DNA of 64,000 nt from Sialis fuliginosa (lineage: Eukaryota; Arthropoda; Insecta; Megaloptera; Sialidae), in assembly GCA_961205875.1 (NCBI GenBank), contig OY540822.1, positions 12,960,501-13,024,500 on the forward strand, written 5' to 3'. Below are positions 1 through 64,000 of this stretch, in pieces. A program made the translations under genes and the position numbers. Each line of letters starts with the position of its first letter. The first letter of the stretch is position 1. The notes below the pieces were generated by a model that saw only the letters and a list, made by a program, of their open reading frames with translations, was not told the DNA's origin and searched no databases.

Positions 1-737
1 TATTTTTGTTACTTTTTCCAAACTTGAATATATTTGAAAGATAATTAAAACTAACCACTAAAAAATGTGGGGGGCTCGATTCAGTATTTTTAACGATATA
101 AACCGGTTTTTATATTAGGTCCATTAATTTTAATATTAATTTCAATTTAAAATATAAAAACATTTTTTTAGGAATCTCATTCATAGAAAAATATAAGAAA
201 ATAACGCGTTATGTCGAATAAAAAAAGTTAAAAAATGTATACCAACATTCAATAAAATTTAATTTCACAATTCCTGAAGAGCATTTTTTGATCAATTATA
301 AAATAAAAAACGATCTTAATTTAGGTATTTGAAGAACAAAAAGAACTATTTTTTTTACTTATATCTTCAGCTATGCTGCCCCCCCTTTACCTCGGTGCCC
401 TAGGCAGTGCCTACTTTGTAACGTACCACTGCATATTACAATACAATTAGTCAATTAACCCTTTTAACCCTGAATATTTAATATTGAAAATAAATTTCAA
501 AAGTATGGTACAGTAATAACAGCCCTGTAAATGTTATGGTGGTAAATGCCATGGCCGAAAGGGCTAAGCGTCCGAATTGTTGAGGGGTGTAAAGAGCCAG
601 TCTAATAAGTATTTACCGATTTGGAAATACACGCGAATGAAACCGCGGGAAAATTCTGGTTTAATAAGTAAAATAATATTTAAATATCTTCTTAAATTGA
701 ACAAAATATGTTCACGTCTATGGATTCGTAATATTAT
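1..737. other. Gene-free stretch
   Basis: I see no supportable gene here. The sequence is AT-rich with stop codons in all frames. A GC-richer patch around 375-430 (a C run followed by CTCGGTGCCCTAGGCAGTGC) and another near 530-600 look like degraded transposon sequence, but no paired termini could be found for them. Confidence 0.5.
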
Positions 738-1815
738 CAGTGGCGAGGCGTGAAGTTTTTATTAAGGGAAGCATATTTTGTCAATCCTCCTCCTCCTATT
801 AACAAAAAAAAACTAGTTATGAAACACATAAATTAAATAAGTTCTTATATATTTATATAGTAACTAAATGATTCTACGTCTTATTTTCTTGTATTTAGTT
901 GATATTTGTATGACGAGTTGAAGTTCACTGCAGGAAATATCACTAAAAAATTTCGAATTTTTGATTTCGTTAAAAGTATGTTTATTGTATAGAAAATGAC
1001 GTAAAAAGTTGTTTGTTTCAAACCGCAGGTCTGTATCTCAAATCGTTCTCGAGATATAGCCTCTCAAAGTTTTAGTTTTTTCAAATTTTTTGAGAAAAAA
1101 GGCCATAACTTTTGAACGTGTGGTCGGAATTGATTTTAGTTGACGGATTTGAAATCAGCGTGTCAAAATCTATATAATGACATGTATAATACTTTAAAAT
1201 CCGACAAAAAAATTTTGGCCAAAAATCGACATTTTTTTAAGGTATACCCCTTTGAATTTTTTCGATTTTTCGTGAAATTTTTTTTTTCGAGTTTTTAGGT
1301 ATTATACATGTCATTATATAGATTTTGACACGCTGATTTCAAATCCGTCAACTAAAATCAATTCCGACCACACGTTCAAAAGTTATGGCCTTTTTTCTCA
1401 AAAAATTTGAAAAAACTAAAACTTTGAGAGGCTATATCTCGAGAACGGTTTGAGATACAGACCTGCGGTTTGAAACAAACAACTTTTCACGTCATTTTCT
1501 ATACAATAAACATACTTTTAACGTAATCAAAAATTCGAAATTTTTTAGTGAAATTTCCTGCTGTGAACTTCAACTCGTCATAGAAATATCGACTAAAATA
1601 CAAGAAAAGAGAAGTATTATAGTTTTATAATTGAGCGTGTAAATTAATATTAAATGCTATTATTGATTTTTGGTTAAAATGTTTGAGTTGCGCATAAAGA
1701 TGAATATTCTAATATTTTTAAATTATTTATTAACTGAAAACACAGATTTGTATTAATTTACCCATAAAGTAAGGGAATCACTGCTTCCCCTGCTTCCATG
1801 GACGCTTCGCCACTG
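738..1815. mobile_element. hAT-like non-autonomous element containing a long foldback
   Basis: The left end reads CAGTGGCGAGGCGT and the right end, reverse-complemented, reads CAGTGGCGAAGCGT, giving short terminal inverted repeats. They are flanked by AATATTAT (730-737) and AATATTAC (1816-1823), a 7-of-8 match that fits the eight-base target duplication of hAT transposons. No transposase reading frame is present, so the copy is non-autonomous. The interior carries the long inverted repeat listed separately. Assignment to hAT rests on the CAGTGG-type terminus and duplication length. Confidence 0.6.
881..1612. repeat. Long inverted repeat (about 310-base arms)
   Basis: Bases 881-1192 are nearly the reverse complement of 1299-1612, with a loop of about 106 bases that itself contains smaller AAAAATCGA/TCGATTTTT complementarity. 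Matching blocks include ATGACGAGTTGAAGTTCAC on the left with its complement on the right, and a long central block around 1075-1190. Only scattered single-base differences separate the arms. If transcribed it would fold into a long double-stranded RNA. It sits wholly inside the hAT-like element 738-1815. Confidence 0.85.
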
Positions 1816-2169
1816 AATATTACAAGAATTTAAAGAACATTTCATTCTAATTGACTATGATAAATTAAACATATGTATATAACTGATTAAATATTTATAC
1901 AAATGTACAACTAAAACTCTAAGTTATAAATGGATATTATTTACAACATTTGCATTTAAATATCTCAGCTGTATAATATGTGCATACAACATGTTTTAAA
2001 CTTTACTTTGTTTCTTCTTTTTCGAAAAAGTCATTGCAAATGTATTTAATTTATAATAATTATATTCAGAGACGTATGTTCTTTTAAAGTACTGTCAAAT
2101 AAATCTTATTACGTGTACTAAGACCCATAGGCTACAACAAATGTGGGGGCCCAAGTATATATGTGTTGG

Positions 2170-2205
2170 TACACTACCGTCCATAAGTATTAAGGCACCC
2201 CAATT
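2170..2205 (+). mobile_element. Tc1/mariner-type terminal repeat, single end
   Basis: TACACTACCGTCCATAAGTA followed by TTAAGGCACCCC resembles the conserved outer end of Tc1-family transposons (TAC-GTACC-GTCAAAAGTATT-type). The matching inverted end was not found nearby, so this is probably a truncated remnant. Call made on motif resemblance only. Confidence 0.35.
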
Positions 2206-2567
2206 ATCTGTAAAATTAACAAACTATATATAAATATCTCAGGCGCGTATGACCCTCCTTAAGAATAAAAAAAATACACTAGATAATATATAATAAATTT
2301 TCAACTACAAAATCATTTGAATAAAAAAATTATATTTTGATAATTATCTCCTTGACACGTAGAAATGAAAATTGACATACTATTTTTAATATATCTAATT
2401 AGTAATTATTTTATATTAGTTATAGGAAATTGATTTTACTTCACTTCTAGTTGCCATATTGGTCATCTCTCTCTAATACCGTTTATTGCAAAATTCGAAT
2501 TTGTAAAATAAACAATCAAGGAAAGAATTTGCAGTCAAGAAAATGTTTGTTAACTAATATCTCTGAG

Positions 2568-2787
2568 AGAGCTTCAATGGGGCCCAGGCCAAACAACATT
2601 TCGGGGGGTGAAGGGGGCATACCACTCCGACTCGCGCGCTTAAGGAAATTTCTTACAAATTCCGTATTATCCTTAAATATCAGTTATAAATGTTTATGTA
2701 AAATATAAATAATTTTCGGGGGCCCTGAAGCCCAGGGGCTCGGGCCATGTGGCCCTTCTAGCCCCCTCCTCTATCTGGGCCTATACA
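2568..2787. mobile_element. Degraded copy of the CAGGCCC hAT-type repeat
   Basis: This stretch matches 55500-55600 plus 56140-56190: shared blocks include GCTTCAATGG-GCCCAG-CCAAACA, GGAAATTTCT-AC-AATTCC-TATTATCC, GTAAAATATAAAT-ATTTTC and the end CTCTAT-TGGGCCT. It lacks the 484-base insertion present in the other copy, so it works as an empty-site comparator. The left terminus is missing or too decayed to recognise. Confidence 0.6.
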
Positions 2788-3656
2788 ATATTTTTAAGTA
2801 GGACAACACCGATAGTTATAATTTTTCAAAAACCAAAACATATGTAAAAAAAGAATCAACATATAATTTTATAAATTACAAACCGATGGTTTGTAGAATA
2901 TAAACGCCTTCAGATTAAGGAAATAAATAAATCACTAGCACCGTAATAACTTAGTTCATTCAATGGCCGCTAAAGCCTCGCGGCATATTTGTCGCACTAC
3001 ATCGCCAGCTATCGTTGTTGCATGATATAGAAATATTAACTAAATAATTTATGTATTAAAAGGAATTCTTGAAACGTACAGATATTATACTGTTAATATT
3101 GCAAAAAAATGTACCTAGTATCATCGTTATTAATGCGTTATGATTATTTTTATTTTTACAGTAACGCGCTACCTGCAACCCTCTTTCTTGATTAAATATT
3201 GTAAAAATTAAAAATACTAAATTAACAAAAATCGTAGTAAACGAATTTTTCAAATGGGGTAAGGGGGGGGGGAATCCAACTAGACGTCATTCGACGGGGT
3301 TTCACCCTCTAGTTTCTATTAAATTAAACAAAAGGTAATATGTTTATTGTTTATTATTCATAAATCTAATTTGTTTCAATATGCATAACAACTGCATTTA
3401 TCATTCTTATAAAAGGACTTTTTTATTATAATTATTATTATTCAGGAACAATCCAAATTTCAACATTTTTTTTGGTTTTCTTCGTTATAAATTGAATTAA
3501 AGTAACACGACTTAAAAGTTAAGGTTTTCACATTTTTTTTAACGAATGTTGTTTGTTGATTTGTTAACCCTATTCAAGCTTATGAAATCAAAATGACGTG
3601 AACAATTATTTTAAAGCTGAAAATCTACACTTTCGAAAAACATAAACACATTTACC

Positions 3657-3874
3657 CATAGACATAGAGCATGGACTCGAAAACAGTCGTATCAAAAGAA
3701 AGAGATTGAAAATGGTTTGGGATATACTTATCCTTATTTAAACAGGAATGTCTATTTCATTCCTATTAGAAAAAGAGATACATATATCCCAAACGCCACC
3801 GCATCTCTCTCTGTTTTGAAGAAATGTTACACCATTATGTTAACACATAATACCCAGTCCATGCTCTATCTATG
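3657..3874. mobile_element. hAT-type MITE, copy 1
   Basis: A 218-base element whose ends are inverted (CATAGACATAGAGCATGGAC at the left; GTCCATGCTCTATCTATG at the right). It is flanked by CATTTACC (3649-3656) and CATTTATC (3875-3882), a 7-of-8 target duplication. A second copy of nearly the same length lies at 49624-49840 with a perfect eight-base duplication. The 76-codon open frame inside is a by-product, not a gene. Confidence 0.8.
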
Positions 3875-6800
3875 CATTTATCTAAAAAACAAATTTAACC
3901 CCAAAATTTGCCAAAAATATGCATTTTATATATCTATAACTCCATAAAAAAATAATTAAAACTTCAATCTATAAGAAGCATTGAAAATTAAAGACTTTTA
4001 ATTTATTTATGTACGTCAATTTTTACTATAAGAGCTTTGAATATGGGCCTATTAATAAATTTGAAGAGTGTAATACATGGTACAATTTACAAACCTTCTA
4101 AAAAATTAATGACATTTTACCACTCACCCTGGATTCAACACTGATTATGAAAATTTCATCTCAATGAGTAAAATGAAAAATCGACGCCTATACGCCACTC
4201 TTAAATGTCACAGCAGGATACAAAAAGCACAACTATTTTATCAAATCTAATTTCATACAAATGACTTATTAAATATCCGAATTTGACGTTGACATAATTA
4301 TAAATAAAAATAAATTTTGCGTTTGTACGCATACAATTTTACACATAAAATATAAATTCATTATTTTAAAAGTTATCACAATATTTACTTACTTGGTGAT
4401 TGTTGCTATACAAATGTTTATATGTCAACAATAAAAAATATACATGCACAATAAAATCAACATTATTTTGAGAATAATGCATTTAAAACACGAATAGACC
4501 GCACACGATTTTTTATAATAAATTGCCGGTGTTTTTTTTTGACACACGTGTTTCAACTAATCACGTAATAAACTCTTTTGTAAATTGTCTATGATTTTTT
4601 TTATTTTATCATAATATTGTAGATAAATCTATTAAAATGTATTACTCTGTGATTGCAGGATCCAAAAATATTAAAAATAAAGTCACTAAAACATTAACAT
4701 GCATTAATATTATTACAAATGACAAGAACGACAAGTCGCAATTATATTATGATAATCAGCGCCAATGTGAAAAAAGTATTTACTATTATTATTGTATTTT
4801 CATTTGTTATTTTCGACAACTGCGACAAAAGAAAAAATAGGACGGTGTAATTAAATTATGGAACGTTTTTTAAGGTATTTGACTGTTTTGTGGGTGCCAC
4901 TAACAGAAATATAAATATAGATTAAAAAAATGCAATTCTGATTTTAATTGTTGACATAAATATTATTTTACAATTTGGTTGGGTATTATTACAGACAGAC
5001 CAAAATTTATTTGCTGTGATTGATCTGCCCACAAAACAGTGAATTAATGAATTGATCATTTTGTTAAAAATATTTTTTATTTAATTTTTTTGTTAGCATA
5101 GCTCATAATTTTTTATTTACAATTATATGTTATATATTGCTAACTACATAAAAAATACCGACATATTGTACTAGTATATAAAGTTCTAGTTGGGGCATTA
5201 TGGTAGCTAAATACTGTTAAAAAAATTATACATAAAATTTTTTATACGAATTGTAATTTATCAAAACTTAAACTTAACTAATTGTTTCCAAATGTTTAAT
5301 ATATGATGCACCCCATTTTTGTTATAAGTCTCAAAATATTTTAAAAACACTTCTCTAAATACTGTAACGAACACAATAATATATATATATGTATGTATTA
5401 TGGTCAATGGCAGGCAATAACATTTTAATACTTATATAAAATTTGCAATTTGTATATTATTTATAACGTACATATATGTAATTTAAAAACAAGGAACTTT
5501 TCAATACTGCATGTAGGTACATATTAATTGTCAATAGTCAAAACATAATAACTCACATTCTGATAAACACTTAAGGTACTGGCACCAGTCTTGGATATGA
5601 CCCCAGTAATGGCTATTTTTTAATTAAATGTACTGAATTGTAAATATTTGTTGATATTTGATTACTACAATTTCTGAATATTAATCTATATACATTTAAC
5701 TGTCTTACAGCGTGATTTGATGACAATCGGCCAATAGGTGTTAAAATGGTGGACATTTAAACTAATTATTAGTATAATTTATTTATTAATTATTATATTA
5801 TCATAACAACCGCTTTACATTGTTTCAAATTTGACGATTCTTTCTTTTATATCTTTTGTGTCATAGTACTTATCATTTTGTAATCATTAGCTAGTGTCCA
5901 TCACTGCGTGCTCATTACTGGTTTTACTTTATCCATTACTAGAGAAAAAACAAACTATATTTGCAGACTTTGGTAATTAAATTGATTAAATAAAGAGTTA
6001 CTTGTTTTATTAATAACATGAGTTCATGAGAATTACAAAAAAGAAGCCACGTCAATCACAAAAACCTTGCTCTTATAGCGGCCATAACTGGTGCCAGTAT
6101 TCATTTGTGGGTACATTTATTTCAAAACGTATGTAATGTAATATATCATTATGTTATTAAACAATGTGACTGCGCAGTGAAGAAAATTAGAATATATCTA
6201 TCTTTAATAGATAACTCACTACAGTCGTTTTTATAATTTTAATATTGTTAATATTATTACAAAAACTTTAGGGCGAAAAAACTGGAATTCGCTACTAAAT
6301 TCCATTATATTAATGCGTCAAAAATGGAATATTTTTTGTATATACAAACAGTATTAAAAAGAGTTATTTTCTGTGTGCGTAACTTTTATACCCTTCTTTA
6401 TAAAACATGTTATATGTTTGTTTATATAGCAATTATAGAATAGAATAGAATAGAATATAATAATAATAATAATATAATGTTTAAAATGTTATAACGTTCA
6501 AACTTCTATAACTATATAATATGTATAATAACTATGTATATTCATTTAATTAAAACCAAAATAAATATTGCTTACAAAGACAATTAAAATAAAAAAACTA
6601 TTAGTATCTACATCGCACAACAATTAAATTATTCTGACAACGTGTATTTAATCCTTATAGCCCCAAATTTTAATTTGCTTGTAATATAAATAATGTAAAA
6701 TATTGCAGAAAAAATACTTTGTTCTATAATTTATAAAAGTCAGGGACTAAAATGGTTTAAATGCTTTTAAAATGCAAATATACAAAATAATGTTGTGTAA

Positions 6801-7229
6801 AATTATCATAAACAATTTCATAATTCAATTAAACTATTACATTTAGATTTACCAATAAAATGGTGTATCTCACATTAAAATTGATCTAATAAATAATATA
6901 ATTGTAAAATATATTTACAATATTAATATAAATAAAAAATATATAATTCAAATCCTATTGAAATCAAAGATTTAAACAAAATTTGAGCCGTTTAAAATTT
7001 AAAAAATTAAAAGGCTCATACATTAACACTGCATTGCATTAACTTTTTAACTTTGTTCAATTTATTTTATTTCGCTTTTTATTTAATGCAATCCAGCATA
7101 GTTCAGTTCAGTTATTTGCTTAGTTTCCGATGTTTAAAACTTTGATTTCGACATTGCATATATTCTATTAAGTAGTCCTAAAATCAAATATATGTATGGA
7201 TATACATAATACTAGTTATCTGCGTGAGA

Positions 7230-10200
7230 TCAAAATATACGATATGCGTTGGGATACTTTGTTGGCAAGGCATTTAAAATATATTTAGCACAATATGGCC
7301 AGTCTAATTTGACTAAAGCTTCAGCTATTTTAGTTTCTAATTCACGGCTAGTTTTTTCTTCACCGTATTTGTATAAATACTTTACCAATCGTCCGTAATG
7401 GTTATAAACTGCCGCGTGCCACATCGAGAAGAATATTACCTTAAAATATAATAACATTGAATATGTTACTTTCTTGATTCAGGAAAACACCTCAGTTATT
7501 GAAAATATTTCAATCAAATCACAGATAAAATAATAAAATTAAATATTACCTTGTTATCATTAGCATCTACATATTTCAATAAGTCAGTCCAAATGTTAGA
7601 AATTTCTGAGAGTAATGACTGTTTTTGTTCTTTATCTTCTGTGTTGAAGTAGCGACGGCAAAGTAAAATACCTTTACGTGCAAGCATTTCCACTAACGTA
7701 ACCTTCTTCTTATCCATTTCACTGTAAAATAAAAGTTAAAATAGGAAAAAAAAAACACCAAGAATAAAAATCAAATACTTACGTTTTAATTTTACTCGCA
7801 TCTTGACGATTATCTAGTTTCATTCCATAAAACGCAAGTAAATTTTTCTGATTGATGTTATTTATTACTTCGTTTGATATTTCTTCAATTTTATTTGAAA
7901 TTGCTTCATCTTGATTGGAAGAACCATGTAAGGAGTTTACTGATGGAGCTTGTTTTTTCAGTTCCCAAGGGTCAAGACTTTGCAAGAGAGCAACATGGAA
8001 TAGATGGTGATAATCGGGGTACGCTTCTTTTAAATCTTTATATGTTTTCTCAGACAGTTCGCGGTTATCTAAAACATTAATGCAAATATCAAAATAACGT
8101 AACTGTACTGTGAAAACAACAACCATTCTTTACCTCCTAATTTTGTTAACCATTGTGTCATAAATTCTCTCAAAGCTTCGTAATAATCTTCAGTTTTTGT
8201 TTTTGTTTTATCATTATTTGTAGAAGCACCGTTCGAATTTGATTTAACACTCTTTTTTGGTAAATCGCATAGAACATATTTAAACGGATATACGTCAACT
8301 TTTTTTCCGATTTCATCTTTTGCATATGTAATTGTTCCCGTTAAGTATTGCCCTATAATGACACCTTTTGCAATCCTATTATGAAATATACAAAAATCAG
8401 TTTTGTTTGTTATATTTAATTATTTTATTTTAACATACTTATCGTTATTTAATGGAGCAATATAAATCGGATATATACAATTTGCCGATACAGCTGCGCT
8501 TGACATTTTTTTAACGAAATTTACAGCTTGCGATTGACTAGCGTATATGTCCAAGTTAATAGGCGATGGAAGCTTTTGTGACACCAGTAAAGGAACATCT
8601 ACATATTTTTCTAACAATTCTTTTTTATCGTGTCTTATTTGTAGTTTTAATGTATAATCGCCTTTTTCTAATTTCTTAACATACTGAAAAGCAAATAGAA
8701 AATGTTATTGTCTATAATTATTAAATATTGTAAATAGAGTTACTTTATTTGGATAAGCATCTCCAACAGCCATAACTTGTTTATTTGAATCATACAAATA
8801 CCATAACTGTGACTCAAACTCGGATTCGTAAAGTACATCGCTAAATATAGCACAATTGGGCATAACTTCAGTTGCCTTTGCTATGTGAAAAGTATAAGTC
8901 AAAACAAGATCATATATCTGTCGGCCTGGTAAAATTATGTCTCTTGATGATAATGAATTAATTTTTGAGTCCGTTGGTCTAAAAGAAATAAACATTTTTT
9001 ATACTTACTTATTTATTTATTATTTATTTTAAATACCTTATAGGTTGTATGCTATTTTTCAATGTTACTACTGGAGCAATTTCATCTAATCTTGCGCTTT
9101 TAATTTGTATTGTGCGTAAACCATCGGCTGCATGCATTATGACGTTGTTATCTTCTGGTTTAAGACCGTAAAACGAAAGAGAATACATTAACGTAACATC
9201 TCCTAAGTTGGCCCAATATTTTGCAATAACGACTTCTAAAACCAATCCAGCTTTGACTTTGAATCCATGTAAATTTTCAGTTTGTGAAGAAACATTCCAC
9301 ATTTTTTGTGATTCTAACGTTTTACAACTTTGTTTCGGTTGAATTTGCATACAATGTATCATGAATCTTCCTGACCGATCATTTTCCTTTATTTTTAATT
9401 TAAGAACAGCCCAAGTAGCACCTTCAGGAACGTTAAGAAATATTCTTTGTATTGTGTTTGGTTCAAAATGAGCATCATCTCTTTTGATTGCCGGTGTTGC
9501 GAAGTTTCCATCAATTGTTATCGGTCTAACAATAGTAATCGGTACTCTGAATAGTGGACCTTTATCAATACGATCGACTTCATAAGCTTCCACACTAAAA
9601 GTAAATTACAAATTTGTATAACACAAATATGTATTTTATAACTATACTTACCAAGTAGTATGAACACCATGTGGTAAAGTCAAATGATCTATACGGACTG
9701 AAAAATTCCTTGCTATATTCATCAAGTCTAAATGCGTTGGACATTGTACATATGACTCTTTACAAACAAATGCCAATTTCACACTGAAGCGTATCTTTGC
9801 CGATAAATTATTATCATTATTCTCCATGAAAAATGGTTCGACAATAACATTGAAATCTTTCATTTCGCTATAACTGTTTCCTCTTATATGTATCCCTTTA
9901 CTTCCCGCACTAGAACAACTCACAGCAAATCGGACATCACGAGCTTGGCAATCATGGTAAAGTGTTAATAATTCAAAAGCTTTTTCAACTTGAAGCAGAC
10001 CTCGGCCTTGAGCAAAAGGATCGACTGAGTCTAAATATTGAGCAGAATTTTCTAAAGCACGTTTGATACTGTACGGAGAATAATTTAACTTCTTTTGCAG
10101 CATACCCGAAATTAAAAGTCCTGCAAAAGTCACAAGACATTAGTTGGCTTCCTACAATTGTAACAAGAAAACATACCCACTGCCCCGGCGACATGAGGGG

Positions 10201-12197
10201 AAGACATGCTGGTACCGTTTAATAACTGGCAATTTCTTAATGTAAAATTAGGCACGGAAGTTATTGCAGCACCCGGAGCACAAACTGTGACACCGAAATC
10301 GCCATCGATTGTGGGACCTCGTGATGACCAAGTGTACGGCATTCCTGGTAGTTTCTGCCGGAGCGAGTATTCTGCAATCATCATTTCAGGAGATACGTAA
10401 GCTCCTACACCGATTAAAGTCGTTTGACTTATATCAGGTGGTGTGCCGATAGTGCATAATGCAGGTCCGTGGTTTCCTGCTGAAACTACCCAAGCAACTC
10501 CGTATTTATTTACAATTTCATTCATTAGTTCGCCAATTCGCCTGAAATTTAATTAAAACTAATTATTGTACAGGTGTATTTATTTAAATCAGCACAATCT
10601 ATGTACCCAGTATTTGACCAGTGTGCATGTTCTCCGTAACTCATATTTATAACGTGTACTCTATGCGTCAAATGCATTTCCATTATTTTGATCATAGCTC
10701 TAACTAATGCAGTACCGGTTTCCATAGAACCGAGCCTAGCGTCACCAATTGTACATGAAATGATTTGAGCACCAGGGGCCACTCCATTTCTTTCGGGCTC
10801 ATCAGGAAAATGAGCTGCTGCAATACAAGCGACGTGGGTTCCGTGTCCAGCTAGAATAAAGCGTAGTATTATTTTTCCATCAGCTGAATTCTTATAAATA
10901 ACTTTAACTTACAGCACATTCCGACAACTTCAAGTAAATTTCCATTATCGTATACGTTAACGCTTATATTAAATTGATCGATTTCAGTCAAAGCTGCAAA
11001 CTCGTGAGTTTTTGAATATTCTCCCAGAACTTTACATTTCTCCAAATCCCCGTTTTCAGTCGTATCCAAGCATGCTCTCCAGACTTCACCGTCATTAAAA
11101 ACAATGCAGTCATATGTAGGACCAACGTCATTATATTTCTTTTCAAAATTTGACAATAATTCTACTCTTGCTTCGAGATCTTCCTTTATTGTTTTTTCAT
11201 CAGTTGTCAATATCCCAGCTAAAATGGTTTTTTTAAATAAAATATTTGATTTTATTTATTTTAGAAATCTGGAATTTACTGTATTTCCTCAATTATAAAC
11301 ACACTATTTTGGTGTCTCTGAATTCAGTTTTTAAATCCTTTTATTGTAATTGTATGACATTGTCTGTTATAATGAAGTTTATTTTAGTTATTTTTTATTA
11401 TTGGTATATAATAATTTAAGGAAATACGGTAATTCAATACAGATAACTTAAAATAATATAATTCCAATAAAAATATTTTATTTCAGTTTTTTTTTTAGAA
11501 TATCTTACTATGGTTAGTTTCAAACTCTTGTAAATTCTTTGTTGCTTCAGCTGAAGCTTTTCTGTGCTCGGGATCCCAAAGCTTTTCTTTGCGGTGTTCT
11601 TGAATTCGTTCACGTAATTTACAAGGATACAATTCAAAAGGGTTTTTCACTCCTATATGATAATTTCCAGAAGGGTTTTTCCACGTACTTGGGATCTAAA
11701 TAATAAAAAAAGTTTATTTTAACAGATCATATCACTAAAGAAATAATAACTATGATGATACATCACTTTTAGCGTTCGCCCAGTTATTCCTTTTATTGTT
11801 CCATTTGTAGCTTGCACGATTGTGTTTGTGTCGACGTCTCCTGCTCCACTGCAGTCAAATCTTTCAAGAAGTTTGTCTTCCCTGGTCGTAGTAGTCTAAA
11901 TAAATAAAAATTGCATTATACTTGAATTTCTTGAAAATGAGACAAAGACATATATACTTATACAATATAAATACATATAACTCTCTTTGTTCTACATTTT
12001 TAACCTTATCAATGATGACAAATTAAATTTTATACCTGCAATCCTGGAGCACCAGGATCAACACCTGAGTCAAATATTGCAATAATAACTCCTCTTCCAT
12101 CATATTCAGAGTTTTTTGTTAAAAAACTAGTCACTCCAGTCTCTTTTTTCGGCAATAAACCCCATACAGGGAAATTTTCAATCATATTATTCGCCAT
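7230..12197 (-). CDS. TPP2: Tripeptidyl-peptidase 2 (complete, 14 coding exons)
   Basis: Giant cytosolic subtilisin-family serine exopeptidase that removes tripeptides from N-termini downstream of the proteasome. Coding exons, in gene order: 12036-12197, 11767-11895, 11509-11695, 10913-11218, 10607-10850, 10177-10541, 9652-10120, 9037-9594, 8744-8978, 8439-8683, 8134-8375, 7783-8068, 7550-7721, 7230-7439. All junctions are GT-AG and phases close to a 1269-residue protein; human TPP2 is about 1249. The catalytic residues are visible: Asp43 in IFDSGVDPG, His264 in GHGTHVA, oxyanion Asn366 in SAGNHG and Ser454 in NGTSMSSPH. The first His loop codon is split by an intron (SGHGTH is completed across exons 4-5). 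The start [13 protein letters not shown] is the first ATG of exon 1; the second Met at position 5 is an alternative. Nothing suggests a pseudogene. Confidence 0.96.
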
Positions 12198-13130
12198 ATT
12201 TACTTTTATTGCATAGAATTAAAAATATATATTTGTTCTTATACTAACTGCTTTATCATTAACATATACGATGTAGGTAAGGCCCGACAGGTGGCGATAA
12301 CAGTCTATACTACGTGTATTATTCTTTGGCTTTATGGTAAAACAACTATAAAGGCTCTGCCAAATATACGTACGTATGCATGAAACAAATAAATAATAAA
12401 TACTGAACAATTTAATACTATACGAATCATTTTTATTGCTGGCATATTTTAAATATGTATACTGTAATTTTTAGTAGATAGGTATCAAAGAATTTACATT
12501 GTATTAAGTCGAAACCGACTCCACTTTGAATATAATTTAATATTAGATCCCTGATTAGATCTTATTAATATACTAGTATTTAAACATTATACTGATTGTG
12601 CCACTGTCTCTTTGTATAGTCAGTCAAGTGCATTAAACCCTTTACATGAGGCATACATATATTTATTTATTATTATTTTTATAATGTATTAACGGTATTA
12701 ACAATCAGATATTGATTTATTATTATAGGACAGAACAAACATAAAAACCTGCAATAATCATAATAAAAATCAATGCCTAATTCATTTTAAAATATCAATT
12801 AGGTAATTATTACAAAAATTAAATACATTATTTATTATTCTGTGGTATGTACATATAAATAACACTAGACTTGATGTTCAACTACAATAAATAAATATTT
12901 AATTTGTTTGTAATGCACATGTGTAAAACATGGTTAAGGCTTGAAAGATTTTACACACACATATTATTATGAAAACAACAATAATTTTTTAATAATTTAA
13001 TGCCTATCCATATAGTATTTCTTCATCTATGTATTGTTTTAAGATGGCGGATGTAAATATGTACTGAAAAACACATCCTTATTGAATTTGAAAATAATTG
13101 ACACTCCATCAAAGGTAATATGACTCGCTG
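12198..13130. other. Upstream region of TPP2
   Basis: AT-rich sequence 5' of the TPP2 start. It should contain the promoter and any 5' untranslated exon of TPP2, but no core-promoter motif stands out from the AT-rich background and no other gene is supported. Confidence 0.4.
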
Positions 13131-13170
13131 ATATCAGAAATGATAATAGATTTTAAATAAATTCACAATT

Positions 13171-13583
13171 CTATGGCACCAAGGTATTTTACGGCACCAA
13201 GATATTCTACGGCACCAAGGTATTCTACGGCACCAAGGTATTCTAGGGCACCAAGGTATTTTGCCTAGAATACCTTGGTGCCCTAGAATTCCTTGGTGCT
13301 CTAGAATACCTTGATGCCCTAGAATTCCTTGGTGCCCTAAAATACCTTGGTGCCCTAGAATACCTTGGTGCCCTAGAATTCCTTGGTGCCGTAGAATACC
13401 TTGGTGCCCTAGAATACCTTGGTGCCGTAGAATACCTTGGTGCCTTAAAATACCTTGGTGCCCTAGAATTCCTTGGTGCCGTAAAATACCTTGGTGCCCT
13501 AGAATACCTTGGTGCCGTAAAATACCTTGGTGCCGTAGAATACCTTGGTGCCGTAGAATACTTTGGTGCCATAGAATACCTAT
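13171..13583. repeat. Inverted 18-base minisatellite
   Basis: About five copies of an 18-base unit (GGCACCAAGGTATTCTAC) run in one direction from 13171 to about 13262, then about seventeen copies run in the opposite orientation (AATACCTTGGTGCCCTAG) to 13583. Units vary mainly at CCCTAG/CCGTAG/CCGTAA. The outermost units are also mirror images (CTATGGCACC at the left, GGTGCCATAG at the right). Since 18 is divisible by three, long open frames of six-residue repeats arise on the minus strand; these are not genes. Confidence 0.95.
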
Positions 13584-15083
13584 TCCAAGGTATACAAACA
13601 GCGGTAAATTCAAAATACAGTCACGTGATAGTCACACTAGCGCTATAAATGGTGTAGTGAAAAGCTTCATCCCTTCCATATGGAGTACCATACCCTGATC
13701 GTCGCTAACAATAAGTTTATACAGCTAGAAAATACATATGTCACCACTGTTTTAATACCGTTTGTATTTACCTTCAACGCGTGCGCGAAACTTGTCAAAG
13801 TCATCAACAAACTCCAAAAGAACTGTCATATAAGTTTGATATCTCAGTTGAAAGTGTTTGTTAGCTAACAAATTTGTTAGGTCCTTTATGATACCGGACA
13901 TAAGAGTTCTATTTTTTTATAATAAATTACAGGTGTTTAAAGATCATCAAGGTGACCAGATTTTTTTGATGGCAAAATTAGTACGTCTATTTAATCATAG
14001 TATATTGTTAATTTAATCTATTTCTACATTTTATTGTATTATTGTAATTATTGGTTAATACAAAATTCGTGACAGATTATGTATTTTAATTTTATCCCTG
14101 AAGATTCATACTCCAAGAGTTCCATTTTAGGTGAATATACAAAAAATGATCACCGATTTCCTGTTTCTAAATTTTGTACAGTACTACATAATATAAGTAT
14201 GTATGTTCTTATACTATAGAAATTATAGGGTATAGGCGGTCATAAATTGCGATTCTAATATATAATTATATTTAGATATTAATTGGTATGAAATCTAATA
14301 AATAATAACATTCCAAACACGTGTATTTTTTGCAATACTCGTAGTAAGTTAATACGTCATGATATTTAAAACCGTTGCATAGAATGAGACAGACGATGCA
14401 TATCTTTGTAGGAAATGTTATTTTAAATTAAAAAATCAAATGCATACACTGAGACGTAATACGCAAACATTGACAAATATAAAGGACGGTAATAAAAATC
14501 GACAGATGCATGTCATTATACATAACTATACTGTAATTTGATAAAAATAACGTTTTCATGTCAGACGAGGTCAAAATAAAGAAAGCAAAACATTCGGTGA
14601 CATTCGGTCCTGTTCGGTTTGAGTTGGTGTCAAAATTAAAATACTCAAACATACGACAATTTAATTTCATAAATTATTCCATCAGATATTGTTGCAAGCA
14701 TGTTATTCGTTGGCATTTTATAGTAATAAGTTTGTTATTGTTTAAAACACGGTTTGTTTTTGTAAATATTGTTTAAATTAATTAACAAAGCACCTTGAAT
14801 AAGTTGACGGGCCTAGTGTTAACATTGCATCAGAAAGTTCATATCTACATCCACTATGTCGAATTAATTGTCTTTTATTTGGTCTTAATGTGATCGTGCA
14901 ATGAATAATAAAAGTATTTATTTTAAATTAATTTATTTTTCAAGAAATAATTTTACGTCGTTGAAGACAACAGCTGTTTAACATTAAATTAATTAAAAAA
15001 TAGTTTATATTTGATATTTAAAGTTCCTATATTTAGTGACTACAAATTTAAGATAGTTGTATATTTTTATTATATTAACAACA
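13584..15083. other. Intergenic region upstream of the ChaC gene
   Basis: No gene is supported. Open frames of 60-80 codons at 13680-13868 and 14558-14776 have no recognisable family, no splice support and background composition. The region lies between the divergent TPP2 and ChaC starts. Confidence 0.4.
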
Positions 15084-15907
15084 ATGGCAAATAATAATTT
15101 ATTCGATGATGATAATGAAAATGGATTAGAAGATCTGTATGATAATTCAGGAGTGTGGGTTTTTGGATACGGATCTCTGTGCTGGCAGCCTGGCTTCGAT
15201 TACCATCAATGTGTGACGGGACACATCCGTGGTTACTCTAGAAAGTTCTGGCAAGGAACCACTAACCACAGGGGAACCAAAGAACGAGTAAGTTTATTAT
15301 AGCGCATATATGATCAAACAAATAAACTAACGGTTGAACTTTACAGCCCGGTCGTGTAGCCACACTCGTAGAAGATTCTGAAGGTGTCGTGTGGGGCAGA
15401 GCATATGAAATACGGGGAGAGGCGGCACTGCCATACCTGGATACACGGGAATGTCAGCTCGGGGGATATTTGACGAAATGGGCGACTTTTTATCCCAGAG
15501 AAAACGATATCGGTTCAAGTGATGTGGAACCTTTCCCCGTATTGATCTACATCGCAGCTCCTGATAATGACCAGTGGCTGGGGGATGCTCCATTGACAGA
15601 AATCGCTTCCCAGATTGCCGAGAGCAGTGGAACAAGTGGACACAATGTTGAATATTTGATAAAGTTGGCTGTTTTCATGCGGAAAACCATTCCTGAAGCT
15701 CACGACGAGCATCTGTTCACTCTGGAACATTTAGTACGCACAAAGATTAAAGAGAAGAACGTGAACTTAGATTCGTTACTGCAGAATCAAAATACAACTG
15801 CCTCTGAGCAGACCAGGGCTAACGTGACAGAATCCAGAGACCCTGTTGGAACTTTCCAGTTTGCCGAAAACGTTCCAGAAAAGAAGTTACGTTGCTTGAA
15901 AGTTTAA
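15084..15907 (+). CDS. Glutathione-specific gamma-glutamylcyclotransferase, ChaC family
   Basis: ChaC enzymes cleave the gamma-glutamyl residue of glutathione to 5-oxoproline and Cys-Gly in the cytosol. Two exons, 15084-15287 and 15347-15907, joined at phase 0 (KER|PGR), give 254 residues. The family signature VFGYGSLCWQPGF lies at about residues 25-37, followed by GYSRKFWQG and TNHRGT, the conserved glycine-rich and basic blocks of the fold. The acidic catalytic position should lie in the exon 2 segment around RGEAALPYLDTRE-, but I cannot assign it with certainty. I start at the ATG in ACAACAATGG; an upstream in-frame ATG at 15057 would add nine hydrophobic residues. The last 60 or so residues are a polar extension beyond the domain, longer than in CHAC2-like proteins, so I do not choose between CHAC1 and CHAC2. 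AATAAA lies at 15989. Confidence 0.93.
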
Positions 15908-16688
15908 GATTATTTATACGATCTGTTGTACCAAATATTGAGTAGGTTTTTTATCGAGAAAATTTTAAAACTTGTTATTTATAAAAAAAATAAATCTTGC
16001 TTGTGACCTTAATCTTTATCAGTATTTTTTTATACTTGTGATTATTTGATTATGAATTTTATTTTATTTGTAATTGAGATGTGATGGAATATTCCAATGT
16101 ATAAAAGTTAATTTATGTACTATATTTTTATATTTCAACGAGTAAAGTATTTTAAAATTAATAAGTATCGATTAATATTTGTGATTTCTTTTTTATGAAG
16201 AAAACGTTTTGTGATTGTAAAAATTAACATTTATTTGGAAATTAAATACAATTTTTAATATTGATTACTTTATTTCTTTATACCTATTTATATCAGTATC
16301 ACGTTTTGTTTTGAGGTCAAGGCAGACTAATAAAATATTTCCTTTATATAAACAACTTCTTTCTTTGTATATTATTTTTAGATAAATCATCTATTTTTAT
16401 TTTGTTTATTAACAAAGAATGCAGTTCATAGAATTCGAGTTGGTAATAATAATATTAACATTCTATATTTAGATTAATTTTTATAATTGTATAACTAATT
16501 TTGAAATATCACGGAATAGAAATATTTGGTAGACAACTGCAAACTCAAAAGTTTTGTTGATTCAAAGTTGGTGGTAGTGCATATCGATTTATTTTCATAC
16601 GAGTGGTAGAGATTGTGGAGACATTTCATATATTTTGTAAGTGAGTAGGGAATAGACTGACTTTAATTTGTAATTTAATTATTTCAAA
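15908..16688. other. ChaC-COX5A intergenic region
   Basis: Contains the probable ChaC 3' untranslated region (AATAAA at 15989-15994) and, toward the right, the COX5A promoter and 5' untranslated region. No other gene or repeat is evident. Confidence 0.4.
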
Positions 16689-17481
16689 ATGCTACGAAAT
16701 ACAGTAAATCGCCTTGGTTTAGTGCTTAAACAAACTAAACGTATACCCGCAATAAGATGCATGTCCTCACATACCGAAGAAACAGACGAAGCTTTCGATA
16801 GAAGGTAAATTACATAATATTACCTAGAATATTAAGCTAGCTGCGTTTTTTTTGCCATGTGTCTAAATAAATATTTATATTAAATGTATTTCTATATAAA
16901 TATTTACTGGTATGTACTATAAAAAAAATTAAGTTTTTTTATTACATTAATCACCTAATTTTTCCTTATACGGAACTAAACCGTATACTAATGGTGTGAA
17001 CTATTTTTAAAGAAAGAAACTTTAAATATTGTTAATAGATTCATAAAAAAAATTATATTTTATGATTTATACAATATATGTTATAGACAGCTTTTTATTG
17101 CAGTCAGTACTACTTGACAGATCAATAAATAATGTCATTATTAACCTTATTTTTAGATACGAAACATTTTTCAATAGAAAGGATATTGATGGCTGGGAAA
17201 TACGTAAAGGTATCAATGATCTTTGCGGAATGGATTTAATTCCTGAACCTAAAATTGTAGCAGCGGCTCTGAGAGCTTGCCGTAGGAACAACGACTATGC
17301 AATGTGTGTAAGAATATTAGAAGCAATGAAAGAGAAGTCAGCTGGTTCAGATCAGGTCTACTCCTACATTATCCAAGAACTGCGACCCACATTGAGCGAG
17401 CTGGGCATTGAGACACCTGAAGAACTAGGTTACGACAAACCCGAGTTAGCGCTCGAATCTGTTTACGATATACATGGTTGA
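16689..17481 (+). CDS. COX5A: Cytochrome c oxidase subunit 5A, mitochondrial
   Basis: Nuclear-encoded matrix-side subunit of respiratory complex IV. Exons 16689-16804 and 17157-17481 join at phase 2 inside an Arg codon (DR-R|YETFF), giving 146 residues. The N-terminus ([18 protein letters not shown]) is basic, lacks acidic residues and resembles a mitochondrial targeting sequence. The mature part shows the family hallmarks: [18 protein letters not shown], a helical-repeat region with [14 protein letters not shown] and [13 protein letters not shown], and the terminal [14 protein letters not shown] segment. An AATAAA signal lies at 17533. It is convergent with the synaptophysin gene; their stop codons are about 240 bases apart. 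Confidence 0.96.
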
Positions 17482-17720
17482 ATCTAAAGAAATTTACACT
17501 AGTTTTAAATATACTCAATTGGGATCTTCTACAATAAAATAAGGATTGTTTTCCTTTAATTTAAATGTATATTATAAAAAAATACAATACAATGTTACAA
17601 TAATTATGTTTTATTTATTTGCATTCTGTTAACATAAATAATACGATTAATCACTACATACTAAGATTGTTACGTTTCTATGTTATTTTATACAGTGCGT
17701 TTTGTTTTAAGTTGCCGTTT

Positions 17721-18594
17721 TTAAACGTTTGGTGTTATCGGACCGTTTTGTCTCTGTTGGAACCAGGTGGTTTCTTTGTAAATGAACCATAATCCTGAAC
17801 CCCAGATGAAGAAATTTAAAAATCCAAATATCTAAAATATAATTTAAGGTTAATAACTCACTTTGTATAAATAACCTGTTATAATGAAATTATATTATTT
17901 TTTATATCTTACCAGTGATATGTTTAGGTTTGCGAATCTTATAGCGCTCATTACTTCGCAGTTTGTGGCTTGTTGGATATTTTTTTCATCTGCGACATTT
18001 TTTAGACCCGATACTCCATTTGCCCAAGCTGCACTCCCAGACAACCAAAATATTGTCAGAATTACAGATGATATGAAATCCTAGAACAAAATATCGTGTA
18101 AAAAATTTATCGGATAATGTATGTATTATATAAACGTTTAACTTACGATCAAAGGTACTTTGGTATTATTTCTGTACACATCATCTAAAAATATGTAGCC
18201 CACAAGAATAAATAAACAGTATAAAAGAGACAGCACTCCAGTTGCGACAAAGAAACGGGAGTCAGACGAAAAGTCCTGGTAGATCTATAATCAAAACATT
18301 AAATTAAAAATATGCTAAATTGGTTAACTGTTTTCTCTTACTTACCGTATCTGATATTTTCAACTGAAATGGATATTCTATAGGAATCGATCTTGCACTA
18401 CTACCTTCTTTACATCTATCTAATTCTAATGTTTGGCCAAAATTTGTAGTTGTAGCAAAAGCACATATTGAAAAAATCTAAAATATAATAAACCAGAACA
18501 TAATACATAGTCAATTCGTATAAATAAAATAACTTACTAGTTGTAGAATACGTATAACTCCCCGCGGTTCTTTAAAAACAGATATTTCTATCAT
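17721..18594 (-). CDS. Synaptophysin-family vesicle protein
   Basis: Four-pass MARVEL-domain protein of synaptic or small transport vesicles (synaptophysin/synaptoporin/pantophysin family). Five exons, 18538-18594, 18346-18477, 18147-18284, 17913-18080 and 17721-17831, all phase 0, encode 201 residues. Family marks are FKEPRGVIRILQ at the start, CAFAT in helix 1, EYPFQL in the first luminal loop, YIFLDDVYR after helix 2, SGSAAWANG in helix 3 and FGFLNFFIWGSGLWFIYKE in helix 4. Predicted membrane segments are about residues 14-30, 74-96, 111-127 and 161-183. The cytosolic tail after helix 4 is only about 18 residues, so the Tyr/Gly-rich repeat tail of neuronal vertebrate synaptophysin is absent, as in pantophysin-like members. 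Synaptogyrin is the main alternative but the FKEP and EYPF blocks favour synaptophysin. Confidence 0.92.
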
Positions 18595-19700
18595 TTTTTA
18601 TCGATTTTACGCCAATAGTAATGTAATAACGATTTATTTACAACATATACTTCGTAATACATCCAATTTATAGATATAAATTAATTACACACTGTTCCGT
18701 AATGTTTAATCTTTTCAATAACTCTTTTCACAAGCATGGATGATAAATATTATCAATGGGTGTCAAGAAATAGTAAATTCTCACACACACTGTTAAACCA
18801 CGCCCGTTTTTGATATGGTTGTTCATGAATATTCAGCTGTCAAATAATTGAGTTGACGTTTGTTGCTATTCAATACAAATACCTGTAACGATGACGTCAT
18901 TCGTGCATCGATCACTTATAAATATAATATATTTTGATTAATTAGGAAAACAATACGATTACTATAGTTTTTATTCATTATATAAAAGAAAAATAAAGAT
19001 CTGAAAATAAGATAGGGATATAAATTTAATAATTATGACTTTATATTATAGAATATTTTATTCAAACAATCAAATATAATTTCAATAAAATTTTGATACC
19101 TTATAAAGAAACATAAATCTTGATTGCTAACTGTGTAAAAATATCACAGAAATACTTTCTCAGTAAAACAAAATTCTAACAAATAATCAAGATAACAATA
19201 ATAATATATTGTTTAAATAATGTACAAATATGGCATTCATAGGATCAATGTACATAGCTCACGCTTTAATTATTTATCTAGAAACTAATAACCAAATTAA
19301 TACTCGATCCTATAAGTGAGCCGCAGTTGCGTACATTTATACATATTTCACATTAAACTACTTACAAGTTTATGAAAATTAGTACATTGATAAATTATGT
19401 AGGAATAAAATATATAAAATCACTACAAATATATTTAAAAAAAAAAAAAAAAACAAGTTTTGTTATACAAATCAAATGGGGCACATTATTTAAAACAGTG
19501 ATACCCAACCTTTTTGATCATGTTCTAAAATTTCAAAATAACTTTCAATAGTAATAATAAATTTCCTTACTGCAAAACTCGTTTTTTTTTTTATAAATGC
19601 AAGTTTCAAATAGAAATACAACGTGATTATAAATACTATTTTCACACTTTTGCGAAATATTCGATACGTAAAAAATATTAAATAATCATTGTTCAAATTT
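18595..19700. other. Intergenic region with hAT-like remnant end
   Basis: Lies between the synaptophysin start and the distal 3' end of the palmitoyltransferase gene. It includes an A tract (19440-19453) and, at about 19497, CAGTGATACCCAACCTTTTT, which looks like one end of a hAT-type element without a detectable partner. No gene is supported. Confidence 0.4.
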
Positions 19701-19779
19701 TTAATGATATTTTGATGGTAATAGTTGTTCTGCATCTTCATCAATTTCGGGTTGGGGGTAGGTTAAACCATCCCCAATA
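19701..19779 (-). CDS. Alternative last exon B of the palmitoyltransferase gene
   Basis: After a TTTTTTCAG acceptor the frame reads [21 protein letters not shown] and ends in PSKYH plus TAA. It is spliced in phase 2 from the exon ending at 23734, exactly as exon A. The tail is acidic and contains DAEQLL, which fits the [DE]xxxL[LI] clathrin-adaptor signal. Its similarity to exon A is limited to the SxGDG start, so either an old exon duplication or convergence is possible. Confidence 0.75.
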
Positions 19780-22700
19780 CTGAAAAAACATACAAAAATT
19801 ACAGCTATTTTTTCTTTATCTCGATCAATTCAGTTTTATTCTTGATTACGAACGATAGATAATCAAATGCTGTCTATTAAACAATAATATCTAAATATAA
19901 TAACTTACCTAAGAAATAAATCAATTAGAAGTAATCAGACAATCATTTTTTTAACCTTAAGTTCACATTCTTTATTTTTGTCTCACCTTGAATGAACAAC
20001 AGTGGACCAAATATTTAATGTTCTTTTTTTTTAAAGATAAAATTCTATAGGCATTTTTGAATTATTTATTTTAATTTTTGAAAAAAATTAAATTCATATG
20101 TGTACATATGTATCTAGTTCTATTTGTCTACTAAAGCCATAGCAAATCATGCAAAACTATTTAAATTTCACTATTGCGGAATCTAATAATAATAAACATT
20201 GGCATTTTACAGAATATTCAAACCTTATAAGGAATATAATAAAATACAAAAATACATTATATTCAATTTGTTTATTAATACAAAATAAGGCAATTTGTTA
20301 AATTCTGTATAAAATGAGTCTTGATATATATATATTTGTTCAGGGAAATTAAAGATATTGATTTTATAATAAATATAAGAATGTTTCTTAAAATATTTAT
20401 ACTAAAAATCACTTATTTTAAGAAACATCAACTAAACATATTACTTAAGTAACTTTAAAAATTAACACAAGCACGTTATTTTTATTGTTCATATCGTCAC
20501 TTGGAAATAAATATATACACAATTTTCAATATATTTTTTACATTTTTCAAATCAAAGAATCTTATGCAAAAATATTTTACATTTCAATCTTTTTTTCAGA
20601 TACAGTCATTTAATTTCCAAGTAATGATATACGTTTTCAGCAAAATTCTCAAATATCGCACCTGAACTTAACAAATTCTTTTAAATTAAACATTAAAATG
20701 GTATTTCTCTTTTTGTAATCAGTACAATAAATTCTAGATAATTGATTTTAACAAAGGATAAGTCGTTATTTTTACTTGCTTTATCGAAAATGTAATGTAC
20801 ATACAGTTAAATATAAAAAAACGACTTCAGTCTTAATATAAAAAAAAAACTCTTAAGGGGATACACCTTAGCGAGCGCTCAAAAAAAACTAAAAACAATT
20901 TAAATTTTGATGAAGTTTTTTAATTTGCAGAAAAGCCATTTTCTATATTTGATTTCTGAAAAATAAAAATTCCTTACAAGAACATAGTTTTGAGGAAAAT
21001 GTGTTTAAAGTTTCAGACGCCTATACTAAATAGGATTTTTTAAATTTCTTTATAAAATTTCATCAAAAATTAAAGAAAATTTTTATCATCATCATGGTGT
21101 TCCCCTTTAATGTAAGATTTGAACCTATCTATCTACAATGAAAATAAAAATAAAACATTTCCGAAACAATAAAAATAATAAGTAATATTTCTGAATCACA
21201 TACATTTTATATAAAATATTTGTCACATTAAAATAATATTTATGCTTAGATAATACTTTTTTGTCAAAGATTCTTTATACTATGTATATTTATACTTTAC
21301 TGAATTTTAAAAATGAAATTTGCTGGACTAGATATTGTAAAATCAAAATGCTGGCTCAAATTATAAATAAATAAATGCAATTTGAGCTCATTGTCAGTAC
21401 ACATTAAATAATTGATATTTTAATAATGTACCATACTGTAAATAATAAATATATTTATTTATTTAGAGGTAACAATAAAGTAGTCGATTCTCTTTTAGAA
21501 AAATAGAAAATATGATTTTTAAATACCAAAAAATTAAACTTAATACTAAAAATGCACATGATATAGTATATATTTATTTTTAAATTTACATCGATACAAA
21601 ATTTCGTTAATTATACATTGAGATTTTCCGGTCTAGGAGCAGTCAATCCTGTGGCTTCGTTTACCGATACTGTCTCGACATTTTCACTGTTTTTAAACAA
21701 AATTATTTGTTCTTAGATAAGTTAAACAATCAAAAACACAGTTAAATTCAATACACCATAATAAATATATATTTTTAGTAAAGATAAACATTTTTTTTTT
21801 GTGTTAAAATAATAAAATAATAAAAAAATATAGACCACCATAAAAAAATATTGTCCATATCGTTTGATAAAAAAAAATACATGCTAGATTCAGTTAAATT
21901 GAAATTAAAAGAAGAATGTTAATAAGAATTATTTTAAGAAAACTATGTGGTTATTTATTTAAGTTATAGTACAGTACAAAATTGATATAAAAAGATAACA
22001 GAGAAAAAATAAATGTTTAGTACACATAAAAATGCCAATGCTAAAAACATTCAAAACTTAAAATTTATTAAAGTAATAACATCAATTTCTTTACAAAAAA
22101 GTATTTATATAATTTACAAATGGATGTTCAACAAGATGAAAAATAAACAGAAGTAATGAAAAAATTAAATAACTGAAGATGACGATTATTACTCTTCGAG
22201 TAATATAGACGGATATTTATGCTATTTATTTATTGCTCTATCGTAAACTAAAATAGATGCATCATCTTCAATTATACATAAAAATGATCAGTAAAACCAT
22301 GCAAAAAGCAAATTTTTGGCACAATTACTTGTCAGTTAACATTTGTATTGTTATTCTCAAAAATATTAGCTGCATAACTTTAACTTTGATTGAAAACTAT
22401 TTACAATTATGTTAGTATAAAAGATTTACTTATATTATGTGTTAGTATTTATAAAATTATTAAAAAAAGAGCATCACATGTTAATTGGTTAAGATATTGC
22501 ATCAACGGTAGACTCGTTTTATATCATTATACATGGCTACAATTACTATTGCTATAAAATGAGTCTATTGACTGCGTTGTGCATTCTGTGTTATTTGTTA
22601 ATCGTCTCTAACGTTCTACAAAAGCAGCAATAAGGGACACTATTCTGACCTGTTTGGCGTTGTACCCATAGAGTTGTATACATTGGAATGCTGGATTTGA

Positions 22701-25051
22701 ACGGGAAAAACAACACCATCCCCGAGACTAAAAACCAAATAATATTGCAAACTATCGTCTCTGGTTCTGTTAAATATCACTTCTGTTAACCCTTCCTCTG
22801 CCAATGATGGAAAGAAAGCACATATATGACACATGATAGATTTGTTTGATTTTCTTGGTATAAGTCATATACATCTTTGAGGATGTGTACTTATACTCAG
22901 AAACCAAAAAGCTTGAAATTTTGCAAAGTACACAATAAAAGATCCATCAAGCTTACAGCAGGGAAAGGGTTAAGAAAACTATACTTGGAAACAATTGTAT
23001 TTATTTCAAAGTATAGATAAGTTAGATTTATATACTAAAAGAATATATCGCATTTAAATACACATGTGAACATCATAAATAGTAAACATTAAACAAATAA
23101 AGGATAGGTAGTGAAGTAAAAGTATTCAAGCTTAAAATATATATTCTTTAAGTGTATTTCGTATTAATTGTCAGTTGATTTTCTTTATGTAACTATAGAA
23201 GTTATTGATCTCACTATCAGTTTATATTGAGTTTGGCAACGGTGTATTTTTCTTAATGGATATTGCCAAAAATGCATTAAAGGTATAGAAACATGCAGTG
23301 CATTTTTCAATGATGTAATTCTACGGTTGTCAAATCTAAACTAAATGATTATGAAACTTGCGGGATTTATTTTTAGTGATATATATATTTTTCTAATACA
23401 GTACTAGGAAAAAATATTTGTATTATTGTATTCACACATGCTTCTAATCAATATAAACAAATAAATCTTAAAAAACTAAAATATATACCAACGAACTTAC
23501 AATATTAAGTGAAATAAAGAAAAAAATTCCCTCGTATTTATTTATTTAGGAATCAATTCAAAAATGCCAATTCAAAATGTATTAAAAAGATATCCTACAA
23601 ATAAACGTAGTTTATGTTATATTAAAAACGATTATAAAAATGTTTCACTTGAGGTTAAAAAATGATTATCTAGGAACGTTAGTTTATCAATATTATTTAT
23701 CCGTTAACTTGATAAATATAACAGTAAATTTACCTTGTGAAAACTGGAAGCAACCAACTTCTTGGCTGGTTTCCAAAAACTTCTTGAAAATTTTTATAAT
23801 AACCCAAGTCATAACCATTTTTTTGCGGACCAGATTGAAAAACCGGCGCCCGAAATGCTTCTGTAAAACAAGACATTATTATTATTTATGAACTATTTAC
23901 ATATTATAGTCACAAACTGACCTATTGTAGTTCTATTGTGAAATACTAAGTATAAATGGTATATGAAAAAAGACAACAAGCTTGCTACAAATATAATGGC
24001 AACGAAAAATAGGAAAAATATATTGAAACGCCCCATTCCTTTGATGTCACCCTGCAAAAATAAAATATTTTGTTACCAAAGATACCAAATTTGTGGAGAC
24101 TGATAATGCTCTTACTTTCCAAAACAGAACAAAATATGGGAAGGATGTAATGGATATGTATAGACAATACAGTAATGCATATCCGAGAAAAAGTATAAAA
24201 TATTTGTAATTGAAGAAGTTAACGCAGTTATTAACCCACGGGCAATGGTGGTCCATTTTAAGTACGCAGTACCCGCACATGCTGCAGTGGTGGGCCCTGT
24301 CTGGCTTGACGTGTGCACATTTTGCACAGTACCTCACTCCTGGAATCAAATAACAATATGTATACATGTATACATTCATTAAACATTGTTTAGTTCATTC
24401 TACCTCCAGATATAGTTCTGTTTCTCAATGGCAAATTTCTTGAAAACTCTTCTAGTATTTGAAGATATTGATCTTCAGTTTCAGCATTAAGCAGTCTTTG
24501 TAGATCAGTACTTGATAGTTTAAACTGAAATGTATACACAGATAATAATCAACTGGTAGAGGGGAGGTTACAACCACTTACCTTTGCAGGCACAGTTCCT
24601 ATACCCGTGAATATAGTTTGCCAATATGACCAACAAAACATTAGAAACAGGAGATGAAATAATATTAAATATATTGCTGTCTCTCCAGAACTTTCAACAG
24701 TATCTAGAAAAACAAATCACCTTAGATTAAACAATAAACAAACCTAATGTCAACTAAGATAATGGGTTTATTTATATCTTATCTCAAAGCTTCTACAAAG
24801 AATACTATTCATTATTGATTCACTTATAAACTGCGATATCTCGCTTACAATGAATGATTTGTGCAAATATTTAACGTTATAAATGAAAAATGTTAAAACT
24901 TACAGTAACATAGCTGTACTACATAAGCATAATATGACCATACAACAATAGTCATTACAAACAGAACAGGGATCCACTTTAAAGCTTTTACACACCAAAA
25001 ACACGGTTCTCTATTGTTTTCACTAATATTTGCATTTGTATCAGATGCCAT
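19701..25051 (-). CDS. DHHC palmitoyltransferase (ZDHHC2/15/20 type) with alternative last exons
   Basis: Membrane enzyme that S-acylates cysteines of cytosolic protein faces. Shared exons: 24904-25051, 24582-24703, 24404-24524, 24116-24339, 23922-24051, 23734-23860. These encode four hydrophobic segments, a Cys-rich domain ([20 protein letters not shown]) and the active site DHHCPW at residues 160-165 (catalytic Cys163). TTIE (246-249) and the PaCCT-like block [19 protein letters not shown] follow. Two endings fit the phase: 22650-22727 plus 21611-21686 (tail starting SLGDGVVFP, 341 residues) or 19701-19779 (tail starting [10 protein letters not shown], 316 residues). SLGDG-type continuation is conserved in human ZDHHC2/15/20, so both copies look real. 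A third possibility is read-through of 22650 to a stop at 22640. Introns carry a piggyBac-like MITE (20853-21110). Confidence 0.94.
20853..21110. mobile_element. piggyBac-type MITE in palmitoyltransferase intron/3' region
   Basis: The left end is TTAA followed by GGGGATACACC and the right end, reverse-complemented, is TTAA followed by AGGGGAACACC. TTAA at both ends is the piggyBac target duplication. The interior has no transposase. Length is 258 bases. Confidence 0.55.
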
Positions 25052-25633
25052 TACTAGATATTAATATTTAGAATTCACTATTTTTTTAAACACTGACGAC
25101 TAGTTTTATATTATTTCCCGATAGATATGCTGAAAATAGACCGGAGGTAAATACTCCTGCGTAAAGCAGTGAAATATTTTAAGAAAAACCATGTAAACTA
25201 AAAAATTATTATCCATAAGTTTTTCAACGTCAACCAAAACGACCCACCACCATATTTTACATCTATCAAAGATCAGGGATACCAACAGTAAAATATTAAC
25301 GTGTGCAATTTACGCAATGAAAAACACTATGTTGAAAGGTGACCATACACGTGCAAAGTTATCTTGCAGGAAAGTGGCACGGTGGTGACTACTATGTTAT
25401 TTTAAACGTTTTAATTGCTCAGGAAATTATTGAGTACTTCAGTACTGAAATAAAAATGCTTTCTTATATGACTAGATCATTTATTTTCGTTATCTTACAC
25501 ATGTATTTACAATAATTGTAATATTGAAAAACAAGTACAAATAAATTAAAACGTCTTAATATTTAAGTTCATTCTTTTACATACGTCGTAAACAAACATA
25601 TATAAATATAATTTTAATGAAATGTTATAAAAT
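25052..25633. other. Short intergenic region, palmitoyltransferase promoter side
   Basis: Separates the taxilin stop codon from the start of the palmitoyltransferase gene on the same strand. It should contain the taxilin 3' end and palmitoyltransferase promoter. Nothing distinctive is visible. Confidence 0.35.
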
Positions 25634-27134
25634 CTACTCGGTGCTGCTGGTTTTATTTCGGTTTTGTTCTTGTAATAGATGTTCTTGCAGTTTAGATAAC
25701 TCATCCTTCATTATGCGCAAAGCTTCTTCTTTTACGTGGAACATAGATTCGGACGAATTGTTAGGAAGAACAGTATCAGATTTTGCAGTCGAGTCTTCAG
25801 TTTCTACATCGAGTACTTTTTGTTTTGCATTAGCTTCTACAGTATCACTAGTTTTCTTGGACGTTTTGTGTTTGATCTTTTTTGTTTTACGTTTAGACCC
25901 GGATTCGTTGTTCTGAGTCTGTTCTGCGGTGACCGGTCCGTCACAAACCGCAGTTGTAATATCTATCTCATTTAGATTTATGTTTTCTGAAGTGTAACCT
26001 AAACGCTCTAGAAACTTATAGAGTTTAGTTCTTTCCGTCTGCATTGTACGGCACAGATTTTCAAGCTGCATATTCTTCTTGTCTTTTTGTTGCTGTGCTT
26101 CTACTAACATCCTATCGGCATGTTCCCATTTTCCTTTCCAAAGATTACTTTCCATCTGAACCTGTTGTATCTGTTTGGACATTTTTTCCATATCCGATCT
26201 AAATGTTTCGTATTGATTATTGCTTTTAAGAAATGCACTCTGAAACTCCTCATATTTCTCCTTGTAGACATCTAATTGATGCTTGAGACGTTCAACGCAC
26301 TTTTCCAGTTCTGTCGTCTGGTTTTTGTGAAACTCTAACTGAGACCGCAGAATGGCTTTTTCTTTTTCATGCACGTCGCCGACAGCTGCTAGCCTGATGT
26401 TGCATTGCTGCGACGTAGCTTCAGCTATGTTTTTTTGGTGCTGCAAGTTCTTTACCGTCCGGTTCATGTGGTCTTCCCTTTCTTTTAGTTGTTCACAAAG
26501 ACCTTTGAACTTCTCAGTTATGTATAAGTTATCTTCACGTAATTTGGTGTTGCATTCGTTTGTTTGGTTCATAGCATCACCTAATTCATTTATTTGAGTT
26601 TGCATTCGCGCCGATATTTCTCGAATCTGCTTTGTTGATTCTTTCTGAAATAACAGAAATATTTTGTATTAGGCTTTGTTGTATTTTTTTCTATTGCTTA
26701 AAACTTACTTTTGACTCCCTAAGTTGATTTTGTAATTCCCTAGACAAACTTTCTAGACGCGAGTTAGCCATAACTAGGTGTTTTTTCTCTTGTTCTGCTT
26801 GATGTCTTAATCTGTCGAGTTCTCTGACATTGATTTCTAACCGTTTCTTTTCGCCTAATACTTCTAAATATTTTTTTGTCAATAAGGTCACTTTTTCTTC
26901 GGGTTTGAGATTACGCATTGTTTGTTCCAAGTTCTTTTCTTCCTTTTTCCTTGCCTTCTCAACATTTTTATTTTTGATTTGAACTTCAACAGACACAGGT
27001 GCGGGTTTTTCAGACTTTGTTTGCTCTTCATTTTTATTCGGTTTGTTTGTCGTTTCATTCACATTTTCTATTTCAAGCGATACATTATCCTCATTCTTAA
27101 CCTCTTGATTGTTTTCAATATTATTTTCAGACAT
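25634..27134 (-). CDS. Taxilin family coiled-coil protein
   Basis: Taxilins bind syntaxins and take part in intracellular vesicle traffic; some also bind the nascent polypeptide-associated complex. Two exons, 26709-27134 and 25634-26644, joined at phase 0, give 478 residues. An acidic, Asn/Glu-rich N-terminus (about residues 1-60) leads into an almost uninterrupted coiled coil from about 60 to 400. Taxilin-domain blocks are LLTKKYLEVLGEKKRLE, RLESLSRELQNQLRE, ISARMQTQINEL and LREDNLYITEKFKGLCEQ. The C-terminus is Lys/Thr/Ser-rich (SKRKTKKIKHKTSKKTSD) and ends in a second short helix. The size suits beta- or gamma-taxilin, but I do not assign a paralogue. The gene is divergent from FCHO, with 1.2 kb between start codons. 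Confidence 0.93.
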
Positions 27135-28371
27135 CTCAAGTTTTTCTTATAAAACAGATAAATACTATATTAATTCATATCTTACAAATAATAATTCAAC
27201 AATGTACACACAAATGTTAGTATTTTCACTTATAACTTTACAATGCTTATTCCTAACATTAAAAAAGTATGGTTAGTTTTATCAATAATTTACATATGTA
27301 CTATCTTTTTCTAGTATACACATATGTGCGTATCATATAAGTACTTTAAACATTTTTATTTGAATAAAAAAAGAATCGAGTAAAGAGATTTTTCTATGTT
27401 ATTACAAACGCATTCATTAATATTTTAATTTACTGAAATTACCTTAATGACTTTTTTTAGATCGCAGCCAGTAAAACTATATCATTAAAAAATCTATTGT
27501 CCCAACAAAATAATGTACACCTAAAACTAATAAACTATTTACAGAACATGTCTAATTTTAGAAAGAACTAAAAACAAAACCGATAGAAGCATATAGGAAG
27601 CAAACATTTCTTGAATGTTCAAGAATATAAAATAGTTTTAAAAAATCCGTTCATTTAAATTAGATTTATTATCAATATTCATTACTACTATTTTAAAAAT
27701 TCATTCGTTTCAAATAAGCAATTTTACTATTTTTAATTTATTTACCTTATTACAGGTAAATGAACAATCAAAAAAGCAAGTCCGGGCATTTTTCCGATGG
27801 GGCCCTAGATAAATTGGAGAATCCGGGGCTTCTTTTTAAAAGTTTTTAGTAGATTCAATAATATTGCTCAATATTTAAAGTTTTGCGTAGGGACGATATA
27901 GGGACTGATAAATATAATAATGTGCAATATTTATATAAAATATTGCGTACATTGAAACTTGTATCTAGCCCGACCCTGACCTTACTGGTATTTTAAAAGT
28001 TATAAAATTTAAAATTTCAGGGACATTGGATTCATTATTACTATAATAATATAATCAATTGCTATAATACAAAATCGTCTTGGATAATTAAAAATTTTGT
28101 CGTGGATAATAAAACGGGGCGGATAGGGCGTTTATGACAAGATTAGGGAGGTCGGTAAATAGGAAATTATATATTTAAGAATGAGCCAATTATATTCGCT
28201 CTACTATGTATTATCTGTGCTTGATCTATATGTTTCTATGTTTTTTGTCACAGAAGACGAAAAGTGATCGCTTTTAATGAGTTCATTTAAGTCAAAATGC
28301 TAAAATAAGTAAAACAATTGCTGATTATATGTGCTTTCACTCTTATATTGTGATAATAAAGTAATTTAAAT
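27135..28371. other. Divergent taxilin-FCHO upstream region
   Basis: This stretch contains both promoters. A GC-richer patch around 27780-27840 (AAGTCCGGGCATTTTTCCGA and GGGGCCCTAG) and the complementary-looking GCCCGACCCTGAC near 27968 suggest an old DNA transposon, but the ends are too degraded to place. Confidence 0.35.
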
Positions 28372-31300
28372 ATGACTGTCGATTTTACAGACTACTTTTG
28401 GGTATGTGTAAAAGTGTCATATATTTGTCATAACGTACTGTTAAGGTTATTTATTATCTATAAACTGTAATCAATGTAATGTATTTTATTTAACAGGGAG
28501 AGAAGAATTCAGGTTTTGATGTACTCTATCATAATATGAAATATGGGTTAGTAGCAAGCAAAGAATTATCAGAGTTTTTTCGAGAACGGTATGTAACAGA
28601 ATTTATACCTAGTTATTTATTTAAATCTTACATTAGTACTGACATTTATATTTGAACTGTCTAGCCATCAATAAATTTTAATTGGTTCATTAAACTGTTT
28701 TCTATACATCTGTCTTATTATAATATTGTTATTTATCATTTTAATGTCTTTTGTATTATTTTATTCTATCTATTCTTCATTTAGATCAAATATTGAAGAA
28801 TTAAATTCTAAACAATTGGCAAAATTAGCAAAACAAGCCGGTAGTGGATGTGCTCAAGGTACATTCGCACCTGTTTGGCAGGTACTGAAAGCATCTTCAG
28901 AACGTCTGGCTACACTCCATGTGCAGATGGTACAAAAAGTATCTGAATTAGTAAAAGACATATCTAAGTATGCAGATGAACTTCACAAAAAATATAAAGT
29001 CGTAAGTAATGTGCAATGCCCCTACATTTTATATGGTATATTAACTGTCGGTTATTTAACAGGTAAAAGAAAATGAATCGGGTACGTTAGAAGTAGTTCA
29101 AGCTATGCAATCGACAACATTAGCATTACAAAAAGCCAAAGATTTATATTTACAAAAAAACTTAGAGTATGACAAACTGAGGAAAGAAAACACATCGCCT
29201 AAAGATCTTGAAAAAGCTGAAGCTAAGTTAAGAAAGTTTTATGATGACTTTAAAGCTCTTGGAGAGAAATACTTAGCAATCAAAGCAGATTTTGAAAAGA
29301 AAATGTCTGTTACATGCAAAGTAAAAATATTTTAATCTTTTGTCAAAAATACATTATCTTATAACACTATTGCTTTTGCAGCATTTCCAAGATATCGAAG
29401 AAGCCCACCTGACACAAATGAAAGATTTCTTGAACACGTACTCAGATGTAGTTCAACATAATCATGATCTAATTGGACAGGTATGTTATATAATAATATT
29501 ATGAAAGCAACTTTAAAGTAATATATACAATAGTGTTTGTTTTCTTAATAAATACTTAGAAATCAGTGAGTCAGAGTAGTTTGGAAATGTACTGATATGT
29601 AAATAACCTTAGTATTTTTCACTATTATTATCAGGTTATCCCATAAAATGCAATGCTTTTGACAAATAAAACAGATTACTGAAACTACACTTTTTTTATT
29701 AGCATCTCCTGTTTGGCAACATACTACTTCAGAACTACAAATCATAAAAATCCCGAAATAGTTTTAAAATGATTCTTAAATAGTCTGGTTTTACCTATAA
29801 AATTTAATTAAAAAAGTAGAATATATAACGATAATTTTAAGACAATTCCGAGGTTTTTGTGATTTATAAAGTACTGTTACTAAATAGTGTAAAGTAATAA
29901 TACTAAGCACATTATTTATGAGATAACGTGATACAATAGGTAACTGTAACGTCTGTTATTCCAGGTCCATACCGATTTCCAACGACAATGCTTAGAGTTA
30001 TCAATTGACAAACTGTTAGAACAGTTTGTTTTAACTAAATATACAGGATTAGAAATACCAAGTATGTTTTTGAAATTTGTTTTATAAATTACGGATAACA
30101 TTTAATAGAATGCAATACAGGTAGTCCTCGACATAAAATTTCTTTATGACAACAATAAACTCTTTTTAAAACAGTGAAAACTAGATTTATTTTATTTGTT
30201 TGCCTAGTTTTTAGTTGAGGAAACCTGTAGTAGATAGTATTAAATTCCATGACTTTAAAACCAAATTATTTTTTTAATTTTGACAATTGCCCAATTTTTG
30301 TTTAACTTATAGTTCTAAACTCTTTGTTTTCTTGCTTGAATATAACTTTTCCCTAAAGATATGATTTGATATTTTATAATGTTTAGGTGGTATTGAAGAA
30401 TTAAATATACCACCATCGCAATATTTGAGCGAGGCAGGCACGGTTTATAGTTCGACCCAAGTGAATGCAGGAGCTGATGCATCAGTGGGTGGGGCGACGC
30501 AGAACATGAAACCTGCCAAACGAGAAGGTAATCACCGAGATGCAGAGTCAAAACACTCCCGACGTACTACTTCCCTTTTCAATCTCTTCATATCCAACTC
30601 CCAGGGTATGTGCAGTGTTGTGTTGTATTTAACTGTATCTGTTTCCGATACAGGGTGTCCTCGCAACTTCAGGATTTCATTTACCCGTTGATTGTCGATT
30701 TTTTTGTTTCGTATTCGGGTAAGGTGAATTTTGTTTATTGATTTGTGTTTTGTTTGAATTATTTTCTTGTATGGTTTGAAAATTAACAGTTATTAAAAAA
30801 TATCGGTCACTTAGACGTTAAAATGATAAATAGTGTTTTTCATTTGACTGGTTGTTTTGTTATTGACATTGACTGATTTATCAGTTAAATAGTGGACACC
30901 CTGATTATTGTAAATGTATCAATTACATTTATTTAAATAGTACATATACACGTAAAAACATTTTGTGAAAACGTGCCTAATATAAACTAATTTTTGGGGC
31001 TTTCTAATATTCTATTAAATTCACAAACCATTTAAAACTTAACATCCGTTCATGTTTTCACAGAATATTATTGATGTATGGTAGACATTATTTAATATAA
31101 CGCTAAAAACAATTAATGTTGGCATTAAAAACAAACTGATTTCGACACTACTGCTTTTTGCTTTTTTTTGGCGATAGATACGCTTTTTTTTTATTGTTTT
31201 TCATTGTCCAAATATGTAGTTACTATTTTGTTAATTTGATTTGATTTTCACGGGTATAGATTGGATTGGAAAGTTCTATTTATAAACTAAACATGTTGAG

Positions 31301-34300
31301 AGTATTAGTGAGTGTGATGTGAACATATAAAGGGTAGATGTTTTACTATTGTCATTGCAGGCAGCAGAGAAAGTTGTTCACTGCCATCTAGTCCTCGTGG
31401 TGGCACCTCTGAACTTAGCAATACTACCGACATCACAATATCACAACACAGCGTGCTACAAAGTTCACGAGGATCTAAGTGTAATTCCCAATTTTTTTCA
31501 CCGCTCGTTTTTATTATTTCTATCAAGTTGCAGTTCTCATATAAATTTTCTATGTATTATACAACTTAAATGTCATGTCAAAAATAAGTATAATCACAAT
31601 TATATACTGGGTGGATAAAAAAAAACGTCTTCTGTACTCTGGAATTATAAATCCCACAAACTTCAAAACAATCTTAAAATGTTTGTTACATAATCTAGTT
31701 TTACGTTAGCTTCCAACAACTTTTTCATAAAAATAGTTAGAAGTTATAATATGTGTAACTAGATCATATAATGATGTTCCTACGATTTATATTTCCGAAC
31801 AGGGGACCTAGTGTATAATTGATTTCTCGGGTTACAAACTTGATTGTTTTTGAGCTGCAACTGTTAACCTAAATGTTATTATTCAATGCTTATTATAATT
31901 ATTTTTTCTGTCTCTGATCTAGAGTGATATATTTATCTCTACTTTTGTATAGATCATTGTTTTAAAATTTCAATATTTAATCATGAAATAATTACTCTAG
32001 ATCCTTCTTTACTTTTATTTTATTTATCACATTAATATTTCAAAGCTGTAGCATGTTTATGTTCACTATTTTAGTATAAATTAACACGTCCCTAAAATAA
32101 GTGTCAAAAATACTCCAGCTTCAATCTTGATTTCATTTGGTATTATTTATATCACACTAACTGCAAATATTTAATAAAAATGAGTAATTAATGCAAGTAA
32201 TTAATAAATATCATGCTGACAGGAAGTATGTTACAAAAAATATTGCATAAAAAAATATATGAGCCATTTATAAAATAAACTAACTATTGAGAAAATAGAT
32301 ACAAAACAGTTCTGTAGTTCATCGCTAAAAAATTGTTTTCTGAATAATATATATCTGAAATATACATTGATCCATTTAAATATCATTTTTACCAGTGATA
32401 AAAAAAAAACATCTCCTGTTTGGCGACTTAATATTCTGAAATTATGAATAACACAAACTTCAGGTATATTTCAATGAAACCTTGGATAGTTACAGCCCTT
32501 AAAGGTCAATTATATATGTAACTCTTTTGTAAATTAAGGTTTTACTAAACAGGAGACATTTTTATCTATTCACCCGATATATTTTTATTACATTTTTATT
32601 TTATTTATAAAGTAACAAGCCGTTATTTGCTTTAACGAGGTTATGCGTCGGATATTCTAGCAGTTTATGCTGTATTACTTCCAGTCAGTAATTTTTTTAC
32701 AATACTCTAATTAATAAATATGTTATACCTTGAATCGGGGTTACTTTATGCCGCTTATGGAAAAATATTTATCGACATGCTGCAACATGATTACTAGATA
32801 GCGATAAATACTTTTCAGTAAAGTAACTCAGATTTATGGTATGATTTTCAACTTGAATACCTTCGATCTAACACATTAATAATAAATTTATTAATTAGAA
32901 TGAAGTGAGTAAAACGTATGTTACTTTCTACAAGTCAGAATATTTGTGAGAACACAGTTTTTCATTGCACATACCCTTTCATTTGATCTGATTTTAGTTA
33001 TTACCTTTTTCCATCCCTAATGGTGACGAGCTACTGCTGTATTTCAGGAAAGAGGTTAACCACGGTACTTAGGGGTTGGTTAACATTTGCTGCTAGATCT
33101 AGTATTTCTATTATAATAAGTTGTACCTTATATTAAAGAACCAAATATTTTTTTGCGATAATGCAAATTTTTCAGAATCAAAGATAGTAAAATAATTTAA
33201 ATAAATTTATTCAGTTTTTGATAAAATAAAAAATTGTTTGGTTCTTAATATTATTTTAATAAATATATTTTATTGCTCGAAGCTTGTTTGTTATGGTTAA
33301 TAATTCAGTTGTTTATAAAAAATCTTGCAACTGATTTGAAACTGATTATTTTAGGGTTCTTGAGAAGTAGAAGAGATAAAGCAAAAGTAAAGAAAGTTAA
33401 AAAGAAAGGTGATAATAGTGGAAGCAAAAAAGATGAATCGGATATGTAAGTTATACTGCGGTAAATATATTTGTTCCTATCTTCTCATATTTTTCTGTTA
33501 GTAGCGAAGAAAAAGAGGACCAAGTGAAAAGTGCCGAACGTGTTTCTAACAAAGAAACAGAAATGTCTGAGAAAGACGAAGAAGGGTTTAGCGTGCCACC
33601 TAAAACAGATGACGTTTGGACTCACACAAAAGATAGTTTTTACTCCAGTTCGGATTCAGATTCTGGTAAGTTGGATTTTATATCTAAATATCGAAACCAA
33701 GATCTTGTAATTCATTTATCGTTTATTTTTTACAGATGAAGGACCTGGACGTAAAATTCATGTTAGAATTAAACCGTTAAGTAATGGAGGGGCTCCTATT
33801 TCTTCAAGCGTACATGAGTTAAGGGCAACTGTCGAGAATATATTTTCTTTAACGGTAAGAATGGGAGTTTATAAATTTAAAAATTATATTATATTATTTT
33901 GCTCTATTCCAATTGTTTGTAAATCAGTGCTGGATTTACTGTCAAGCTAGAACCTAGAAATTCACAGAAAAAGGACAATATTCTATAGACACTAATTTTT
34001 TTATCATCAAAAGTTTTTCTTATCTGTGGTTCTCAAAGTTTTTAGATGAAGGCATTCTAATATAAAAAACAAGGGGCTTAGCCTAGGGCCCCACATTACT
34101 GTATGCTTTAATCCTGCATAAGAATTCATGAGTAAAATTTTTCAGCACTAATTTTTATAATAAGTACAAAACTAATAAATAAAGATCTCAGATGGAAGTT
34201 ATTCTTTTTTGCTGAAATTGCAAATGAGTTAGGGTGACCAAACATGTACTGTTTTTTAAATATTTTTTCACACTGTCTTGGCAATCCTTATCAGGACGCT

Positions 34301-36984
34301 TGAAAGTTCTGTATTTTAATAATTTTTATACTTATGCTATTATTGTTTTGTTGTTAGGAAAACATCAAAATTACAAATGGACCAATATCGATGGTTGAAA
34401 TTTCAATTGGTGTTAAGGGCAAAATAAAAAAAATAAAATTATAACTTTTTTGTTTTTGTATGAATCTGACTGACAATAAGAGAGAAAATACTTAAAATTT
34501 AGATTCAATAGAGATAGAAAAATAACAAACTGTTCCAAAAACAATTTTCAAATTTTTGTCCCGTATGCCAGTTGAAATTTTAATCATTGATATACTAACA
34601 AAGTGGTTCTCAAACATTTTTATGTGAAGGTATTCTAATATAAAATAAGAAAATAATTAAAGGTAGAGCTGGGTTCAGTTACATTTTACAATCTATTATT
34701 TTGTTTAGTTTTATAAATAAAAATTTCTTTAACCCTTTCCCTCTCCACACTACCTGAGAAAGGAACTTATATTTTGTGTAGGGGAAATTTGGTCACCCTA
34801 GGTCCTAGAATGAATCATTGAGGATATTTGTAAATGAAACTGCCGCATTAGCTGTATTGTGATGTTGAGTGTATACCTAATACCTGGATGATAATGTTTA
34901 TTATAATACAGAGATCCTCTCAGTTTGAGAATGGGTCTAGCGCAGAGGTATCCGACATGACAATAAAGCGCTCGCAGTCAGTCTCGCAACAATTGGATGG
35001 CTTTAAAGCGAGCAACGACTTGCTCGGTTTGAATACGTTACAAAGTCCCGTAGCGTCAAACGCTTCGACACCGACTAGCGGACACCCGTATGCTCCATTA
35101 CAGAGCCCGCCAGTGTTGCAGAGCCCCCTGCAACAAGGCGCACTAAACAGCCCCACTCTGTCTGGATCATCTCGATACACAGGTCAGATATACGGCCGGT
35201 ATTATAAATCAGTTTAAATGCTCTTTTAGCGCAGTTGTTTTTTATGTTAAGAATACAATATAAAATTGAAATGTGGATTTAAGCTAAAGGAGCATTTAGT
35301 TAAACTTGATAATACCGCGCGATAGGTTTGTTATTTAGCATGGAGTTTGTGTCTATTGATGTATCTGATTGCAGAACTAGGGGACTTGGTTAAAGAAGTA
35401 GGAGAGATGAAGCTTGCTGCAAATACATTTAAAGTGCCGGCCAGGCAGACTCCTACGCCAACTTTAAGCGCTATAGCACTTCCGAGACCCCCTTCAAGAC
35501 GATCTGAAGTAAGAATCTGTTGTGCATCGAGATAGCAATGAAAGTTTTAATGTTATTATTGAATTTAAAGCAAGGAGTCATATCTCGTGGGTACATGAGT
35601 CCAAGCTCTATGACAAGAACAGACAGTATCGGAAGTCTGGAATTCCGTACTACAGGTATAGCTGTCGGTACATCCCGTGGACCTTCGCCTTTAACTATCG
35701 GCATCGCTGATACGATCCCGCTAGCTGTAGCCTTTCATGAAATAATCCATTCATATTTCCGTGGAACCGATGAGTCTTTGTAAGCACAATGAGTAAGGTG
35801 AAGAAGGGGCTTGGGATGTAATTGATTGTATTTTTGTAGATGCCAAGTGAAGATGTCTGGAGATATGATGTTATCGTTTCCTGCCGGAATCCGAGCAATC
35901 TTAGCTAATAATCCAAACCCTGCCAAGCTTGTGTTCAGGTTGCGGAATACGCACCTTATTGAAAGTATTGTTCCAAACAAAGAGTTAGTGTCAATGTAAG
36001 TCTGTTAAGTGGTAATTTTACATGAAAACACACAAATAACTTAATTAATATTTTAGTGATGAGTCACAAAGCACATCTGATTCGATGGTTTTAGATTTTA
36101 CTATGTCAGCCTTAAATAACTTATTGAGAGCGAAAGCAGAAGAAAATCCTTGTGCGTCTTATTTTAATGTAGACATAATTAAATATCAAGTATGTATAAA
36201 TTAATCACTCTGTTTATAACTGAATTAATCTCGACTATTGTTTTCAGGTTAAAACTAATTTGGGAGCTAGTTCTTGCCCTTTTCAATTAGTAGCCTATTG
36301 GAAGTGCAGTCCTAAACAAACAGATCTGAAAATCGATTATAAATACAATTCACGAGCAATGACAACTCCATCCCCTCTACTAAACGTAACGGTCGTTGTT
36401 CCAGTAAATGGAGCAGTGAAATCGCTCCAGGCTAAACCGACAGCACAGTGGTAAATAATAACCTATTTAATAATTATATTTAGACCAGTTTGTTTGATTG
36501 ACTGCTCTAAAAACATAATTATTCTTTTCATTACGAGTCTGCCCTAATTTAATTAGAATATACAATCTATGTTTTTTTTGTTTTGATTTTGCCTCTAACA
36601 GTATTTTTTCTTTGTAGGTTAACCGAAGAGAACCAGGCAGTATGGAAATTCACAGAACTATCTTTGCATTCTGAGAACAACGGTGTGGGCTCAATTCGAG
36701 CAAGATTTGAAATGGAGGAAGGTCCATGTGCTCCGACGACTATTTCAACGCAGTTTAACTGTGAGGGTACTATTTTATCCGGATTAGAATTCGAACTGGT
36801 TGGAACTGGATACCGTTTATCTCTTGTAAAAAGGGGCTTCAAATCAGGTTTGCATTTATTTATAAAGTTATCGTAGGGAACATCAACTCATCAAAGCTGT
36901 CTGGTTTCAGGTAAATATGTGTGTGACGGAGATTCGAGGCAAGTGAAAGGTACTCCAGTGAGTGGAAGTGAGACGGTTTCATAA
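28372..36984 (+). CDS. FCHO: F-BAR domain only protein FCHO (muniscin), 19 exons
   Basis: Membrane-bending adaptor that binds the AP-2 complex and initiates clathrin-mediated endocytosis. Exons: 28372-28401, 28497-28588, 28785-29001, 29063-29320, 29382-29480, 29965-30061, 30387-30605 (or -30527), 31361-31480, 33355-33445, 33502-33665, 33736-33854, 34912-35182, 35375-35508, 35571-35779, 35840-35995, 36057-36189, 36248-36450, 36618-36847, 36911-36984. Phases close to 971 residues (945 with the short exon 7). Residues 1-260 are the F-BAR domain (start [20 protein letters not shown]). A Ser/Pro-rich linker with basic KKVKKKGD and the conserved [11 protein letters not shown] block follows. The mu-homology domain starts near residue 682 ([19 protein letters not shown]). 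The exon 8 donor (GTAATT, after 31480) is the weakest junction. Introns hold several MITEs. Confidence 0.93.
29688..29760. mobile_element. Mariner-like MITE end in FCHO intron
   Basis: CATCTCCTGTTTGGCAACAT followed by ACT-CAGAACTACAAATCATA matches the terminal region of the elements at 31605, 32398, 38713-39050 and 42641. Only one recognisable end is present. Confidence 0.45.
30651..30903. mobile_element. CAGGGTGTCC-type MITE in FCHO intron
   Basis: The left end is CAGGGTGTCCTCGCAACTTC and the right end, reverse-complemented, is CAGGGTGTCCACTATTTAAC. A related element with the same termini lies at 60164-60430. It lies just downstream of the alternative donor of exon 7. Confidence 0.55.
31605..32581. 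mobile_element. Mariner-like composite element in FCHO intron
   Basis: The left end (TATACTGGGTGGATAAAAA, then CGTCTTCTGTACTCTGGAAT) and the right end (reverse complement TATATCGGGTGAATAGATAA then AATGTCTCCTG) are inverted relatives. A second internal copy of the terminus (AAAACATCTCCTGTTTGGCG) begins near 32402, so this is either two adjacent elements or one with a nested copy. No transposase frame. Confidence 0.5.
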
Positions 36985-38712
36985 GTATTTATATAATTAG
37001 TGTTATTCTATATTATTGTTATCCCATAAATAATTTTAACTGTTTTAAATCAAGAGTTTTATTATTTTTATATTAATCTAATATTCTCATATATCTGTTA
37101 AAACAAGTAATGAAATAATGGAATTATTATTTCTTTGAATTTAACTAACAAAAAATTGATTACATTTTAAAGCTTTTAATTTTATTACTAAAATAATTAT
37201 ATGCTGTGATTTCGTAATATTCGTTACCAACAGTGTTCTAATTTAAATAGATAATTAAAAATTACATCCAATACAAATGATGTAACTTTTATTTAATTGG
37301 TTTTGCAATTTTTTTCAAAAACAACTTTATTTAGAGATCTTAAACAAATCCCTAACATCACTTCTAAAAGTTGAATACAACTACCCTAATAAAATATTAC
37401 TTAAGCCACATTATCGTATTTCCTTACTCAGTTTTGTGTTTCAAAAACACAAGTAAGGAAAAACAACAGTCCGGAATCTCAGTTAGTGTGGATAACAGTC
37501 ACGAAAGCTTGCAAAAGAAAATTAATCGAGCTATTTCAATCAGAGATATTTTATCCCTAATTCATGAGATCAAAATTATTTTTATCACAACGCAGCCTAC
37601 CTTATAACTCAGTTGTTAGGTTACTTGCATTATTTTTCATAACTGCTATTAGACATAGGAAAAAGCAACTGAATTATAAGTTGGATAATGTATCAATTTG
37701 AATAGCTCAGTGAAATTTGAGAAAATTTTATTGTACGTAGGACAAAAATCATGAGTTTTGTTTGAGATCTAAATATAACCGTTTAAGAAAAAATTGCCTG
37801 GGACATTCTCTGTATCTTATTAAACTATTTCTGTAATTTACAAAATAGTAAGAATTGGATACTTATTGTGTTTTCACTTATATCGCATATCGACAACATT
37901 CCATTTTATACTAACCGAAACGGTACTAAAGTTTTCATGATTTACAGTATAAGTATTTGAAATACCAATTCAATAATAAGTTACGGGTAAAAATATTACA
38001 ATTTTTGTTAAACAAATACTATTATTATTAGAAAAACTTATTTTATTATCAAACAGATTTCTAAAATCATTTTTATATAAGTATAACTTTAATATTTTCC
38101 ACATTATTATATAATTAAACAAATGAACAAATTCAAAAGATGTTTAATAGTTAATTCAGGGATTCGTAAATGATATTTATATCTTCTATAGCTTCTATAG
38201 TATCCCTCCCTCGCCACCACCGATGGTTTAAGAACCACTGATTTAAGATATTAAACATACCATCCTTACAATATATTATTAATAACAATATATATTTTCT
38301 CATACAATTTTCAAAGACAAGGCTTTAAATACAAAATTAATTTTATTATATTTTTGATATCTATTTTATATTACAAATTATTATTGTTAGGGGTACCAAA
38401 AAATAACGTCAGCAATTTTAATTTCTGATACTCCTAATACACATTACTTAAATTTTATCTTATTTTTCAAAAAGTAATGTTTATTATCTTATTTATATCT
38501 ATCATATTATATTTTCTTTAAATGTTTAATTTACATGCATTACGACATGACAGGTAATATGTTGTTACAGAAGGAATGATCTATTCAAAGTTCAGAAGAA
38601 TATTAATTACATTGAACATCCATTTTTACAATTTTTATAACTCTAAGCAGCTATTTTGTATGCGATACATTTTCAATTGTTCAGTTCTGACTTAATCATG
38701 ATTGAATGTTCG
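36985..38712. other. Downstream of FCHO, gene-free
   Basis: This is AT-rich sequence with the FCHO 3' end. A 78-codon open frame at 37371-37607 has no recognisable family and no supporting context. GGTTTAAGAACCACTG at about 38223-38239 looks like the right end of a hAT-type element whose left end I cannot locate. Confidence 0.35.
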
Positions 38713-39050
38713 TAGTGGATAAATTGTGGTGACATAGTACTCTGGAACTACAAATAACAGTCTTAAAATGTTTGTTATTATTTATTACAGTTTTTTGAGT
38801 AAATAATTCCATCACAAAAATTGATTGAATTAATGTTTAAATTACTGGGAAGTCAGCCTTTTGAATTTGTTGATAGCAGTGTTTTTGTTTTACTTTTCTT
38901 AAAGGGCTGTGATTACTAAACAATAAATTTACATTATTTAAAATTTGAACAGGTAAAACTATACAATCATTACAATATAACAATCATTTTAAGATCACTT
39001 TTTTACGTTGTACTGTTGCCAAACAGGAGACTTTTTTAATCCGCCCACTA
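38713..39050. mobile_element. Mariner-like MITE
   Basis: Ends are inverted: TAGTGGATAAATTGTGGTGA at the left and, reverse-complemented from the right, TAGTGGGCGGATTAAAAAAG. Sub-terminal blocks (GTACTCTGGAACTACAAATA; TCTCCTGTTTGGCAACAGTA) recur in FCHO and UPF3 introns. TA at both outer ends fits Tc1/mariner target sites. 338 bases, non-coding. Confidence 0.65.
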
Positions 39051-39909
39051 TGTTTCCTATGGCTTTATATAAGATTAGTTAGAATTAAATAAAGGTTATG
39101 ATTTATATGGCAAAGAGCTGAACTTTCTTGCTTATTGAGTACTGGTACGATGAAGTTTAGGAGATATAAGGCCTCGCAATTGCTTAGTTGAATACTTTTC
39201 AAGATACTAATTAAAACTCTTTGCAGTTCATATAATTTAACATTTAATGAAATTATTGACTTTAAAAGTTTAAAATTGTTGCTGAAAAACTAAAAATTTA
39301 ACACTTGTATACATACACTTTAATTAATATTGTTTATGTAAACAAACATTATCATATATTAAATAAATTGACTTGTATTGATTATATGTAATATGGATTT
39401 ATTTATATGGTAATTTTATACATTGTTAAGTTATTGGCTTTTGTTCAGTAATTTGAATCTTAATATGTGCATGAAAATATATAGTATATCTGTTAAACTT
39501 CTTTATAGTAAGTAAATTTAAGTAAAAGAATAAATATTTAAAAACATGCAACTTTTTTTTCATCCCTTTAATTAATTCTATTTTTACCCGAGTTGAATAG
39601 ATACAACCAACAAGTAACAACACCTAAAATAAACTTACTGAAGAACAAAATAATAATTAACATAAAATCACAAATTAGTAAAGTAGTAATGTGCTGTAAA
39701 AATTTCGAATAGCAAATGTTAATATCCAATAGAAATTGCCATTGTTTTATTTTCGTTAAGTAATCAAGCTTAATTGACAAATGTAATACAGGCTTTAGAC
39801 AAGAAAGCATGTGCAGTGTAAGGTCTACTTTAGTACGGTCTATTTATTAATCACTGAGCCCACTAAGCATTCCCAGCTGTGAAGTAAATACTGGCGAAAA
39901 AGTGAGAGA

Positions 39910-40003
39910 GACAAAGCGACTGTTCGGCCAATACCTGTCTCTTTCTAGAATGCTAATTGACCTATAGAAAAGAGACAGGTATTGGCCGAACAGTCGCTTT
40001 GTC
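39910..40003. repeat. Near-perfect 38-base hairpin upstream of SMNDC1
   Basis: GACAAAGCGACTGTTCGGCC and the next 18 bases (39910-39947) pair with 39965-40003; only one extra base interrupts the helix, and the loop is about 17 bases. The stem is GC-richer than its surroundings. It lies about 270 bases upstream of the SMNDC1 start codon. It could be a recent inverted-repeat element, a small-RNA hairpin or a structured upstream element; the sequence does not decide. Confidence 0.85.
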
Positions 40004-40273
40004 TTTTTCAAGAGAGTGGTCAATTTTGTGAGGCTATTGCTTAGTCTATTCCGTCTATTCTATAAGTCTGTCTATTAATTTATGTTATTCAATATGGCGC
40101 TGACGTTTATCTCGATTATGATTTTGTAACTTAATTATACTATATTATTCAAAGATTTTATAGCGGGAAGTATATCACAATTATTTTTTTATTTAATTAT
40201 TCAAATCACGTGTAAATATAATGTAAGTTACGTTTATTTTTGTTAGTACGTTTTATTTATTTGGTTATATCAA

Positions 40274-41385
40274 ATGGCAGACGATCTTCAAAGCTATATT
40301 TTACAATTACAACAGGTATGTTTTAACGATTTGATAGTAAAGGTTTATCACGCTGTAATTGTAGCATGCATTATACAAAATTATATATTATATACAAATT
40401 ATACAAAAGTATACAATTTAAAGGTCGAGGCTGCTTTGCTATCAGATAAATCCAACAAAGAGCTTTTAAAATTGAAGAAGGATTTGGAAGAGGTGATTGA
40501 ACTTAGTAAAGATTTAAAAGCTCAGGTCTTAGAAAACACTAAAAATGATAGTATTGTCCCAGGAAGTACAGCAGAACTCTACCTCGATCATGATGATGAG
40601 ATACGGAAGGCGATTCATGCACTGCACAAGCCAGAAAAGCCGGCAGCCCCCGTGATTCCATGGAAAGTGGGTGATAAATGTCTAGCTAAATGGACGGACG
40701 GGCAGTAAGTCTTATAAATTTGAATTATACTTTCATCTTAGATTTGTTCTCTAAACTTTTTGTCAGATCATAAAATTTGTACTGAAATTGTTACAAAGAA
40801 TTTAGATTCGAGTTTGATTATTTCATTGGAATATGGATTTGACTTCCTGGTACTTGCTGGTAACAGTTATTAATAACTGTAATGATATGAATGATAATAT
40901 ATTTTTATTACCTGTAGGTTTTACGAAGCTGCTATAGATCGTATATCTTCAGAAGGCCTTGTCAATGTCACGTTTGACGCATACAAAAACAGAGCAGTTG
41001 TTAACATACAAGATCTTAAAGATTTGAGTTCTCAACCCATCGAAATCAGAAAGTAAGCCACCTATTTCAATAGACATTGAAATTCTTTATTAAAGAGATT
41101 AAATTTTTTATTAGGAGACCTGTAAAACCTAACCAAAAAGAATATGTAAAGAAGAAAAAACAGAAGAAAGTCCAGCGGAAGAAAGAGTTAGAAGCTGAAA
41201 GAGAAGTCGAGAAGAATAAATGGTTAGCATTCAGTTCTAAACCGTCGAAAAAAGGAATCAGAACAAAAAGTATATTTGCGTCACCCGATAATGTCAACGG
41301 GCGGGTTGGGATAGGAACTTGCGGTATGAGTGGGAAGCCTATGACAGAATATGCGCCTGCTGAGAAGCGTAAAAAGGGGATATAA
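40274..41385 (+). CDS. SMNDC1: Survival of motor neuron-related splicing factor 30 (SMNDC1/SPF30)
   Basis: Tudor-domain nuclear protein needed for assembly of the mature spliceosome; its Tudor pocket binds dimethyl-arginine tails of Sm proteins. Exons 40274-40315, 40424-40704, 40918-41052 and 41115-41385 give 242 residues, near the human 238. The N-terminal helix (LQSYILQLQQVEAALLSDKS, then LLKLKKDLEEVIELSKDL) matches the family. The Tudor domain begins at WKVGDKCLAKW (about residue 94) and continues in FYEAAIDRI and VTFDAYKNRAVV. The Lys/Glu-rich C-terminal helix and the conserved SIFASPDNVNGRVGIGTCG motif close the protein. AATAAA occurs near 41525. It is convergent with UPF3. Confidence 0.97.
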
Positions 41386-42049
41386 TAAGTTACTAGCGTG
41401 TATTTGTATATTACTGACATTTTTATACAATTGAGAATCATTTGCTTATACAACATTCTACAATTGTTTACTTGGGAATTATAAATATCACATATGCAAC
41501 ATTTATTTGTTTTAAGCATATATAATAAATATTGTATTATAGAAAAGCATGCCATTTGGTATTTTTAACTTGTTTATTAAACATTATTTATTTTGAAAAT
41601 GAGGTAACAAACAAAAAATTATAATGCACACATTAATGAAGAATAATATATAACTCTTAGATTTCATTTTTTGTAACTAAGCCGTTTACATATAATATTA
41701 GAATATGTACATCATTGAATATAAATATAACCCACGATTTTTAAAAGCCAAATAGTTTTTATTTACACTACTGCAGATTGGAAATTGAAACTTCATACTC
41801 CAATATATGCATAAGTAACATTTACTCGTACATCTACGTAGTATCAAATAATTTATTATTGAATAGAACTCGTAGAATACCCATAATAATTTTTTTCTTC
41901 TAACAAAAATCAAAAAACATTGAAGTAATAGAACGACATATAATTTTTAAATACTTAATCCGTTACATGATTTGTTAACGAAACAGTTATTATAAATTCT
42001 AAATAAAAACTAATATTTAAATATGACTAATCAGTTTCTGTTAATATAA
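41386..42049. other. SMNDC1-UPF3 convergent 3' region
   Basis: This stretch contains the two 3' untranslated regions. The minus-strand open frame at 41698-41913 has no family resemblance and is taken as chance. Confidence 0.4.
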
Positions 42050-44376
42050 TTATGATTTAGTTACTTCTTCATCGTTCTGAATCCGATTTTTGCTGTAACG
42101 CCCCATTCCTGGACGGTAAATAGCCATAGCAGGACGATCCTGTAACAAAAACAAATGAAATGTGTATGATACAATGTTAAATAATATTAATAATATATAC
42201 TTTATTCCGAAGACGAGGTTTTTCAGTATCATTATTGGATTTTGAATCATCACTACTTTCAGGTTTCATTTTTTCAGGTGATTGCATTCCATCAGTTTTG
42301 TTTTTGTCGGAGATGAATTTTTCTGTTTTTGGTTTCTCTGCGGCGTTTGATTTTGATTTAAATCTATCATTTTTCAATTTTTCTGTCGGGCTTGTATCCG
42401 TTTTGTATTTATCGTTTTTTGATTTTTCATATTTGTTTTTCTCTGGTTTTGACCTATCAGATTTTAGGTAAGTTTTTTTATGATCAATATTGCTCAGTGC
42501 TTTAGTAGAAGAGTTTGATGACCATTGCTTTGGTTGAAAATCGCTTGTGCTTTCTGGCTTAGGAGATACGGCTTTAGGTTGTACATTATTACTTTGACTG
42601 AAAAAAAAACGTATAAATATGCAATATACCGAAGACTTCGTACTCTGGAACTATAAATCATAGAAATCTTGCTCAGAATAGTTCATTATATCGTTTAGTT
42701 TTATGTATCAATATTTCAAATCATTTCGATCAATCAAATAACAATTACATTTCACTAATAAGATTAAGATTTGTAGTTCCAGAGCACTTGTTATTGCTAC
42801 TCACTTTTCTTTACATTCTTTTTGTGAAAATTCACTTTCTTTCTTTTCTTTTATTGCATCATATCGTACTCGTGGACTTTGTTTTGATTTCAGAACTTTT
42901 TTAGAATCGTATCTATCGTTTCTATCAAATTTATTTCTATCATCACGACGGTATGTATTTGTGAACTCTCGAGTAGAACATTTATATCCAGAAGACTAAA
43001 ACAGTTCCATTAAAGTATTAAGGTATTGAAAAAATCCCAATTTCTTTATTTACATAAATTTTCTTGAATTATGATAAAATGTGTGATGCTTTTTATTAGG
43101 AGGGTAAAGAAAAGGATATTTTAAGAAAGGAATTTTAGAGATACATATATTGACTTCAACTTTAATCTAATCCCTTCTTAGGCTCCCTGTTTTATTAATA
43201 ATCTTCAAAAATAATAACTTACCTTATTTTCAAATATGTCAGATATATGTACAGAAGAGTTAGTAAATATTTTCGATTCAAATTTGCTGTTATCATATGT
43301 GTAGTACGATGTCGAATAAAGCTATTTACATGGAGATAACACGAAAATTATTAAAATATATAGTACATTTAAAAATATATTTAAACGAGGGCAATTTTAG
43401 TAAAAATTAGCTTACTAATTTATAGCTGAATAGTAGGTACATAAATCAGGTTTAGGTAAAGGTAAGGATGGTTATTTTGTGATTTATAAATGATGAATGA
43501 ACTCACTTCGCTTTCTATTGAAGTTTGACGTCGTCTTCTGCGGTCTTCTTCTTTATGCCGCCTTCTTTCTGCGTTTCTACGTCTCTGTTCTTCACGACGC
43601 ATGTCCTTCACACGTATTCTATCTTCTTTACATTGATTTACAAATTTGATCAAAGGGGTCATGACTATCCCTTTTGGATTTTTTTTAGCTAATATAAAAA
43701 CATATGTGTTCTATAAATAATATTAAATTAGTGTTTTTAAAAGAAACTTACATTCAGGAAAATGGTATCCATATTGCGGTCTATCTACGCTGACTGGTTT
43801 TTTATCTCTCTTTTCAATAAAGTCCTTGTATAAGGGATCGGATTCAATTGTGTTCATTTTTGCGTCGTGTTTACGATAAGGTCGATGTTTCGGTATACGT
43901 TGGAATGGTGCAAATTCAACAACAGCAGGGTACTCGTGTCCTAAAGTATTATGAAAATTATTATATTATTTACTGATATAGTATATTGTTTGTAAAATTA
44001 CCTTTACTATCAATGAAAACATAATTATCGAATTTTTCTCTAAATGGAAATACATCTTCTGGTCTTATAAAATTTATATAGACCCTTGAAAATAAATATG
44101 GTGCAAATCCGATGTCATATTTCCCTAATTTTAAGTAGTTATGGTCGGGCATTGGTTCTACTTGAGATGTAAAACTTTCTAATGACATATTAGGTGGAAG
44201 ACGACGAACAACAACCTAAAATGATTGTTATAGTTAGAATGAATCTTGAAGAAAGATATTTTGTTTATTACCTTAGTTGGAAGTGCATCTTGTTTAGATT
44301 GAATAGGTTCTTCTGATTTACCAGAAGAACTCACTTTTTTTTCTGTTGGCTTACTAGAGTTTTGTGATTTATCCAT
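42050..44376 (-). CDS. UPF3: Regulator of nonsense transcripts 3 (UPF3)
   Basis: Nonsense-mediated decay factor that links UPF2 to the exon junction complex. Exons: 44272-44376, 44002-44215, 43752-43940, 43507-43688, 43223-43321, 42805-42995, 42201-42597, 42050-42139; 488 residues, compared with about 483 in human UPF3B. An RNP-type domain covers about residues 36-150 (VVVRRLPPNM, GKYDIGFAPYLFSRVYINF, DVFPFREKFDNYVFIDSKG, YPAVVEFAPFQRIP). A strongly basic helix follows (RREEQRRRNAERRRHKEEDR). A long Lys/Ser-rich low-complexity region then leads to DRPAMAIYRPG from residue 460, the exon-junction-binding motif of UPF3B. The terminal motif is encoded by its own last exon. The intron before exon 7 holds a MITE remnant (42641-42786). 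Confidence 0.96.
42641..42786. mobile_element. Mariner-like MITE remnant in UPF3 intron
   Basis: TACTCTGGAACTATAAATC (42641-42659) is inverted relative to GATTTGTAGTTCCAGAGCA (42768-42786). The same sub-terminal block occurs at 31638, 38738 and 29730, marking one dispersed family. Confidence 0.55.
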
Positions 44377-44923
44377 TTGGTTTTTATTTATGATGATAAA
44401 GTATTATTGGGCTTATTTGCATGTATTATTATCTTCAATAAAAATTCAATTGTTTTCACATTTAGTTTTTTGATTATTTATTCTAGAAATCGACCTATTC
44501 AAACAATACTTGACTGGCTCAAATCAAAAAATCTAGCACTTATATTAAAAAAATATTTTTATGGTTAGAATTTTTTGACACACCGTCACTGATTAAAAAC
44601 ATATATGTTTTGTGCATCACATGTAAAATATTGAAGAATAATATATCGCCATATAAAAATTACACGTTCAATTCCTACTCATGCTGATCAGCTGGAAAAA
44701 CTGTGTGGAAAAGGAATAAGTTGATGCTAAAACGTTTCTGTTCTTATTCCATGCATTTTTTGTGTTACATATTCTGTGAATATCATTTGACATTCTGTGT
44801 ATTTGACAGAAAATAATCATACAAACGAATAGAAGGCCGAATTCGGTTAGCGGACTGACCGCAGATTTGCTCGCCGTTTGTACTAAAATACTCACAAAAC
44901 TCGAATGTGCCAAGTACATTAAA
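44377..44923. promoter_or_regulatory. Shared UPF3-ABHD17 divergent promoter region
   Basis: The two start codons are 547 bases apart in head-to-head orientation, so a bidirectional promoter is plausible. GC content rises toward ABHD17 (about 44830 onward). No specific core element can be named with confidence. Confidence 0.4.
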
Positions 44924-45976
44924 ATGAATGGACTTAGTTTGAGTGAATTATGCTGTTTATTCTGTTGTCCACCGTGCCCCGGCAGAATAGCGGCCAAGTT
45001 GGCTTTTTTACCCCCGGAACCGACGTACGAATTCCAGGAAGATGGAAGTGGCAAACTAACATTGCATCTTACAGAACGAGCCGAATGGCAATATTCAGAA
45101 CGTGAAAAAGAGAATGTCGAAGGCTTTTTTACTCGTACAAGCAGAGGCAATCGGATCGGATGCTTGTTCGTACGCTGCAGTCCGACAGCACGCTTCACTA
45201 TTTTATTTTCACACGGAAATGCTGTTGACTTGGGCCAGATGAGTAGCTTTTATCTCGGGTTAGGATCACGTATTAATTGCAATATATTTAGTTATGATTA
45301 TTCGGGGTGAGTTTTTAATATCATACATTGTTTTTGAGCTTTCCAACATAAAATTATGTTTTTAGTTATGGAGTCAGTGGTGGTAAACCTTCAGAGAAGA
45401 ATCTTTATGCTGATATCGATGCTGCATGGCACGCATTGAGAACACAATATGGTATCAGTCCAGAAAACATCATTCTGTACGGACAGAGTATCGGCACAGT
45501 CCCTACGGTAGATCTAGCATCACGATACGAAGTCGGTGCTGTCATTTTACATTCTCCACTGATGTCAGGAATGCGTGTAGCTTTTCCAAATACGCGTCGT
45601 ACGTGGTTTTTTGATGCATTTCCCAGGTATTTGTACTGTTATATATGTATATTGTTATAGTATTTACTTATATTACTTATTATTTCCAGTATTGATAAGG
45701 TGTCTCGAATAACTTCACCGGTTCTTGTTATTCATGGAACAGAAGACGAGGTCATAGATTTTTCTCATGGTTTAGCTATATTCGAGCAATGCCAGAAAGC
45801 AGTAGAACCACTATGGGTTGAAGTAAGTTTGTTTCTTTTTCTTATTACATGAATAATCGCTATATTCTACATTTATTACAACTGTATTTTAGGGTGCCGG
45901 TCATAACGATGTCGAACTTTACAATCAGTATTTGGAACGATTAAAGCAATTTGTAAACGTGGAGTTAGTCAACTGA
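44924..45976 (+). CDS. ABHD17: ABHD17 depalmitoylase (alpha/beta hydrolase domain 17)
   Basis: Serine hydrolase that removes palmitate from membrane proteins such as N-Ras and PSD-95 in vertebrates; anchored by palmitoylation of its own N-terminal cysteines. Exons 44924-45306, 45366-45626, 45690-45822 and 45893-45976 give 286 residues (human ABHD17B 288). The N-terminus has the expected Cys cluster ([12 protein letters not shown]). The fold shows [10 protein letters not shown] (oxyanion region), the nucleophile elbow YGQSIGT with Ser169, [12 protein letters not shown] with Asp234 and GAGHND with His263. I start at the ATG of [11 protein letters not shown] because the frame upstream has no ATG. 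The TGA stop is followed by C and then by an open, coding-like extension (listed separately). Confidence 0.96.
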
Positions 45977-46150
45977 CAAATACTAAACCTGACAGCGGGC
46001 GGTACGCAGGGTTCACAACAAGGCTCGCAGCAGGCAGCGGAGGCTACAACTCCGGCGGTGGCAGTGGCAGTAGCGGTGGCAGCAGCCACACAACCCGGCG
46101 CTATCGAGGAAGCGACGGCTGCGTCCACGGCCACAGAAAAGCTTCTCTAG
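45977..46150 (+). CDS. Candidate stop-codon readthrough extension of ABHD17
   Basis: In the same frame as ABHD17, directly after TGA, 57 sense codons run to TAG at 46148-46150. The encoded segment begins QILNLTAGGTQGSQQGSQQ, passes through an alternating Ala/Val run and ends EATAASTATEKLL. TGA followed by C is the leakiest stop context in insects, where many readthrough extensions are low-complexity like this one. The patch is also GC-rich, which lowers stop frequency by chance, so the call is tentative. Confidence 0.4.
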   Translation, partial: QILNLTAGGTQGSQQGSQQAAEATTPAVAVAVAVAAATQPGAIEEATAASTATEKLL

Positions 46151-46435
46151 CCCCACGCCTCGGGCGATGCTCCTCCGGCGTCGCCCGCAAACAAGTGTCC
46201 TTCTCCTCATCCTTCGATAAGGCACTCGCCTCACCACGCTATCAGTGTCCTGAGCTCGATCCTCGCACGCTACGAAGACGCAGACAGCCCGCCCGTGTGG
46301 AGCAAGCAGAGAGCCGCCCCCTGTCGCTGCAGGTGCCGGTCTGCACGCTCCGATGCCCACCCCTCTGTGGCGCAAGCTAGACGCGACGTGCTAGAGACCA
46401 CGTGCTAGGCCGCTGGCTCTGTTCCGCTCACTTTA
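45985..46435 (+). other. GC-rich patch in the ABHD17 3' region
   Basis: Base composition switches abruptly from AT-rich to strongly GC-rich for about 450 bases and back again. It contains a GGTGGCAGTGGCAGTAGC-type repeat. Besides the 57-codon extension, the same frame stays open from 46151 to the TAG at 46406-46408 (85 codons). Competing open frames exist on both strands, as expected from high GC. Confidence 0.75.
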
Positions 46436-49240
46436 CGTGGTGATGTTTTTAGTTTCAATATATTTGTTTGCTCTTCTGCTCACAGTATTTGGGTTCGAAT
46501 TGAGAGTGTGTATATTAATAAGGTTGGTCAGTATTTTTTGTGTCCTGTCACAATCAACCCTTAGTTTTTCATAGTCGACATATTCTAAGTTTTATTTTAA
46601 ATAATGTATTTTTACTTTCATTTCCTCTGTCTTTTGAGATAATAGCATCTATATAGAATACACCAGTCGTCGTGTTGATTGTCACTCCAGGGTATTTGAT
46701 TCATTATCAAATAATGACTATAGAAATAAGGGTCTCTGTATAGTATGTGTAATATTTATTTATGATCGTTACTGCAGAAAATTACTTGAATCTTTACATA
46801 TCGTTTAAGTCTGATTTTTTAATCCTATCTGTGTATATTGCATTTAGTTAATATGGTAATGGGACACTACTGTACGGTACGAATATATTTATATCTCATT
46901 TTAAAAATCTCAATTTAATTTCATAATACTCGTTTATATTTTACATATTACATTTATTTATTTTAGTAGGTTTTCTCTGAATATTATTATTTAAATCTAC
47001 TCATTTTCTCAATAAGATTTATAATATTCAATATTTATTTATATTTTTGTGATTGAATAATGCTTCCATTTTCAAATCGATTTAAAATTTGCTTAAATAA
47101 ATCTTGAATATTAATTCAATATTACTATTACATCTGCATATGAATTTAAATAATAATAATCTGTATAAATAGCTAATATTAGATATTTATTATACATATT
47201 TGAATCCAAATACAGTGTACATATATACATATATAAATATATAATATGTAAAATATAGTGATTTTGGTAATGTGTATAATATTATAGTGATTTTTGTGTG
47301 TAATTTGTTTGAAAGTGCTGAATTCAGAACGTGATTATGCTTTGTCGAACCAAACTATTTTCACAAACTGTGTGAAGCTATTGATGATTTCTATAGGTAG
47401 TATTTGGTATATGGCAAAACGTCAGTACCCCATATTTAAATTATATTTACTGTTTTGAATCTCAGTGTTCTATTTTCTTCGAAGATTTGTTTTTTTTTTT
47501 CGTTTCTGATGATTTCTACTCGTCTAAAAATCAAAACATAAACATTTATTTTGTGCAATATAACTGCAATTTTTTCACTATTACAATACTAGTTACTAAA
47601 TAACTTGTACCTTATATTAATTTGCAACATTATTAGAATTAATATGACAAGAAATAAGTATACAGGTGTTCCAGTTTCAAACAACTGGCTTAACGTAGAA
47701 AACTGATGACAATTTTTTTTTTAATTGCACACATTGAAAAACTAGATACAATATCAAAATAATAATTGAAATAATACAATTTATCTTGCTACCACAAAAA
47801 AATATTCATATACGCCTTTGTTTTATCTTACGTTTAGAAAAACTGGCCCTCTGAAGTTGGAACATCCTATGTATTATTTTATTCTAGTCTTTTAATATGT
47901 AATTTTCCTTATATAGATAAAATAATATTGACTTCATATTTTATAATTACGAACTGATAACATTTTTTTAACGTTATTAATATCTGCACAAATGACAATT
48001 TTATTATTTATTGATTAAACAATAGTGCTTTTATAGTTGTAATAATTTATCTACAGGCTTATATTTATTTTTAAATTTGTTTTAGTAGACAGTATTATTT
48101 AAATTGATATTTATGAAGACGAGTAGATATTAACTTTTTATTAGTATTAAAATATAACCACTTGAATTTGTTATATTATATTGTTATATGGTAATTTCTC
48201 TTTTTAATACTAGTGTATCGTACATATAAGTTTGTTTGTGTGAGAATGAATTGATGCAATCAGATATGAGGTATTTTTTATTAGTAGTATGTTTAAATAA
48301 ATTATTCTTTGTGATAAATTAAATTATGTTATTGACTTTCATCTTGTTAAAACGTGCATACATTTATTTCTGATTGCGACTAACAATATCCAATTTGAGT
48401 TGAAGATATCGATCCATTGGAATTTTATAAACGGTTTTAAATATTCCTTTACCAAAGATACAAACTACTGTCCATCATAATCAAAATCAATAAAGAATTT
48501 ATATTTCTTTAACAGTTACTCATAACTCATTCAATTTTGTGATATTGCAATTAAACGAAGTAATTGAATGACGTTTAACATGTTAAATACAGACGAAGAT
48601 AGGAAGGTAAATAGATGTATTTATTGTTTGGTTACCTGCGTCCTTCATATTAACATCCGATTATGTAATGGTGTATACTTAATTAAATAATTATTTTCGA
48701 ATTGAAAATTATAAAGGAATAAAGGTTTTTGAAATTGTCATAATATTGCAATAAACATATTTTAAGTTTATTATTATTTTCTTTAGGATTAAGTAATAGT
48801 AGTAAACGGAAACAATTAAAAATTCTAACAATGAAAACAATAACTTATTCTAAAACAAATACAAACAATGCAATAGGTTGGTTGCAAATATAGTAATAAT
48901 ATCTTTATATATATTATTTTTTAAATGCGGTTGAGGTCTAATACATTTCTGACTGAAGTTGTTAGAATTTTGAACACAAAATCAAACATCTGTATACATA
49001 TTTATAGTAATAATATTAAATATTATAAAAAAGAAAACACCATTAAAAAACCTCATATAAAATTGAGTGTTATATTCAATGACAATTTTGTGATTATAAT
49101 TTTTATTGTTTAAAAAAGAAAAGTTTAATTTTTAATGATAATTTCTATAAGATATTTTAATGATTCTGTTTAAATATAATTGAGTATAGATTTAGTTAAA
49201 ATGATGGGGGAGCCTTAAAGACTAACATTCTAACTCAACA

Positions 49241-49365
49241 TACAGTCATATCTTGAGTTACTGCTTTTTGACTTTCGTACATTCTCAATTACCTGCACCC
49301 GATCAGTGCTTCAACTAACGGATGTTCTGGAACCGAAGTTAATGTAACTTTGGGATATGACTGTA
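49241..49365. mobile_element. Tc1/mariner-type mini-element
   Basis: TACAGTCATATCTTGAGTTA at the left pairs with the complement of the right end (TACAGTCATATCCCAAAGTT). TA dinucleotides at both boundaries fit a Tc1/mariner target site. The 125-base interior is non-coding. Confidence 0.6.
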
Positions 49366-49623
49366 TTTTAAAAGTGCAAAATGCCTTTTAAAAGTACAAA
49401 AACTATAGGTATGTTTCAACTATATGTTATTTGAACAATTAAATGTTTTGTTGTACTAATTCTGTACTCAAGGTATACTTTTAATAATAAAAGATGAAAT
49501 ATTTAGTTTAATTTTAAAGGGTATATCGTAATTAGATAATAATAAATTATTACGAAATTGTAATTGCCAGCATTTGCTAGCGAAATGAGTCGTTACAATT
49601 TCAAATATTTAATTATTTGAAAC

Positions 49624-49840
49624 CATAGATATAGAGTATGGACCGTGCATCTGACTCTAAAACAGCCGTGTCAAAAGAAAGAAATAGAAAATGATTTGGG
49701 ATATACTTGTCCTTATTTAAACAGGAGTAACTATTTCATTCTTATTAGAAAAAGAGATAGATATATATCCTAAACACCACCACACCTCTGTGTTTTGAAG
49801 AAATGTTACACCATTATGTGCGGTCCATGCTCTATCTCTG
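49624..49840. mobile_element. hAT-type MITE, copy 2
   Basis: Same family as 3657-3874: shared interior blocks include TTTGGGATATACTT, CCTTATTTAAACAGGA and GAAGAAATGTTACACCATTA. It is flanked on both sides by a perfect TTTGAAAC (49616-49623 and 49841-49848), the eight-base duplication of hAT transposons. Ends are CATAGATATAGAG and, reverse-complemented, CAGAGATAGAGCATGGACC. Confidence 0.85.
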
Positions 49841-50984
49841 TTTGAAACTATATTCTGTATGATTGATTTGTAGAATTTATGCTAGTAGTTTTATTATTTA
49901 ATTTATTAAATAATGACATGTATGTATGTTTATTAAAGTCTGAATTTTTGCTATTTTTATGAAAGGAAATATATTTATCATTTTACTTTACGTTATTTTG
50001 TTTTGCAGCTGTGTGATATTTCCTTTGTGTATAGATGGATTTGGTTTTATCAACAAACATAATTGAAATTTCCTAATAGTATATATAAATAGAAAAATGA
50101 CAAAATTGGTTATTGAAACTGCCATATTCAAATAGACAATATGTGCCCGATCCCTAATGTAATATATGATAAGAATTATTTAGTGTTGACATTTAACACT
50201 AGTCATCAATGAAATTCTAATTTGTTTAAGGTAAATTTGCTTTTGTAAATAAATTATTGCCAAAAAAACAAATAATTAAAAACGTAGTGTAAAAATATAA
50301 CAATTTTTATATTATACATATTTATACTGTTATCCTGAGCATTTTGACTGCCATTTAAATACATGTTTTGATTTCCACAATTTTGATATGACAATAAAAT
50401 AGATTCTTCATTTTTAAAATATTCCCCGATTGAATTATTAATAAATTAATAATACAGGTTGTTTTTTAGGTATGTATTATTTTTAATATAAATAATTGAT
50501 TATTTATTATGTTATGTTAATGTATTTGATTTCAAATTGTAAAATTAAAACTAATGGAATTATATTTATTGATTTTGATAATGGTTTCTATATTAAATAT
50601 ATAAATTTATATTTATGTTAAGGAATAATGATATCGCGCGCATTTTCAAATTACTGATGACGACAATAGTATCATTATTTATCATTCAAAATTATATTTA
50701 TGATATTATTTAAATAAAATTTGCTATATTTACATTCCTGTTTACATTATATTTTAATTCAAAAACATGATTATATTTCAAACAATTCATTTCAATATAT
50801 GTAATTGTATCTATGGATTCAAACTTAAAAATGCTTAATCTAAGCTTTTTCAACGTGACTAGTGCATGACTTTTTGATGATCTTTTTCGGTTGTTGGCGT
50901 ACGATATACGGCTGTGTTTAAGAATTTAGATTTAATATTTTTTATGTTAATATAAGTTGTTTATTTCTAGTTCAAGTGAAAAAA

Positions 50985-52638
50985 ATGAATGACGAAAAAT
51001 TAACAATTAGAGCGAAGAAAAGAATTAAGGAAGTTAAACGTAAAGCGAGACCCGGTAAATATTTGTTTAAATTTAACCTAATTTTGTTGTTTTAGTTTAT
51101 CAAATAATTTATTTATTTAAGAGTCGTATAGGTATTTAATAATTTATTTGTTATTCAATGTAGAACTGAGCGATAAAGAGTCGTGGACACAATTAGGATA
51201 TGCAAAACGTTTTGAAGAATTTAAAAAATTCCCTGAAAATGTTGAAAGAATAGATGCAAGATACTGTACTCCAAAAGAGTTTATTGAAAAATACGAACTA
51301 GTCTCAAAACCTGTAGTCATTTCAAACGCACAAGTTAACTGGAGAGCAAAATACAAATGGACGTTGAGACGTCTAGCAAAGAAATACCGAAACCAAAAAT
51401 TTAAATGCGGAGAAGATAACGATGGATATAGTGTTAAGATGAAAATGAAGTATTATGTAGAGTATATGACAAGTACAGAAGATGATAGTCCTTTATATAT
51501 TTTTGATAGTAGTTACGGAGAGGTAACAGTGGTTGTTATTATATTTGTGCTGTATTTTTATTAATTAAACTTTATTTTAGCATCCTAGAAGAAAAAAACT
51601 ACTGGAAGATTACACCGTACCTGTGTATTTTCGAGATGATCTATTCAAATATGCCGGTGAAGCTCGGAGACCTCCTTATCGTTGGTTTGTGATGGGACCA
51701 GCCCGCTCTGGTACAGGGATTCACATTGATCCTCTCGGAACAAGTGCTTGGAATGCTTTAGTCGCTGGACATAAACGATGGTGCCTTTTTCCTACCCACA
51801 CTCCCAAAGAATTGCTAAAAGTTAGTAGGTTTGCTTGCATATCCGCTAAAACCTCATTAATCTTGGTAAAATGATTGTTTAAGGTTACAAATGTGCAAGG
51901 GGGCAAACAACGTGAAGAAGCGATAGTATGGTTTGACGTGATTTATCCGAAAACTAAAGATCCATCTTGGCCTGCAGATTGCCGGCCAATCGAGATTCTT
52001 CAGAGACCTGGCGAGACTGTATTTGTACCTGGTGGTTGGTGGCACGTAGTCCTCAATCTGGACCACACAGTTGCTGTTACACAGAATTTCTGCAGTCGTA
52101 CTAACTTTCCGGTCGTGTGGCACAAGACAGTCCGAGGAAGACCTAAACTATCGAGAAGGTTTGTATTACATTTATAAGATTGTGTGTCGGTTTATGAATC
52201 GGGCAGCCTCGAGGCTACGGGCAGTTTAAATTGTCAAGCTGATTTGTACCGGTGTTAGTTTGGTATTGTAGCTTCAATTGTAGTTTAGTTTGAGATCCTG
52301 AAAAGGTTGAGAAGTCAGCGTCTTACAAAAATGAGAAGACTTGTTTTATTTCTAGATGGTATCACACGTTGATGGAAGTAGAACCGGAATTAGCAGCGAT
52401 AGCAGCGAAAATCGATATCAGTAAATCGTCGGGGGTCGCTTCTGATAGTTCTAGTAATTCTAGCTCGAGTTCCGATTCAGAGTGTGCTTCGTTATCAGCT
52501 TACACTTCAGAAAACCACGACAGCGGCCAGGAGTCTCTCTCGGCCCACAAAACGTACATTATTAAAATTATCCGTTCGCCGGCAAACTCTAGATCTATAA
52601 CGGCCAAATACGACTGTTCAAAGAGAGAATCTTCCTAA
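50985..52638 (+). CDS. JMJD6: JMJD6 Jumonji-domain dioxygenase
   Basis: Fe(II)/2-oxoglutarate oxygenase; the family hydroxylates lysines of splicing factors and has also been reported to demethylate arginine. Exons 50985-51054, 51164-51522, 51581-51820, 51884-52158 and 52356-52638 give 408 residues (human 403). The N-terminus is basic ([16 protein letters not shown]). The metal triad is His191 and Asp193 in [14 protein letters not shown] and His277 in [10 protein letters not shown]; Lys208 (GHKRWCLF) occupies the 2-oxoglutarate-binding position. A Ser-rich tail ([15 protein letters not shown]) matches the poly-Ser region of the human protein. Two donors are slightly unusual (GTTAGT and GTTTGT). 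The final 25 residues after SAHKT look less conserved; an alternative last exon at 53840 is possible. Confidence 0.96.
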
Positions 52639-53438
52639 GAAATGAAACTGTTAGTGGTTACTTTATTCCTTGTTGAGTTTAAAATTGAAATTGTATATAT
52701 TTGAAACAAATTGTTCATACTAAAAATAATATTTTATAGATGGGGTGATTGACATAAAAAAGAAAAACATTTTTGTAAAACATTTTTTTTTCTCATACGA
52801 TGTTATCAATGGTGGAAGTAAATTCATTAGTAGATATTTAATTATTTTTATAGATAATTAATTGACTCTGATAAGTCATTGATTTTTTGTAGCATTTATA
52901 TTTCTTTGTCTAGAAAACAAAATAATTAGTTTTATTTACTCCATTTCTGTATTAAAAAAGTTAAACATAATATTTAAATTAACATACATATATATAGATA
53001 TCCATCTCCTCTTTCTCAATTTTTTTTTCAGCTTTAATTTATTTTATTTTTCAATTGTGTCAAATATTTCATTCAAAATTTTTAGTATTGTATATACTTA
53101 GGAATAAAGACTTCAAAAATTGTCCTATAAAAAGCAATAAATTTACTTTCACCTTCATTATATTATTTAAAATATATTTATCTTTATTCCTATCTGATTG
53201 TATTTTTTTTAAACCTTGATCGTAGTAAACAAAAAAAGACGTAAACATTACCGAAGTAAGTAAATATATAATAATTTTACCTAGATAAAATATTACACTA
53301 CAATGAATTTAGTTTAAATACAAAAACCTACGTCTTTTTTGTTATTGTTTTCTCGTTCAATGTTTCATTTTAAGTTACAGAGGTAAATATATAGGAAGGG
53401 AAAACTTAAATTTAAAATTCGCGTCAAAATTTACTTAC

Positions 53439-53497
53439 ACCCAAAGTGCTGCCTCTCCGAGAGTAGGAGGAACTATTAAAATTTTATCAGTCGCCAT
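53439..53497 (-). CDS. Possible first coding exon of an unidentified gene
   Basis: ATG in the context AACAAAATGGCG opens MATDKILIVPPTLGEAALW and runs into GT|GTAAGT, a strong donor. Without splicing the frame ends two codons later (V, stop). No partner exon was found on the minus strand within the window, so this is a guess from start context and donor only. A 20-residue small protein is the alternative. Confidence 0.25.
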
Positions 53498-53839
53498 TTT
53501 GTTTTAAGTGTTAATTTTTGACATGTGTTTGTTTACTAATAAAACAATAAGATAAGACACTGTTTATTCTTAAAAAATAAAATTTTGTGCAAAAACATCA
53601 AACATTGTGAGTTAATATTTCTAAATATTATAAATTGATACTCATTTTATCTAAAATATGTTCGGTTATCTACGTTTGAAAACATGTGTTTGTATTAATT
53701 CTTTCTTTGATCATATATGTATAACTACTTATGGTATGCGGATAATAGATGTACACACATATAGCGAATACATAAACAGTATATGATATATAGCAAGGGG
53801 CACTTAGACATGTCTCTAATGTTGTTATTTACCCGGCAG

Positions 53840-53964
53840 AAAGTTGCTGGTGGCGCCGGCGAGACTGCCAGAGGGGTTGTTAGTAGACAAAGCAACACAA
53901 CTCAGCGGAAATTTGGATGTTCTAGACGCAGATATTGATTAAAAATGCCATCATACTCGAAACA
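53840..53964 (+). other. Exon-like segment: alternative JMJD6 last exon or new 5' exon
   Basis: After the acceptor TTATTTACCCGGCAG a 33-codon frame (starting KLLVAPARLPEGLLVDK, ending LDVLDADID, then TAA at 53942) is compatible in phase with a possible JMJD6 exon 5 donor after 52553 (AAAAC|GTACAT) and also with exon 4. Directly after that stop, AAAATGCCATCATACTCGAA followed by ACA|GTAAGT could instead be a first coding exon (MPSYSK). The GC-richer composition supports some transcribed function. Confidence 0.3.
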
Positions 53965-55483
53965 GTAAGTTACTTTCTAATACTACATTTTTTCGTGTAT
54001 AGTTATTTTAACATTGCCGGCGTAAACATAACCCAACTTTATTTAAGTTATAACTTTTACAAGATATATATAAAATATATAAATAGGTATATATAATAAT
54101 TTCAATATATCCATTTATGAAAAAAAAATATTAGAAAATATCAATTGTATCAATTTCAGTTATCATATACCTAAACTAATTATAAGGTTCATAGTATTTC
54201 TAATAGTAAAACTCTCATAAAAATCGGTTCAGTAGTTTTCGTGCTGAGTCAAAAAACAATTTTTAAAAACTCAAAAATAAAATAATAAATAAATACAAAT
54301 AGAGCCTGCAGATTTATATATAAGTAGTTTTTATTTTTAATAAATAGAAAAACGAGGCCTAATATATATTTACCTATTATTGTTATTTAACACATAAAAT
54401 AGACCTCCCCCTATTGTTATTTAAAAAATGTTCCTACAATATGTTTTTAGATAAATGCGTCCCATTTCCTAATATATTCTTTTTTTTCAAATATTTCCCC
54501 TACTACCTAAATTAATATGATGCATTTCCTGTATAGTAGATTTACTTTGAAGATGTATATGTTTGTATACATGGAAAGGATAAATATTTTAATTTATCTT
54601 ATTGCACCAACGAAAGTGAAAATAAACGTCTAGCCTACAGAGATAGTTTGTTTATCTATCAAACCCTAGTTACATTGAAATACAGTGAAAAATAAAATGT
54701 ATGTACTGTAAATACAAAACATTTATACAATTCCATGGATTCTTGTCTTCGTTATGCATGGGCTAGTAGAATAAGACAGATAAAATCAACGAAACATTAA
54801 CGGATACTGTTGTTCTTTACTGACACTATTTATAGGCCGAGAGTGTGACGAAGATAGAACAATCTTTAATAAATTCTATCATCCCGGTAGCGTAATTGCA
54901 ACTACTGTATATGATTTTTTTATAATTTAAAACTACATAATATTAAAAAAAACGACATTTTCCAATTTTAGTAAACAGTAACTAAACAACTATACCTAAA
55001 GTTACTAACTACCCCTTTTTGAATAAATGGCACGTTTTGTCCTTTTTCAAATATTTCAGAAGTATTTTTTTTTTAAATGTCCTGTCTAAAAGAATAAACT
55101 TATTTTTTTTATAATTGACTACAAAAGAGAACAATATTGTAATCAGTGCTTTTAAGAAAATGGGACCCAGGACAATCCTAGTTTAGAGGCTTTTTATAAT
55201 TAATTAAAAAAAAAACAGATTTCTCACTATTTATTTTTGTTAATTAATTTTTCGTTTATTTTTATTTTTATGTATGCTGTATTGCGAAGTTTTTATTCAA
55301 ATATCAAATATAAAATAATTTTTGACACCGTTTTTTCAGTAATTAAAATAGAATAAAATAACCCCTACCGTCTACGCTAAAATATTTCAACTAGAAAATG
55401 AAGTAGTTTCACAGAACAGACGTGTTAAAATTTAAACACAACTTTAATTTCTAATTATTTAGAAATATTGTGATCCCAGTTGG

Positions 55484-56192
55484 CAGGCCCTAAGAGAACT
55501 TCAATGGAGCCCAGACCAAACATCATTTTGAGGGGCCCAACCCCTCCGTCTCGCGAGAGTAAAGAAATTTCTAACTAATTCCATATTATCCTTTGTAACA
55601 ATATTATATTATAGCCGCTTGGGTTATTATATCATGATTTGTAGAAATTAGTTATAACATTAGGTAATCATTTTTTGTAGACAGACCTCGGAAGATATGT
55701 ATTGAGTCAGTTAATACCTTATAAAGTGTCGAAAGTGTTAAATAAATAAATCTAAGAAACAGTGTAGCTACCTTAGCCCTGTAATGCAAGCTAAGGAATA
55801 GTAAGGCTCTGTGGTAGCGACCACCTTTTCATATTCAAAATAGTGCAAGTTTTGTGTAATAGAAAAAGTGCCAGATTTTGTATACGAAATAGTGAAAGTT
55901 TTTGTAATAGATATAGTACAAGTTTTTGTAAAGACATAGTGTAAGTGTAGTTAAAATTAAATTTATTTATTTATTTGTATAGCAGTGTTTACGTTTCCGA
56001 GCACCTACCGGTCATTCTACCGAACCAATTAAAGGTTAAATGAAATTATTAAAGTCAGTTGAACCCAAAAACGTTACACCTTAAATTTAGTTTGAACTCG
56101 TATTAAGTAAGATAGGTAATATAAATGACAAATATTTACGTAAAATATAAATTATTTTCAGAGCCCCCCCCCCCCCCCTCTATGTGGGCCTG
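55484..56192. mobile_element. hAT-like element interrupted by a solo LTR
   Basis: The ends are CAGGCCCTAAG and, reverse-complemented from the right, CAGGCCCACATAG. They are flanked by a perfect eight-base duplication CCAGTTGG (55476-55483 and 56193-56200). The interior matches 2568-2787 on either side of a 484-base insertion. A run of C (56163-56178) lies near the right end. Confidence 0.75.
55595..56078. mobile_element. Solo LTR of a retrotransposon
   Basis: The segment starts TGTAAC and ends GTTACA, is 484 bases long, and is bounded by CCTT on both sides (55591-55594 and 56079-56082). The paralogous repeat at 2568-2787 reads straight across this site (TATTATCCTTAAAT), confirming an insertion. 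There is no internal coding region or second LTR, so recombination has removed the body. A four-base duplication with TG...CA ends suits Ty3/Gypsy-type integration, though the family is not determined. Confidence 0.7.
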
Positions 56193-56875
56193 CCAGTTGG
56201 TATAAACTGAAATCGGTGGTAATTTGTATTGTTACATGTATAGAAAATACGCATCCTGGTTGTGGAGTAGTTCATACTTCAGCTATTACAATTTTTGTTC
56301 GTCAACTAGTATTATTGCGAATCTTACTGTAGTGTATACTATATAATATCACCGGTACTATATACAGTTATTTTGTTGTGTTTATAAATGATTAAAATAA
56401 ACTAAACATAACTTTAATATGTTTTTTCAACACGTGTGGTATTAACTATAAATCTATAAAAATCGTTGATTATATTATTGAAATCATAACAAAACTATTA
56501 TTTTTGTGTCATTGTTGGCATGTTCGTTATAATAAAAAAGTAAGAAATATGTAATCAGTACTTAATATGTTATCTATCGATAATAAATGTTATTAGCGAA
56601 AAATAAACAAATAAAATTATGTAAATAAAAATACCATGTGATTTTTTATGTTCAAAGATAATTGTTGTTATCAGTGAAACGACTCTGAAATTTGAATTTC
56701 ACCTGAAAATTAATTGGAAAGTGTGAAAAATAATAAACAACAATATTTATAACGTTGATATTTAACATATAGAAAGTCGAATAATATATTAATTATTATA
56801 CATAAATTTCAAAATACCATGTCGAGATATCTTGATTATTTTTTTAACCAATTTTGGATAATTCTTTGAAGTGTA

Positions 56876-59800
56876 ATGAGACATAGAACTATAAAATGGA
56901 TTATTTGTTTATTTATTTTCTTTATAAATTCAAACTTCGGTAAGTTCAAAATGATTTCTATAAAAAATATATATTGCGTATTTTTTTATCTGCTTTATCT
57001 ATATTACAAATTACTATTACTACAAAAAATGTTTTCAGGCTTTACGACAATGAAGAGCAATTGATAGTTAAATATAAATGTTAATTATATGGTAGAATTT
57101 ACGGTATTTCTAGTTTTATTGCAAATTTTGTCACGTTCTGCCTTAGTTTATACACAATTGTTATCATTTCAACTTTTGTATTACTAACAGAGGTTCGCCC
57201 TGAAATTATGGTAAAAATGATTATGCATTGAAACTTTAAATTCTCTACTTTCAAATACCCTTTGCAGGCGGAAATTTCATTCATATTTTTTTATGTAAAC
57301 TTCTTTCGAAATTATAGAATTGTTCTCTATTTTTTAGATTTATTTAAATTTTAAATAAAACTTAATACGCCTTAAGTAACTGTACCGTAACGAAATGACG
57401 CTATTTTTGTGTTATGGTACAGTAACGTTACTCGAACTCAGGTCCTACTAGAAGGGCTGGTCCATAGGGTCAGTTGACCCGGACTCCCAAATTTAGAACT
57501 GAAAAATAAACTCAATAGTGAAAAAATATTAAATAAAATTCTCGAATAAAAATACCCTAATAAAGGGGTTCGCTAAAAAAAGATTTTTTTTAAATTAGGG
57601 GGGGGGGGGTTATATTGTGACGTAAAATGAGGGATACAAGATTATGACAAAGAAAGGACAATGAGTCGCATATAACGAAAATTAGCGGGCTGTAGATGAT
57701 ATAACATAATAATAATATGAATAATAAAAAGTACGTTTGTTTATTTATTATTATTATAAGAGCCTCCAAACTATGACTATATTGGGCTCCATTTCACCTC
57801 CTGAAGGTTCTACTACAACCATGTTTAATTTGTTAGGAACTATTTTTTAATTTATATAAAGTAATTTTTGTCAACACTGACATAAAATGAAGACAGTTCA
57901 TATTAAATATGTCCGATTTAACAAGGCCTTACTCAGGGCCGTAACTACCCCCTCGCAGCAGCGTAAAAATTAAACAAAAAATATAATTAGAGTTATTAAC
58001 AAACGTAAATTGTTCAACGAAAAAAAATCATCAATTTTTATATTTTGCTTATAGTGAGGGCCCCTCGAACACTGGCTGCCCCGGGGCCCTAGAGCCTCTA
58101 GTTACGGCCCTGACATTACTGTATTTAGAAAACAAAAAATACCATAGGAAATATTGTATTAATGTGATATAAAATAGCAGTCAAATATTATGACATTTGT
58201 AAATGTTTTTTAAGTTATGTCTGTTGGACATATGATAACATGCTGTACTTAATATTTAGCGTAATTAATTAATTTAAATGTGTAAATTTAACTATCAACA
58301 TTTATCTCTATAGAACATTTTTCATTTCACTCGATTTTATCTTGATATGAAATTATTATTCTTTCTCAACATATACTATTTATGGTATCAATAGTTAAAA
58401 TTAACAATACATTAATGTACACATATTTGTCTTTAAAACAATTACAATTTTTTTAATAAACGGATTTTTTAAATTTATCTCTTATACGATGACGAATCAC
58501 CAAAACTCGCGACTTGAAAATATTTAAATGAATCAATAATAAAAGATTCAAACATGCATTATTGTATCGATTTTTAAGAAAGGAATAACAATAAAATGTA
58601 TACATATGCATGGGGATTTCCTAAACAGTAAGAGATACATCATTTCTGGAGGCTCTTTAATTTTTACTTTTCTTATCTTTGATAATACCTTTCCAACAAA
58701 TTTGTCCAACAAAATATACCCCCCCCCCCTTCCTATTAAAACACAATGACTTTTTATTGAATTAATTTAATTTAAATATTCGTTTTCTCAACTCTTACTA
58801 AATATTTAATCCCTTTATTATATTGTGGATACTCCACTGTTTGTCTATTTGAATTATATAATTATACCCGCGTGTAAAGTATTAAATAATAATAAATATA
58901 AAATTCATTGAGGATTATAAAAAAGAAACTATAAGTTGTATTAATAAATTACTAATCGCATAATATATTTGTCACAAAAACTCTTCCTTTGCCAAAAACT
59001 GACTACTATTTTATATCAGCGGCAAACATACAAAAAAATCTGTCAAATCAAAAGTAATAAATTATAAAAAAAAACTAAGTCTTTAGAAATTATAAATACA
59101 TATATTCTTCATATTAGCTTTAGAATTACAAAAAATAACGTACTATTTTACTTAAGAAAATATTACATAATTGATAGTATATGGGCTATTAATAAGTATT
59201 TAATGTATAAAAATATCCTTAAGTATTTTATTTATTTATAGTACAAAGTAAGAATGATTTCTCGCAGGACGATATTAATATACTTATGTTCTAAAAAATT
59301 AAATAAACATAACTAAATTTAACGGTCCTAAATACATATTTAACATTTTTAATAGTTTTGTTTAGATAAAATCTTCATTAGTTAATAAAATAAAACTACT
59401 TTAGTCGAAATAGAATAAACATTAAGGCATTTTATATTACATTTTTAGTTTAAATATATAAATTAAATTAGGAGTAAAATGGTGACATGCATTTATTCAG
59501 AAACGATTGATTATTTCTATTTATATGATATTATTTTAATAAATATATTATGCCTTTTTTATGTAACGGTACAAAATATGTTAGGATGTAAAAATATAGC
59601 TTTTAACATACACATATCTATATGTTAATAGAGGTATTAAGAATGCGCAAAATAAACAAATATTATGATTTGGCAAAATGTCGAGAATTTTTAATTACTC
59701 AAAAAAAGTTTGTTGTCAATTTTAATGCCTGACCTCGAATAAATTTAGAATTGATATTTCTTACGTTAAGAGAAAAATTCACCTAAATATTCACATTATT

Positions 59801-61751
59801 CTTATTAGACCGAATTCTTTCAAAAATTTTCCTAGAAGAATAAAAAAGTAAAGACAAAACTTCGATTTTTTTCACCCAAAATAAAACACCCTTAATAAAA
59901 ACTCATACGTTATATATACAGTATTTTTCATTTATATATGTAGGTAAAAACGCGTCTATTGTAATTAATTGGAAAAACTGTTTATTAAGTGATACATTAA
60001 CAATAGAACTTGATGACGAATTTTCGTTTCACGGTCATTTAATTGTTCTATGTAAACACTGAAATATAGGGTCTCCAAACTGAATGTCTATTTACATTTT
60101 CAGAGAACGTAGTCATATTATTTAATAATAATTATTATTATTTAATAGTAAAATGTATATAAACAGGTTGTCCACTTTCTGGAAAGTTAGGGAAAAGTCA
60201 GGGAAGCCTAAAGTGGTCAGGGAATTTATTATAAATTCTGGGAAGTCAGTGAAGAAGAAAAAAGTGTATAAATTTATGTTGACGAGCAAAAAAGTCTTCA
60301 AATTTGTTTGCACATTCTGGGGGCCCCTCAATCACTTCTTGCCCCCGAGCTTCTAGTGGTCTGGGAATTTTGAATCTGTGATCAGGGAAAAGTTAGGGAA
60401 TTTTATTTAAAAAAAACAGTGGACACCCTGATAAAATAAATTAAATGACATATAATTAAATAATATGGTCATTACAAAATATAATTACAATATCACGTAA
60501 AGTTTTGCGATCCCTGTTTTAATTGAGCCAGATTAAGTCATTATTTTTCCTAGATAGTATATTCGTCATTTCATCTAAAATTAAACAGTGTATTTAAAAC
60601 TTTTTACTAGTTTAAAGACGATTTCAATCCTTGTTGAGAACTGCTGGTATTCTTATGCAAATGTTAACGTTTCAGTTGTAGATTAATTTTAACAGTTTTA
60701 TTAATTTATGTGATATATTCAAATTAGTGCAATCAGTCATTTAGCATTGCAGACAGTTTTGTCAGAGTCATAATTAAAAGATTTTTTTTAATTCCTTGAA
60801 ATGAACATTTAGCAGAAGATTAATTTAACTTAATTTCTTGAAGAATTCAATTTGTAGTATATACAGTTTATTTTAATTGTATCATATTATTATTTATTTG
60901 ATTGTATGGCGTCATTGACAGTTTTTAATTTAGAAAAATCTGGTTAAAATATTATTGCAAAAAATACATATCTACAGTTATTATTTTTATAGCAAAGTAA
61001 ATTTTAGCCAGATGTAATCGCATGTTCCTAGTACAAAAATAAAGCTTGGGAAACTATTAAATGGTACTTAAACTTGTTTTTTGTTTTTTGTATTCTAGTA
61101 AAAGGTTTGAAATGTTATGTCTGCAGCCCAATTTACAGCCAATCTCAAGTAGCCAACAGTATTGCCAAAAATATTACAATCCTGACTTGCGATAACTTCA
61201 ATGAAAATGACAATAGATATGTAGCAGATTGCAAACACAGCCATCGCAGTACATGCCACACAGAAATAAACGGTATGTCAAATCCATTACTTACACATCT
61301 ACCCCCACCCCAATTTCAAACGTTTTTTTATAAACGAATACAATTAAATTTTTTAATTTCAGGCACACAAATTTTAAGATCATGCGATGGATTGAATGTA
61401 ACAAATTCATGTGTAGATGCAAATAATGTTAAATATTGCTATTGTTTTGGGAACCTCTGTAATAACAATATAGTAGACTCCAGTGCAAATATCCCTCTTT
61501 CCGATGATGAAGATGACAGCGATGATTCTAAAATAGACGGCAGCGGAGACTTCTTCGCATTGCCAGAATCTACAGAGAAATCAATGGAACTTCATGTGAC
61601 AACGGAACATATTCCTACATTTTTAACTACGGTTACTACTCCTGTATGGGCTGCTACCAACACATCAAATTCACACCATATTTCTTGTTGTTTATATTTT
61701 CTGTATGTGATATTCTTAACTGTGTATTTTCTATTTGTTTTTATTAATTAA
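56876..61751 (+). CDS. GPI-anchored Ly6/three-finger domain protein
   Basis: Small secreted-then-anchored cell-surface protein of the insect Ly6/quiver-type family; the individual member is not recognised. Exons 56876-56939, 61099-61272 and 61363-61751 join in phase 1 to give 208 residues. Residues 1-21 are a hydrophobic signal peptide (WIICLFIFFINSNF). The Cys-rich domain starts LKCYVCSP and ends with the family-typical Cys-Asn (GNLCNNN, residues 109-115). An acidic spacer (DDEDDSDDSKIDGSGDFF) and Thr/Ser-rich stalk follow, then a hydrophobic C-terminus (residues 188-207) that fits a GPI-attachment signal. N-glycosylation sequons occur (NIT, NVT). The 4.2 kb first intron carries several MITEs. 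A noncoding first exon upstream is possible. Confidence 0.8.
57934..58112. mobile_element. hAT-type MITE in Ly6 intron
   Basis: CAGGGCCGTAACTACC at the left is inverted relative to CTAGTTACGGCCCTG at the right. Flanking GCCTTACT and ACATTACT agree at six of eight positions, fitting a decayed hAT target duplication. 179 bases, non-coding. Confidence 0.65.
60164..60430. mobile_element. CAGGGTGTCC-type MITE in Ly6 intron
   Basis: The left end is CAGGTTGTCCACTTTCTGG and the right end, reverse-complemented, is CAGGGTGTCCACTGTTTTT. The interior is dominated by AGTTAGGGAAAAGTCAGGGA-like phrases repeated in both halves. It is the same terminal family as 30651-30903. Confidence 0.65.
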
Positions 61752-62263
61752 GTTGTACGATGGTACATAAATTACCGTTGAGTTAAGTAACGAACATGCA
61801 ATGATCGTTACTTGTATTTGTATTATTACTTAATTTTAAGTAGAACGTTCGTGTTAACGTTAAAACGTCATGATTGGTTGTTACTTATAAGTACATTGGT
61901 AATATAGCTTATTATTTATGTAATAATATGTGTGTGCATACACGTGCTAATTATAAATGTATTAGTTAATAACGTGAGCTTACTCCTGCTGATTACAATT
62001 AGCATTTATATTAAATATTGATGTAGTGATTGTTGGTTGTTAATTTATGGCGTATCTGGATTGGAATAGCATTTGAATTGTATGTCCTAATAATTTAGAG
62101 CAGTGCCGATAATGGCATTTGACTCAATATGAATGTCTGGAATTAGATTGTATATTAATGAATGTTAACAGAAAATAGCCGCAAACATATATAAATGGAG
62201 TAATGTAATATTGTCTTGTAATCTATAAATTTATGTACTTTTTATAAAAATAAAGAAATGTTA

Positions 62264-62655
62264 TTAGGGTTGCTAACTGTGCATCGATGCTGACCCAAAG
62301 AAAAATAATTTTGATGTGTATAAAAAAAATATGAATTCTTGAACAATAAACATAATAAATAAACCTTAAAAATTGTATATTATATATATATATATATGCT
62401 GGTGAAAAATTCCGGGTAGCTCCGCGTTCTGCGTTGTCTTCTTGATGACGTTTTGGTCGAATCCTATCGGCCATCTTCAAGTCTGGTCTGTACTTAGTTC
62501 TTCGAACCTCGTTTGACAGTAAATATATATATATATATATATATAAAATTGACAGTGCAGAAAGAAACAACTATAGGCAGCACAATCGCTTTGTCTCAGA
62601 ATTTTTCGCAAAACTCGAATTCTTCTGGTCAAAATAACAATGTTAGCAACCCTAA
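62264..62655. mobile_element. Small inverted-repeat element enclosing a retroelement fragment
   Basis: TTAGGGTTGCTAAC (62264-62277) and GTTAGCAACCCTAA (62642-62655) are perfect inverted repeats. Between them lie two AT dinucleotide runs (about 62378-62398 and 62523-62545) that bracket a GC-richer fragment with a hammerhead-like core. No transposase frame. Confidence 0.55.
62438..62481 (-). ncRNA. Degenerate hammerhead-ribozyme-like motif
   Basis: On the minus strand CTTGAAGATGGCCGATAGGA continues TTCGACCAAAACGTCATCAA. This resembles the core associated with Penelope-like elements (CTGAAGA, stem II, GAAAC, GTC): GAAGA is present, TGGCCGA pairs with TCGACCA apart from one C-A mismatch, and AAACGTC follows. 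The leading CTGA is CTTGA and the GAAA is shifted to AAAA, so activity is doubtful. Flanking AT repeats suit insertion of such an element into a microsatellite. Confidence 0.35.
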
Positions 62656-62714
62656 ATATTATATTACTTTGTCTACTTAGTTATCTGTAACTATATAATT
62701 ATATAAATAACTTC

Positions 62715-62949
62715 ATATTCATATGTAGATAAATAGATGTCTAATACATTAAACTAAAATAAAATTCTTGTTGACATCTATGTAGATAAATAGATGTTAC
62801 AAATTCATAATTTACTAGCATCCATGTTTTACCTGTGTAGATAAACAGGTAAGATAGAACTAGTTAAAAGAATCTATGTAGATAAATAGATTTTAATAAT
62901 TCAATTCACAAATGTAATTGTTATACTTGTGTAGATAAACAAATATAAC
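62715..62949 (+). repeat. Array of hairpins with invariant TGTAGATAAA loop
   Basis: TGTAGATAAA occurs at 62724, 62781, 62836, 62877 and 62930, spaced 41-57 bases. At the last four the flanks pair with each other: ACATCTA/TAGATGT, TTACCTG/CAGGTAA, AATCTA/TAGATT and GTTATACTTG/CAAATATAAC (one C-A mismatch). The stems differ in sequence but stay complementary, and the loop-closing pair switches between A-T and G-C. The first copy has a decayed stem. A sixth, inverted copy with a stem lies at 63760-63769. The function is unknown. Confidence 0.85.
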
Positions 62950-63123
62950 AAAAATTCAAGTGGCGCCATCACTTATCAAAAAGCAGCACTACTAATTACA
63001 GATTTCTGCATTAACGGCATGTTTCTAATGTTAAATAGAATTATTATGTACGCGCCTCCACCATATGGTTGAGGTGTATTCAAAATAATTTGATTATTGT
63101 GTGGTGTATTAGACGAGTCGAGT

Positions 63124-64000
63124 TAGACATGCTATCGTATCTCCATCGTAACTCCATCTAGCGGCAAAATGATGAACTTACAAAAATCGTGACGTCATTA
63201 GCCGAGATAAGCTCCGAAATCTGAAATTTTAAGTGTTATATAATGAAAACGGAGCTTGTCTTGGCTAAGTTTATTTGTCTTTGAAATAGTGGTGCCATCT
63301 AGCGGCAAAATGATGAACTTACAAAAATCGTGACGTCATTAGCCGAGATAAGCTCCGAAATCTGAAATTTTAAGTGTTATATAATGAAAACGGAGCTTGT
63401 CTTGGCTAAATTTATTTGTCTTTGAAATAGTGGTGCCATCTAGCGGCAAAATGATGAACTTACAAAAATCGTGACGTCATTAGCCGAGATAAGCTCCGAA
63501 ATCTGAAATTTTGAGTGTTATATAATGAAAACGGAGCTTGTCTTGGCTAAGTTTATTTGTCTTTGAAATAGTGGTGCCATCTAGCGGCAAAATGATGAAC
63601 TTACAAAAATCGTGACGTCATTAGCTGAGATAAGCTCCGAAATCTGAAATTTTAAGTGTTATATAATGAAAACGGAGCTTATCTCGGCTTAGTTTATTTG
63701 TCATAGCCGAGACATGCTTAGCCGATGGCGCTATTTTGTTTTAAAGTTTAAAATACCTGTTTATCTACACAGATATGTGGCGCCTCATATGTGATAGCTG
63801 GGCAGTAACTACCACCGGGTATGTAAAAGGATACGCTGATTCGACTTTTCGTATCAGTTTCGAAATTCATCAAAGGGTTCAAAAGTTACAGTCATTTTAC
63901 GATGAAAAATTGATAAAAAACTATGATAGCGTTCCGAGCGCAACATTTTATCAACATTTTTGGAATCACCACGCTGTTATACATACGATAGCATGTCTAA
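63124..64000. mobile_element. Probable element with terminal inverted repeats reaching the window edge
   Basis: TTAGACATGCTATCGTAT at 63124-63141 is the reverse complement of ATACGATAGCATGTCTAA ending at 64000. The enclosed 840 bases contain the 141-base tandem repeats and an inverted TGTAGATAAA hairpin. The right boundary may extend past the window. No coding region is visible. Confidence 0.55.
63189..63712. repeat. Four 141-base tandem repeats
   Basis: The phrase GTGACGTCATTAGC starts at 63189, 63330, 63471 and 63612, a constant 141-base period with only a few substitutions between units; part of a preceding unit (CCATCTAGCGGCAAAATGAT) begins near 63157. Each unit contains the palindrome TGACGTCA and an internal hairpin, TAGCCGAGATAAGCTCCG with CGGAGCTTGTCTTGGCTA about 35 bases later. 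In the last unit the right arm reads CGGAGCTTATCTCGGCTTAG, which pairs better. Confidence 0.95.

Follow-up and report, generated by a model that had tools for sequence, protein, structure and literature searches.

The hairpin array at the end of the window, the whole 64,000-nt stretch of Sialis fuliginosa DNA analysed here, was best explained as the inverted-arm part of a family of non-autonomous foldback-type DNA transposons whose arms carry hairpin recognition motifs, a reading to which we give a probability of about one half. The array very probably belongs to the arms of a non-autonomous foldback-type DNA transposon, and long inverted arms in dispersed copies, one membership feature of such transposons, were found in its family. 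There is an even chance that the element's predicted transposase uses the hairpins as its repeated recognition motif. The genome that was searched (392 Mb, 20 contigs) is eukaryotic, and the window holds eukaryotic genes. A Ly6-like frame at 61074-61751 was named by eye and gave nothing significant in Pfam, and 18-bp minisatellite arrays, open in several frames on both strands, were seen at 13168-13581.

Exact copies of the decamer TGTAGATAAA numbered eight in the window against 0.49 expected. Six of them lay near the window end, at 62724-63769, five forward (62724, 62781, 62836, 62877, and 62930) and one inverted (63760), just as the initial annotation had described. The flanks of copies 1 to 6 were paired contiguously, with G-T allowed, over 2, 9, 11, 8, 3, and 7 positions, respectively; in copy 5 a single C-A mismatch was found at position 4, and 11 of the 12 positions were paired. 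The claim of paired flanks in five of the six copies was borne out by pairing scores of 6.5 or more (range 6.5-10) in those five, compared with 0.28% of window positions. The two further copies, at 4618 (4619 in the initial annotation) and, inverted, at 48046, had also been said to lack paired flanks, and contiguous pairing was 0 at both. Among 1,674 decamers of the window, each occurring at least five times over the two strands, a score of at least 6 was reached by five of the eight copies of TGTAGATAAA, four of the eight copies of its complement, and at most two copies of every other decamer. The pairing was therefore no trivial product of the decamer, as had been argued from the beginning, and the window background, the control decamers, and the contig-1 sample described below agreed on this point. 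When the right arms of the six copies were exactly permuted, the observed pairing was reached in 36, 12, 5, and 2 of 720 arrangements over 4, 6, 8, and 10 positions, respectively. In the six-copy alignment A1, 88.3% of the 60 cells were paired, which none of 500 shuffles attained, and seven of the ten pairs had changed on both sides, which one of 500 shuffles attained.

Folding gave the loop GTAGATAA, closed by T-A, then by A-T or G-C, and then by T-A. Because the first T and the last A of the decamer form a pair in folding, the loop consists of 8 nt rather than the ten bases first proposed, while its invariance was upheld. The reported difference in the closing pair was also present (A-T in copies 2 and 4, G-C in copies 3 and 5). 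Copy 1 looks like a hairpin minus 2 bp of the left arm, judging from its CATA compared with CATCTA in copy 2. As single RNA folds, copies 2-5 were clearly better than shuffles (z -3.2 to -5.0), copy 6 was weak (z -1.3; equalled by 19 of 200 shuffles), and copy 1 was no better than shuffles; as single DNA folds, copies 4 and 6 were weak (z -1.3 and -0.2). Two other readings draw on these folds, and we consider both improbable. The folding of copies 2-5 as RNA is consistent with transcribed RNA hairpins, in which the arms would be transcribed and the fixed loop bound by a protein. The weakness of the short stems of copies 4 and 6 as single-stranded DNA is consistent with a site in double-stranded DNA that a dimeric protein of the host or the element binds, in which inverted half-sites would surround an asymmetric spacer and the paired look would arise only because both halves bind one protein. 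Inverted arms and a fixed asymmetric spacer, as this site would have, were present in every member looked at.

Table 1. Hairpin copies and parts of the inverted-repeat element, in window coordinates
Feature	Position	Strand	Remarks
Hairpin copy 1	62709..62748	+	Loop conserved, stem broken, apparent 2-bp left-arm loss
Hairpin copy 2	62766..62805	+	A-T closed; the element's left arm begins inside it, at 62771
Hairpin copy 3	62821..62860	+	G-C closed; the best fold; family-module position hpA
Hairpin copy 4	62862..62901	+	A-T closed; hpB position, 41 bp after hpA
Hairpin copy 5	62915..62954	+	G-C closed; hpC position
Hairpin copy 6	63745..63784	-	Inverted; right-arm side of the element; weak single fold
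Left arm of inverted-repeat element (aligned part)	62771..63140	+	98.1% identical inverted match, 375 columns, to L085:3983-4357
Tandem repeat between the arms, period 141	63154..63702	+	3.9 copies, 98% matches
Right arm, inner end	63983..64000	-	18-bp exact inverted repeat; arm extends beyond the window to window-equivalent 64357

The array was found to be one part of a larger inverted-repeat element (Table 1). The second-best genome match of the left arm was an inverted 98% copy that starts at window-equivalent 63983 and runs off the window end, and a self-comparison of the fetched locus L085 placed one inverted arm at window 62771-63140 and the other at window-equivalent 63983-64357. Inverted right-side hairpins were located in L085 at window-equivalent 63760, 64184, 64237, and 64278, of which the one at 64278 differs by a single loop base; the five forward copies therefore represent the left array, and the one inverted copy is the innermost hairpin that can be seen on the right. 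The period-141 repeat between the arms folds with an internal stem of about 19 bp that has G-T pairs on the + strand (z -8.3), and it contains CCATCTAGCGGC, which we take to resemble a CTCF site. Adjoining the array, the segment 62264-62655 is flanked by the 14-bp exact inverted repeat TTAGGGTTGCTAAC and resembles a small inverted-repeat element in its own right.

When window 62660-63160 was used as a DNA query, at least 46 genome matches were obtained on many contigs, its own included (40 of 407 candidates scored). The loci L055-L104 were taken by DNA similarity to the window's arm and are thus biased towards its relatives. The fetched loci shared a module in which hpA (ACCTG/CAGGT) is followed 41 bp on by hpB (CATCTA/TAGATG) and about 53-57 bp further by hpC (ATACCTG/CAGGTAT), with the loop GTAGATAA. 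Neighbouring array pairs within 20 kb were inward-facing in 27 of 27 cases, at distances of 0.4 to 15 kb, as counted on the first 100 of the 528 places of TGTGTAGATAAACA, grouped into 90 arrays. Same-direction modules about 430-440 bp apart occurred in L089 and L101, and in L088 and L090 all modules had a single orientation. A tRNA-like word, GTTCGAATCCC, was noticed by eye next to the outer flank of some arms (L088, L096, L099, and L101) and may belong to a SINE neighbour. Another palindromic repeat family at L047:1501-2071, with relatives in L119 and L121, has inverted decamers 561 bp apart and carries TGTAGATAAATAAAC without paired flanks.

Several loci of the family were long palindromes with very similar arms (98% over 2.5 kb in L097, 95% over 2.2 kb in L089, 93% over 5.2 kb in L099, and 93% over 4.1 kb in L100, which had a further inverted block outside), indicating that the arms of one element exchange or were copied. 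Identity between loci was mostly 70-90% among the matches listed, and the palindrome arms of L098 (83%) and L102 (87%) were no more alike than different loci. The palindromes of L099 and L100, which measure several kb, continue past the hairpin arms into other DNA, and flanking sequence may thus undergo inverted duplication at these loci. Long palindromes with similar arms are consistent with the hairpins being a by-product of palindromes, that is, folds without a function of their own whose stems would be kept matched by quasi-palindrome correction through replication slippage and by arm exchange, the loop being retained through shared ancestry or because it is an ordinary site for a protein. 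We regard this explanation as rather unlikely. The six window loops were identical whereas the stem arms were 20-80% identical, which argues against it, as does the loop of the wider hairpin set considered below.

In the genome, the decamer TGTAGATAAA occurred 5,941 times, compared with 3,235 for the reversed word. Counts were 685 for TATGTAGATAAATA (control 32), 528 for TGTGTAGATAAACA (control 8), and 94 for the mixed TATGTAGATAAACA (control 14), which cover three of the four combinations of the 2x2 covariation square whose fourth is TGTGTAGATAAATA. On contig 1, where about the first half of the first 100 decamer places listed was sampled and identical 40-base stretches were counted once, 6 of 48 distinct decamers scored at least 6, three at each of two places, compared with a background of 0.52% of 47,048 positions reaching score 6. 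The test first proposed, whether decamer flanks pair above background, separated these six from the other 42, which scored 3 or less. Given this split in scores, the decamers of the genome comprise both members of the family and copies that arose by chance.

A covariance model made from the six window copies identified 101 hairpins at 21 loci (E 0.001), 79 of them distinct, in a set that favours fits to this six-copy, loop-aware model and with pairing counted on the alignment fitted to it. In the 79 distinct hairpins, 85.8% of stem cells were paired compared with 76.0% in shuffles, and 106 cells had changed on both sides compared with 44.2; with the partners slid, 26-53% of cells were paired. 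Stem pairs showing at least one double change were no more numerous than in shuffles (332 of 500). Within the module positions, the observed pairing was matched by 5 (hpA), 45 (hpB), and 1 (hpC) of 5,000 permutations each, with the positions labelled by spacing and 78 of 189 members unclassed and left out. A tree of 30 arms (102 spacer columns) gave 8 pair-to-pair double changes, compared with 0-4 when the partners were slid by 1-3; these arms, like those of the module comparison (24, 30) and the flank comparison (24), were hand-picked among hpA sites. Together, the wider hairpin set and the tree showed that the fixed loop with compensating stems suggested for the window also exists beyond it. 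The loop columns of the 79 hairpins were nearly invariant save for one G/A position (70/9), and the outer stem pairs varied. Although the set comes from a loop-aware model, this near-invariance speaks against a mere by-product of palindromes. On the same tree, 40 changes break a pair, as a by-product would allow. Many stems are broken, which counts against the main reading, as do the shuffle-level tally of doubly changed pairs, the one-way modules of L088 and L090, and the palindrome arms of L098 and L102. The contrast first drawn with ordinary repeat decay was not sustained in view of these 40 changes, many copies being in the course of losing pairs, and because the hairpins recur as a motif within the arms of repeats that are dispersed through the genome. 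A folded site under selection, as first proposed, survives as one reading of the covariation, which template-directed correction of imperfect palindromes could also yield. The initial observation is sound, and its structural idea is half right.

The types of mismatch bear on all the alternatives. The seven innermost pairs of the 79-hairpin set contained 13 G-T and 10 A-C mismatches (p 0.68), and this balance between the strands fits both a palindrome by-product and a dimeric-protein site. Over all ten pairs the numbers were 37 and 18, and the eight positions counted in the window's own six copies gave 5 and 2, an excess of G-T that fits a transcribed RNA; most of the excess over the ten pairs came from one outer pair (16 to 2). 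The mismatches therefore favour neither RNA nor its absence, and the earlier suggestion of RNA or one-sided single-stranded DNA was not supported by the inner pairs. The transcribed hairpins would perhaps be intronic because the module sits between splice-like words: AAGGTAAGT precedes hpA in most arms of a set of 24, and TACTAATTACAG follows hpC in several arms. Against transcription, the module occurs in both arms in opposite directions and no Rfam family was recovered: a known RNA family was rejected as none of 4,227 families reached its gathering score in the window, and the 11 matches obtained for 62600-64000 under relaxed settings lay far short of their gathering scores, none of them to the hairpin array. 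A dimeric-protein site in turn predicts independent half-sites. Alignment columns 13/40 of the 79 hairpins contained C-G in 45, T-A in 25, and C-A or T-G in 7, whereas about 36 of the last kind would be expected from independence, with relatedness ignored.

Searches for related sequences outside the genome were made as well. A viral or prokaryote origin was rejected, as the viral and prokaryote contigs searched gave 0 hits for paired decamer sites at a spacing of 20-50 bases. Single decamer sites there numbered 7 and 39, close to rough expectation, and 4 of the 46 paired with a score of at least 6; two other words of the element had no match in viral or prokaryote sequence. The decamer or its complement is printed in 132 papers, and among the titles listed none was on hairpin or transposon repeats; the literature searches made on fixed-loop hairpin arrays yielded analogues, none of this kind.

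Among known systems, the origins of small single-stranded DNA viruses carry one constant loop word while their stems vary from member to member, and a nickase reads them. They resemble the window family in the fixed loop word on variable stems; they differ in having another loop word, and the window family has several hairpins per arm and showed no Rep gene. We know of no REP palindromes inside inverted arms. These palindromes, with their GTAG tag, are likewise small, conserved, and present in many copies, but the available text on them describes a prokaryotic family with the tag at one end, whereas the fixed word of the window family is the loop (PMC3733652). The available descriptions of Helentron, HINE, and DINE-1 share inverted palindromic subterminal repeats and central tandem repeats with the window family and differ in asymmetric ends with one short 3' palindrome (PMC4067079, PMC3630058). 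The hairpin modules of the window family were found in both arms, and several loci were near mirror images, which speaks against such asymmetric ends. Galileo is a foldback-type element whose transposase assigns it to the P superfamily and whose target duplications measure 7-8 bp; like the window family, it has long inverted arms that are extended by tandem repeats, and copies that are almost solely two kilobase-long arms, many without transposase, according to the available text (PMC4168063). The P-type placement and the target duplications belong to Galileo and neither was found in the window's element family, and a fixed-loop hairpin array is unmentioned for Galileo in that part of the source (PMC4168063). 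The array is most likely a mobile-element arm.

In the foldback-type transposon reading, the element's predicted transposase would read the fixed loop together with a stem that is palindromic or extruded, and binding would be raised by the presence of several motifs in each arm. Repeated subterminal motifs occur in other transposons, and hairpin motifs are comparable to these. The loop and the pairing would have been preserved during the activity of the element, with the present copies decaying. No transposase was found in four reading frames from element interiors, which gave no Pfam match, or in one sampled 2.8-kb interior, and the interior of one 6.6-kb candidate resembled other repeats, with a longest frame of 81 aa. 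Flank comparisons, the 24 hand-picked arms among them, gave no common end point from which element ends or target duplications could be read.

The ends of inverted-repeat transposons are usually regarded as double-stranded binding sites. A fixed loop with a stem that mainly must pair would instead point to recognition of folded DNA. It is unlikely that the element's enzyme reads folded DNA, recognising an 8-base loop of constant sequence whatever the complementary stem beneath it, with such sites arrayed at each end of an inverted-repeat transposon of an animal. If the folded-site reading were true, recognition could be based on structure as in single-strand nickases, or the hairpin could be a lox-like recombinase site, with inverted arms around an asymmetric 8-bp spacer, and recombination between inward-facing sites might also generate giant palindromes. 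The approximately 1,200 exact A-T or G-C closed cores in one genome would allow the recognition rule to be tested. More generally, conserved-loop hairpins noticed by eye can be the arms of dispersed repeats instead of host RNA.
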